Below, piece after piece: positions 1 to 64,000 of a stretch of 64,000 nucleotides of DNA. The notes below the pieces were generated by a model that was not told the DNA's origin, ran no database searches, and saw only the letters and a list, made by a program, of their open reading frames with translations. Each line of letters opens with the position of its first letter. Within the stretch, counting starts at the first letter, position 1. This DNA comes from Hypomesus transpacificus. Taxonomy: Eukaryota; Chordata; Actinopteri; Osmeriformes; Osmeridae. The stretch is from NCBI RefSeq assembly GCF_021917145.1, contig NC_061070.1, forward strand, positions 8,294,743 to 8,358,742, read 5' to 3'. The position numbers and the translations under genes are program-made.

Positions 1-6
1 AGACTA

Positions 7-5360
<5,354 letters not shown>

Positions 5361-5367
5361 TCGAAAA

Positions 5368-5960
5368 TGGCCTCAAAAAGACAACAGGCGTCAGGGGCAA
5401 AAAAAAGTCCGAGATGATGCCCGGGCATCACTGGTAAGTCCGTGTTTAATCATTGTTAAATACGGGAAATGTGCTACTAATTTAATGGTTAGCCAATGCA
5501 TACACCTCGAAATAGATGACGTTATTGCTAATTTTAGCACACTCAAATATGTTAGGTGCAAGCTAAATTGAGATTTTACTGTTAAACATTATCTATACAT
5601 TTTACAACTTGTAAATAATCCATGAAAGGCCATAACTGACGCCAGCTAGTTGTTACTTTACATTCTATGATGTTTCTTTTATTCGATTTATCAAATAGTT
5701 TTTAAATGAGTAATAAAGGTGGAGATCTCCTTGGCTGCATGCTTTCAGTTTTTAATTGTAAACAATTTTGAAAACCAGGCTAAGAAACGTAAGGGTGGGG
5801 CTGAAAAATTAAGAGACAAAAATACATCACCTTCACTCGACAAGGTTTTACCAACTGAAAAACGGCTGTTTATTTTACATGGTCAAAAAAACAATTTTGC
5901 ACTCATTAAAGGCCAACACATTTCGCTCGCGAGTGTTGCACGCTCGCATTAAGTCGGGAA
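5368..5960 (+). pseudogene. hAT-like (ZMYM1/DUF4371-type) transposase 5' fragment
   Basis: A short open start at about 5368 reads MASKRQQASGAKKSP and is followed by a plausible donor near 5432. A later segment around 5775 reads NQAKKRKGGAEKLRDKNTS. The KRKGGAEKLR motif is a hallmark of the N-terminal region of fish hAT transposases carrying TTF-type zinc fingers and DUF4371. Nothing of the catalytic domain is visible, so this is a dead fragment. A related scrap lies at 17527-17690. Motif assignment is from memory; a profile search against DUF4371 or Dimer_Tnp_hAT would settle it. Confidence 0.55.
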
Positions 5961-6059
5961 CTCCAAACTTGCATCACATCAAACACCACCATGTCGATGC
6001 ATTGGCAGGGCAGCTTTGGTGGCGTATACCCCAGCTGTTTAGGGACAGGTACACAGAGA

Positions 6060-6640
6060 ACCACCACCTCTGATTAAGTGTTACATTGTGATGCTGCTGT
6101 ATTATATGCTTAATAATTCGTATATTTATGTATTTACCTTTTCATTTATTCACATTTATTTATTCATACGTTCATTTATCCATAGTGTAACTTGCTGCAG
6201 CAAAATAAATCTGTCAGCTTCCTCCCATAAAAAGTCAGGGAGTGGATTGAAGCCTCTGATTTTAAAAACTAGTGTACAGTGCCCGTGAAGCAGTCGGTGA
6301 TTAAGATGCCAGTGAAACACACAAATACATATTACTTGAACACTTGTGCACAGAGCCTGTGATAAAATTGGTGGCACACACACACAGGTTTGTGGAATTA
6401 TAGATAGTGCAGTGCCCGTGATGCAGCAATTGATGTCAGTTCTTCTCAGATGCTTTGATATTTCTCAGATCACAATTGAAATTCTCTTTCATCTCTGAAG
6501 TACTTGTTCAACCTCCATATCATCTATTCTAGTCACTTATGCATGTCACTAAAGCAATTTCTCTTTATTTTAAACATCATACATCGTACATTCATGCAAA
6601 TGATATACGATGTAGGCATCATATGTAGTATGTAGCCACC
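6060..6640. other. AT-rich stretch with no recognised feature
   Basis: Low-complexity TTTATTCA-like runs and short open frames. Nothing in either strand resembles a protein or RNA family I know. Confidence 0.4.
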
Positions 6641-6643
6641 GCA

Positions 6644-6865
6644 GTTATTGAGGCCTCTACTTCCACCACTGAGGCAGCTACTGCCCTCATTGAGGGTGAT
6701 TCTGCCATAATTGTGGTTGCCACTGCAGTCATTGAGGCCTTTATTTCCATCATTGAGGGTTCCACTGCCACCACTGAAGCTGCTACTGCCCTTATTGAGG
6801 TTGCCCCTGCTACCATCACTGAGGCCCCAAGTGCCATCACCGAGGTTTCTACAGCCGTCATTGGA
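6644..6865 (+). repeat. 21-bp minisatellite, about ten units, open as a heptad repeat
   Basis: Degenerate 21-bp units beginning ATTGAGGCC or a variant follow each other without spacers. On the plus strand they stay open as seven-residue units such as EASTSTT, EAATALI, EGDSAII and EAFISII, with the leading Glu mostly kept, until TAG at 6869-6871. Another plus-strand frame crosses the array without a stop and runs into the piggyBac N-terminal region at about 6880. Confidence 0.75.
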
Positions 6866-6879
6866 ATATAGAATATTGC

Positions 6880-7535
6880 ATGGTACACCAGAAGGAGCCC
6901 CACAGCCAGCCACCGGAGGAGCCCCACAGCAAACATATATTATGTCCAAGAATGGGCAGATTGAATGGTCTTCATCCCCAATGAGAGAGCCCCCGTGCTC
7001 AGCTGCTAAAATGAGAAGAATGGTACCAGGGCCAACACGATTGGCAAGCAACTCAGATTCAGGATATCAAGTCATCCTTTAGGCTGCTGATTCCTGACTC
7101 AGTTCAGAAAATTATTTTGAATATGACCAATCTCGAGGGGAGACTTGTGTTCAGAGAGCAGTGGAAAGAGATGGACAACACCAGTTACATGCCTAATTTG
7201 GAATCCTCATTCTTGCAGATGTGTATAGGTCAAGAGGGAGTCAACTGCAAGTCTGTGGGATGCGTAGACAGGGCCTGTCTTGACAATGTCTCTGGAGACC
7301 TTCCATATGCTCTCCGGAGTAATCAGATAACGATAATAAACAATAACCAAGAATCAAGAACAAGTTGGCAGCAATCCGCCCTGTGTGGGAGGTGTGGGTG
7401 GACCGGCTTCCACTTCTTTAAAACCCTGGGCCCAATGTAACTGTGGACGAACCGCTTCTTGGGTTCAGAGGCCATTGCCCCTTCAGGCAATATGCCTCCA
7501 CCCCCAAATTGTCAAAAGTTATTTAGACTTGCGCG
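6880..7535 (+). pseudogene. piggyBac transposase remnant 1 (N-terminal and first catalytic part)
   Basis: Three successive frames carry collinear piggyBac family sequence. Around 6940-7082 it reads SKNGQIEWSSSPMREPPCS. Around 7083-7180 it reads RLLIPDSVQKIILNMT followed by REQWKEMD. Around 7370-7520 it reads IRPVWEVWVDRLPLL, then VTVDEPLLGFRGHCPFRQY. The last segment contains the first catalytic Asp of the DDD triad (VDE). At least two frameshifts and a premature stop make it inactive. The C-terminal half, with the DNWY and DKSD motifs, is absent. Family membership is from recalled DDE_Tnp_1_7 motifs. Confidence 0.82.
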
Positions 7536-7916
7536 AGCAGAAATCAGATGAGCGAGCAGAAATTCACTGTGCGATCAAAACTCCATTCCGCAGTGTATAC
7601 TTTGACTTTTAAAACATGATCGTGAAGGAACCTGGTTTGCCCTCTCCCCGCCGTCACTCACTGCCTGTCACGGTCAAACCTAGGGATACACGGAGGTACA
7701 GAGGGCATGTGAGAGAAACTGGAAGGACAAGAAAGAACCATGAAAATATGGGTACAATTATAATTATTAGGGGTGGGAATCTTTTGGTACCTCACGATTC
7801 GAATCGATTCTTGGGATCACAAATTGATTAAAAATGTATTCACGATTTTTTTAGATTTTTAATCAAGAGATGCTGTAAAGCTAATTCCTTGATTTGCTTC
7901 TCAGTAGCCTACATTA

Positions 7917-8523
7917 TATGTGTATCGGCCTGCGGAAACCCATCGGATGTCGTGGCCGCTCATTGTTGGCTATAAACCATAAAAGATCGAAAATCGTTTT
8001 CTGTTAAAATGTAGATTTTTTATGTTTTTTATACACCCTAAACTTCATTGTGATGTACAACAAATATATGATTACTTAAGAAAAACAGTTCATTTCAATG
8101 TTTTTTGGACAGAAAGATTTTCAAGCCATGTCAAATCAAATGCTTTTTTATTTATACTTCCAACAGAACGAGGAAAGACGCATATTTTGGAGTCTGCTTT
8201 TGGGTCCACACTTACATTCCTGACACAAACAGCTGATCAATGAAGTCAGGCTCAAAATAACTTGCTGAGAAGTTATTAATGTAGCCTATACTTAAACAGA
8301 CATTTAGGCCTACATTCACAACGTGATTACAAACAAAATGATTTCCTTTCCATATTTGAAACAGAATTAGAATGGAATCTTTGATTGCAGTTTTCTCCGT
8401 TATCACTTTTTGACACAGGTCAACTTTATCTGAGTGATTTAAACAGATTTGTATTCAGGAGAGTTTGTAGTTTCCAAATATGTAATACCCCGAAAGTCAA
8501 GTTTCCGCAGGCCGCCACACATA
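7917..8523. mobile_element. Candidate short inverted-repeat element, about 600 bp
   Basis: GGCCTGCGGAAAC at 7927-7939 is repeated exactly as its reverse complement at 8501-8513. The similarity extends outward through TATGTGT at both ends. The interior is AT-rich, without a convincing protein. No target-site duplication was established, so the outer borders are approximate. It could equally be two fragments of one family in opposite orientation. Confidence 0.45.
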
Positions 8524-8630
8524 CAAGTGTGAAATGAGTTCCTGAAAGCATGTGCAAAGCGCAAAAACTTTGTCGCAATGAAATGTGGAGTTACCTAAAA
8601 AAAACATGAAGCAGTTTGCCTCAGTATTAC

Positions 8631-9429
8631 CAGACAATGTCTAATGTGGGGAGAACTGTCACTCTCTGAGAAACTTCTGGGTTCTGAACTGGTTGCAGTT
8701 CCACTGTAGTTCCATATGAGGACACTAACGAGCGAGTGCAGAATGAATTGAGGTCTATGGAGCTATACCCCTCAAAATCCACTTTTCTCAGAATATAATT
8801 TTTTGTCTAGTAATTCGAATTCTGAATTCGAAAGGGGGGGGCAAAAAATACACACTGCTCGGTGTTAGATTTTTTTTAAGTCGCCTTTCTGTTCTAAAAA
8901 GCCTTTTAAAATGTCAATGACATCATACACATCATACGACCAGAGATACTGCTTTACGGCAAGCTCTGGTCTCTTCTTTTTTTCTCTCGAGGCATCGAAA
9001 ACACAGCTGACAGGTTAGGCTCTCCCCGTCAATACACATGCTAGAAAAAGTTTGGCTTGCTGATGTTGTTGCTAATGTTGCTCATGCTCTGACATTCTGA
9101 TTCTGCTTCGGATAATCAATCAGTAATCATTAGCAGAATGCTGGCGTGTTATGGGCAACAAAGACTCATCCTGTAAGAAATCGAAAGGACATAAGTACTC
9201 GTTCATTCAACTTTCGACCTATAACCCACATTGCCCACTACAATCAAATCTGAGATTTATCAACGACCATCAGGCAAAAGAGACTAATTTAGCCGTTTAG
9301 CTCTATAGACTCCCATTCAGCATGCACTCGCTCGCGATCACCCCCAGTGGAACTCTGGTGGAACTGCAATCAAATTTGGTACAATGGAGCTTAATAGGGA
9401 GTGGACAGGCTCTCCTTAAACAGGCTCTG
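8631..9429. mobile_element. hAT-like non-autonomous element, copy A (799 bp)
   Basis: This copy is the reverse complement of copy B at 32203-33137. Both share ends of the type CAGAGCCTGTTTAAGGA and TTAGACATTCTCTG; copy A has CAGACAATG at its left end and GGCTCTG at its right end. Internally, a segment around GGTTGCAGTTCCAC near one end is repeated inverted near the other, which makes long imperfect terminal inverted repeats. No transposase is encoded. The left flank (about 36 bp) is also shared with copy B, so the larger context was duplicated too. A clear target duplication is not present for this copy. Confidence 0.7.
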
Positions 9430-9667
9430 GTTAGACTCGGGTTGTTGCCACCCGTCCCTTAAAATACGGAATCGTCCCGTATTTGAGAATAAAATAGCAC
9501 GGGTTTTGTCCCGTATTTTCAGAGATCTTCAACGCAAATTCTGTGAAGACTCCTATCTACCCCTGATTGGGTAATACTCGCTGCCATCGTTGGTTTGATC
9601 GGTTTGTTTCAGAATGCTCCAGATAACCCCCCTACGGTGTTCATTTTAGGACATCCTCAGATCTCAG

Positions 9668-9916
9668 ACTCAATTGTCAGACTCAAACGAAAAGGCGTCA
9701 AGTCTCAGACCAAAAGTCGTCAGACTCAGGCGAAACGGCTTCAGTCTCAGAAAAACCTCTGTCATTCTCAGACAAAACGCCCTCAAACTAAACGCCGTCA
9801 GAAAAACCTCTGTCATTCTCAGACAAAACGCTCTCAAACCAAACGCCATCATTCTCAGACAAAACGCTCTCAAACCAAACGCCGTCAATCTCAAACAAAA
9901 CGCTCTCAAACCAAAC
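9668..9916 (+). repeat. 36-bp tandem array (CTCAGACAAAACG family)
   Basis: Units of the form ATTCTCAGACAAAACGC followed by TCTCAAACCAAACGC recur at about 36 bp for the last three copies. More diverged copies lie to the left. The array ends exactly where the inverted-repeat end CCCAGCTAACACAT begins at 9917. The open frame across it (repeated SQTKR) is a by-product of the repeat. Confidence 0.75.
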
Positions 9917-10048
9917 CCCAGCTAACACATGACGTTGCGGCAACGTTGCCAGTAAGTGCTCAGTTGGTAACCCGCGACGTTACCTTCTGGCAACGTCGTG
10001 GCAACGTCGTAGCAACGTTATAAAGGGAATGTTGCCAGTTGGTCCCAT

Positions 10049-10522
10049 GGGCAACGTTGCCACAACGTCGTACCTTGGTCGGCTGGTTACGTTATTTTTA
10101 GACCAGTGGGCAACGTTGCCGCAACGTCGTACCTTGGTCCGCTGGTTACGTTATTTTTAGACCAGTGGGCAACGTTGCCGCGACGTCGTACCTTGGTCCG
10201 CTGGTAACGTCATTTTTAGGTCCGTGGGCAACGTTGCCGCGACGTCGTACCTTGGTCGGCTGGTTACGTCATTTTTTGGTCCCATGGACGACGTTGCCGC
10301 GACGTCGTACCTTGGTCGGCTGGTAACGTCATCTTTTGGTCCGTGGGCAACGTTGCCGCGACGTTGTACCTTGGTCGGTTGGTTACGTTATTTTTTGGTC
10401 CGTGGGCAACGTTGCCGCGACGTTGTACCTTGGTCAGCTGGTTACGTTATTTTTTGGTCCCGTGGACAACGTTGCCGCGACGTTGTACCTTGGTCGGCTG
10501 GTTACCTTATTTTTGTCGCAGG
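10049..10522 (+). repeat. Left subterminal satellite, 8 units of 59-60 bp
   Basis: Units start at about 10049, 10108, 10167, 10226, 10286, 10345, 10404 and 10464. Each contains the palindrome GGCAACGTTGCC (or a one-base variant), then GACGTCGTACCTTGGTC, a TGGTTACGT box and a T run. Units are contiguous, without unique spacers. Regular spacing of a palindromic motif suggests protein-binding sites; that is inference. Confidence 0.85.
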
Positions 10523-12413
10523 ACAGCGGTTCTTGACTGCAATATAGTGGTTTATATATATAAATGTAGACACTGCATGTAATTCATGTGCTGCTCAGCC
10601 CCAGCAGGTCATTGGTCATCAATGTTCTCATATGCAGACACATAGTGTAAATTAAAAAAGACAGAATGTGGAATATCATTTAGTCTTTCATTCTTTACTA
10701 TAAACATGTACAAAAGCAATCAATGTGTGATGAGTAACATGATTAAGCAAACATTATTTGTAGGCTATAGCACACCAAAGCTGTATGACACACAATGCAA
10801 ATGTGTGCTCCAATAGTTTTGTAATACAAAATTGTTAAATGTGACCAAAAGGTAAGCGACTCTTAAGAGTTTCATTTTCAAAGACAAGTCATCACAGAAT
10901 ATTACAATTCTTCCTTAGCAAACCTGCCCCTCAGTCTGCCCCTGAGCAACAACTTTGCGCATGCCCATTTCAACGCATTGCTGAAACTGGGCTTCCTAAA
11001 CAGTTTTTGCCGGGGTCCTACCGTCTTGCACACAATGGATTTTACCTGGAAATAAGTTACTTCAAAGGTGAGTTTCTTTACAGACATAGTTTTAAATATA
11101 TAAACATATTTTTAGAAATTGGATGGGGCATATAGGTTTGAAATTGAGTTGTTTATAGCGTTATATCAGATTCACATTGTTTACGTTAGGATTTCGCTAG
11201 CTAGGTTAAACCCTCCAGAAAGTTATTTTGAAATACTGAAAATGCATACATGTTATCAAAGTTTAGCGTCTGATAAATCACCCTCAAAAGAATCAGTGAA
11301 AATAAACGTTCAGAACTGTTAGAAAACCTTGTCCCAAAATAGTTTATTTAGCTACAGTAGCTAGCCCTGAATTTTCAAAGACGCTAGCGCGTGGCTGATC
11401 ACGTTCACAGTCGGTCATGGCATGCACAACAATGGCGTCTGTAAAAGTATCATGTCACTAATTCTTCCAATTTGTACATGACATTTGTTTTTGGATACGT
11501 TTATTCGTTTTAACCTTTTAGATGCGTGAGTTCTAAATATTTCAGACACTTTCACCAGAGTACGTGAGTTATTTTTCCAAAACGGAAGCTATGTAGCTTT
11601 AATTAGCTTCCGTTACCTAGCAACCTAAGATAATACTCGTACCAATGCTACTACTTGCTAGTGTTACTTGTTAGCCTACCAATTGTACATTTTGAAGCCA
11701 TACTGTAGCGTTTATCATAAAGTTATTGCCCATCGGAAAATAGTTGGTTGGAATGTTCAGAATCACACATGTGCTACGCTGTGGGGCCCTGCTTTCGAAC
11801 ATATCACATATACGATGCTTCTTCAATATCAATACTAATAGGCTACTGTGTACGTAAACTACATTCCACTTTCATTTCTGTACAGGTGATCCGACCACCA
11901 TCACAAGTACTGTGTCCCTTGGAAATTATGGTAAAGTAATGAATGACCGTTTATAACAGTGACAATAATTGTATGAGCCATGGCAACCCTAAAGGCTATG
12001 CTTTGAAGCAAAAGTATGACTTAAAACGTTTGCATCACCAGATGCCATACCTCTAGGTGTCAACTCTGGTCTGGTGGAGGAGAACCCATAGGGCGCCCCG
12101 GAAAACAGCTGGCAGCCAGGCAAGTGCAAATATAAGACACTCAAAAAAATATTCAAACCATTGCCATTGTAAGGCATACCTAATTGTAAGGCATACTTAA
12201 GTTGTTCTGATCGTGGGGGGAAACATATTTGTCAAAACAACAAATGTTGTCTTACTAATGCTTTGTATACCCCATTCAGCTGTACCATCTTGGGCAAAGA
12301 CCAATCAAGGTAACATTTGTTATGTACATCAATGTTACAGCTAATCTAGAAGAACCACAGTGTATGCCAATCATGCAAACTCTTGTAAACTTGTTTACTT
12401 GTCTTTAATTACA

Positions 12414-12605
12414 GACACATTACAGGTTATGCTCCGGAAGATGGAGACATTGGAAGAGAACCAGCGAGAGGCTCTCCTGTTCAGGCGACCACAGGGCAGA
12501 CACACTGAAGAGGTGCCAGTGATGGACCTACAGGTGGCCCAAACACAGGCTGAACTTCAAGACCTTGAGGAGCGCCTTATGGTGCTGGAGTTGCGAAAGA
12601 GAGCG
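12414..12605 (+). CDS. Coiled-coil coding exon inside the 4-kb element
   Basis: After an acceptor near 12413 (TTACAG) the frame reads DTLQVMLRKMETLEENQRE, then a polar stretch, then AELQDLEERLMVLELRKRA, and stops at a good donor (GCG followed by GTAAGT) at 12606. Heptad spacing of Leu and Met supports a coiled coil. An exon starting after the AG at 12695 would add Thr-Leu and a TGA, closing the protein. Upstream exons were not found. It resembles the C-terminal tails of small transposon-encoded accessory proteins in fish, but I cannot name a family. It may be a relic rather than an expressed gene. Confidence 0.5.
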
Positions 12606-13067
12606 GTAAGTGTTTGGAGATCCCACAAACTATGGCTTACACGCATTCAACGTTCACATTGGTGCTGACAATAAGTTCATGACTTCTAATTCCAGACGCT
12701 GTGATGAAGTAGAAGACGGGACTGGGAGAGAAAGCTGTGGAGCTCCGCATAGAGGAAACACTCAAACACACCCCGGCAGCCCATTCAAAACCAGCCAGGT
12801 GAATGAATCATGTTTGCAACTTCCATATCCAATCTTTCACGTGGCTATGACACAAATGTAGAATCACATAATATTTTAATTGATGATGTATATTATTTTA
12901 GATGTGATTTTTTAAGACTTGTATAGCCCCTTTTCACACGTGCGATTATGTTAATCGAACACTAACTTATTTTGTGCTTCCTTGTCAGGGCCATCAGACA
13001 GGACTCATAGCGGGGACTGGAAGAAGATTTTAATTCATTTTTTGCACTTTGTTTGTTTGGCACTTTT

Positions 13068-13138
13068 GTTTTGCAGTGTTTGTTTTGCAGTGTTTTTTTC
13101 TTTGCAGTGTTTGTTTTGCAGTGTTTGTTTTGCAGTGG
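13068..13138 (+). repeat. Short tandem repeat of TTTGTTTTGCAGTG
   Basis: About five copies of a 14-15-bp unit lie in the interior of the 4-kb element. The overlapping open frames here are products of the repeat. Confidence 0.75.
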
Positions 13139-13179
13139 CACTTTTTATCACGTATGTATATATTTTGGCCATTTTAGTT

Positions 13180-13370
13180 TTTATTGTAAATGTTACATGC
13201 ATACTTTGTGCATTGTCATTTTAGCAGACACTCTTATTTACAGTAAGTACAGGGATATTCCCTGGAGGAAAGTAAGGTAAAGTGCCTTGCCCAAGGACAC
13301 ATCATTTGGCAACCTTCTGATTTAATAGCCTGATTTCCCAACCGATCAGCCATCTGACTCCCCTTTAGTA
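13180..13370 (-). mobile_element. tRNA-headed SINE (family also at 31985 and 42105)
   Basis: Read on the minus strand the element starts GGGAGTCAGATGGCTGA and continues with GCCAAATGATGTGTCC, CTTGGGCAAGGCA and TCCCTGTACTTACTG, ending in a TCTGCTAAAATGACA-type tail. The same blocks occur in the copy at 42105-42240, and the tRNA-like head occurs at 31985-32063. The 5' portion resembles a tRNA A-box (TGGCTCAGCGG in the related copy). It lies inside the 4-kb element and is therefore a later insertion or a carried passenger. Confidence 0.7.
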
Positions 13371-13390
13371 TAGGTAGACCACATATTTAG

Positions 13391-13481
13391 GATTCCTATA
13401 TGGTGAATGTATATACCTTCCTGCCAAAGTAAATTCCTTGTCTGTGCAAACTTTCATGGCAATTAAAACACTTTCTGATTC
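13391..13481 (+). mobile_element. LINE 3'-end fragment (same family as 15091-16458)
   Basis: GATTCCTATATG, ACCTTCCTGCCAAAG, AAATTCCTTGTC and GCAAACTTTCATGGC follow in the same order as in the 3' tail of the larger LINE at 15091-15190, which lies on the opposite strand. The fragment ends in CTGATTCTG, the terminal repeat of that family. No coding sequence is attached: it is a very short 5'-truncated copy. Confidence 0.75.
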
Positions 13482-13650
13482 TGAAATGCTGCCTCGTTTA
13501 TGATTTAGCTTGAGTCAGAATACACATCACACAAACATATTCCTCCTAAGGTTGGCTATCTATTATACCAAAACAAGTAGCCTTCTGGGCAAATGAGGTC
13601 TGCATATGAAGGTTACTTCATAATTAAGTAAATTGTTGACGTCGCAGTTA

Positions 13651-13882
13651 CGGACTAGCAACGTCACAAAATTACGTTGCTAGGAGGTTGCGGTTACGGA
13701 CTGGCAACGTCAGAAAATTACGTTGCTAGGAGGTTGCGGTTACGGACTGGCAACGTCGGAAAATAACGTTGCCACGACGTTGCGGTTACGGACTGGCAAC
13801 GTCGGAAAATTAACGTTGCCACGACGTCGCGGTTACGGACTGGCAACGTCACAAGATGACGTTGCGGCAACCTACTGGCTCC
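13651..13882 (-). repeat. Right subterminal satellite, 5 units of 46-47 bp
   Basis: The box CGGACTGGCAACGTC recurs at about 13651, 13697, 13743, 13789 and 13836, alternating with TTACGTTGC and GACGTTGCGG. The motif vocabulary is the same as in the left satellite, but the unit length and spacer differ. The orientation is opposite, as expected for the second end of one transposon. Confidence 0.85.
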
Positions 13883-13990
13883 CCACAGATGCACGGTCCC
13901 GCAACGTCGCCAAAGACGTTGCGGCAACGTATGTTTGGTCATCGCGTGACGTTGCGACAACGTCAGGGCAACGTAAATGTGTTAGCTGGG

Positions 13991-14404
13991 AAATCACAAG
14001 CGTTTGCTTTAGCCAACTCCTTCACCACTACTGTAACGGAGCTAGCTGCCGTAGCTGGAAAATCAAACTTTTCCCGAACCCCGTGGGGAGGAGGGCGACA
14101 ACATCATGGCCACCAACAAAACTAAGCAAGGAATATTCTTGCTCCGGCTTTAACCTATGGATATTTGGCAGCGTTGCCACAACCGCAGAATAGCTTCGCT
14201 CGCATCTTTCTCCGCCGCCATTACTGAACTACTCAAACTAGTGCACGACATTAACGTCATTGTTGTCAGCCAATCCCTCTGTTCGCTGATTGGACCTACA
14301 AAAAATGTGTTTCTGGAAACCGACTTCAAAGTCAAGCTCCCAGACCTGGTACAGAAGCAAAATCCAAATTGAGCGGAAGTACGTAGGAGGGCAGAGCCAG
14401 GCTA
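13991..14404 (+). repeat. Truncated copy 1 of the TAGCCTGG interspersed repeat
   Basis: Matches bases from about 29101 to 29505 of the full copy, through TCCGTTACAG-type and CCCGTGGGGAGGAGGG blocks, to the terminal CCAGGCTA at 14404. The first 150 bp or so of the element are missing; they are replaced abruptly by the right end of the 4-kb transposon. Confidence 0.8.
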
Positions 14405-15090
14405 TGCCCGATCCGCGGCCACGAGAAAATGAACGAATCACTCTTTGAGAGGACTCGTTACTCCCAAGTCCTTGTAAGGATTCGTTCAAAATGAACGAAT
14501 CGTTCACGAACGACGCATCACTACAACCAGTGCTCGAAGTGGGCCGGTACTCACCGGGGCACCTCTACATTTTACTCTTAAACATACCGACACCTTTTCT
14601 TGCCTGCCTGTACGCTACATTCGACAAAGTTATCTAGACAGCCTCAACTGATGCCTGAGTAAAACAGATTTTTCACTGCTGCTTTCAAACCTAGAAACAA
14701 AACGACTTTCGTTCGTAAGTAATTATGTTAGCCTGCAGGGACGTGCACAGGTTATGGCGTTGCTCGTGGGAATTTTCTTTACTCAACGTTGTCCTGAGGG
14801 CAGAAACGTTTGTGATTGGTTTAATCTGACAACCAATCGCGAGAGAGGAGAGAATTGCAGAGGCGGGGCGTCCATTTTCAATCTTCAGGCAGCATTTTCA
14901 GTTGCGCACAGCAAAGATCAGAACTGTTGATATGATAGCGCTAGCAGGTATTAAAAGATTACACATTTTTATAATTACACATTTTTTTTATTTATGAAAG
15001 CTTTGAAATGATAACCAGTTCCGATCTTTGCTGTGCGCAACTGAAAATGCCGCCTGAAGATTTAAAATGGAGGCCCCGCCTCTGCAATTC

Positions 15091-16458
15091 AGAATCAGAA
15101 TCAGAATGGGATTTATTCGCCATGAAAGTTTGCACTGACAAGGAATTTGCTTTGGCAGGAAGGTGCATACAATAAACATATAGGAATCTTAAATTTAAAT
15201 ATGTGGTCTAACTATACTAAAACTAGCAGTAATAAGTGGAATACACTAAAATAAAATAAAGGTGGGCATAAAATAAAATATAAGTTGCCAAATTACAATA
15301 TAAAATACAATATAAAATACAAATATTACAGGAATTGAATGTAGTGCAAAAGTAAAAAGTTTTAAGACATGAAGTCATTAGAGTCAGTGTGAGCTCTTGG
15401 CATTGTTGACGAGGCCAACAGCGGAAGGGAAGAAACTGTGTGTGGCGTGAGGTTTTGGTCCTGATGGACCGCAGCCTTCTGCCGGAGGGGAGTGTTTGAA
15501 ACAAGGAGTGACCAGGGTGGGAGGAGTCCGCCACAATCTTCTTCGCTCGTCTCAGGGTCCTCGAGGTGTGCAGGTCCTCGAGGGAAGGCAGATTGCAGCC
15601 AATCACCTTCTGCAGTGCGGATGATACGCTGCAGCCTGCTCTTTTCCTTGGCAGTGGCAGCAGCGTACCAGATGGTGATGGAGGAGGTGAGGATAGACTC
15701 AATGATGGCTGTGTAGAAGTGCACCATCATTGTCTTTGGCAGGTTGAATTTCTTCAGCTGATTAGGAAGTACATCCTCTGTGTGCTTTCTTGGTGAGGGA
15801 ACTGATGTTCAGTTCCCACTTGAGGTCCTGGGAGAGGACAGTGCCCAGGAAGCGGAAGGACTCCACAGTGTTGACTGGGGAGTCACACAGGGTGATAGGG
15901 GTGAGTGGGGCTGTGTTCTTCCTGAAGTCCACAACCATCTCCACTGTCCTGAGAGCATTGAGCTCTAGGTTGTTCTGGCTGCACCAGGTCACCAGGTTGT
16001 CCGCTTCCCACCTATAGTCGGACTCGTCTCCACCAGAGATGAGCCCAATGAGGGTGGTGTCGTCCGCAAACTTCAGGAGTTTGACGGACGGATGGCTGGA
16101 GGTGCAGCTGTTGGTGTACAGGGAGAAGAGCAGAGGAGAAAGGACGCAGCCCTGGGGAGATCCAGTGCTGATGGACCGGGAATCAGAGACTTGTGTTCCC
16201 AGTTTAACGCACTGCTTCCTGTCAGACAGGAAGTCTGTGATCCACATGCAGGTGGAATCAGGCACGTTCAGCTGGGAGAGCTTGTCCTGAAGCAGAGCGG
16301 GGATGATGGTGTTGAAGGCAGAGCTGAAGTCCACAAACAGGATCCTGGCGTAGGATGCTGGGTAGTCCAGGTGCTGTAGGGTGAAGTGGAGGGCCAAATT
16401 AACTGCATCGTCCATAGACCTGTTGGCTCTGTAGGCAAACTGCAGGGACAAATACATA
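15091..16458 (-). mobile_element. 5'-truncated CR1/Rex1-like LINE with target-site duplication
   Basis: The minus strand encodes a reverse transcriptase in the frame 15762-16457: YRANRSMDDAVNLA, FVDFSSAFNTI, GSPQGCVLSPLLFSLYTN and the catalytic FADDT at about 16058-16076. A frameshift between 15762 and 15730 moves the C-terminal region into another frame (FYTAIIESILTSSITIWY; PSLEDLHTSRTLRRAKKI). The element ends in a CTGATTCTG-type microsatellite. CAATTC flanks it on both sides, at 15085-15090 and 16459-16464. The endonuclease and upstream parts are missing. Family (Rex1/Babar or close CR1 relative) is from recalled motifs. Confidence 0.9.
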
Positions 16459-16528
16459 CAATTCTCTCCTTTCTCGCAATTGGTTGTCAGATTAAACCAA
16501 TCACAAACGTTTCTGCCCTCAGTACAAC

Positions 16529-16573
16529 CAGAGCCTGTTTAAGGATTATTAGCTCTTTATTAGACATTCTCTG
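16529..16573. mobile_element. 45-bp internal-deletion derivative of the CAGAG...CTCTG family
   Basis: The insert starts CAGAGCCTGTTTAAGG and ends TTAGACATTCTCTG, the two ends of the 0.8-0.9-kb element at 8631 and 32203. It is flanked by GTACAAC on both sides (16522-16528 and 16574-16580). The opposite arm of the foldback (near 14781-14793) lacks it and serves as the empty site. Confidence 0.75.
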
Positions 16574-17401
16574 GTACAACGTTGAGTAAAGAAAATTCCC
16601 ACGAGCTATGGGGTTACCCTGGCAACTGCCTGTTTGCCCTCCTCGAGTCAAAGTGCCCCTCCGAGGAAAATAAATAAATAATAGTGAATTTAAACAGCTG
16701 CAGAATTTCATGTAGACCTAGATTTTAAAAAATGCCACCCGAAACATTTCATAAAGTAGCCTTATTCACTTCCAATCGATAAGCCTATCGGCAACGAGAG
16801 TGGGGGAGGGGAGGGGGTATGCCCCCTACTCTGTTTACTCTGCGGTACTGCACGCGACTGTCACCTGAGCCTGCATTTTCTTGCACTTAAGAGACGGTCA
16901 CGGTTGTTTTATTCTGTGTCGATAAAAAACTGCTTTGACGTAGTCAGAAAAGGTGAGTTTTAAGTTGTAGAAAATGTATAACAAACGAACAATCATCATC
17001 AAGGCTCAGTTTGCCACGTTTAGCCTAAATAATCAAACGGCTAGCTTGCCTACCAGACAACCAGCCCGTTATCACATGCTAATTTGTTTGTAGGAAAACT
17101 AAGCTACATGTCTGCTGATGGTTAGTTTATAACATTTTGTTTTAACAAAAAGAATAAATGATGGAAGTAATGCATTACATGAATTATTATCATCAGTAGG
17201 CAGGCTATTTATTTTCTTTTTTTTTCGGTGGGGGGGGAGGGGGCTAACACGTTCCTGTTAGCCTGGCTTCAGAAAGGCACTAAAAGAACGCGTGTGCCAG
17301 AGCCAGACACATCAGAAGAGGTCAAAGGCCAACCAGAAACATTCGGGTAGGCTATGAATCATGAGCTTCAAACTTGTTAAAATAAATACATACATTTATG
17401 T

Positions 17402-17690
17402 ATGGCTGCGGGAACTAGGGGTGCTGAGGGTGTTGAAGCACACCCTGACAGAACGAGAATTGAAAATGATATGACTTTAAAATCCACCACCGCGGAACAG
17501 CCCCGCAGTAGCGGACTGGCCATTGGGAACACCGGGAGAAGAATAACGATGGAAAACGAGGAAAAGAAACGTGGGTGGGGCTGAAAAATAAACAGAAAAA
17601 AAGACATCACTTTCACTAGTCAAGGTTTAACCATTTAAAAAACTGCAATTTTTATTTTACACAAGGCTCAAAAAACTATAAAAAAAACTA
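17402..17690 (+). pseudogene. hAT-like (ZMYM1/DUF4371-type) N-terminal scrap 2
   Basis: The segment around 17540-17690 (AACGAGGAAAAGAAACGTGG, then GGGGCTGAAAAATAAA and TCACTTTCACTAGTCAAGG) parallels 5775-5880 base for base over many blocks. The reading frame is broken by indels. An open frame from 17402 carries no recognised domain upstream of it. Confidence 0.45.
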
Positions 17691-17699
17691 AACTATACA

Positions 17700-18466
17700 T
17701 GATGTATGCACAGGTCACACATTTTAATCTCATCAGCGTATCTCATTGGTTATCACATGAAAACAGAGAGCACATATCTCAGATATTACATTATTTCATT
17801 GTATTATTTATACATCTATTAGCAAGAAATAAGTTACCTGTTTCAATATGTATAGACCAATTATTTGTTTGTAAACATTCCGGATGCGCGCGCAATGTGG
17901 CTGCAGAAAACCCGGAAAGGATAGCATTTTTAATGGCGAAAGGACCACACGGATAATACAAATAGTTAGATTTAAACAGACCAAAAAGGTTGAGGAGGAC
18001 AGCCTTTAAAAGAGAAAGCGATTACCCATGAATCTGTCGCATCAGAATTTTTATTTGGGTCACGAAGGTCTTGAAATTTGAGTGAGAATGTCGCCCGGTA
18101 GGCCTACAGATCGCATAGTCGAGCGGCAACCATGTCTTCACGTCATGTCACAAAGTTCATAATTTTACAGTTTTATAGTCAATTTTACATTTAAAAAGTC
18201 GAGCAGGGCAGCTTTCAAGAGAAATGGGAATTCTGCTTTTAGCCAGCTGGTCCGATTGTTTTTCTGATTTGTTTAAACTGGCAATCTGAGTGAGACTGCA
18301 TCCCGTTACACAGTTTTGACATTAGCCTCAGTCAGACTCGCTCACTGGCAGTGTGCACAATGTTGCATTTCACTCCATTCAACACCAGAAGGACTGCCTA
18401 ATGTAGATACGAGCCTGATGAAGATAGCCAGCATCTCGGATTTCTTTAACCGAGCCTGTTTAATCA
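17700..18466. other. No recognised feature
   Basis: AT-rich sequence with short unrelated open frames. It is bounded by the hAT-like scrap on the left and the TAGCCTGG repeat on the right. Confidence 0.35.
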
Positions 18467-19025
18467 TAGCCTGGCTCTGCCCTCCTACGTACTTCCACTC
18501 AATTTGGATTTTGCTTCTGTACTAGGTCTGGGAGCTCGGCTCTGAAGTCGGTTTCCAGAAACAATTTTTTCATAGGTCCAATCAGTGAACAGAGGGAGTG
18601 GCTGAGAACGATGACGTTAATGCTGGCAGTTGTTTGAGTAGTTAAGTAATGGCGGCGGAGAAAGATGCGAGCGAAACTATTCTGCGGTTGTGGCAACGCT
18701 TCCGAATATAGATTAGAGCCGGAGCAAGAACATTCCTTGCTGAGTTTTGTTGGTGGCCATGATGTTGTGGCCCTCCTCCCCACGGGGTTCGGGAAAAGTT
18801 TGATTTTCCAACTACGGCAGCTAGCTCCGTTACAGTAGTGGTGAAGGAGTTGGCTAAGGCGAACTCTCGCGATTGGTTATGGCAAATCAGAGTGGCTCTG
18901 GGCGGATCCAATAGTTTTAAACTTCAGCAGAGGACCCGCCTTCAAGGAAGTTAACGTTTGTCAATCGAGAGATCCCAGACCCTCTGTACAAATGAAATGT
19001 ACGAGGGTCTGTTAGGACCAGGCTA
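18467..19025 (-). mobile_element. TAGCCTGG interspersed element, copy 2 (559 bp, full length)
   Basis: Starts TAGCCTGGCTCTGCCC and ends GGACCAGGCTA, in inverse orientation to the copy at 28949-29505, with near-collinear sequence throughout. Immediate flanks are GTTTAATCA on the left and GTTTAATTA on the right: a 9-bp direct repeat with one mismatch. Terminal inverted repeats are only about 8 bp (TAGCCTGG/CCAGGCTA). No protein is encoded. A 9-bp duplication is typical of Mutator-like elements; that assignment is inference. Confidence 0.8.
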
Positions 19026-19757
19026 GTTTAATTAGTCATTTGCCTGAGAAAGCGACCTCCGTTAGCCAGGCTAGTTTTGTCCGATCACTTGGTCAGGCTA
19101 TTTAAGGGTATTGGGGTCAAGTGGCTTTTGTGCATAGACAAGTGAAACGTAAATGTATTTGTCCAAAGGCCAAGAGTCTCAAAAAGTTAATATCAATCCC
19201 TGCAATCCAGTGACCAGAAATATATGATGACCTGAGCGACACTCCAAGTGTAATAGAACGGGGAGAAGTTCGTCTTTTGCAACCGACATGCGCACTTGAG
19301 GCTGCTTGACAGTTGTGTGACGTAGGGTGATAATTGGTCTATAGGCTACTGTGAATACATGAAAATACCTTCGTGTTCCTAGTCAAATTTCGTCTTGATC
19401 CATAAGAAACAAACTATTGGAAAAGGTTTCGTCCCCGACGTGCTGTCACTGCAAGCTAAATTGAAGCTTTGTAACGTTAGCCAGAGATAGTTAGCGTGGC
19501 CACCTCCTCCAACAGTCAAGAAAGCCTGGGCTCCTATGGCAGGTTTGACCTCTGTGTGACTTCTGTGACGGAGTGTGTAGGCTACACTGTTAGAGAATTA
19601 ACACTCCAGGTGAACACTCCTACATTGTAGCTGTTTGTGTATGTCCAGATGTAACTCATGAATTCATGTATTCATTCATCTGTTCAGCAGTGCATTTATT
19701 ACAGTTGTACATAAATGTGTGTGTGTGTATAGCTTGGAACAGATTCTCGTGAGGTAG
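19026..19757. other. No recognised feature
   Basis: Between the TAGCCTGG element and the PTPN7-like relic I found no exon, RNA gene or repeat I can name. Upstream PTP exons were looked for here and not seen. Confidence 0.35.
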
Positions 19758-20243
19758 TCCTGGTACTCCACCTGGCCTGACCACCAGACCCCAGAATGTT
19801 CAGCCCCTCTGCTGCGATTGTTGGAGGACTACAAAAAGTCCCTCCCACACAACCCTGGACCAATCATCGTCCACTGCAGGTAAGGCCCTTCGTTAGCAAA
19901 TACTTCTCCCTCCCTCTCTCTCCCTCTTATTATCTCTCTCATCCCATCCTCTTTGTCCCCACTCTTCCTCACATTTCACCTCCTCTTTGCCACCCCTCTT
20001 CTTCTTCCTAGGGGTGGTATGGTCCAGACTACTGAGCAGGACCAGTTCCTGTATGCCACCCTGGCCCAGTACAGCACACAGCTGGAGATGCAACCCGCCA
20101 GACCGCAGGAGGACCAAGGGAACAAGGAGAGCCAGGGGAACCCGGAGAACCAGGGGAACAAGGAGAGCCAGGGGAACATGGAGAGCCAGAGGAACCCGGA
20201 GAACCAGGGGAACAAGGAGAGCCAGGGGAACAAGGAAAGCTAG
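19758..20243 (+). pseudogene. PTPN7-like (KIM-type) tyrosine phosphatase relic, P-loop exon missing
   Basis: Two exons of a protein tyrosine phosphatase are visible. The first, ending at 19879, reads WYSTWPDHQTPECSAPLLRL, then NPGPIIVHC, and stops at the catalytic Cys codon (19875-19877) before a GTAAGG donor. The second, from 20012, reads RGGMVQTTEQDQFLYATLAQ, the C-terminal signature of PTPN7, PTPRR and PTPN5-type enzymes. The exon that should lie between them (SAGIGRTG loop) is absent: only 132 bp of pyrimidine-rich intron separates them. The two exons still join in frame. A TAG at 19755-19757 is in frame just upstream unless an acceptor ends there. After the PTP sequence, the frame runs into hexapeptide repeats and stops at 20241-20243. 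It cannot be catalytic. Confidence 0.68.
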
Positions 20244-20430
20244 GGGAACAAGGAGAGCCAGGGGAACATGGAGAGCCAGAGGAACCCGGAGAACCAGGGT
20301 AACATGTAGAGCCAGGGGAACAAGGAGAGCCAGGGGAACAAGGAGAACCAGGAGAACAAGGAGAGCCAGGAGAACAAGGAGAGCCAGGGGAACCAGGAGA
20401 ACAAGGAGAAGAGAAAGAGCAGAGGCAAGG
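20107..20430 (+). repeat. GA-rich minisatellite, 18-bp based (GAGCCAGGGGAACAAGGA)
   Basis: The 18-bp unit and its GGAACCCGGAGAACC and GGAACATGG variants repeat about 18 times, with a longer-range order of several units. One frame gives QGNKES hexapeptides fused to the PTP relic. A second gives collagen-like GEPGEQ triplets but is stopped within the array. A third gives Arg-Gly-Thr-rich sequence. None of these is independent evidence of a gene. Confidence 0.85.
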
Positions 20431-20809
20431 GAGAAGACCGGGAGAACCTGGTCATCAGGTCCGTACAGCTTCAGAAACAGTATGACATCATCACACCACG
20501 CAGACGTCTGGAGCACTGCTCAGCGTGCGGCACAGTGATCAGCTATTCTACTGCCCAAGTCCCAGTTCTCATAAGGTTATCTGTTATCTATGTTCTTTTC
20601 TGAAGCATACATGAGGACATTGGGACAAACCTAAACACAAACAGCTTAGCGATTACAAGGGAGGTATAAACAAAATGCCAATGTTTTGTAGTTTTTTTTA
20701 TTCATGAAAAAAAGATCAAAAGTGATTTAAAAAAAGATCAGAGTGGGAAGTGGCAGGTCCTCGCTGCAGTCAGGTCTGTCACTGACTTGCTTCCAGCAGG
20801 CAGCTCCCT

Positions 20810-23800
20810 CTACTGGTGAGTCATGCAGCTACAGCAGAACACCTTGGCGAGAGCTCCAGAGATCCTGCGGAAGAAGCCTTTAATAGACTTCTTCTTCTGT
20901 TCCTCTTCTCCTGGGATGCTGGAGGACTCTGCAAGATCTGGGCCTGGACATGGAAAACTATCTCACAACAGGACATAACATCACACACAACTTCAGCGCT
21001 TGCAATGAGTGTGTGTGTGTTTGTGTGTGAAATGATGGGAGAGCCAACTAAAGCCTAAATGAACAAATATCCATTCATAATCTCACTTCCACTGCTGAGA
21101 GGAGTAACTGTCTTTTGTTTTTTCTTTTTTCCAGTAACAGCCTTGGTCTTCTTTCTCATCTGGGGTGGAAGGGAGAGTAAAGACAAACATAATTCCTTTA
21201 AATTCTTAAATGTTTTACATTATGTTGACAGGACATAACTACATTAACTGTAACTGTCAAGAGGTTCAAATCCCTCGTGTTTGGATTTGAATGAATAAGT
21301 CTGCGAAATAATTACATCTACTGTTTACTACTCATACATAATGTATTCTACACATGCTTACTTGTAACCCATCTCATCCTTGACTCAGTTAAGGTTAGTT
21401 CTACCCAGTGCCAGTGTGTGTGGAGTTATTTTCAACTTACCCATGTGAACCATCTTTGGAGGCTGGAGAGTTTTTTCTTTCCAAGACGGCCCAGATTGGA
21501 ATGGAAGATCGAAGACCTGTTGAAGGTTTGGGAGGGCACAGAGGGGGATAACATTGAGTTGGAGGATGAGGAGTGGCAGGACTGGGAGGTGGAGGTCTCC
21601 TCAGAAGACCTGTCGATCTTCTCCCAGGCCTTTAACAAGCCTGGGTCTGCAGCTCTCTCTCTCTGCTTCCTGGAGATCCTCAGCTCTTCTGGTGATCTGG
21701 AGGAGAAGGGACACTCTGGCCTTTTCCAAACCAAATCTGTAACATTTCTTCTTGACCTTTCCATCTGCTTTAATCTCCATATGGGTCTCACTGGCCTTTC
21801 CCAAGCCAGAAGAGTGCATCTCAGGTCCGTCATGTAGCTTCACATCCTCACACAGTGAGCTGGAGCTTCCACCGGCTTTTTCCAAGCCAGCAGAGTTCAC
21901 AGCATTCTCCTTCTCAAAATGGACGCTAAGATCGGACACGGCAGGAGCGCGCCAGTCCTCGGCGTGGCGGGAGATTACCTTGGCGATGGTCTCAGCCAGG
22001 CCACAAATGGCTCCCGCTTCTCCGTGGCGAGCAGAGCGGAGCAGGGCTCTGCTGCTGTTAGCGCTGAGCGACAGCTTAGTGTAGGCTGCCTCCAACATGG
22101 CGTCCAGGGCGTCTGTGCCGCTGTAGAAAAGGCTCTGAGGCAGGTGCTCCAGGACGAGGCTGATCCCATCTTGGGTCTGGAGAATCCATCCCACTTCCTT
22201 GAGGAGAGTTGCCTCTAGCCGCGAGAAAGTGGGGGCGTTAGAGGTTGAGGGGGACTCCTGGAGGGCCAGGCGGACCAGAAGACCGTGCAGCAGGTCCCGC
22301 AGGGTCTGGTGGTGCAGGGCACTGGGCCCGGAGGGCTTCCAGACCTTCTTCTGGATGCGAATCTCCAAGGTCTGCAGGGAGGGGGTCTCAGGGGGTCTCG
22401 GGGGCAACCAGGGAAGCACCTGGACCACCTCAGGGAGACAAGAAGCTCCATCATATTTCCCTTCTCCCTTGGTATTTATTTGCCTGGCAATGTTGATGCT
22501 TATGGTCAGACTATCTGACATTTTTTCCTCTTCATGGAAATCATAAACATAATCAACATTGTCGTTGTCAGGGACAATTATATCAGCCTTCTCAGACGGG
22601 CCTACTTCAAGGTTAGTGAAACTTGAACTCAACTCTGGGTCGAGACTTCCTGTTGTGCCTTCAGAGGAGGAGCTGCTAAGATTAGCGATCCTGGCCATGA
22701 CCTCAGCATCAAGGCCTGGCACAAAAAAACACACTCACACTTTTAAGTATCCTTGTATTACTAGAGCTATTACCTATACATTTCTTAAAACAGTATTAAT
22801 ATTATAGTTCTTAACTATACATACACTGTCATTCAGCAGTACTGTAACACTTACAACTCTGTATTATATTAACATAGTTATAAACTCCAGAGGTCTTATA
22901 CCCCAAAAGGTTAAGGAACATTTCACAAGCAGGATTTTTTGTAACATGTAAAACACAGCCATTTCATAACAGCAATATGGCGACATGGTGAAACATTCTA
23001 TTTCTAAAGGGCATTCCATTTAATGCATTCTATCATTTGTACTTATTTTGTAACAGTGTCCTCAGTGTTACTAGTTAGGCTACCTGAACACCTGAAAATT
23101 CCCTTTGGGGTCAATATATTGAATTGAGTAAAAGATTTCTCTACCTTTGTTGACAATGGCCATTACTTTTTCTGGGTCATTGCAGGAACACTGAAGGACA
23201 CCTCCCACTTTGAGGGTCAACACCTCAGAAATGGCCTCTGGTGCCCTCCTCTGGTCCTGGCTGACAGAGGAAGATGGTCGGCTCCTACCCACAGTCCCTT
23301 GGGTGGGGCCCAGCATCCCGCAGTAGGACCCTTCCAGAGACGTGCTGTCGCTGCTGTCACTGCTCTCCCAATATACATCCCTGATGGAGGTCCTGTCCTT
23401 TTTACACATCCATTCGAGGTGGTCGTTCACCAGGACACATTCGTCCGGAAGCGAGTTGGTCAGGGCAAGGAAGTTTTCCATCAGTTTCTTAAAAGCCAAG
23501 TGGATGAAATTGTGCAGCATTGGAGTGAAGAGCTCCCAGTCCAGGTGCTGCTTGGCCTCCGGTTTCTGGACGTTGGGCTTGGAGCGGCAGCGGCGTGACG
23601 AGGGGAGTCGTCCCACCAGCGTGTCCAGGAGCAGCTCATAGAGGCGGTCGATCAGCTACATGGAGAAGCGCTGGATCCTCGTCTGCAACATCCTGGTACA
23701 CATGTTGTGAGAGGCCAGCAGGCGGCCCAGGTCGTACTCAGCCTGGTCCAACAACCCGACGGAGGAGCCTCCTTTGTCTTTTTCGCAGTCTTCATCATTG

Positions 23801-26573
23801 GAGACTGATCTGGAGGCCGAGTAGGCCATCCGCACGACGGTGTCCAGCATTTTGTGAGCCGTGAGGTTGAGGTGGCTGTTTGCCTTGCTCCTGGGGCTAG
23901 GGCTCCTGGGGCTAGAGCCCCTGGGGCTAGGGCTCTTGGGGCTAGGGCTACTGGAGGCTGACCTGGCCTCCTCCTTCTGCTGCTCCTCTTCCTCCTCCTC
24001 CTCGTCGCTAGCCGAGCTGCACTCCTCCTCTGATCTCCTCCTGCTGGGTGCAGAAAAGGAAGCTTTCCTGACACGAAAGTGTGCAGGCCTCCTTCTCCTC
24101 TTTTCCCTTGACCCAGTTCCCCAGCAGCTCTCCCTGGCTGCGGCTCCTCCTGCTGCTCCTCCCGCTGCTGACCCCCTGGTTCCTCCTCTGTAGGGCCTTC
24201 ACCTCCTCCGTAACCTGGCTGAGCAGGGACTCGCTCACGCACTCCACTAACAGGGTGAAGTCATTACTGCGTGGCTGCAGGAAGGCCACCTCTCCTTCTG
24301 TAATCATCTCCGCAGCTGCGCTGAAGTTCTCCAGGACGAGGTGGATGATGTTGCAGGCACTGGAGATGTTCTGGAGCAGGGAGTCTGTGTCGGTGTCTTG
24401 GGGCTGGTTCAGGGAAGAGCGTCTTTCTCTGGCCACCATCCCCTGGAGGATACCCCCCACCACCCTCACCAGCTCCAGCTTCTCCTCTGTGGTGAAAACG
24501 CCCTGTCTCTGGAAGAGGGCGTGGTGGGCCAGGATACCAGAGAGGCTCTTCGTCTGGGTGGAGGGGTTGTGAGGCTCGCTATCGCAGCTGACGCGTCCAA
24601 TGCTGCTGGCCGAGCTGCGGCCTGAGCCGGTCGATACCGCTGTCACACAGCTGGGCCTGGGAGATGTCATAGCCTTTTCCATCTCCTAGGCCTCCGCCAC
24701 ACTGCCAATGAAGAACGACGCCATCTTCTCAGCCTTCTTTTTCTCCCTGTGGAAGATGGCCTCTGACGTGTTGGTGTTGGCAGACAACAGGGGCCGCGGG
24801 GGCATCCGCTCGTTGACGGCGTCAGTATGGATGTCGGCGAGGACCCGGATTTTGTCCTTGGCGTCCTGCCAGGTGTTCAGGATCAGGTCCTCAGAGATAC
24901 TTGTCAAGTAGAATTCAGACAAGGAACTGCCCGGGTGGTGAAGCACCAACTCGTCCATCACCTTGTCCATGGCCGAGTCACAGAGCTCCTCTACGATGGC
25001 AGACAGCTTTGCCTCTTTCCTGTCCTCATCTCTCGCCATCACTCCCTTCAACTTGGCGATGACCTCTGCCACAGTGAGGGATGCCGTGGCGAGGATATCC
25101 TCCTCTGTGAACCTACTGGGGTGAAGGGGTGTTGGGGGCATCTCGCTCGATAGCCTGTCCTGTGGCCTGGATCCTAGCCCGCTTTCCAGCAGGGGGTGGG
25201 ACTTCTCTGAGATGATATCCTCGGGGACATCAGGCTGGGCTGAGCCCTGAGAAGAGGCCCGGTCCTTGGACGAAGGAGGAGACGAACAAGACCTGTTCCT
25301 TGTGGAGATGCTGCTGCTGTGGGAGGTAGCGGCAGACAGAGGGTCTTGGTGGAGGTGAAGGACCTGGTAAAGGGCCATGGCGGGCAGAACCCCATCATTG
25401 GCCACCTGGAGAACCCACTCCATCATCTCCTCTGAGCGCTTCTGCAGCTCAGCGATGCTCTTGTTCTAAGAGAGAGGGTGAGAGGGGGAAGAGACAGAAA
25501 AGGATGGAGAGAGAGAGGAGAGAAAAAAGGCAGCGTGAAAAAAGGGGAGAAAGTTAAATCACAGTACAGATACACATAGTTATTGTCAAGCTGAGTAAAA
25601 AAATATTTTGATTTAGAAACTAAACATTTTATCTACCTTTCTCAATAGGACCTTTTTGACCAGTCTCCACTGACTGTAACAAGAACAAGAACGGATGTGT
25701 TACGGACTCTCTCTACAGTACAATGACAACTAACGACACATCTTAACATTGTGTTCAACAGGACAGTAGCCTAAAGGGGACGTTAACAGGGACACTCACG
25801 GGTGGGACATCATGGCCTCTGACACTGGAATTTCATCCCGCGTCATTGGTTCCTCTGGGCGGGATGGGATTTGGATTGGTGGAAGAACACCTACATGTCG
25901 AGGATTGTCACAGTGTGATTGGTGGATCCCTCTCTCTTGATAGAAAGTGATAATTCAATCATGAATGTTGTACTTTTGATACATTAATAAACCAATTACT
26001 CACGGTAGCTGGTCTGGGACATGGGAGGCATCTTCACACATGTACCACTGATCTGCAGGCAAGACAAACGCAAAGGCAAAGAAACAGAAAGTTATCAGAG
26101 TTGTTGGAGACATGGAGGTAGATTGAGTTGAGGGGAGTAAGTGGTGTCTGTAGTACTCAGTGAGGGGATGAGGGCCGTTTACTCACCATCCTGCCTGGTT
26201 CTGACAGTTTCCCGGCCAGGTCGGAATCTCGTTCTGCTGCTGGCGTACGGGCACCAGTGCCCACATCAGCCCTGCAGCCCTTGAAAAACACACCATGTAA
26301 ACACACATACATACACATACATACAAACAAACAAGGGGCGGCGGGGTGGGTGGGTGGGACTGAGGTCACAATTAGCAGTAAAACACAGCAAGAGAGAGAG
26401 AGAGGTGCCTCGAACAGAAATGATTTTACAGTAACTTTTGATATGACTTGGAAATATGACTAGATCTACCATATGTATCAAGTTAAGTCACATTGTTAAA
26501 CACAACACTTAAAACTCACATAATTGAAATTCTAAATAATCTAAAGAACCAAACGTGTGTTTTCATCGTTTTA

Positions 26574-26612
<39 letters not shown>

Positions 26613-26726
26613 ACCTGTCATTATATATATATATATCTATGGTTTTAGCTACAAGATAGATAACACACTTACCTTCTGTTTAGGCCTCCGTTCTTTTAGT
26701 CTTTCCTGTTTTGGGATTTCATCCAT
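20810..26726 (-). pseudogene. Unrecognised nine-exon gene, disrupted by two TAG codons and two frameshifts
   Basis: Exons (minus): 26673-26726 (MDEIPKQERL start), 26187-26279, 26004-26052, 25800-25890, 25637-25673, 23145-25465, 21441-22715, 21087-21159 and 20810-20943. Every border is GT-AG and phases agree, except inside the two long exons. The 2321-nt exon has in-frame TAG at 24686-24688 and 23656-23658, plus a frameshift at about 24100-24150. The 1275-nt exon shifts frame at about 21600-21830. Without these lesions the product would be near 1,370 residues. It is Ser-rich, with helical segments (LSAIVEELCDSAMDKVMDEL), an acidic run (seven Glu), SPSPKSPSPRGSSPR repeats, a KKKKQK cluster and a C-terminus KGFFRRISGALAKVFCCSC that could be acylated. 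I do not recognise the family. Both stops replace a plausible CAG by C-to-T change, which fits recent inactivation; assembly error or polymorphism is the alternative. Confidence 0.72.
26577..26636. repeat. (AT)n microsatellite, two runs
   Basis: AT dinucleotide runs at about 26577-26609 and 26621-26636 lie in the first intron of the unrecognised gene. Confidence 0.9.
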
Positions 26727-26811
26727 GTTTTACACTCAGTAAGGATGACAAACTCTTTCAAACGACTCCTTTGCCTTGTGATGAACATTCCTTTCATCAC
26801 TGACAGATTTG

Positions 26812-27593
26812 GGCTGTGTTCGAAATGTCTTAAAATGCGTCCTTCCTTCCTTCCTTCCTTCCTTTTAAGACAGCGAGGTCTGTTCGAAATGTCTTAAATC
26901 TTCTCTTCCTGTCTAATAAGATACCTTGAAATACGTCACATAACGGTCATTTTTTAAGAGAGCATCTGAGCTGCCTTGCTGTCTTAATCGCAGCACGTAT
27001 TACCCATAACTCTGTGCGCGGGGTTACCGTGAGCAACAAGTTAAACAGAATCCTTTGACCGCCATTGCTCTAAGTTTTTACAATTCATATTTCAGCTAAA
27101 CGGTACTTGTAAATCAGCATCTGAATAAAAATGTATCGAGAAATGGGCAGTGTAGTTACTGAAAATGTACTTATTTTATTGATAACACTCCTAATTTGTA
27201 AATTTGCTCCGACTTTTCGATAACGTACAGTACCTAGCATCGCAGTGCAGTGCAGACACTAGCTAGTTGCTGCGTTTTATCATTATCCTATCAAATGAGT
27301 GAAATACAAACACAAATGTTATGAGCTATTGAGCCTATATCTAACACAAGTTTAAATACAGCTTAACTTGACTTAGTGTGACAATAAACTCAATGCAATT
27401 GACTGCCGTCTGACAAAGTGCGCTAGTGCGAGCACACAAGTACACGCAGCGCGATGACGTACATCCTGTCTTAATAGGCTGTTCGAAACAACGGTTTTTA
27501 AGATACCTTACCCCGAAGAGAGCTGTCTCGTTAGACACCTGTCTAGTAAAACATCAAGGATTAAGACAGCTGTCTAAGTTTTCGAACACAGCC
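26812..27593. mobile_element. Inverted-repeat element of 0.78 kb just upstream of the unrecognised gene
   Basis: GGCTGTGTTCGAAA at the left end is mirrored by TTCGAACACAGCC at the right end. A GTTCGAAATGTCTTAA block occurs twice near the left end and inverted forms occur near the right. A (TTCC)n run sits at 26841-26862. No protein or certain target duplication was found. Its left end is about 85 bp upstream of the ATG at 26726, so it occupies the promoter position of that gene. Confidence 0.65.
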
Positions 27594-27936
27594 TCGATTT
27601 TGCAATTCGTTTTTATATAATTTGGTAAAGTGCGTCACAATCCCTTTATGCCCTGTGACGTCATCGTGTCTAAATAGTGCGGCATCTTTTCCAAAACAAT
27701 GGCCCGCCGTTTTAGACAAAAGGGTACGGATTGGGATGTTTTTAAATAACTACTCGCGGTTTTTTTTTCGCACTTTACTCCAATTGGTAGGGACATTTTT
27801 GACAGTGTGAATTGTACAGCGATTCTACGTACTGCACCCAGTGCTATCCAAATACTACTTTCATGTAATGAACCACACAGTGAGGAATCAGCTTTGCTGT
27901 AAAAATAAAAAATAAAGACAAAATCTGTATTGACAC

Positions 27937-28793
27937 CATACCTGTCAACATTGGAGTACCAAAATCCAGGAGAATCTTTTTTGGGGGGGGAGGGGGAATT
28001 GTCGATGCGGCTTGACATTACATTCCTCCGTCCATGTAGCCTACTGTCAGGGACGGACTGGGAGTAAAAATAGGCCCTGGACTTTGATCCAGACCGGCCC
28101 AACAGAACCGGTCCCGTATACGCCACCACAGCGAGCTCCCTGCTAATGCATGCAACTCCTGTGCCTGATGTGATGCTAGTTATAGGGACTTCCACGCTTA
28201 ATGCAAGCGCGCATAGCGCGCGAGCGAATCTTTTGTGGCTGATTTGAGCGAAAAAGTTTTTGAGGCTTTATGTAAAACAAACAAACAGCCACCTTTTCAA
28301 TTGGTAAAACATTGTACTGTGAAGGTAATTACGTTTACGTTTCTTGGCCTGGTTTTCCATCTTTATATTGTCTCTACTAGCTAGCTTTCGATCTGTCATG
28401 TCATCTGTCAGACTTGCCATTTCTACAAGTGATTCTGTTTCAAAAATCAACCGTGTATTTTTCTCCGCCTACCTGCGGAGATATCAACAGTGCAACTGGG
28501 TTGTTGGTTGCGGCAGAGAATGTAGTTAATATTGACGGGCTCTGGTTGCGGTCACAAATATGGGTTGAAAATTGTATGATAGCCTTTGAAGTATGTGAGT
28601 ACGATGCGTTTCATACAAGATCTGGCAACTGGACAACATTGAAATAATATATTGATGTGAATATTTATATAACGAGGTTTGGCCATACAAATTACGGGAG
28701 TTTCACGGGAGAAATGACAAAACGGGAGGGGGGCGGGAGATGGGTGTGAAATACGGGAGACTCCCGGGGAAAACGGGAGTGTTGACAGGTATG
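27937..28793. mobile_element. 857-bp hAT-like element with CATACCTGTCAACA ends
   Basis: CATACCTGTCAACA at 27937-27950 and TGTTGACAGGTATG at 28780-28793 are exact 14-bp inverted repeats. On the minus strand an internal segment (28268-28450) reads ASLTDDMTDRKLASR and then ENQAKKRKRN, which resembles the start of the fragment at 5368-5960. It is therefore probably a deletion derivative of a ZMYM1/DUF4371-type hAT. The flanking 8-mers ATTGACAC and ATTGCAAG agree at five positions only, so a target duplication is not established. Confidence 0.75.
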
Positions 28794-28948
28794 ATTGCAA
28801 GTGTCCTGCACTATATTTTTCCCCATATACCTTTTTGAGTATCAAAGCATTTGTTTAATTTAAAGTTAATAAGTTATGGATCTGTTAATTTAATAAGTTA
28901 ACAAATATGGTTCACATCTCACAAGTTCCTCCAAAAGCCAATTTTTTG

Positions 28949-29505
28949 TAGCCTGGTCCTAACCAGACCCTCGTACATTTCATTTGTACAGAGGGTCTGG
29001 GATCGCTCCATTGACAAACGTTAACTTCCTTGAAGGCGGGTCCTCTGTTGAAGTTTAAAACTATTGGATCTGCCCAGAGCCACTCTGATTTGACATAACC
29101 AATCGCAAGCGTTCGCCTTAGCCAACTCCTTCACCACTACTGTAACGGAGCTAGCTGCCGTAGCTGGAAAATCAAACTTTTCCCGAACCCCGTGGGGAGG
29201 AGGGCCACAACATCATGACCACCAACAAAACTCAGCAAGGAATGTTCTTACTCCGGCTTTAACCTATGGATATTCGGCAGCGTTGCCACAACTGCAGAAT
29301 AGCTTTGCTCGCATCTTTGTTACTGAACTGCTCAAACTAGTGCACAACATTAACGTCATCGTTCTCAGCCACTCCCTCTGTTCGCTGATTGGACCTACAA
29401 AAAAAGGTGTATCTGAAAACCGACTTCAAAGTCAAGCTCCCAGACCTAGTACAGAAGCAAAATCCAAATTGAGCAGAAGTACGTAGGACGGGCAGAGCCA
29501 GGCTA
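28949..29505 (+). mobile_element. TAGCCTGG interspersed element, copy 3 (557 bp, full length)
   Basis: Reference copy of the family also found at 13991-14404 and 18467-19025. It begins TAGCCTGGTCCTAACC and ends GGCAGAGCCAGGCTA. Flanks are CAATTTTTTG and CATTTTTTTG, a near-perfect 10-bp direct repeat consistent with a 9-10-bp target duplication. It is non-coding. Confidence 0.8.
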
Positions 29506-30793
29506 CATTTTTTTGTGGTCTCACTGTCAAACTTTGTTAGACTTGTGATATAGAGATACATTTGACTGAGTACATTTGTTCACACTGATTTCAATAGCAG
29601 ATATATTTTACTAATTTCCATGTATCAATATAAATTAATATTTTTATGAAAACGTGTTTTAAGTTGTGATTTACCACCACTGGCATGTCATCGTGACCCC
29701 GAGGGGTGTGGCCCCCGCTGCGGCAGGCTTCCCTTATTTTTTTTGTATTGAAGGATGCACCCTTAGGTTAGACCGTTGAACAGTTTTCTCTCCAGTTATA
29801 ACCACAAATTAAACGGCGGGGGGGAGGTGAAACCCCCTCCCTTTTTTTTGTGCAGTTTGGGCATGTCTGTATTGATCGCGAAGACTCGTCGCTCACATGA
29901 TTTCGCGCTCAACTGATTTGCCCTCAAATTCAGCACAGTCTGACGGTGATTTTGTCAAAGAAGCAAATAACATTAGTAGTGAGGATGGAGAATTTCCCGT
30001 CAATCTAGCGACTGTATTGCTAACCCTGAGCCAGGGCGATGGAGGTAGGGATGAAGTGGAGGCGGTTAGCTCTACCAGAGAATGTTTAATATGGGCTAAT
30101 ATCCTTTAGACAGGCTCTGATGTAGGTTATGGTAAAAAGAAGAAGAGGAAATGATCATAACAAGATGGACGAGAATCGGAGTGTAAGAAGCTAGCTAATT
30201 TGAATCACGTGTGGTTGAAGTATAAAACAATTCTGGTGTCTTGAATTGAACAATAAAGTTACCGTTAGCTAGCTAACGGTTGAGAAAATCCAGTTTTCCT
30301 TATTTCTTGCCTCTCGCAAACCATTCAAATAGCCTTTCTTGTTGCGATCTAGTGATACGTATATTTTGTCATCCAATTCGCTAGGTGGCGCTGTCAGATA
30401 AAACGAGGGTCCTAGAACTGCGGTTCTGAAACTACAGCTCTCCGGCTCTGCAGGTACATACTATTGGAATTTCTTGGTCCTCATGAGTTTTTATTTCTTG
30501 GGTGTTTGGTGTTGGTAAGTGTTAGGTTTAGAATCACAGGAGTTAGATATAGATTTAGTGTTAGGAGCTAGGGTTTGGAGCTAGGGTAAGGTTTATAGTT
30601 CAGGTTACGTTTTGGGGTACAGGTTTTGGGTAAGGGATAAGGAAAACCGAAATTTGAATGGGACGGAATTGTGAGGCCCCATAAGACTAGCAATATAACC
30701 TTGTGAGTGTGTTTATTTCAGAATGAAGAACATAGAAACATATAATGTGCTGCTTTTATTGGTGTTTCACTCTCCAGGAGAATACTGTAAACT
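29506..30793. other. No gene supported; decayed repeats
   Basis: Contains a GT-rich TTAGGGTTTGG-type stretch at about 30500-30610 and a short open frame (29897-30109) without recognisable motifs. I cannot support a gene on either strand. Confidence 0.35.
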
Positions 30794-30986
30794 AGCATTT
30801 CTAAACCCTGCCCTGCATGTTTTTGACTTTTCCCTGCTCCCATACACCTGATTCAAATGAATGGGTCGTTATGAAGCTCAGCAGAAGACTGATAAAGACC
30901 CATTAATTTGAATTAAGTGTGTTGGATAAAGGAAAAATCTAAGCTGCAGGGCATTGGGTCCCAGAGGACTATGGTTGAGAAATGCT
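30794..30986. mobile_element. 193-bp MITE-like element with AGCATTTCT ends
   Basis: AGCATTTCT at 30794-30802 and AGAAATGCT at 30978-30986 are inverted repeats, and CCCTGCCCTGCA near the left end is mirrored by GCTGCAGGGC near the right. The sequence type (GGGTCCCAGAGGACTATGGTTGAGAAATGC) is common in fish genomes in my recollection. No protein is encoded. Confidence 0.6.
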
Positions 30987-30989
30987 GCT

Positions 30990-31984
30990 CTAAACCTCAA
31001 TTTTGGGCACCAGCCCTGTAGCCTACCATGTAGCAAGTTCAAAATGCGCATTATTTATTTTTGTTAGCTGGCTTCACCAAACCTAACAACTGAAATCCCG
31101 CATAAATCAACTTGTTAAATCACCCCAGGTTTTCCCAATCAAGCGATGAATGCGTTAACATAAAATGGACTGTGTTTGCTCCATATGAAAAATCGCAAAC
31201 AAGTCATCCAGAGCCCCAAATTTTACACAAGATTAGCAATATGGGCTGCGTGTTGATCTGTTATCTCGAACATAACGGTTAGGTGGGCAGGCAGCATTAG
31301 TTACCATGGCAATCTAGCCTGGGAAAAAGTGAACCACCGTCGTGACATGTAAAAGGGTTAAACCCGTACATCGCCAAACCTGGATGGAAGTTGGCATCAT
31401 CCTCACCAAATACAATAACGGTCCTTGTAGGACTCCAAAGTGGTACTACTTCAAACAATTTTAGCATTCTCACATATTGATCACCATTACACACCACCAA
31501 ATGGCACCCTACACCCACTAACTACGTGTGTGTGACGCCTCGGCTTTCATGTTTGCAGTGGAATCTCTGCCCGCATGATTGGTCCGAAGTAACATACAAC
31601 TTGCAACACTGCAGCAGAGGGTGTGAGTTGTGGCATTACATAGGGGGCTATATACATATCTAATGATACAGCTTTACAACAGAGTCTTTCCATAGGCCTA
31701 TAGTAAATTTGTTTGGACCGGTGATGAATTTGTAAAGCATGATCCAAAATCCCTGTGAAAAGAGTATTTTACTCCGCTACTCCCTATTTCATTAACTGCC
31801 AATTGGAATCACCTGCAGAAGCCTGTGCACGCGCGCAGTGACATGATCTTGCTGATGTGCTTCCATGTAAATGCAAAAGATGAAACCTTGGGTATTGTTT
31901 ATCCTAGGAAAATTGTCACCACCCTTGCTGCCACCCAGACTAGACTGCTATGTTTGTTGTTTGAAGGAAAGGGCTGCTATGTGA
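30990..31984. other. No recognised feature
   Basis: Several short open frames, the longest 73 codons on the minus strand at 31297-31518, show no motif I can assign. Confidence 0.3.
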
Positions 31985-32063
31985 ATCGAATCAGCCGGGA
32001 ATCGAACCAACCACCTCCTGATTAATAACCCGACTCCCTGACCGCTGAGCCATCTGACTCCCC
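31985..32063 (-). mobile_element. tRNA-like head of a SINE
   Basis: On the minus strand it reads GGAGTCAGATGGCTCAGCGG (A-box-like), then TTATTAATCAGGAGG, then GGTTCGATTCC (B box). Box spacing fits an internal RNA polymerase III promoter. There is no cloverleaf-compatible 3' half, so it is a SINE head and not a tRNA gene. Related copies lie at 13180-13370 and 42105-42240. Confidence 0.7.
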
Positions 32064-32202
32064 CCTTAAAACAGGGTCTGGCTCTACTTGCTGGAGGGCT
32101 GCCAGCAACTTCAGTCCCCCTGGACTTGCCGTTTCGTTTGATGACAGTCTGGTGTCCGAACCCCCTCCCCCCATGCATCTCTGCATCTACTGTTAGTAAT
32201 AC

Positions 32203-33137
32203 CAGAGCCCGTCTACGGAGAGCTTGTCCACTCTCCCATTGTATCAAATTTGGTTGCAGTTCCACTAGAGTTCCACTGGGGGGGATTGCGGGCGAGTGCA
32301 AAATGAATGGGAGTATGGAGCTAGACGGCTACATTTGTCTCTTTCGCCTGATTGTCGTTGAGAAATCTCAGATTTGATTGTAGTTTTTGCAAATTCAACA
32401 TGGATTATAGGTCGTAAGTTGAATGAACAAGTACTTATGTATTTTTGATTTCTTACAGGCAGGGGCGGTTTTAGGCAGGTATTGTGATTGTGTTCGTGCC
32501 ATTCGTTCGGGGGGGGGGGGGGGGTGTGTAAGGGAAAAACTTGCCCGGGTCGCCAAATGTGCTAGGACCGCCACTGCTTACAGGGTGAGTCGTTGCCAAC
32601 AACACACTAGAATTATTCTTATGAATGCTGATTGGTTAGTGAAGGACTGGCTACGACCACAGATCCCGCTTGATGGCATCCGAAGCGGAACCAGAATGTC
32701 AGAGCATTAGCAACATTAGCAACAACATTAGCGAACCAAAACTCTTTCTAGCATGTGTATTGACAGGGAGAGCCTAACCTGTCAGCTGTGTTGTCGATGC
32801 CTCGAGAGAAAAAAGGAACTGCCAGAGATTGCCATAAAGCAGTTTCTCTGGCCGTACGATGTGTATGACGTCATTTTAAAAGGCTCTCTATAACAAAAAG
32901 GCGACACCCAGCAGTGTGTATTTTTTTGCCTCCCTATTCAAATTCAACATTCAAATGACCAAACAAAAAGAATAACAATGAGAAAAGTGGATTTTGAGGG
33001 GTAGAGCTCCATAGACCTCCATTCATTCTGCACTCGCCCGTTAGCGCCCTCATATGGAACTAGAGTGGAACTGCAACCAGTTCAGAACCCAGAAGTTTCC
33101 TGAGAGTGGCAGTTCTCCCCATATTAGACATTCTCTG
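32203..33137. mobile_element. hAT-like non-autonomous element, copy B (935 bp) with 7-bp direct repeats
   Basis: Begins CAGAGCCCGTCTACGG, ends TTAGACATTCTCTG, and is flanked by GTAATAC on both sides (32196-32202 and 33138-33144). It is the inverse of copy A at 8631-9429, from which it differs mainly by the 117-bp insertion at 32460-32576. No transposase is encoded. Confidence 0.8.
32460..32576. mobile_element. 117-bp hAT-type MITE with perfect 8-bp target duplication
   Basis: Ends CAGGGGCGGTTTTAG and CTAGGACCGCCACTG are inverted repeats. CTTACAGG flanks it exactly on both sides (32452-32459 and 32577-32584). Copy A carries the uninterrupted site (reverse complement of CATCCTGTAAGAAATC near 9168-9183). 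An 8-bp duplication and CAGGG-type ends are hallmarks of hAT elements. It contains a G run of 16 or more bases at about 32509. Confidence 0.9.
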
Positions 33138-33329
33138 GTAATACTGAGGCAAACTGCTTCATGTTTTTTTTAGGTACGTAGGTAAGCTGGCTAAGTGCCA
33201 CCCACAAGCATAGATGAGATATATTCATTTATCATGACAATGCTACTTAAGGGTGTTGTGAAGATGTCCTCTTTGCGAGTACTGGAGCACTGACCCCATG
33301 CTTGCAACTCCTTTTTTTGCTTCCCTGTT

Positions 33330-34472
33330 CTCACAGGACCGCATTCTCCTCCTTCTCCGTAGTCCTCATTTTCAAGACAATGAAAGGGCAGAAAGTGACC
33401 CCGATACGAGATCAGGAATATTCTACATGGCATTACCACTGCTTTTGGTCGGGCCTTTGTTCCTTTCAAGGATGTCTGTATAGATGAATCCTTGATGCTG
33501 TGGAAAGGTAGGCTGCGCTTCTGTCAATTCATACTGGCAAAAAAGGCACAGGTTTGGAGTTAAGTTCTTGTGGTGTGTGATGTACGTACTGGCTATGTTC
33601 AGGACATGCTCATAAACACAAGATCCACAATGGACATCCATCATTGTGATGTGTTTGGGATTTCTAGGTCTGTTGTCATGACCTTGCTTGCTCCACACCT
33701 GAGAAAAGGCTGTGTACTATACGTGGACAACTGGTACAGCAGTCCAACCCTCTTTCAGCTTCTTCTGTCTCTTGGAACAGGTGCTTGTGGTACTGTGCGG
33801 GCCAACAGGAAGAGGATGCCAAACTTCACCTGCAAAATCATAAAGGGATAAGTTGAGTTCAAGGAAAACGGTCAGCAGCTTGCAGTCCAAGTAGCATGAC
33901 AAAAGGGAAAGGCATTTCCACTGTCCTTAAATCCGCAATGGCTGTGTCCTGGATTACAATAGGGAGATGGGAGCTGTGGATAAGAGCGACATGTTCAAAA
34001 GTTGCGTGCCGTGTGCAAGAAACACTGACAAGGACATATTTTTTCACCTTGCTGTCCTCAATGGCTTCATTGTCCATCTCCAACTGTCAGGTGAGAGTAT
34101 TCAACAATACATTTTAATTCACTATATTTTTTATCAGACTCCTGCTTTCACAAGTTCATAAAATGAAATAAAACAATGACAACTCTATTAGAATGACACA
34201 TGTCACAGTGTCATTTATTAATTTAGCAGACTCAAGTCTTTTCTTCTTTTTCTCTTCTCTTTCATGCAGGGAAGACAATGCCTTATCAGGAGTACATAAC
34301 GTTCCTGATACGGGAGATTCTTGACGTGCACCACACAGGTCGGCATTCATCAACTGGTGGCCGCCCTGCCTTAGACAATCCTTTCGGTCTGACAGGCAGG
34401 CACTTCCTCTCTGAACGCATGCGTAGTGCATTGTGGGAAGGCAAGCAAAGCAAATCAAGTGAACCAAACTAA
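33330..34472 (+). pseudogene. piggyBac transposase remnant 2 (catalytic region, all three Asp motifs kept)
   Basis: Collinear piggyBac sequence in shifting frames: LLLLRSPHFQDNERAES near 33340, CIDESLMLWKGRLRF near 33475, VCDVRTGYVQDMLI near 33575, YVDNWYSSPTLFQLLLSL near 33720, GAVDKSDM near 33968 and MPYQEYITFLIREIL near 34280. The three catalytic Asp positions (DES, DNWY, DKSD) are all still encoded, but at least three frame changes and stops break the gene. A terminal Cys-rich zinc-binding tail was not found. A polyadenylation-like AATAAA occurs near 34650. It differs clearly from the other two piggyBac remnants in the window. Confidence 0.88.
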
Positions 34473-34479
34473 GCATTTT

Positions 34480-36420
34480 TTGCGAGCAGCGGCCAATCTG
34501 ATTATTTCTTGTAATGTACCAAACTTGTGTCATTGTAAACATTTCGAGCTTTCACAGTTTCAAGATGGAGAAACTTATCATCTGTGTAGCTAGCTGCACA
34601 TCCAGTCCTTTTTGATTTGTCTGTATTTGTAAAGTTGTATTTTATTTAATAAAAATAAAATACAAATTAAGGCATGGCACAGGGTTGCAGACTTGTCTGT
34701 GATGCAGTTTTTTTTTACTTTTCAATTCAGTCCATTCACACATGATGTAGTTCTGTGCTAATTGGCTAGTCGACAATGTATGCTTAGCACACACAAGCCC
34801 TAAAATAGCTAGCGGGTATTAATGTAGCAATATATTTGTAGAGATTACGAGGAATATAATAAAGGTTTTTTCAGGTCGCAAACCTAGGTCTGCCTAAAGA
34901 AAGTGAAGCAGAGTTGGCAAGCTGATCAAAACCCTTTCCAAAAGGAATGTCCTACTCAGACGAAAGGACATCCAGTCACTTAACTATAAGTAGGCTACGC
35001 AGACGCAAACAACTTGTCTGGATTCTCACTAAAAAAGGAGGGCTGAGCAGTACTGGTATGAAAATCGTATGCACTTAAGTCCTGACCTAATGGCACTCAC
35101 TGCAGCAAGAGCAGAAGGAACGGGTTCATTAAACACGTTACCTGTTTAGGTGTGTAGCTACTTACTGTCTGAAAAAGACCTTGTATGTCCAGAGGCCTGT
35201 CCTGCTTTCTCCGCTGCCCTGTCGTGGTTAAACTGATTATTGATGTTGTAAGTTTAAAGATGTGCAGGTTCAGCTGTTCCACCAGTTGTTTTTAGGTGGT
35301 CTGGAATTATGTGTTAAGGTAACTTTGGATGTTCCACCATTGGGGTTGTTCTTGTGCTCCTTATCCACAGTGGCCCACTGGACATAACTTCATTGTTGTC
35401 ATTGTATTGGCCGGAGACAGAACAAATGAGGTATTTGCACACACTATTTTCTTCTGGGTGACGATTTGCCCCTTCCCAGTGGTAATTCAACAGACATCTT
35501 CCTTGGTGTAAAAATCTCACACTGTTTATGAAGCCAACCCTATTGTTTCTCTTCCTTGGTAGTGTGGAGGAATGAAATCTATGCTGCTAATCTATGCTGC
35601 TATTTCATATGTTCTATGTCTCTGTTACAATAAAAAGACAATCAATACTTCAGATATACCAACATGTGCAATGTTGTGATGATTAAATGTAATTAAGCAA
35701 TGATTAAATGTCCACATTTAATCAATGCTTCAGATAAAATAAGTAATAATTATGAATATGCACCAGGACGTGACTGTATCTTTTAGTGAAAAGAGGAATG
35801 CAACAAGTCAGTGTACTGGCAGGGAGGGGCGCACTGGTTCATATGATTTGCTGCAGAGTATGTGGAAGTCAAAGCCGGTGTATGGTACCGTAGAGGGGAG
35901 GCGAGATGACCACATCATGGGACAAGAAGAGGGTACAAAGGGCCTCACAACTCTGGAGAGTCAACACCAGGTGATTAAAGATACATTCGGTCTCACTACT
36001 CTGTGGGTATAGAGGGGGAGACAGAACCGGTTTTAGGCGGTGGAGGAAGTATCCTTTTGCCCCTGGCACATCATCAGACCTTTTAGGTCTGCCCCCTGAG
36101 ACATCACCAGACCTTTGGACTGCCCACCTAACTGCCCAAAGACTTCCTTTAAAATCTAATAGGATGAGGACATCCTCGCCCCATCGTCTGCTGATCAATC
36201 ACCTGACAAACACCTCCCTCTCAGGAGGGGTACAAGACCTGTGTGCCCTGCACAGGTCCGGCAGAACTCTCTGACTTCTGTCAAGACTATTCTCACAAAG
36301 GCCTTTGTCTTCTCCACCCTACGAAGTGAGACTGGTAACATCGATCGAGATTGAGACACCATGGTGTATTGTTCTCATTGTTTGATTTGCATCATTTCAT
36401 ATCTTATTAAACTGCAAATA
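34480..36420. other. No gene supported; possible LTR-like stretch near 36050-36420
   Basis: The segment around 36200-36420 contains GGAGGGGTACAAGACCTGTG and a TTATTAAACTGCAAATAA end that recall retroviral-type LTRs. No paired LTR, primer-binding site or gag-pol frame was found, so this is only a suggestion. Confidence 0.25.
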
Positions 36421-36439
36421 ACTTGGTCTGGCATTTAAG

Positions 36440-37615
36440 GGCCAAACCTTATCTCAGGGGGTGGACACCGATCTGCGCATGGGGTGGCACTGGGTATTCC
36501 TCTTGTGGGTGTCTGGATGGAACGTGCACTGATTAGCGCACAAGCTACAGATGCCTTGAAATGCAGAAGATCCTTGTTTTCCAAACCAGACATTCTGTAG
36601 AGGTACCAGGCAACAGTGGTCACATCCAAGAAGTGAAACCTGACATTCTGTAGAGGTGCCAGGCAACAGTGGTCACATCCAAGAAGTGAAAGAAGACTCG
36701 GATGTACCACCATTTGTTTTGCAGCTGAGAGGATACATTGTGACACACTGATCCATGAGATCTACTCCTCCCAGACGCTGATTGTACAGTTTAGAAGAAA
36801 ACGGCCTTTGGATGTTGAGAGTCTTATTATCTTTCTTGCTCCATGTCTGGGCCTAATCTGGTGGGGACTGGCCAATGCAAGAAGAGACCACGCGGATCAC
36901 TGAACTATCAAGCCAATGTGCGACTGAGCTTTTCACCGATGCTGACAACAGAGCAAGCTCCTCTTCCTTCTGTTATGAGTTGCTTTTCGCTCTTCAGCTT
37001 CAGTTGCGCTCCATGCAGCCTGTCGATTCTGCATGTGCCAGTGTCATAGATGCCCTGTTGTTGCAATGCCTGAGTGAGTGGAATGGTGGAGAAGAAGTTG
37101 TCAAGGAACATGTGATTCTGTAAATGTAATGAAATGTAAATGTGATTATTTTGCTGTACTTCATCACAGAGGCGCATGACTACTTCTGCATTCATTGCCA
37201 ACTGACTGACCTGAGCCTGCCCAGCTAAACCCTGATACCCTTCAAAACTATATGTATCCAGAGGACCCTGCTCTCACCCACACTTTCACACCCCAACGTT
37301 TGGGTTTTGGGGGATAAACAGCCTGAGAGACAGGCAGCCCTTGAAGGGAATAATCTGCTCATCAATTGATAACAATTATTCTGGATAGACTGCTGAATGG
37401 AAGGTTTTCTTGAGTGCATCTAACACTGGTCTGATTTTGAAGAACATATCAGCATTTTCTGTCTCCTGTGTGTAATTATTAACAAAGTGAATGCACCTTA
37501 GAATCTGCTCAAATCTGTTCACTGGCATGGCATTTGCTATCAAATCACGATGAAAGCCCATCCTCTGATGACCAGTACATTCCTGATCTTGGGTATTGAG
37601 GTATGACATTACCAT
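36440..37615 (-). pseudogene. piggyBac transposase remnant 3 (minus strand)
   Basis: On the minus strand, motifs appear in order: MPVNRFEQILRCIHFVNN (about 37510), a PFKGCLSLRQFIP-like region near 37325 (in pieces), FLDNFFSTIPLTQALQQQGI (about 37080), RIDRLHGAQLKLKSEKQL (about 37010), GGVDLMDQCV (about 36775) and KWWYIRVFFHFLD (about 36710, shifted frame). The DNFFS and VDLMDQ segments correspond to the second and third catalytic regions. Indels and a 53-bp local duplication (36591-36643 repeated at 36644-36696) break it. It is a different lineage from remnants 1 and 2 (PGBD-like RLHGAQ motif). Confidence 0.88.
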
Positions 37616-37619
37616 ATTT

Positions 37620-40600
37620 ATTCCTAGAAATGTCTTAATTTCATTTTTAGTTTTAGATTTTATTTTTTTGGAGTACTTCCTTTGATGTTACCAAATGTTA
37701 TTTTCCTGCGAGGGTCTACTTCTATAGAAGGATTGACAAGATATTCAGTTTTGACACTCATCTTGGATTTGAGAAAATGTTGTTCCACTTAAAACAACTG
37801 GCCAATGGGTTGCAATGTATGGGATGATGCAACAGTGTCCACTGGAGTGGCTGAGGTGCAACTAGACCATCAATTCATGCATATACAAGAAAAAGCGTTT
37901 TGAATAGCTATCCACTGTGACCACTATACATGAAAGGGTTATGCAAGGAGCACACAATGCCTTGCCTTACTACTGGGCAACACTAGAGCATTTTCTGAGG
38001 TCATGCCCTCATTTGACATTTTATCAAAAGTCCTGGGATCTCCCCGTCTTTTGTGGCTGAGAAGCTTTTTGTGATTTTTATGAGTGCTGTTGTTTGCAGG
38101 ACTACAAGAGTTTGATTTAATGTGAAAACTGAAAGGAAGAAAATGGAAACCGCCACAACCTTACCTTATTAATGTGCAATACAAGGTTTTGACCACCACA
38201 CAGCGATCACACTGTTAAAGCACTATACTCCAAACCTGCATCATTAGAGTAAGGGTTATGGTGGTCTTTAGAATTTAACTTTCCTTTTGAGGCTGTTCCC
38301 AAACCATAACTTGATTTTATTTATTTATGTATTTTGTATTATAGTTTGATCCTAACAAACTATGGGCCACACTGACAGTCAAGGTAGTTACAAAAATACA
38401 CCAGTAGATGGACTCATTGTTCTGTGACCAGCCGAAAACCTCTTTACCCGGTGATGAAACGTGTTTAAATATTGACAGAGTATTTCAAAAGTGCATCTCT
38501 ATCTTTTCCGCTCTTTCAGAGTTCAAAGCAAACACTTGAAATACTCCACCAATATTGATAAATGGTTACAGAACCCCTACATTGCTTCATTGATTACCAG
38601 GTAAACTGCAAGCAAGCGTACCTGGTATTTTTTAAATGTGCTGAGTGCTCACATGGTTCACAATTGCCCTCTATCAACCACCATCTAAAATGTATTGCAA
38701 AGGACCAGTTAATCAGATACCATTAGCACCCCTTCTAGGTTTTATGCCATCAACACAATTCCATTTCCACAGCAGGGACAGAGCAGGACCTCCTGGTGTT
38801 TTCCCATGCTCTGTGTTTCCTGTGCAGACAACTGAACCAGGCTTATCCCTCTGATGCCCTTCTTTTCCCATTCTCTTCCGTAGACAGATATCCACAGCAT
38901 GGGAATTGGCCACCCTGCTGTGCTGAGAAGGCTCATATCTCAATCCTGCTGATGCTAACTCCAGACTGCTGAACCCCCCTCTGTGACACAGCAGTGATGG
39001 GCAAATCAAAGCAGTTACGTCCTCTTCAGTCTTGCCGTGGAACATGTCAGGTAATAGTCTTGTTACAGTAAATATTAATAAGGACTAATTATATATCAGA
39101 CTATAACAAGTACCTGACAAATAATTTACTTGTTTTGGGGTTTGTAGTGAAAAGAATAAGCAACTTCAGTTGCAGAAATTATAAAAAAGCCTTGTATGAA
39201 TATAAGTTTTACCTCAAAAGTCAACATTAGAAAACATGGTACAATGTTGTTAAAATGCATTCAGGGATTCCACAGATCCTCTCTCATCTATTTTGCTGCT
39301 CTTTCACGTCCATATTGACCCTACCCCTCTGGGTGTTGTGTGTCCAGATCCCTTAAGCCATAAATCCTATTAGTCAAGGATTCTTGGGAGCATTAAATGT
39401 AATTTTCCTATTTTCCATGGCTTGAATCATCACTTCACAAAATCTCTTCATTTTGTCTATATCAACTAGTATTCTCTGAATATTTACTTGGTGAAATGCA
39501 ACAGTGGAAATGTAAGTTATAGTAGAAGACTTTTTAAAAACATTACATTTTAGAGTAAATATATGGATATCCGAATGTTATTGTTTTCTCTGTTCTTTAT
39601 CTGAAAGCGTTTGATGCCATTTTGTTGCCACCAGCAGTGCAAATTGGCTGCCCAGGCGATAAGAGAGAGCAGCTCTTTAATCTCTCACTCTTCTTGCTTG
39701 TTGTGACATTTTTCTCTCCGCCACCTCAGGCTCATGCCCCGGTGCAAACTGGACCTGGCAGGGCTAGCCCCCCCCACCCTGACCCCTCTAAGGTTTGGAT
39801 GGAGGGAAGACAGAAGTTCAGGCCCCTCGGTCAGAGGTCATATCACTCTCTGGGGGGAGGTGGTACCTGTTGTTTGTGTGTGTGAACCATGAGTTACACT
39901 GCAATCTGCAAGTTTTTTTTGGTTTGGTGTGTCATTAGGAGGAAGTGTCTGTGTGTAAAAGAAAGAGATTCCAGGACTTTCAAGACCAGACATGTATTAA
40001 ATCAGGCGATCCTGATATTGTAAACGAGATTTGAAACGCACAGCCCAAAGGGATTAGAGTGGGGTCAGTGCTACCGTAATGTAAAGCTTTAGACTGCCTC
40101 TGAGGTGGTCCCGATCAACTGGAGTATGAGAGTCATTACTGTATCCTTGTGGACTCAGATCTCCTGGCTGCTGTGTGAACCTCAGGACCAGGACATCCAG
40201 GTCCCCCAGGTTAAGCACGGTATTATCCACAGATCCCACCCACCAGAACAGGATTAATCCACATTTTCACAATGATTCTCTTTCATCTATGCTCCCACTG
40301 CAGAATTGCTCTCGACTCAGTGCGTAGATAGTGTCACAGGTGTGTCTGGTGTTTGGGCTATGAAACAGCCAAATATGGTTTCCCACAGACCAACATTGTG
40401 CTGTGTAAGCAGGTGTAGCCCCCTCAGAATGATTTTAGGTCAGTGGCATGTTTTCTACCGAGGATTAAGTGAGGCATATCCGTGATCTGTGAACATCTGT
40501 TCATACAAAAAACTGCTGCCTGGTGTGAATTATCAGTGTCCGTTAAAGTACCTTTACAGTAAATATTGGTAACCACTCATACAATAGATCGTTTGAAGTC

Positions 40601-41950
40601 ATAAGTCTTTCAAAAGAGTAAAAGGCAGGCTATCAAGACACCGCTCTGATCCAATCACTGCTACAGTCCTTTATTTACTGTAAATGAAGGGCTCTGCATA
40701 TTCATTGTCAAGGATCAAATCACCCTTTATTAAACTGAGAGGGGCATCCTTTTGAACCGAGGCAGAGGATTGTGCTCCAAAGTTTTAGGCAAGGCTACCT
40801 ATAATGAGTGTTTTACTCCCTAGCCAGTATGTGCCAGACCCACTAAGTTTGATGACTGTGTAGTTGATGAGAGGGTGTTACTCAGCATGCCAGTCTTGGC
40901 CCCAGTCAGCCCCCAGGGGTCATTCCAGGAGGGGGGAGTTCTGATTGCAATCATTATTTCATAAATAAGATGTCAACAAGGTGTTTCCTTGACACTTTAT
41001 TGGTTAAAAAGAGGAAGGTGCAGAAATTAACTACCCCCTCCTCAATGGTGCCCCTAATCTCCTCTTTCACTTCCCATCTCATCTAGAGGGCTTGGGCTTG
41101 GCTACCATGTGCTACTGTTGGGCCTGGCACTTTCTATTTGCAGGTTGGGTGGGTATCCTGGCACGCATTTGTTTATAAAAACCACTTGTTTGGGCACAAT
41201 ACTTGAACTAACTTCTATTGAGGGAACAGTGTGAATCCGTGCAAAGCCTTTTCCCAAAGTCCTTTTGAAGGCGACGGCCCATTGAGCGCGGAGGAGAAGG
41301 GATTAGTTTCCTCAGCAGTGGCGCATTTCCGAGAGAGCTGATTAGCTCGGCATTCATTGTTAAATCGAGCAAAGAAAGGCCCTAGAGGAGTGAAAGGATC
41401 CAAATAGTTGGACCCAGGAATAAAACAGCCGCAGGAAGCCCAGCACAGGCAACACCAAGTTTTCCCAACATTTCTTCCTCTCTTCTTCTGAGGAGGGGCA
41501 GTGTAAAAAAGGAGATTAGCATACAAAATTAGAGGCAGGATGATTTTAAGGGCGACTTGCTTAATGCCGCCCCCACCTTCCAACCTCTGTCTCGACAAAG
41601 TTAATTAAACTAGTATTAAACAGGGAAGAAACACTGGGGAGTTAGGGGGCTCTTTGAGGATTACCATGATGAGGGGTAGAAAGGGAGGTATTTGTAGAGG
41701 CGAAATTGAGAATGGTGGAAAGGAAGGAAGACAATAATGAGAAGTTTTCTCATGTTGTTACTTGGCCCAGGGCTATCACATCCCCAAGTGAACAATACTT
41801 AAAAGCCAGGTTGTGTGCACTGCAGACTGTTGATGGAATTCACAAATATAGAAACACATTTTATTGCTGTTTTTGCACTGTTATTATGTGTTAGTCACTT
41901 TGGCTTATGTCTGTAAAATAGAAAAAGAATATATGAAAAAAAAGATTGTA
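37620..41950. other. 4.3-kb gene-poor interval 3' of wnt8b
   Basis: No protein-coding exon or named repeat could be supported in this interval. Sequence complexity is normal and there are few tandem repeats, in contrast to the repeat-rich DNA to the left. The part from about 41215 to 41640 is GC-richer, with ATTAGC and TTAATTAAAC homeodomain-type sites, and is the best candidate for a conserved regulatory element of wnt8b. This is inference from position and composition only. Confidence 0.35.
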
Positions 41951-42066
41951 GATTATACGTCTTTAATTACAAACATTTTTATAAAACAGTCATACACGTA
42001 GCTAAGAAAAAAGAAAAACTAGGAAAACTTGTGCAATAAATTAAAAATGTACAGAACAAAGTGCTT

Positions 42067-42072
42067 CATTTA
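42067..42072 (-). terminator. Candidate wnt8b polyadenylation signal
   Basis: TTTATT on the plus strand is AATAAA on the coding strand, about 525 bp after the stop codon. It is in AT-rich 3' sequence, and other AATAAA-like sites lie nearby, so the site actually used is uncertain. Confidence 0.35.
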
Positions 42073-42104
42073 TTTACAATTAAATACATCCTCTGGGAAG
42101 AAGT

Positions 42105-42240
42105 TTGGGAGTCAGGTGGCTGAGTAATCTGAAGGTTGCCAGTTTGATTCCCGGCCATGCCAAATGATGTTGGGCATAGCCCTTCACCCTACTTGCCTCA
42201 GGGGAATGTCCCTGTACTTTGATCCCTCCCTAGAAATGTT
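42105..42240 (+). mobile_element. SINE fragment in wnt8b 3' region
   Basis: Starts GGGAGTCAGGTGGCTGAGTA, continues GGTTGCCAGTTTGATTCCCG (B-box-like), then GCCAAATGATGTTGGGCATA and TCCCTGTACTT. The same order of blocks, inverted, is at 13180-13370. No tail or target duplication was identified. Confidence 0.65.
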
Positions 42241-42595
42241 TATCTGTCTATGGAAAGGCGGAATTAATTTGTCATATGTCTCAGGAATAGATGTTCATCA
42301 GTGGTAAGTTTATCAGTGGAAATAATGAGAATAAATAAAACCAAAAAACCTCTGAAAATATAAATTGAGGAAATGTACAAAAATATACGTTTAAATATAT
42401 TTATACCGTAAATTCTAAACTCTAAAAGCATCCCATCCTTTTATCTATTATGTAGACTTGCAGACAAACTGAAACACCTTTCTCCATCTCTGACCTTTTA
42501 TAAGAACACTGACCTTGTCCAATTTAGACTTTCAAATGTTTGTTTCTGAGCACATTGACTGCTGATGTGGCAGTGATAACACTGCACAGCACTGC

Positions 42596-45500
42596 TCAGT
42601 GCTTCTTTCTCAGCCGAAGGTTCTTCCTGCGACTGCCGGCGCTCTCATTCTTGCCCCTTTGGCCCCCCTTCTTCACGCAGAAATATTTGGTCACTGTCTT
42701 CCGGCACTGCTCACACTTCACCGCGCAACACCAGTGGAACTTACAGTTACAGCTCGAAACCATCTCTGCTTTGCGCTCCTCTACGGCCAGACCACACTCC
42801 CCACACAGCCTCTTGCAGCTGCGCTTCTCCCACTTGCTCAGGCTCTTGCCCTTCTTCAGACACTCACGCCCCTCTGTGCCTGGCAGGCCCAGGGTGCGGT
42901 TCTCCAGGCAGTAGTCAGGAGAGTCCTCCAGGTGGACCAGCTCCTTGCGGGAAATGGAGCTGAAGGTCTCAGCAATGGCCCCCCGGCTGGCTGCGCTGTT
43001 CCCGGCCCCCCTGAGGAGGTCCACCTTGAAGGCCCGGTGGTACTTCTCCTTCAGGTAGTTGCCCACCTCCCTGAACTCTGGCAGCTGCAGCCAGCAGGTC
43101 TGAGTGGTGCAGCTCCCTGAGACACCGTGACATTTACACGTACGCTGCATGGTCCCTTTCACAGCCTGAGAGAAAGACAGAGTGATAGAGAGAGCAAAAG
43201 AGACGAGAAGAAAAATTGAAAAATGTTCATAGTTTTATTTTCCATTTCATGCTATTGTAAGACTGTGTGTGTGAGTGCATGTGTGTGTGTGTGCCTCTCA
43301 ATTGATGTGTTGTCAAATTGAACCATTGTAAACCAAGCCTCCCCACTTGACAAAAAAATTGTAAATGAAAACACTGAAGAAAAAAGGAGTTCAGAGTTCA
43401 TCCAAGAGTTTTTGTCCGTTTCGTTCTCTCTTAGTATTTCCTGACTTTACTCCACACAAACAGCTGTCGGTTGAAAAGGAAGGTTTTTTTTATTCACAGA
43501 AGGGAAGCCCTTTCGTTGGAGGTGAAAGTTGACATTGAGTCTCATTGTCCCTCCGAAGAAATAGGAGTATTTATTTAACGTGACCATTATCAACATGTTT
43601 TCTGCTGAGAAAAGACCCAATGAAGAACCCTACTGAGAGGAGAAATTAAAAAGGACTTTTTCTCTTTTTTCTCTCTTGTATTTTTTCAGTTACAATAATG
43701 CTCCAGGTGGCATGGGGATCCTGAGTCGTGACAGACGGGAGCGCAAGCAGGGGGGTAAACAATGAGCACTTCAGCTGCACGCCTGTGGTCCCCACAGAAT
43801 CCCCGGGGCAAAACAAAGACCAACATAAATGTAGGATCCTTATTGCAAGAATAAAACTAAACACTTATTTAAGGAGCAGAATAATTTAGAACTCTGTGAA
43901 ATGTGTGGCTCCCCAGGCGCTCTAATTAAGCTTGCACCAGTGATCCTGCGATTCTTGTGTTGAGGTCTTGTCAAGAAGGACATTCAACAGAAGTAAATAG
44001 GCCCTTCTGGTACAACGAACACACTGTTATTATTGGGGACAAGTGGCACATCACTTATCGGGACCTGAAAGGCACACTTGGGTGGTACACTCGCTGTAAT
44101 TCTGAACAGGAAAAGAAAAAAATGATTCAAAAGGTACTTTACATTGAGAGGTATGTTGGGGGCCGAAAGAGATTCTCAGATCGCAGACTTAGACCTTGAA
44201 CTACAAGACCTCCCTACTACTTCTGCAGTCTTGATGATTAATTCCTCTGAACATTATCTATGGTTTGAGAGAAACAGGTTTGGCCCTAAAATGTGTATTT
44301 GACGTCAAATATGATATAAGCCAGAATTAGTCAATGTATATAGAAGCTTGTTTGACCATCTCTAGTCACAATGTGCTAAAACTCACTGTACCTCTGGGGT
44401 CACACAGAGCTGTGTTGTGACATATGTGTACAGTACCTTGCGCCCAGCCTCGTTGTTGTGCAAGTTCATGGCTGCCCGTGCATCCTGGCCAGTCTCTAGT
44501 GCGTCAACAAACTGTTTGGAGATTGCCTCACCGAAGCCCAAATTATCACTGCAACCTCCCCATAGCCAGCCATGGCCTCCTATGGCAGATGGGGAAAACC
44601 TTCAAGTTATTTGCATTCCCTAGGTGACTTTCAATTTGTGACTTGAACACACATTTCTTGATAAAGGTTTGTCCAAATTTGACTAATTTGTGTCTTTACC
44701 TTGAATTAAGACTAAGAAACAAGTGCCTTCTTGTCTTACCTCGCTGTCCATTTCTGGTATCGTCACAGCCACAATTGTCAAAGTCCCCAAGACTACAGTT
44801 CCTGGTGAGGGTATACATGACTCCAGCTGAACTAATAGCATGGACAAAAGCTGTCTCACGGTTTGCTGTGGATGGAGAGGCCCAACAATAATCATTTCAT
44901 ATCCTTTAAACCTGATTAATCATTTAATGGCAGAACAGGGGCATTCTGTCTTTGATTGCTGTGTCAGTTTTGCTATTCATTGCATGTTCCCATCTTACCC
45001 ATGCTGAAAATGTAGTGAGGGCACCAATCCTTTTGAACAACAAAATCTTCACTGAATAAAGCCCTCCCCCACTGCCCCTGTGACCCAAACCCTCATCTTT
45101 CGAGTGGGCTTCCATTTCAACCTCTCTCGGCCTCACAATATCCTTTATCTGCTATTTCTAGCCCGGTCATTAACACATTGGGTCTAATTGCCTTGGCAAT
45201 GCCTTGTTTTTAAAGGGCCTTAACAGTAGGGGAGAAACAGTAGGATGTTGTGAATTGGATTAGTGTGTTTGTTTTGGCTGGAGCGACCGTGGTCACACTG
45301 TAACCCATCACAAGTGAGAAGTCAAACACCAACTCTCTCTCTAACCGTTGAGGAGGAGACAGCTCTATCTGGGATTAGCTCTTCTGAGCAAAAGTAACAC
45401 TGGTAGTCTAACACTAAAATTCAGTAGCAAATTCACCTTTTCTTGCATATCTCTCTAACTGAAAATGATGAAGAGACTAGAAAACAGTAATTCCATAATT

Positions 45501-47025
45501 TAACCCAATGAAGTCAAATCTACTATGTTGTAGAGTAAGCGCCACAGCGCTTCTGGTCTTACCGCTGCGCAGACTGCTGTGGGTGGATAACTGCAATGCC
45601 CTCTCTGGGCAGTTCCAGCGATCCCAGGCAAACTGGTACTTGCACTCCTCAATGCCACTCTGGGCCCCTGCCGCAACACTGCTGGAGTAGATTAGATAGG
45701 CCTGGGAAAGCAGACAGGAGTGGAATGTGTCACTACACCATCATGGTTAAACAAAAGCCCTGTGATACATATAGTAGGATATTCCCCAAATATCAGACAC
45801 ATTTTGTTTGTCTGTTTTCTTTACTATAACATTCTAAGAGTATAATCGGTCATAGCAATTTGGTACAGATGAAAAGTTGTCCAAAAATTAAGCCCTGCTT
45901 GAAAAGATAAGAAAACAATCTTTTTTTTTTTTTTTTACAGTAGAACAAAACACAACAAAGCAAAAAGACAAAAAATGATTTCAAATCCGATTAGACCAAA
46001 CATTATCCTACTTTCTGAACCTGATTCCCAACCCTGAATTGAAGGTCCAAGCCCTCTTTACAAGTTCACCCTCTCCACTTGTCTCTCACTACCCTCTCGG
46101 CTCCTTTTTCAGACTGCGTGAATGATACATACTAATACGTCTCAAGTGGTCTTTGGAGAAAGTGAGGTACCACCTCTCTCACAGGGGTCTGGCTCGTTAA
46201 TGATGGCCACCCACCACATCTCTGCCCGCCCTTGCCTTCAAACATACACTCAACCCCAAGCTCAGGGACACACAGCGCTTCTGAAGGATGTCCAGTGTGT
46301 GAGAGCTAGAGCATAATTTCCCAAGCACCAAAAATCATTCGTACATTTCCAGGATTGGTTCTTTTTGGCTTACCATAATAAACATGGAGGAATATTAATA
46401 CTTTAGGGAACTAACTATCTAATAACTATCTAAGACACGCAAACCAAATGCATGTATGGGGGTGTTTTAGTAGACATCTTCAGAAAAAAGTTGACTTTTT
46501 ATTTTGGGTCAGGGTAGGAGATCAAAAGAATGTTGGCTTACCTTGGGTCCAGTCATCAAAAAATTATTCACTGACCTGGAAGAGAAGACGGCTTATTAAC
46601 TCAGAGAAACTAAGTGTCTTTCACAAGGCGGAGAAATTCCTCCCTGCCTTCTGCATCTAAGCTAACACCTCTCATTAGTGCACAAGCTTTATAACCTGTC
46701 AAAAAAACTCAATAGACACCAAAAAAATAAACTGTTGAATTGTACAATAATACTTTTAAACTCTTGAATAAGAACAGAAACAACCTACAGGCACCAAGAA
46801 ATATTCTCAACATACCCCAAATTATTCAGTGGGCATTTCATTCATTATTTCCCCAAACAAGTAAATTAAGATTAATTTTAACATTAACTCAACATTGATG
46901 GTTATGGAAAAACTCCTGCTCCTGTTTGAATGAAACAAAATTGATCAAACTTACCAACTGCAGCAGGATCTCATGTGAGCCATCAAAATTAAAATGTAAT
47001 AGAAGGCCTCCAAATGCATGAACAT
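42596..47025 (-). CDS. wnt8b: Wnt-8b secreted signalling protein, six exons
   Basis: Secreted lipid-modified glycoprotein ligand of Frizzled/LRP receptors that patterns the forebrain and hypothalamus through beta-catenin. Exons (minus): 46955-47025, 46542-46575, 45563-45701, 44740-44865, 44437-44579 and 42596-43165. Phases agree and give 360 residues, against 351 in human. The start ([15 protein letters not shown]) matches the position of the human initiator and opens a hydrophobic signal peptide that ends near CCSW. Diagnostic segments are [39 protein letters not shown], and [16 protein letters not shown], which carries the acylated Ser. The Cys-rich C-terminal half ends in a basic tail ([11 protein letters not shown]). 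No lesions were seen. The Wnt8b rather than Wnt8a call rests on [16 protein letters not shown] and on linkage to scd and hif1an. Confidence 0.97.
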
Positions 47026-48670
47026 CCTGACAGGTGACTGGCAGTAGTTCTCTAACTTTGAAAAGCCGACAGACAGTGCGACGGTGGAGAGGATACAGAG
47101 CTACCTACATACAGGACTCAACTCAGGCAGCCAAGGTTCTCATGTGGGATTCGAGGGGGCTCTGAAATGGAGCCACTCTCATCCCAACAAGAGATTATCT
47201 GCTTAATTAAAGATTTTCCCCTTCTTACTCCCTCAGCCAATCAGAACTTCTGCACCAAGGAGAGATTGAAATGATCAAAAGGGCGCCCTGAGCCTATAGC
47301 TGAGAAGAGCTCTTTGCTCCCGCTAAGCAATGGTTAGAGCCGACTAAATTAATATGAAATCAGAACACATTGACTGATCTGTCGAGTTTTGAGCACTTAC
47401 AGTTAATACTTCACGTAAAGAGTTTGATACAGTTAACTGATCTATGTCCACGGATTAGTCTACTGTTGTTATCTTTTGGAAACAAATATTTAATGGAATT
47501 TATATTAGCTTGTAAGGATTCCAGTGTGTGGGTCTACTCTTGAGGAAATTATCCTGGTTTATCAAAGAGCCAGTTTGGGAAGAATGCATTCGATGTTTAT
47601 GTTGAAAAAGTTGAACAGTTCTGCCAGTATTTTGACTGAATGTAGCCTAGGCCTACTGCAGAAACCACTTATGTTGGGAAGAGAATGGCCTACACTTTTA
47701 ATGTTTTTTTTGTTGTGTTTTTTTGTTACAACCTATGTAGTGTAATCAAGTGATACCGCATGTCCCCCGTAACCTAGTATTTAAAGTCGTGTCTGTGATT
47801 GTTTCGGGATATTTATTGAAACAAATCCGTTGAAATCGAGTCGACATATGATGGCGATAATTCATAGGCCCACATATTTAGAAATCACTAGAGTGGGTGC
47901 TAACTTTTAGTCTGTGAATAGGCAAATTACATATCTGACATATGACAAATCTCAACATGACAAAATGTGCATGAAGAAAAAAATCACGAAGCTTAATAGA
48001 TCGAGTTTACAATAAATGGCCAAATGATTGAGTTCCAAAGGCTTTATTTTACTGCTCAAAAGTGGAAGGTCTGTAAGATTAAACTGCTAAGATTCTTCAA
48101 CCCATTTTGACCAGCACATTTATATCGACACACGTTTATGTAATAAAATTAGTAGGCTAGTTGGCCTCCTCAATAGGCAAACGCATCAACTAACTTATTT
48201 AATTTGGGCTAAACACTACGAAGGATAACTTAACACTTTAATTGCACCAAATAAATACGCTAACATCTCCGTTAAATGTGGGGTATTTCAGAATGGACAA
48301 TCATAAAATAAAGGATTTGGGGATCCAAAGAGATTAGTATCCGAGACATTGATACAATTTAGCATTTGCATCACTGATCCATCTTTTCGGGTTATAGCCA
48401 CTATGACCCTGTCGACCCTTTGCTAAAACCCTTTCCGTTGACAGTCGTGGCCTATCTTATTGTGTGCAAATTAGTTTTTGAAAATGGTGATTTCCACGGT
48501 TGGAGGGATGTTTTTGGATGGTTAGAATTTTTTTTTAAAGCTAGATTTATGCGTGTGCTATGAGTTGCCTTGATAAAACATAGGCTATGCTTTGTGCATT
48601 CAGTGAGTGTAGCCTTAGCTTCACACAACCAAAAATTCAGCAAATCAACTGCGCAAGTGCCATGGTCTTT
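47026..48670. other. wnt8b upstream region, no recognised feature
   Basis: Probably contains the wnt8b promoter on its left side. A compact run at about 47100-47340 has balanced composition and could be 5' UTR or promoter, but no core promoter element stands out. Confidence 0.3.
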
Positions 48671-48673
48671 ATG

Positions 48674-48900
48674 TGTGGAGTTTGCGTGTTCTCCCTGTTC
48701 TTACATGGATTTCCTCCAATAATTAACCCAACTTAAAAACATAAAGAACAGATCGCTCTCTTGCCGATGTCCCAGGCTGACCAGGACGTGAGTGATCGCC
48801 TTGAAATGGCTGATCACTGCTTCTGGTTGCCCGCGGAGGAAGGGTAACAGGGTGTGAGAAAAGAAGTGAGGGAATTTCATAGGCCGATCGGTAGGCTACA
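48674..48900 (+). mobile_element. SINE-like interspersed repeat copy (paired with 58090-58380)
   Basis: Contains GTGGAGTTTGCGTGTTCTCC and then, at about 48790-48850, TGGCTGATCACTGCTTCTGG and GCGGAGGAAGGGTAACAGG. The latter blocks recur at about 58285-58330 (TGATCACTGCTCCTGG, CGAGGAAGGACAACAGG). Both copies are followed by GT-rich tails. No pol III head could be delimited. Confidence 0.5.
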
Positions 48901-48921
48901 CGGTCGGTGGACACTCGACCA

Positions 48922-48932
48922 TGTGTGTGTGA

Positions 48933-48971
<39 letters not shown>

Positions 48972-48981
48972 CGTGCGTGTA

Positions 48982-49014
<33 letters not shown>
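48922..49014. repeat. (GT)n microsatellite
   Basis: About 93 bp of GT repeats with occasional T, C and A interruptions. It follows directly on the SINE-like repeat and may be its tail. Confidence 0.95.
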
Positions 49015-50341
49015 CGACGCTCCCTGCACGCGTGTATATCAGTTCGCTTGATAATAACGTAAATTTATTGTTATTCTCCTGTTGCGATGATGACTCCTGG
49101 CGCTGTCTTAACCGTGCGTAAAGGAACTGGCATAAAGTGGTGCTATTGGATTTTGAATAATTGATAGATACTGTTACCAAACCGGTTGAGATAGTTACAA
49201 AAAAACATTCGAAATTGTTTGTTACTTTAATGCTTTAACTGACACAGTTTTTCAAACATGATGATTTAGGCCGGTTCTACAGATGTAGCCTAACATAAAT
49301 AGTATATACTTTCAACTGCAATTTAGAGGTAGCACTGTAGAGTTTGACCAAACTGAGCTAAAAGTAGCCTACCAGTATGACCACACCAGAGTGTTACATG
49401 CAGTGGGGTGGATGGTCTGACGGAGATCAGCCAATGGATAGAGGGCTGATGTCATTGGAAAGATCTGGAGCTCAAATCGAATAGCTGTGGTGCAACCTGG
49501 ACTGCACACTGACACTCTGACCCATTGTTAAAATATGTCTTGCTGTCTGGGCAGGGCTGTGAGTCATTAAAACGGACAATAACAGAAATCACCATATCCT
49601 TACAGATTAACATTGTTAAAAGACATATCCTTGGAAGCTCTGGCATATCAATTTTTGTCCAGTAGATGGAGCCAGCGGACTGGTTATAACATTATGTGGT
49701 TAACTTGAAGCCTGAGCCGTTTGCTTCCTGTTGGAAGAGAATGCCCGGAATATGAAATTATTCCTGCACCCTTGTGGTGTGCGTGACATGCAGGCATGCA
49801 CCATATGCTCACAGTTACACATGGGTGGAGGACAGCAAGGGGAGGAGGCTTGGTAAACTAACAGTATAATTTAACACTAGACTACATTACTAACACTGGA
49901 ATTATTTCCACCTTTCAAAATGTTCAACCTCTATCCCTTACACTGATTTAGGACCTAGACTGTAGGCATTGATATTCATGTGTAGAGGAGTGAATTTGTG
50001 CACAACTAAGGTGGATACAGTGCACAAACAGGACATTATGGAACCCCGTACATTAATGTTCTACCGAAGAGATGTCAAGATAGGCTGTTGTTTGGGACCG
50101 ACCATCACAACCAACTCAAATTCAGAACTATACCCATAAAGGAATCTGTAACATCACCAGAGTAACATGTTGACTTTGCTGGACCAGTTTTTGTACTTCA
50201 CAATCAGCAATGAGCAACACAGCTGTTTAGTCTAAGGAGATGCAGCGAGAGGAATTCTGTAGGTGGTCCAAACATGTTGTGCAAGTACATAATGACAAAA
50301 GAGAGAGACCAGGAGGCTCAAGATCAAATTGACCAATAATA

Positions 50342-50352
50342 CCCCCCCCCCC

Positions 50353-50379
<27 letters not shown>
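50342..50379. repeat. C run followed by (CA)n microsatellite
   Basis: A run of about 12 C is followed by about 12 CA units. Both are likely to vary in length between individuals. Confidence 0.9.
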
Positions 50380-50383
<4 letters not shown>

Positions 50384-50754
50384 TGTTTCGATGAAGGCAC
50401 TTAAAATATTCTTAAAAACAATAGAACTGAGGACTAGTCCCAGTTTAATGGTTTGTCAGCAAATCTTATTTTGCTGAAAGCTAGTATACATATACTCACA
50501 CAACACATCCCTTCAAAATTAATTTGAATTGGGAACCACTGAGCAGCAGTCATGATCCAGTAAACCATAACGAGATGCTGTGCATGAAGACAGTCTCATT
50601 TACAAGCTTTCCCATTTTTGACCCCATTTGATTCCCATTTCTGTGAAGTCACAGATGCCATGCAGTAGGTACAGGTAAAGGTAATAAACAATTGTATTCA
50701 TTTTAGGAATAGGACAGGTTATAGGACAAGAATAAAGACGGTGAGCCATGATTT

Positions 50755-52684
50755 CCAACATGTAGAAAATGTTGTTTATTTACGGTACATACAGTGGGTA
50801 AAACATTCCTTGAAAAAATGCGGCAGTTTTTTTTTTAAGGCATTCAGACTTCAAGAAGTTAACACTGTATAAAATAATTGCACAGAAAAAGGTAGAGCAA
50901 GTTTGACAAATATTATTACAATTTCATTAATGAGTTCCTTACTAAATCTGAGTTTACTGTATTTCCGGAGCCCAAAAGGGACAGTTTTCAAAATGTAGAT
51001 TCTTTTTTCAGTCTTCATCACAAAAATATGACTTAAATATCATGAAAGACTATTCATATAGTCTTCCTCTTGAGTTAAAGAGATTACAGTTATTCTAGCC
51101 ATCTCCCTTCCACAAATAGAGACATCAAGTAATTAAATAACACAGCCAAATGACATTTCCAAAGCATATTTTCCAATCCTCACACTTGGATAATATGATC
51201 CTTTTGAACAGACCCAATTCCTTCATAAATGTTGCATTAATCTTTTATTAGACGTGTCTAGATGTGCAACAAGCAAATCACATAACCTCCATAAGGCATT
51301 TGGGCGAGAATCCTGACTAGTATTGTCAAGATGGAGACAAACACATACAGTAAATGCTTTACAAGTCTGTTTACTAGAGGGAGGCTAGAACAGCCACGGC
51401 TGTCTACTTTCTTTTGCAATAAGAGTATAAAATAAATGACACAAAAAACATCTCAGTATAAGACTGAGAAGTCATTTTCTATATTTCAGTGCAAAGGTGC
51501 GTCATTGAAGCAGATGGAAAATCAAGCATTAACCATCTCACTAAGGTCACCAACACCTTTGCCACATATCTGCCATTTACCAAACAACCCCATGAGCCCT
51601 ACCACTTTCTAAGCACTTCTAGAGATAACAGGATAAAACAGGTAAAAGCAACGTGATGTAAATTCCAAAACGGCCAATATAAGGGCAAACAGGAGGTAGA
51701 GACACGTTTTCACCTGTCAAATCCCATAATAATTCTAAAAGTACAGAGGGAGAGGAGGCCTTAGGGGGTTCCTTTGAGACTAGCAAATCTAGAGGTATAC
51801 GTGGTGTTATACACAGACACTCAACAGGTTTCAGAGAACTTCGTCCACTACGAGGAAGACCTCAGTTAAGAGCACCTTGGACAGGACACATCTTGTGGTT
51901 TATATGTATGCAAATTTACTAGTACTTTATAATGTATGTACACTGTATGATATTTGATAAATGGAGACCTTTGAAGATTACATGGACCTGTGAAAGTCGG
52001 CTGTATAACACAGCAGCTTATGATCAAGAGGACCGAATAAGGTTGCTTAGTAACAAATAAAATACACTAAAGCAGGGTTTGGCCCCAAATTCTATTCCAT
52101 CCTTATGGAAAGAATGTCAGCAAATGTGCTACTGACAGATCTTTACATAGCTTGGCTTCTACTAAAGACACATGATCAAATCGAGCCTTGCTTCGCCGAA
52201 ATGGGAAGAAGAACTGTATCGCTTAACAAGAAGTGCCACCAAGAGATATTAATATCAAATAAATAATTAAGAGGTTAATGTGCTCCTTTTGATTTTGGTG
52301 CACAAATGACAGGTTGCTTGGTTGGTATATCATTTTTACTCTACATGACCCATCTCAACCACACTTTGCTGATATTCACACAGTTAAGTGCCTGTTTGGG
52401 ACACAACAGGTTAAACACTGTGCTTACATTTCCAGCCAAGTTATTTGCTATTGCAGATAGTTGACTAATGCATTTCAAAACATACAAACACACACTACAC
52501 TGAAAGGTCTAGGACCATTTAAAGCCAATATTAGTCTGAGGAACTCAGATATAGGTTGAACTCAAAAACAAGCAGAGACATGAACCGTGGTCATCACTAC
52601 ACACCACTACTGCTGTGATTACTGAAGCTACATTCTCTCCTGGTTTGGCCTGTTGTAGAGTATATTACGCGCGAGACATGACAC
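50755..52684 (-). other. Probable long 3' UTR of scd
   Basis: About 1.9 kb lies between the scd stop codon and an AATAAA hexamer at 50775-50780 (minus). It is AT-rich and free of recognisable repeats. SCD mRNAs in other vertebrates have long 3' UTRs, which fits. The end point is inferred only from the hexamer position. Confidence 0.5.
50775..50780 (-). terminator. Candidate scd polyadenylation signal
   Basis: AATAAA on the coding strand (TTTATT on plus), followed on the minus strand by a T- and G-containing stretch. Confidence 0.5.
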
Positions 52685-55600
52685 CTAGCCACTTTTGTGG
52701 CTCCCATCACCTGTTCGCTCGGCCCGAGCCTTGGCCATGTCTTTGGACACCTTCTTGCAGTCCCTGGCCAGTCCCAGGCAGCACATAAGGTCTATGAAGG
52801 CAGTGGTGAGGTTCAACTTGAAACCAAACTCGCTAGTGCCATAGTCGAAGGGAAACGTGTGATGGTAGTTGTGAAAGCCCTCCCCTGGAAATCAAGAGGA
52901 AATAGTCATTGTTTGCCTGGAAAGCAGACCATAATACATAATCACATTACCTTAGAAATGATAGTCACATTATGTATTTTGATAGGAATTAGGCCTTAAC
53001 ATTCTCTAAATATATCCCATTCGATGGGACTGACAAAAGCTCTCTTTGCATGCAAAAACCATGATATTCTTCCATAACTAAAACATTAGCAATTGCATTG
53101 GATAAGCTAGTTCTACCCTATGAATTCCAAACTGCTGAATTCCCAACAGCCCAGGGAGTGCTACTGGAGTTTGCATGATGGGCATTCACAGATAGAGCAA
53201 TCATGTTGCCAGTATGAATTTACATGAGACACACATTCAAGAGAACTAGGAAGCCCTCACATTTGGCTTGTTCCTTACCTATGGCGCTGAAAGCCACGAA
53301 CCGATTCTCACTGGGGTTGATCCCCTGGTCATAGGGCCTGTTGCCCCACATATGAGCTGCACTGTTGACCAGCCAGGTAGCGTTAAGTACCAGGGTGTAC
53401 CTCAGGATGGCAGGCACAAAGTACGCCACCAACAAGGACTCCCCCCAAAAGTACCAGGGAACCAACATGGGCATCAGGAAACACAGCAGCACCACAGACA
53501 GCTTGTAGTACCTGAGGAGAAGCAAGGGCAGAGAAGAACATGAAGCTCCGTCTGACCATGTGACTGTGTGAGGTTGCATGCAAACATCTTCACTTTGGCT
53601 CCATGCCAGACTGTGACTGATGGTCGGGTATTATGCATCTATGTAATGACTGTAGTAACTGTGGGTTGGTGAGTGTGTCTGCCTGGCTGCATGTAGGAGT
53701 GTGATAAACACAGGCAAATGGTATGATCTGATGAGGGGAAAATGGGCCCCTTCTTTTACCAAAAACTACAGAGTACAACCAACAGCCCTTTGCGGTTCAC
53801 AGCAGTCATGTTTAGAATACTGCTAGGATAGGTGTTTGCCAATGTTAATTGCCCTTTGATCAGCTACGATGCCAGTTTCGGAATGCATCCAATAGAGCTT
53901 GCCTAGAGACAAATGGACAGTCTATTTTCTCTGAGTCTGCCAACTACCAGAGATTGCAGGCCTTATCAGCAAATCTGCCCCCAAAGAGCTGTCGTGATCA
54001 CACTGACCCAGAGTGCAATTTCCTATTGTGACCAGGGGTTGAATGTGGAAATGGCTTTACCACTAAACACTCATGAGCTACGTGTGTGATCAAGCCTGGG
54101 TTGAAATAAAACCAAGTCTATTGGAGTGTACTGCACACCTTCCTATTCGAACTTCACCAAGTATGTGACTGGACTGTCCCCTTAAGATTGATGATTAACT
54201 GTGCTACAGAAAGATTTCTTATAAGAGACTGGTATGACTGGCATGACAATGTTATACAGCCAACACTATAAGTAAGATTGGTACTTTTCTGTCTCTTACA
54301 CGACCACACTGCAACATTTTAATGATCAAAAACACAGAACCTGGAACTAAACCAGTTTTACGTAAAATTTCATGTGTCTAGGGGTGAGGGGTGGACCATG
54401 TCCTTACTGTCTCTGGAACATCACAACTTTATCTGCCTTCAGATCGGTAAGCTCCAGCTTCTTTCCCTTCTCGATGACATCAGGGTGTTTCCGAACCAAC
54501 AGCCAGCCGATGTGAGAAAAGAAAAATCCCCTCAATGCATTGTGGGGGTCTGCATCCGTCTCTGAGTACTTGTGGTGAACCCGGTGGTCCCTTGCCCACT
54601 CGAAGATGTCATTCTGCAATGACACAGATCGAGGATTACATTGGATCCACAAAGAGAGGCTAGCACTTTATAATAATGCCTTGCCCTTACACAGAAATAA
54701 GCATATGATGATTTGTTTATTAGTCTGTGAAGAACAGGCATTCAGATTGATTTACCTGAAAGGCCATTGAGTTGGCTAGGCCAAGGAAGACTTTCAGTGG
54801 GAAAGAAGCTTTGTAGGATCTGTGACTCCATAGTCTGTGTGCTCCAGCAGTGATACCAAGAGCACTCGTGATGAAGCACATTAAACCTGGCCAAGAGATA
54901 GAGAGGTTAGTTTATTCATTGGTTAAGCTTTGCCCAAGTTTGTGGTTAACAAGGTAAAGTGACCACGGTCAGAGGACTAAGGAGTATAAACATCTGGCAC
55001 ACACATTCCTAGAAAACCTTAACAATGACACAGAGAAATGAATTTTCTACCAACAATGCAATAGTGAGGTGGCCATGTGTTGTCTATCCCCCATCCCAGT
55101 ATCACTGCTATGGAGTTATTTATGTTTGAAGCTGCCAGTGGGAGTATGTATGCATATCTGCTAGCCATCTCACACTTGTTTTTTCAAAACTGCTGAATGT
55201 TGCTCTATGTGAATCCAGACAAGGCTGCTAAGGATGTGAGAACCGGGGGCCTCCAACCAGGAAAGAAGGACATTCTGTTGTGGTGCTATGTAGCACACAA
55301 TGGAATGTCTATTGCAATGGCGATTGTCCTTTGTCTTGCCCAGTGAAATAATATGCAGTTCAGCATTGCAAAGACTGAGAGAAAAAAATTGCCTGTGCAA
55401 CTGTGGAAACAAAGTTTGGGCTGTTCAGTAATTTGAGTCATCCTTCTCTGGTCTACCTTTAGCACGAAAATCGGTCTGCCTTACCATAATAGTGCGACTG
55501 AGCAACAAAGTTACTTCATGAGGAAACACATTAATAGGGCTTCACGATATAGGCTGTAGGCCTACCTGGTGTACAGTAAGCCTATATTGTTGGTATAAAT

Positions 55601-56100
55601 TTGCTAATACTTTTAAGTGTAGGTCGTCGCGTCATGTAAGTGTAAATTTTTCCTGAAAAGTGAAAAAAAAATTCGGAGCCCGGCCAAAATAGATCTACCC
55701 ACATTCAACACTTGGCTACGCATTTACATACTGTATATAACGCCACCATGTGACCTATTCACCAAAACAGCCCGCTAGCACATTCTGTTCTCTATGAATG
55801 TACGGAGGATCTGGATTGATCGTGCGAGTGGAAAATTCAAAATTGTAATTATGGAATGTACTTACTCCAAACGAGAGTTAAACTTGAAGCGGATGGGATG
55901 AGCGTCACTCCATAAACCGCCCCAGTATGTAACAGTAGCATTGATATGATATTTCTCCACACCAATCTCGTCGGTGGTTTTGGACCATCCTTCTCTTTGT
56001 AGCTGTCATCAAAAACATCTTCCATCGCTGATGTTTCTGCCACAACCTTTCCGTTCTGTTGCTTGCGAGGATTGGTAGTCCTTGTCTCCGTTTCTGTCAT
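52685..56100 (-). CDS. scd: Stearoyl-CoA desaturase (delta-9), five exons
   Basis: ER-membrane di-iron enzyme that puts the first cis double bond into stearoyl- and palmitoyl-CoA. Exons (minus): 55866-56100, 54756-54886, 54408-54613, 53279-53511 and 52685-52884. All borders are GT-AG and phases agree, giving 334 residues. The start is the first in-frame ATG (MTETETRTTNPRK). The histidine boxes are all present: AHRLWSH in exon 2, DHRVHHKYSETDADPHN in exon 3 and GEGFHNYHHTFP at the start of exon 5. Hydrophobic membrane segments lie in exons 1, 2 and 4 (VVLLCFLMPMLVPWYF). The C-terminus RTGDGSHKSG is typical of vertebrate SCD. It is intact. Fish may have more than one scd paralogue; which one this is cannot be told here. 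Confidence 0.97.
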
Positions 56101-56469
56101 TTTGGCGATCAAGTAATGTGCAGAGACCTGATACTGTACAAAGAATGGAGCATTCAATTGAAGACAGATAGCCTACGCAGTAAACTCAACCAATACCATC
56201 CGTCCAGGAACTAGACTATGTAACACTTTCAGCCAGCAGTGCTGCTTGGGTCTTGCCACCAAAGCGGACAAGGAAAGCACTGTCAACACAATATCATGCA
56301 CACACATATTTTCACCTAGTTTCCAACTCACTTACCGTATAAACTTCAGCGACTTGTCTTATATCTACCAAAGATGGACAGAAGAAAAAGCTCAATTGAT
56401 ATTCTATTGCGAATGCCTCGTGATGCTGAACGCGCCCAGTAGCCAACCTCCGCTTTGTGAATTTCAGTC

Positions 56470-56532
56470 GTCTTTTTAAAGCATGCAATTGGTCGGGGAG
56501 GATGCCACATTGCCCTGACTTTTTCATTGGTT
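56470..56532 (-). promoter_or_regulatory. Candidate scd core promoter with CCAAT boxes
   Basis: On the minus strand a TATA-like TTTAAAAAG (56472-56480) is preceded by CCAAT at 56488-56492 and by a second CCAAT at 56526-56530, about 50 bp upstream of the TATA-like box. NF-Y sites are a known part of vertebrate SCD promoters next to SREBP sites. No clear sterol element was read. This would put transcription start about 350 bp before the ATG. Confidence 0.4.
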
Positions 56533-56539
56533 CCCTGTC

Positions 56540-58085
56540 ATCTGATGTTCGACATCCACGGGTGAAAGTCGTTCAAATGTCTTTTTTTTTCTTTTTTTTC
56601 ACAGTAACACTCATTGTTTAGTCATGATCATGTATTTGTTTGGGGATTACATAAGGTATGTCAACAGAGATGGTTTGCTTCATGGGCGTGCAACCATCTT
56701 TACATTTTTGTTACTTACATCAGTGACCAGCAGTAGCCTACGTAACCGAGGGCTTAAAAGTAGGTCACTCCAAACAGAAAATTGAATGATTCTATTTTTA
56801 CTTGGGGAACTGTACCAGGTAGACACATAACATTATGTTTAGCTTACACACAACAGTAGGTTGAAGTTAACCATCTGCACACGGTTTAAAGGTGGCATCA
56901 CATTTTGTAATGTTACCTTTAAATGTTAATGTAATCTTAAAAATACATTTAAAGTAATGCTATCTTAAATAGTATAGGGGGAATTTGGGTAATCTGGGAC
57001 ATTTTTTGCATGCATTTTCTCATTGGAGCTTCCCGATTGACTAGTGCCCTGACCGTTTCTGTGACACCACACCAATAACATCCATGCCAAACCTATAGTC
57101 AAAGTTCTGTGGACTTGACATTTTCATAGCAGGGAAGAAAACGCTCTGGAGTTGAAGTGTCCCACATTACCCAATGTCCCAGATTACCCGAATTCACGCC
57201 TAATATTATTTTTGGTTTGTAGAAAAACACCTTTAGCCTCAACGTAGCATTAATATACTGGTTGGAACCTGTTGACTTGCCTTAGTTGTATGATGAGTAA
57301 TCCATACAGATATACATCTAATCTTTTAGTTGAAAACATGATAAAAAATTGTAGGGTAGTTTATGATGGGTAATTAAAAAACACCCTAGCAACCCTCTAT
57401 AAAAGTTATGCATATGCATACACAGTAACAAAAGGTTACTATAAATGTTTAATTTAGATTAACAAAAGGCACAGTAAATAACTAACATCGGTTGTATGTA
57501 AAACCGTAGGATTCTATACATTTTATTGTTATAGAGAGCTCTAAAGTATATATAGCACACACAACATTTAGATCTCCAAAATATATACATATATATTTGT
57601 ATTCAATGACTGGATTCTGTGACACAGCAAGACCATTGGAAGAAGGATACATTTGGTATTTGGGAGGTGTTCTGGTGAACATAACACATGGGAGACTTTA
57701 GACCCAGTACCCCAGGGATGGCCAACAGATATAAAAAAGAAGAAACAAGAATCCACAGTTATAAATGTTGCATGTATAATCTGTCATACCTAATAAAAAT
57801 CTGAATTCTGATGCAATCAGGGTATGTCCTGACCAAAGAATGTGTCGTGCAAGAAGGGTACGGAAGGCCAAATATGTGGCAAGATGCATTATCTGCCTCA
57901 TCGCTTTCCCCATCACCAATGTTGACATGCTGTCTGCTTTATAAAAAGGTACCAGCAGGTCAAACGCAAGCTCTGACATCTACCCTCTATCCTCATATCT
58001 GACAAAACTCCCCTCACTTTTTGCAGTTATGATGTAATACGTTAGCTCACAGTTCATAGTGGCTGGGAGCAAGAAGATTGTGGGT
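56540..58085. other. Intergenic, no recognised feature
   Basis: Between scd and the trmt2b side I find AT-rich sequence with short microsatellite-like runs (TATATATACATATATA near 57575) and no gene. Confidence 0.35.
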
Positions 58086-58089
58086 CACT

Positions 58090-58400
58090 TGCAGCCTGTT
58101 GGTACTCCTGTGGGGTGAACATACAAATGATGTACGTATATATGTCTGTATGTGCTCACAAGGGTTTCCACAAAGAACCCCAATAAAAACATACAGGACA
58201 AATTCCTCTTTTGCTCATGTCCCTGGCCAAGGCACAAGATGAGCACTTGGACTTCAGTCGCCTTTTGACACCAGTTGATATGACTGATCACTGCTCCTGG
58301 CTGTCTTTCGAGGAAGGACAACAGGATGGGGGGTAATGCAGAAAACGTAATTTCATTGTGTGGATACTCAAGTGTGTGTGTTGGTGTCACGGCTACCCAC
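58090..58400 (+). mobile_element. SINE-like interspersed repeat copy (paired with 48674-48900)
   Basis: Shares the TGATCACTGCT and GAGGAAGG...AACAGG blocks and a GTGTGTG-containing tail with the copy near 48790. CTTTTGCTCATGTCCCTGGC at 58208 parallels CTCTTGCCGATGTCCCAGGC at 48758. The element borders were not fixed. Confidence 0.5.
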
Positions 58401-59194
58401 ATGTGTGTATGTGTTCATCTAGCATCACTAACAACGATAAGGACAATTTATTGTAATTCCAAAAACATGGTACATGAGCTGGAACGATACCAGGTACTGA
58501 GGTCCAATGTATCCCACCCTCTCCCTTCTATTCCACTCCCACAAAATTACAGTGACGCACATTGAGTGCAGGGGCAGAGTGTGCGCAGGTAGGTAGGTAG
58601 ACAGACAGGTAGCCCGTCCAATCATTAGTCAGGGTATTGCCTAGTGATTGGTTGTGTTTATAACAGTCTTGCGAGGCCCACAGATGTCGGATTGATTACA
58701 TATTAGCGTCAAACCTTTAAATGTATTTGCTGCTATCAAAAAAAAAAGTTTTGTGGGGTGGGGGGGGGCAAATAAGACAAAAAGTGCTGCTCAAACACAT
58801 TAAATACCCTGCCGTTAAATTTGTTTTATCTATGTGTGTGTATTATTGGTTATCTGTATTTATTGTATTTATTTATGATGAGTAGTTTCGTTTTTTATTT
58901 GTGAGTGGTTTTAACTGGACCTCAGTACTTATTTTTGTTCCTGCTCATGTACCATTCTTTGGAGAAAAAAAATCCTTATCCTTAAAATTCTTTCTGCCAG
59001 CTTGTATGAACTTTGGTGTCAACACTTGAATCGCTACTCGTGTTGATTGGTAATAGAGAACTGCCTTGACACACTTGAAATGGCTCCATCTAGTGTTGAT
59101 AGTGTCAGTAGAATTCCAAAGTGCTGTAATGAGGACATTTGTATGAAATCATCATAATTGCACTCTGTCCACTTCTCACCAGGATCCCAGCAGC

Positions 59195-60809
59195 TCATCT
59201 TTCAAACAGTAGCACAAGTTCACAGTGTGGTGTTTGTGGGAACATGTCTACAGGCACAGCCACTCTCAGAGAAAACTCTTCTCCTATGAGCTTCTTTTGA
59301 GGGTCTGGACTGCAGCACAACTCCTTGAAGTTCCTCATGGCCTCTCCCTCAGGTTTACAGGATATATAGACCAGCCTGCGGACAGAGGGAGTGTTCCGCA
59401 GTGCCCGGACCACACGGTAGTGCAGGCCGGAGCGGGCAGGGTTGACCACAACTGTCAGCTCCCTACTTATAGAGCTCAGCTCGGGTATTAGTTGAGGCAG
59501 AACCACTTCCGCTTTTCCCTGAAGGAATTCACAGTTGAACACCCCATTGAGGGCTGCATTGTGTCTGGCATCCTCCACAGCCTGTTCAATGAGCTCAATG
59601 CCAATGACTCTGTCCACTCTGGGGGACATGGCAATGCCAATGGCACCTGTTCCACAGCACAAATCCAGGAGGATACCACCTCTTTCTCTTCTTCCTCTGT
59701 CTGGTAGGCACATCTCTCTCACGGTGTGATAGAGCACCTCTGCAGCTCCCTGGTTCACCTGGAAAAATGCATCTGCTGAGATGCGAAACTTAAACCCCAA
59801 CACCTGAGGATGATAGGAATGAGATCAGTGCTTAATTTAATTAATACAATTAACCTTTGTAGGGATTATCCCCCAAATTAATCACCCTAATTACTCCAAA
59901 GCTGGTAATTACCTCCTCGTATATGTGTGGGCAGCCATGTAGGACCTGGTAGGGAGATTCCTCATGACTACAGCGAGTCACAGAACTTTCCTGGAAATAC
60001 AGGGAGATGAGCTGACAGACGACTCCAGGTCCCCGGATGAAGTACTCCACTAGAGCCGATTTGTGGAAGTCTATTTCCTCTGGAGTCAGGCTCTGTGGAT
60101 GGAAGTACACTATTGCCATAGTATGTCCCTTTGTATTGGTTCTTACTGTGATATCTCTCCAGTGGCCCCCAGTATGGAAGAGGAGGCAGGGTTCCAGAGA
60201 AGAGAGGCGGATAAAGTCCTGGTAGCATCTGGCCACCAGCAGGTGTTTTTCTGGCATGTTAATAAGGTTATCCCCATTGACACAGATAATATTGCCAGCT
60301 TTGCCTGTGCCAACATAAAAACCAACCGTCTTTGGGTTGCCATCAACTCCTCTGTTGACAGAGAAGTTGGATTTGTTTCGGTAGCCAACGATAGCAGGTG
60401 ATGCCTTTATAGGAAGTAAAGGAAAACGAAGTTTACTGTTATCTATTGTTGAATGTGATGCTGAAGTCAGTTGTGAAGAGTTTTTCATTGAAATCTGGTC
60501 CGAGAGCTGAAGCAGGATATCCTTCTGCTTCCTCTGTTTTAGTTCCAATTGTTCATTGTAATTCAGCCTCCACAATGGGGTCACAGCATCCGCCAATCGT
60601 TCCTCCCAAGATAGATGTTCATTGAATTTAAGCTTTTGGTTCTTTTTCCTCGACGTTTTCTTTCTTGGCCATGTTCCATGGTCAGTTGATGAAATTACCT
60701 TGTTTGTTGAATAGTTGCAAAGATATGCTTTCACCACAGTACGTGTAGGTTGGCGAATTGCTATTTTTAAGCTTAAGCCTGCTGCTAAGGACACCACACT
60801 TAATGACAT
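59195..60809 (-). CDS. trmt2b: Mitochondrial tRNA/rRNA (uracil-5-)-methyltransferase, two exons
   Basis: SAM-dependent enzyme that makes 5-methyluridine in mitochondrial tRNA and 12S rRNA. Exons (minus): 59913-60809 and 59195-59803, joined after YEE, giving 501 residues (human 504). The N-terminus (MSLSVVSLAAGLSLKIAIRQ) is Arg/Ser-rich and free of acidic residues, as in a mitochondrial targeting peptide. RYRNKS-type segment GYRNKSNFSVNRG, RTNTKGHTMAIVYFHPQ and YFQESSVTRCSHEESPYQVL match the family. The second exon carries FRISADAFFQVN, the SAM-binding LLDLCCGTGAIG, VVNPARSGL, and the catalytic-Cys region VYISCKPEGEAMRN, ending PHCELVLLFER. The targeting-like start and the AVTPLWRL segment favour TRMT2B over the nuclear paralogue TRMT2A. 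It is intact. Confidence 0.95.
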
Positions 60810-60986
60810 ACTTATCTTGAATCTATAATTTTATCGATAAATTGTTTTCACTATTAAAAACATTTGTAGCTGGCAGTCACATGTACAAGGACACGATACA
60901 TGAAGTGACGCATTATTTACGTTCCTACTTGTTCGACGTCATCTTACGGCGTCCAGAGCCAAGTAAACATTTCCGCTCCTGTCGCG
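60810..60986. promoter_or_regulatory. Shared head-to-head promoter region of trmt2b and dnajb12
   Basis: Only 177 bp separate the two start codons, which read outward. Any promoters and both 5' UTRs must be here or overlap the coding exons. Visible candidate sites are GTGACGCA (CRE/AP-1-like) near 60905, CACATG (E box) near 60879 and TTTCCGCTCC near 60970. No TATA box precedes either gene, as is usual for bidirectional housekeeping promoters. Confidence 0.6.
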
Positions 60987-63900
60987 ATGGAATCAAACAA
61001 GGACGAAGCGGAACGGTGTATAAAGATTGCTCTCAATGCACTCAGCAAAAACCAACCAGACAAATCTAGGAGGTTTCTTGAGAAAGCACAACGCTTGTTT
61101 CCAACTGACCAAGCTAAAAGTACGTCAGTGTTATTTGTATTTTAGCTTGGATTTCATGCAATTTTCTGGGCCATTGGCTTTGCTGTGTAGATACAAATCT
61201 GCAATGGCTTGCGAATCCTAGCTAACTGGTTAGTGTGGTACTTGTAGTCCTGTTACTTTCAAATGACACACAACCGCTGTTAATTATTTTCGATTGACCT
61301 CTTTTCGTGTCTGCAGTTGATTATGTGCTTTTCATGTTGCTACTGTAGCTTACTATTTAAGTAGCCTACCCACGTTACTACCTTGTAGCAGTACTAGCTC
61401 TAATAAGTCTTATGTGTCTCGTTAACGGCTGTTCTAAACTCTAGCTCTTTTCATTTGTATCTTGCTTGTTAGTCAGCTTCCATGATGTAACTAGTTGTCC
61501 AGTAGTATCTGATCCTCACATATATTGCTTACATTTGGGCCTCCTATTGTGTTTTCTATGTATATCTAACTATCTTGTATAAGATCAATATGTAGCCACC
61601 ACAGACAGAGCTGTTGCTCATAGCATCTCCTTCTCTCTCTGTCAGATATATTGGAGTCCCTCACACAGAACGGTAAACCTCCGAACGAAAATAGTACTCC
61701 TATGAACGGGGATAGCTCTGGAGTGAGGAACCGCAGCCATGGAAATGATTCTCATGCGTCGGAGGAGACTGCCACAGACGCAGCCAAACCATACACTGCA
61801 GATCAGCTGGATGCTGTGAAAAAGTGAGTTCACTATTGTTTATCGTTTTAAGTAAGCTAAATATCTACCATAAGCTTCGACCACGGACGGATTGACACTT
61901 TGTTAGGCCTTACAATAGTACAAATATAATACGGGTAACACGGTTGACAGCAAATCACTTGTACTCAGCAACTACCCCTCACTCAGGACATCCTCTGACA
62001 TTAAAAGAAACATGTATGTGTCATACTAAATAGCTAAACCAGTAGCCAGCTCCAACACATATAGTATGTCTAATGCAGTCAGATGCCAGAGACAATTGTA
62101 TAATACATTTTATATTTGAAGCACTTTCCAATACATGCAATTTTTAAAAATAGTTTACTGTCACATTAAGAAATCGAACACAGCTTGTGGAAGTAAATGC
62201 TTGTTCTTTTGAAACCTAGTCATAGTCTCAGTCAGTCTTTAACTTTAAGAATAAGACGATGACATGTAACGTCAATGCAACAGATCTATCAGCCCTAGTT
62301 TGTAAGTCGCCAGTCCGGGTTCTACACTTGAGCGGGTCAAAAGACTCCACCCCTTGCCGCTTAACAACCCTCATTTGCTGATTCAAATGATTTACTAGTT
62401 CAAACCAATCATATATCAAAGTGTTTATATTGCTTTGTTATTGGCCATTAAAATGTCTGTTGTGTTTTTTGTCTGACAAGTCACTGCTTTCAACAAATAA
62501 ATACACTTTCTCCAGCCAAACACCCCCCCCCCCCCTCCCCCACCGTAGCCTGTGTCTAAATCCGTCCCTGGCTCCGACCTGTCTCATTCTAATATTAGTA
62601 GTCAATAGTAATGTATTAATCAGGATATTTTTTTGTTCATGTCTGACATATATTTGCTCATCAATGTGACGGTTGCATCTGGGTTGGCTAAAGGATCAAG
62701 AGTTGTAAAAATTACTATGAGATTCTGGGAGTTGAAAAGGACGCTGCAGAGGAGGATCTAAAAAAGGCCTACAGAAAACTGGCTCTGAAATTCCATCCAG
62801 ATAAAAACCATGCACCAGGAGCCACAGAAGCATTTAAGGGTGAATACATCAGTCCCCTAAAAGGCCAATATTCTTATCACTTAAGACACTACATCCCCTG
62901 TGTTATTGACAATGCTGCACATTATAACATTGATTTTATGTTCCCCAGCTATTGGTAATGCGTATGCTGTGCTGAGTAATACAGAAAAACGTAAGCAGTA
63001 TGACCAATATGGAGAAGAGAGGGCCCACCCAACCAGACAGAGGCAACAGCGCCATGACTTTGAAGCAGACATCTCACCGGAAGACCTCTTTAACATGTTC
63101 TTTGGAGGAGGCTTTCCATCAAGTCAGTTGAGAATTGCAAAACATTCAATCAAATGTACACCTGGGTAATGGCTAGGCTACATGTGTCTTTAATCAATGT
63201 TACTTTGTTTTACTTTCCAGGTAATGTACATGTTTACAGAAATGGAAGAATGCATTTTGGCCATCAGCAAAGGGGAGAGAGGAGAGAACAACCCCGGGAA
63301 GTAAGTGAAATTTGATCAGTTTTGTGCAATGCATTTCTTATTTTCGGGAAAATGTTAAAGTCCACACTAGAGATGAGTGGTCTGACACACTCTATTCTCT
63401 GTCAGGGAGGCCTGGCACTGTTTGTCCAGCTCATGCCCATCCTCATCCTCATCGTCGTCTCTGCTCTCAGCCAAATGATGGTGTCCCAGCCTCCCTACAG
63501 CCTTAGCTACCGCCCGTAAGTAAACCTAGCTAGCTATAAGGACTTTTTTTTAATAATCTCATTCAGAAAATATGTTGCATATTTTCTAACTTAATATTGT
63601 CATGATGTTCCCTTTTCCAGGTCAGCTGGCCATATTCATAAGAGACACACGCCGCTCCTGAAAGTGCCTTATTATGTGGGTGAACGCTTCACAGATGAAT
63701 ACTCTGGAAACAACCTGAAGAATGTAGAGAGAAATGTGGAGGAAGACTACATCTCCAACCTCAGAAACAATTGTTGGAAGGAGAAGCAACAGAGTTAGTC
63801 AGACCCAAATCTTAAAATCTGAACAGTTGATTGGTTAAAAACACCAGCCTGAAATACCAATTCATATTTGATAAATATTTTCTTGTGTGTCCTTTTTTCT

Positions 63901-64000
63901 TCAGAGGAAGGCTTGCTGTATCGTGCCCGTTATTTTGGAGACTCTGACTTATATCAAAGGGCTCAGAGGATGGGCACTCCCAGCTGTTCCAGACTGTCGG
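60987..64000 (+). CDS. dnajb12: DnaJ homolog subfamily B member 12, eight exons visible, 3' end outside window
   Basis: Tail-region J-protein of the ER membrane whose cytosolic J domain recruits Hsc70 for ER-associated degradation. Exons (plus): 60987-61119, 61646-61823, 62694-62839, 62949-63122, 63221-63300, 63406-63515, 63621-63793 and from 63905 to beyond the window. Phases agree. The start [16 protein letters not shown] matches human DNAJB12. The J domain (about residues 105-170) contains [11 protein letters not shown], the HPD motif in [16 protein letters not shown], and [36 protein letters not shown] is the G/F-like linker. [17 protein letters not shown] is the membrane segment, followed by the DUF1977 region ([20 protein letters not shown]). 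The last bases read GTPSCSRLS, close to the expected end. The Ser-Cys-rich C-terminus and the linker separate it from DNAJB14. Confidence 0.96.
62522..62541. repeat. C-rich run in dnajb12 intron 2
   Basis: A poly(C) run interrupted once by T lies in the intron between exons 2 and 3. It has no coding relevance and is a likely spot for sequencing length errors. Confidence 0.85.

Follow-up and report, generated by a model that had tools for sequence, protein, structure and literature searches.

The locus at positions 20810 to 26726 of the window, by which we mean the whole stretch of 64,000 nucleotides analysed here, raises the question of what a gene is whose splice sites are all in place and whose reading frame is broken in four places. 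We addressed it by re-modelling the gene, comparing it with its relatives in the same genome and weighing the explanations against each other.

The gene model and its reading frame

The original prediction, a nine-exon gene on the minus strand running from 26726 to 20810 with GT-AG borders, was borne out on re-modelling. The claimed agreement of phases at all junctions holds as well, provided that two frame changes are allowed, one in each of the two long exons: exon 6 is entered in frame 0 and left in frame 1, and exon 7 is entered in frame 2 and left in frame 0. A scan of codon preference, with the gene itself as training set, favoured a single frame in each scanned segment, 0 then 1 in exon 6 and 2 then 0 in exon 7, with switches near 24034-24028 and 21718-21647. 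The gene and its surroundings comprise the following features.

26673..26726, minus strand: exon 1, with the ATG at 26726; its peptide is 83-100% identical across the six close copies
26187..26279, minus strand: exon 2, phase 0-0; found in L009, L013 and L014
26004..26052, minus strand: exon 3; whole in L009, joined to exon 4 through a deletion in L010-L014
25800..25890, minus strand: exon 4; gene model and paralogue alignment
25637..25673, minus strand: exon 5; gene model and paralogue alignment
23145..25465, minus strand: exon 6, 2321 nt, holding TAG1, TAG2 and frameshift 1; model, codon preference and alignment
21441..22715, minus strand: exon 7, 1275 nt, holding frameshift 2; model, codon preference and alignment
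21087..21159, minus strand: exon 8; gene model and paralogue alignment
20810..20943, minus strand: exon 9, carrying the final stop and a lysine-rich, cysteine-containing amphipathic segment; model and tail comparison
20697..20702, minus strand: AATAAA polyadenylation-type signal, starting at 20702; from sequence
19364..27936, minus strand: duplicated unit common to the close copies, approximate extent, bounded by the 9.9-kb stretches compared

The duplicated unit also contains a convergent open reading frame on the plus strand (19884-20603), which starts MVQTTEQ and carries an 18-nt repeat. This frame is present in six of the seven close copies, being absent from the L013 stretch, and in the window copy it has a stop within the repeat.

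Close copies in the same genome

Relatives were sought in the genome itself (437 Mb, 376 contigs), with the first 259 residues of exon 6 as query. This search returned 49 matches, which we grouped by hand into 30 places, 29 of them besides the window: seven close copies (the window copy included), 14 copies of a second subfamily and nine others. Copies were compared over 9.9 kb at 20 places and over 1.5 kb at one further place (L029). The six close copies other than the window copy, with 88-93% protein identity, are located as follows.

Contig C158: L009, the nearest copy, 96.4% identical to the window copy in exon 6
Contig C20: L010 and L011, a tandem pair with 14.6 kb between them
Contig C18: L012
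Contig C23: L013 and L014

L010 and L011 are uninterrupted from ATG to stop, at 1314 and 1311 residues, respectively. L009 is broken in a way of its own, with two 7-nt deletions in exon 6 and the 5' half of exon 7 replaced. The remaining three each carry a single frame lesion in exon 6, in every case a one-base change of homopolymer length, which in L014 adjoins a 45-nt loss from a 15-nt repeat. Since the lesions are of this kind and the readable codons of exons 6 and 7 (1166-1183) include no stop, L012, L013 and L014 may be open genes carrying sequencing errors.

The exon structure of the close copies differs at the 5' end. No exon 2 sequence aligned in L010-L012, and loss of this exon preserves the frame. 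Exons 3 and 4 are fused in L010-L014, where one common deletion took out the intron between them; the fusion is in frame in L010 and L011. At the L010 locus there are N bases, and an additional partial copy, holding part of exon 6, lies downstream of L010 (L010 8543-9900).

The gene model is recovered beyond chance in these relatives. A tblastn search with the exon peptides of the window copy found all nine exons in L009 (exons 6 and 7 partially) and seven or eight of them in L010-L014; in the second subfamily, every one of the 14 copies compared had exons 6, 7 and 9.

Four lesions private to the window copy

The lesions in exon 6 were read from an alignment of the window copy with all six close copies, and both stops and both deletions occur in the window copy only (0 of 6 others).

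24686..24688, minus strand: TAG1; GAG in 6 of 6 close copies
23656..23658, minus strand: TAG2; GAG in 6 of 6 close copies
24040..24041, minus strand: frameshift 1, a private 5-nt deletion in a GAG-rich repeat, placement ambiguous; exon-6 alignment
21717..21718, minus strand: frameshift 2, a private 2-nt deletion in an AG run; exon-7 alignment

The two TAG codons had been called correctly and start at 24688 and 23658. Their proposed origin by C-to-T change from CAG proved wrong, as the GAG of the six closest copies makes each a G>T change. Likewise, the frameshifts had been taken for extra bases, and the alignments show deletions of 5 and 2 nt; the effect on the frame had been read correctly, because a loss of 5 or 2 nt shifts the frame like one added base. 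As to location, the second frameshift, expected at 21600-21830, does lie there (gap at 21718/21717), and the first, expected at 24100-24150, does not (gap at 24041/24040). This latter gap is about 6 nt outside the codon-preference estimate.

Age of the loss and constraint on the family

In a tree of exon 6 the window copy pairs with L009, and its terminal branch measures 0.0133 substitutions per site. Under assumed indel rates (0.12 per substitution, 0.8 of them frameshifting), four lesions fit a neutral divergence of about 0.75%, with a range of 0.2-1.9%. The absence of these lesions from the six close copies, together with the short branch and the small neutral divergence, supports a very recent loss, as had been suggested. 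The sign of recency cited for it, intact splice sites, is a weak one, given that all 32 splice-site bases survive 1% divergence with a probability of 0.70.

Had the whole terminal branch been neutral, 7.1 lesions would be expected where four are seen (P(≤4) = 0.16). Of the private substitutions of the window copy over 884 codons, 37.5 are nonsynonymous and 20.5 synonymous, which gives a dN/dS of 0.64; on other branches the ratio runs from 0.27 (L013) to 1.4 (L012), from small counts. Because of the lesion shortfall and the private ratio, the window copy was probably constrained for part of this branch. Pairwise dN/dS lies between 0.47 and 0.88 throughout the seven close copies (21 pairs). The median in the second subfamily is 0.57 (54 pairs of 11 open copies, the near-identical L022/L023 pair excluded), and L010 against three open second-subfamily copies gives 0.67-0.72. 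Judged by these ratios, the genes of the family look coding and weakly constrained.

A repeat at the expected start site

The region upstream of exon 1 contains two further features.

26812..27596, minus strand: 785-bp insertion private to the window copy, a high-copy repeat whose ends resemble inverted repeats; alignment and genome search
27610..27617, minus strand: TATAAAAA, 105-107 nt from the ATG in the six other copies and 891 nt in the window copy

The motif TATAAAAA, which we call a TATA box, is kept in all seven close copies. The insertion follows the start of this motif by 22 nt and precedes the ATG by about 84 nt; it is missing from the six other close copies (five of which are in the multiple alignment). 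Its ends are inverted-repeat-like (GGCTGTGTTCGAAA), and no clear target duplication was found by eye. A genome search gave at least 43 matches, including the window's own, with 40 scored of 1108 first-look candidates; among the matches scored, the best other copies are 98% identical.

We speculate that this repeat, having inserted where transcription would be expected to begin, may have cut expression of the window copy, and that the coding frame would have decayed afterwards. Silencing by the insertion is a guess, and the order of events is presumed. Since the repeat is private to the window copy, has many copies in the genome, some up to 98% identical, and sits at the expected start site, a young mobile element would be an economical trigger. 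As a counterpoint, a start site within the repeat could still drive transcription. Moreover, L009 is dead without the insertion, so an insertion is not required for decay.

The second subfamily and other relatives

The second subfamily comprises L015-L028 (n = 14), on contigs C21, C9, C1, C143 and C366, and identity to L010 over exon 6 is 55-58% in the ten of its copies that were aligned there. Exon 6 is open with the expected exit phase in 11 of the 14. Exon 7 is open in 12 of them; L028 is broken, the exon 7 start in L021 is only estimated, and L019 has lost the acceptor of exon 7. Counting copies in which exons 6 and 7 are both open with the acceptor present, we obtained 12 of 21 (2 of the 7 close copies and 10 of the 14 in the second subfamily); full nine-exon models cover the close copies. 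In L015-L027, exon 7 contains a repeat of about 31 residues (SAGLEKAGGSSSPF...), variable in copy number and in frame where the copy is open.

Several further observations concern individual relatives. L021 and L024 have in common a one-base deletion early in exon 6, which was therefore either inherited through duplication or is seen twice on allelic contigs. L022 and L023, about 58 kb apart on C21, have one synonymous difference in exon 6 and represent either a very recent duplication or assembly doubling. L029 (contig C11, 8412400-8413900), about 93 kb from the window gene on the same contig, is a third type of member with a shorter exon 6 that lacks the middle part; it is a type to which four matches near 16.2 Mb on C23 may belong.

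Searches for a known protein family

The original prediction did not recognise the protein family, and this stands against Pfam and PDB. Seven pieces of the window protein had no Pfam match at E up to 1, and the full read-through with X at the lesions gave one chance-level match below the cutoff (E 0.21). Weak matches appeared in single members among 12 exon-6 sequences (E 0.15-0.49), and one (E 0.52) among five second-subfamily exons. Single-sequence and profile searches of PDB returned chance-level matches (best E 0.37). No relative of one exon-6 piece was found in viral_contigs, and none of one exon-7 piece in genome_contigs; a literature search found nothing on the family, which has no name to search by. 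The accompanying idea of a single-copy gene whose intact orthologue must be sought in other fish did not hold, because open multi-copy relatives exist in the same genome.

All 21 copies have the C-terminal tail, with its lysine run, its FFR-centred helix and its cysteines. In six versions, the hydrophobic moment of the tail helix falls at the 98.4-100th percentile of 18-mers of the window protein; in L010 and L011 there is a proline within the helix. As a tentative reading of sequence features, one that we hold at well under even odds, the intact proteins could be helical, Ser/Glu-rich peripheral membrane proteins tethered by the C-terminal lysine-rich amphipathic segment and acylated cysteines. 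Single-sequence AlphaFold models had low confidence (pLDDT 48.7 and 36.0) and gave no structural support for the membrane reading. An internal repeat between two segments of exon 6 was discarded, as its score was reached by 756 of 2000 shuffles.

Genomic setting

Gene order in the window is TRMT2B, SCD, WNT8 and then the broken gene, all on one strand. WNT8 matches Wnt-8 structures, SCD matches the Pfam desaturase model, and the second exon of TRMT2B matches a tRNA uracil methyltransferase model. A statement in PMC3112091 has WNT8B typically adjoining SCD1 in the tetrapods examined there.

The broken gene is flanked by the arms of an inverted repeat (18708-19011 and 28964-29267, 96% complementary), to which a third copy near 13992-14209 is related. 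Elsewhere in the window there are a reverse transcriptase (RVT_1) fragment at 15762-16538 and a DDE transposase (DDE_Tnp_1_7) fragment at 36908-37273, both on the minus strand. ARAGORN called a tRNA-Asn (att) at 31987-32060 on the minus strand, possibly a tRNA-derived repeat; Rfam had no match at its gathering score, at this tRNA-Asn or otherwise.

Interpretation

Taken together, the window gene is very probably a recently dead duplicated (unprocessed) pseudogene of a multi-copy protein-coding family with open members elsewhere in the genome. The introns of the parent family are kept and the exon borders align with those of the close copies; the coding frame is disabled by two stops and two frameshifts; and intact paralogues, L010 and L011, open over the modelled coding sequence, exist in the same genome. 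The best reading of the family's evolution is birth-and-death.

The alternative that survives best, though unlikely, is a null allele of a locus at which an intact allele also segregates, which the few and recent lesions would suit. However, the nearest copy, L009, lies on another contig and is itself broken, so no intact allele was seen in the one assembly.

Next in order, and rather improbable, is an intact gene into which assembly or base calling introduced errors. The one-base homopolymer lesions of L012-L014 resemble sequencing errors, so that the assembly may contain some. The claim that the neighbouring genes are free of errors holds for SCD, TRMT2B and the part of WNT8 that was modelled, whose 3492 coding nt contain neither stop nor frameshift, and the chance of all four lesions falling in the broken gene rather than in these three intact neighbours is 0.086, which is weak evidence. 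What disfavours base-calling errors is the nature of the lesions in the window copy: two G>T transversions and deletions of 5 and 2 nt with no homopolymer change, besides the private 785-bp repeat, are not usual errors.

We consider it very improbable that the broken copy works as RNA, serving the family through a non-coding or regulatory transcript. Retention of the splice sites, TATAAAAA and AATAAA would fit such a role, but signals of this sort often survive a divergence this small, and TATAAAAA has been parted from the exons by the insertion.

Least credible of the readings is a functional gene whose lesions are removed by the splicing of additional introns that went unrecognised. Phase-fitting GT-AG pairs are available for every lesion, with best scores of 5.8 for TAG1 (453 nt), 1.7 for TAG2, 3.0 for frameshift 1 and 3.2 for frameshift 2 (alternatively 3.1 for a 103-nt pair at 21791/21688), where the junctions of the model score 0.9-9.7; we rejected it on coding score and read-through paralogues, since three of the candidates, those at TAG1, TAG2 and frameshift 1, would excise coding-scoring sequence and the reading frame of close copies continues across the lesion sites (L010 and L011 for exon 6, L010-L014 for exon 7). 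A unitary pseudogene is contradicted by the open paralogues in the same genome, whose function is putative, and a processed one by the eight introns present.

With the dead duplicate as the preferred reading, the pseudogene itself is ordinary, if well documented here, and the family is the part worth following. Its value is that of a comparison set: seven close copies in one genome, two of them uninterrupted and one with a mobile element beside the TATA box, in which dating can test the order "promoter hit first, frame decay later". For the open family, a multi-copy set of vertebrate genes, Pfam and PDB gave no relative above cutoff. More doubtfully, we picture an undescribed fish family at some thirty places, fast-evolving, with a repeat unit of about 31 residues that varies in number without breaking the frame and with an amphipathic, cysteine-bearing tail that is conserved; the family would turn over by duplication and by young-transposon silencing at the start site and could be a germline or conflict-driven membrane scaffold.

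Comparison with known systems

FSIP2 and the A-kinase anchoring fibrous-sheath proteins were considered as possible kin of the window protein. Like them, it is long, helix-rich and Ser/Glu-rich and has some RII-like helix patterns; a search with an RII-like motif gave seven overlapping matches, against a mean of 1.7 and a maximum of 7 in 500 shuffles. Unlike them, it has no Pfam family match (E up to 1) and no PDB relative. No support was found for the FSIP2/AKAP idea, as Pfam, which may hold no FSIP2 model, showed no such family in the pieces or the read-through.

In salmonid ohnologs, according to statements in PMC8042706, promoter insertions of transposable elements are linked to expression loss of duplicates. 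The window copy differs from the cases described there in that it does not belong to a known whole-genome-duplication pair and is known here from sequence alone; it resembles them in that, among the seven close copies, only this decayed one has a repeat in its promoter region. Compared with the duplicated pseudogenes of birth-and-death families, the present family stands apart in having no above-cutoff Pfam or PDB match, and the window copy agrees with them in its retained introns, its private disabling changes and its open paralogues.
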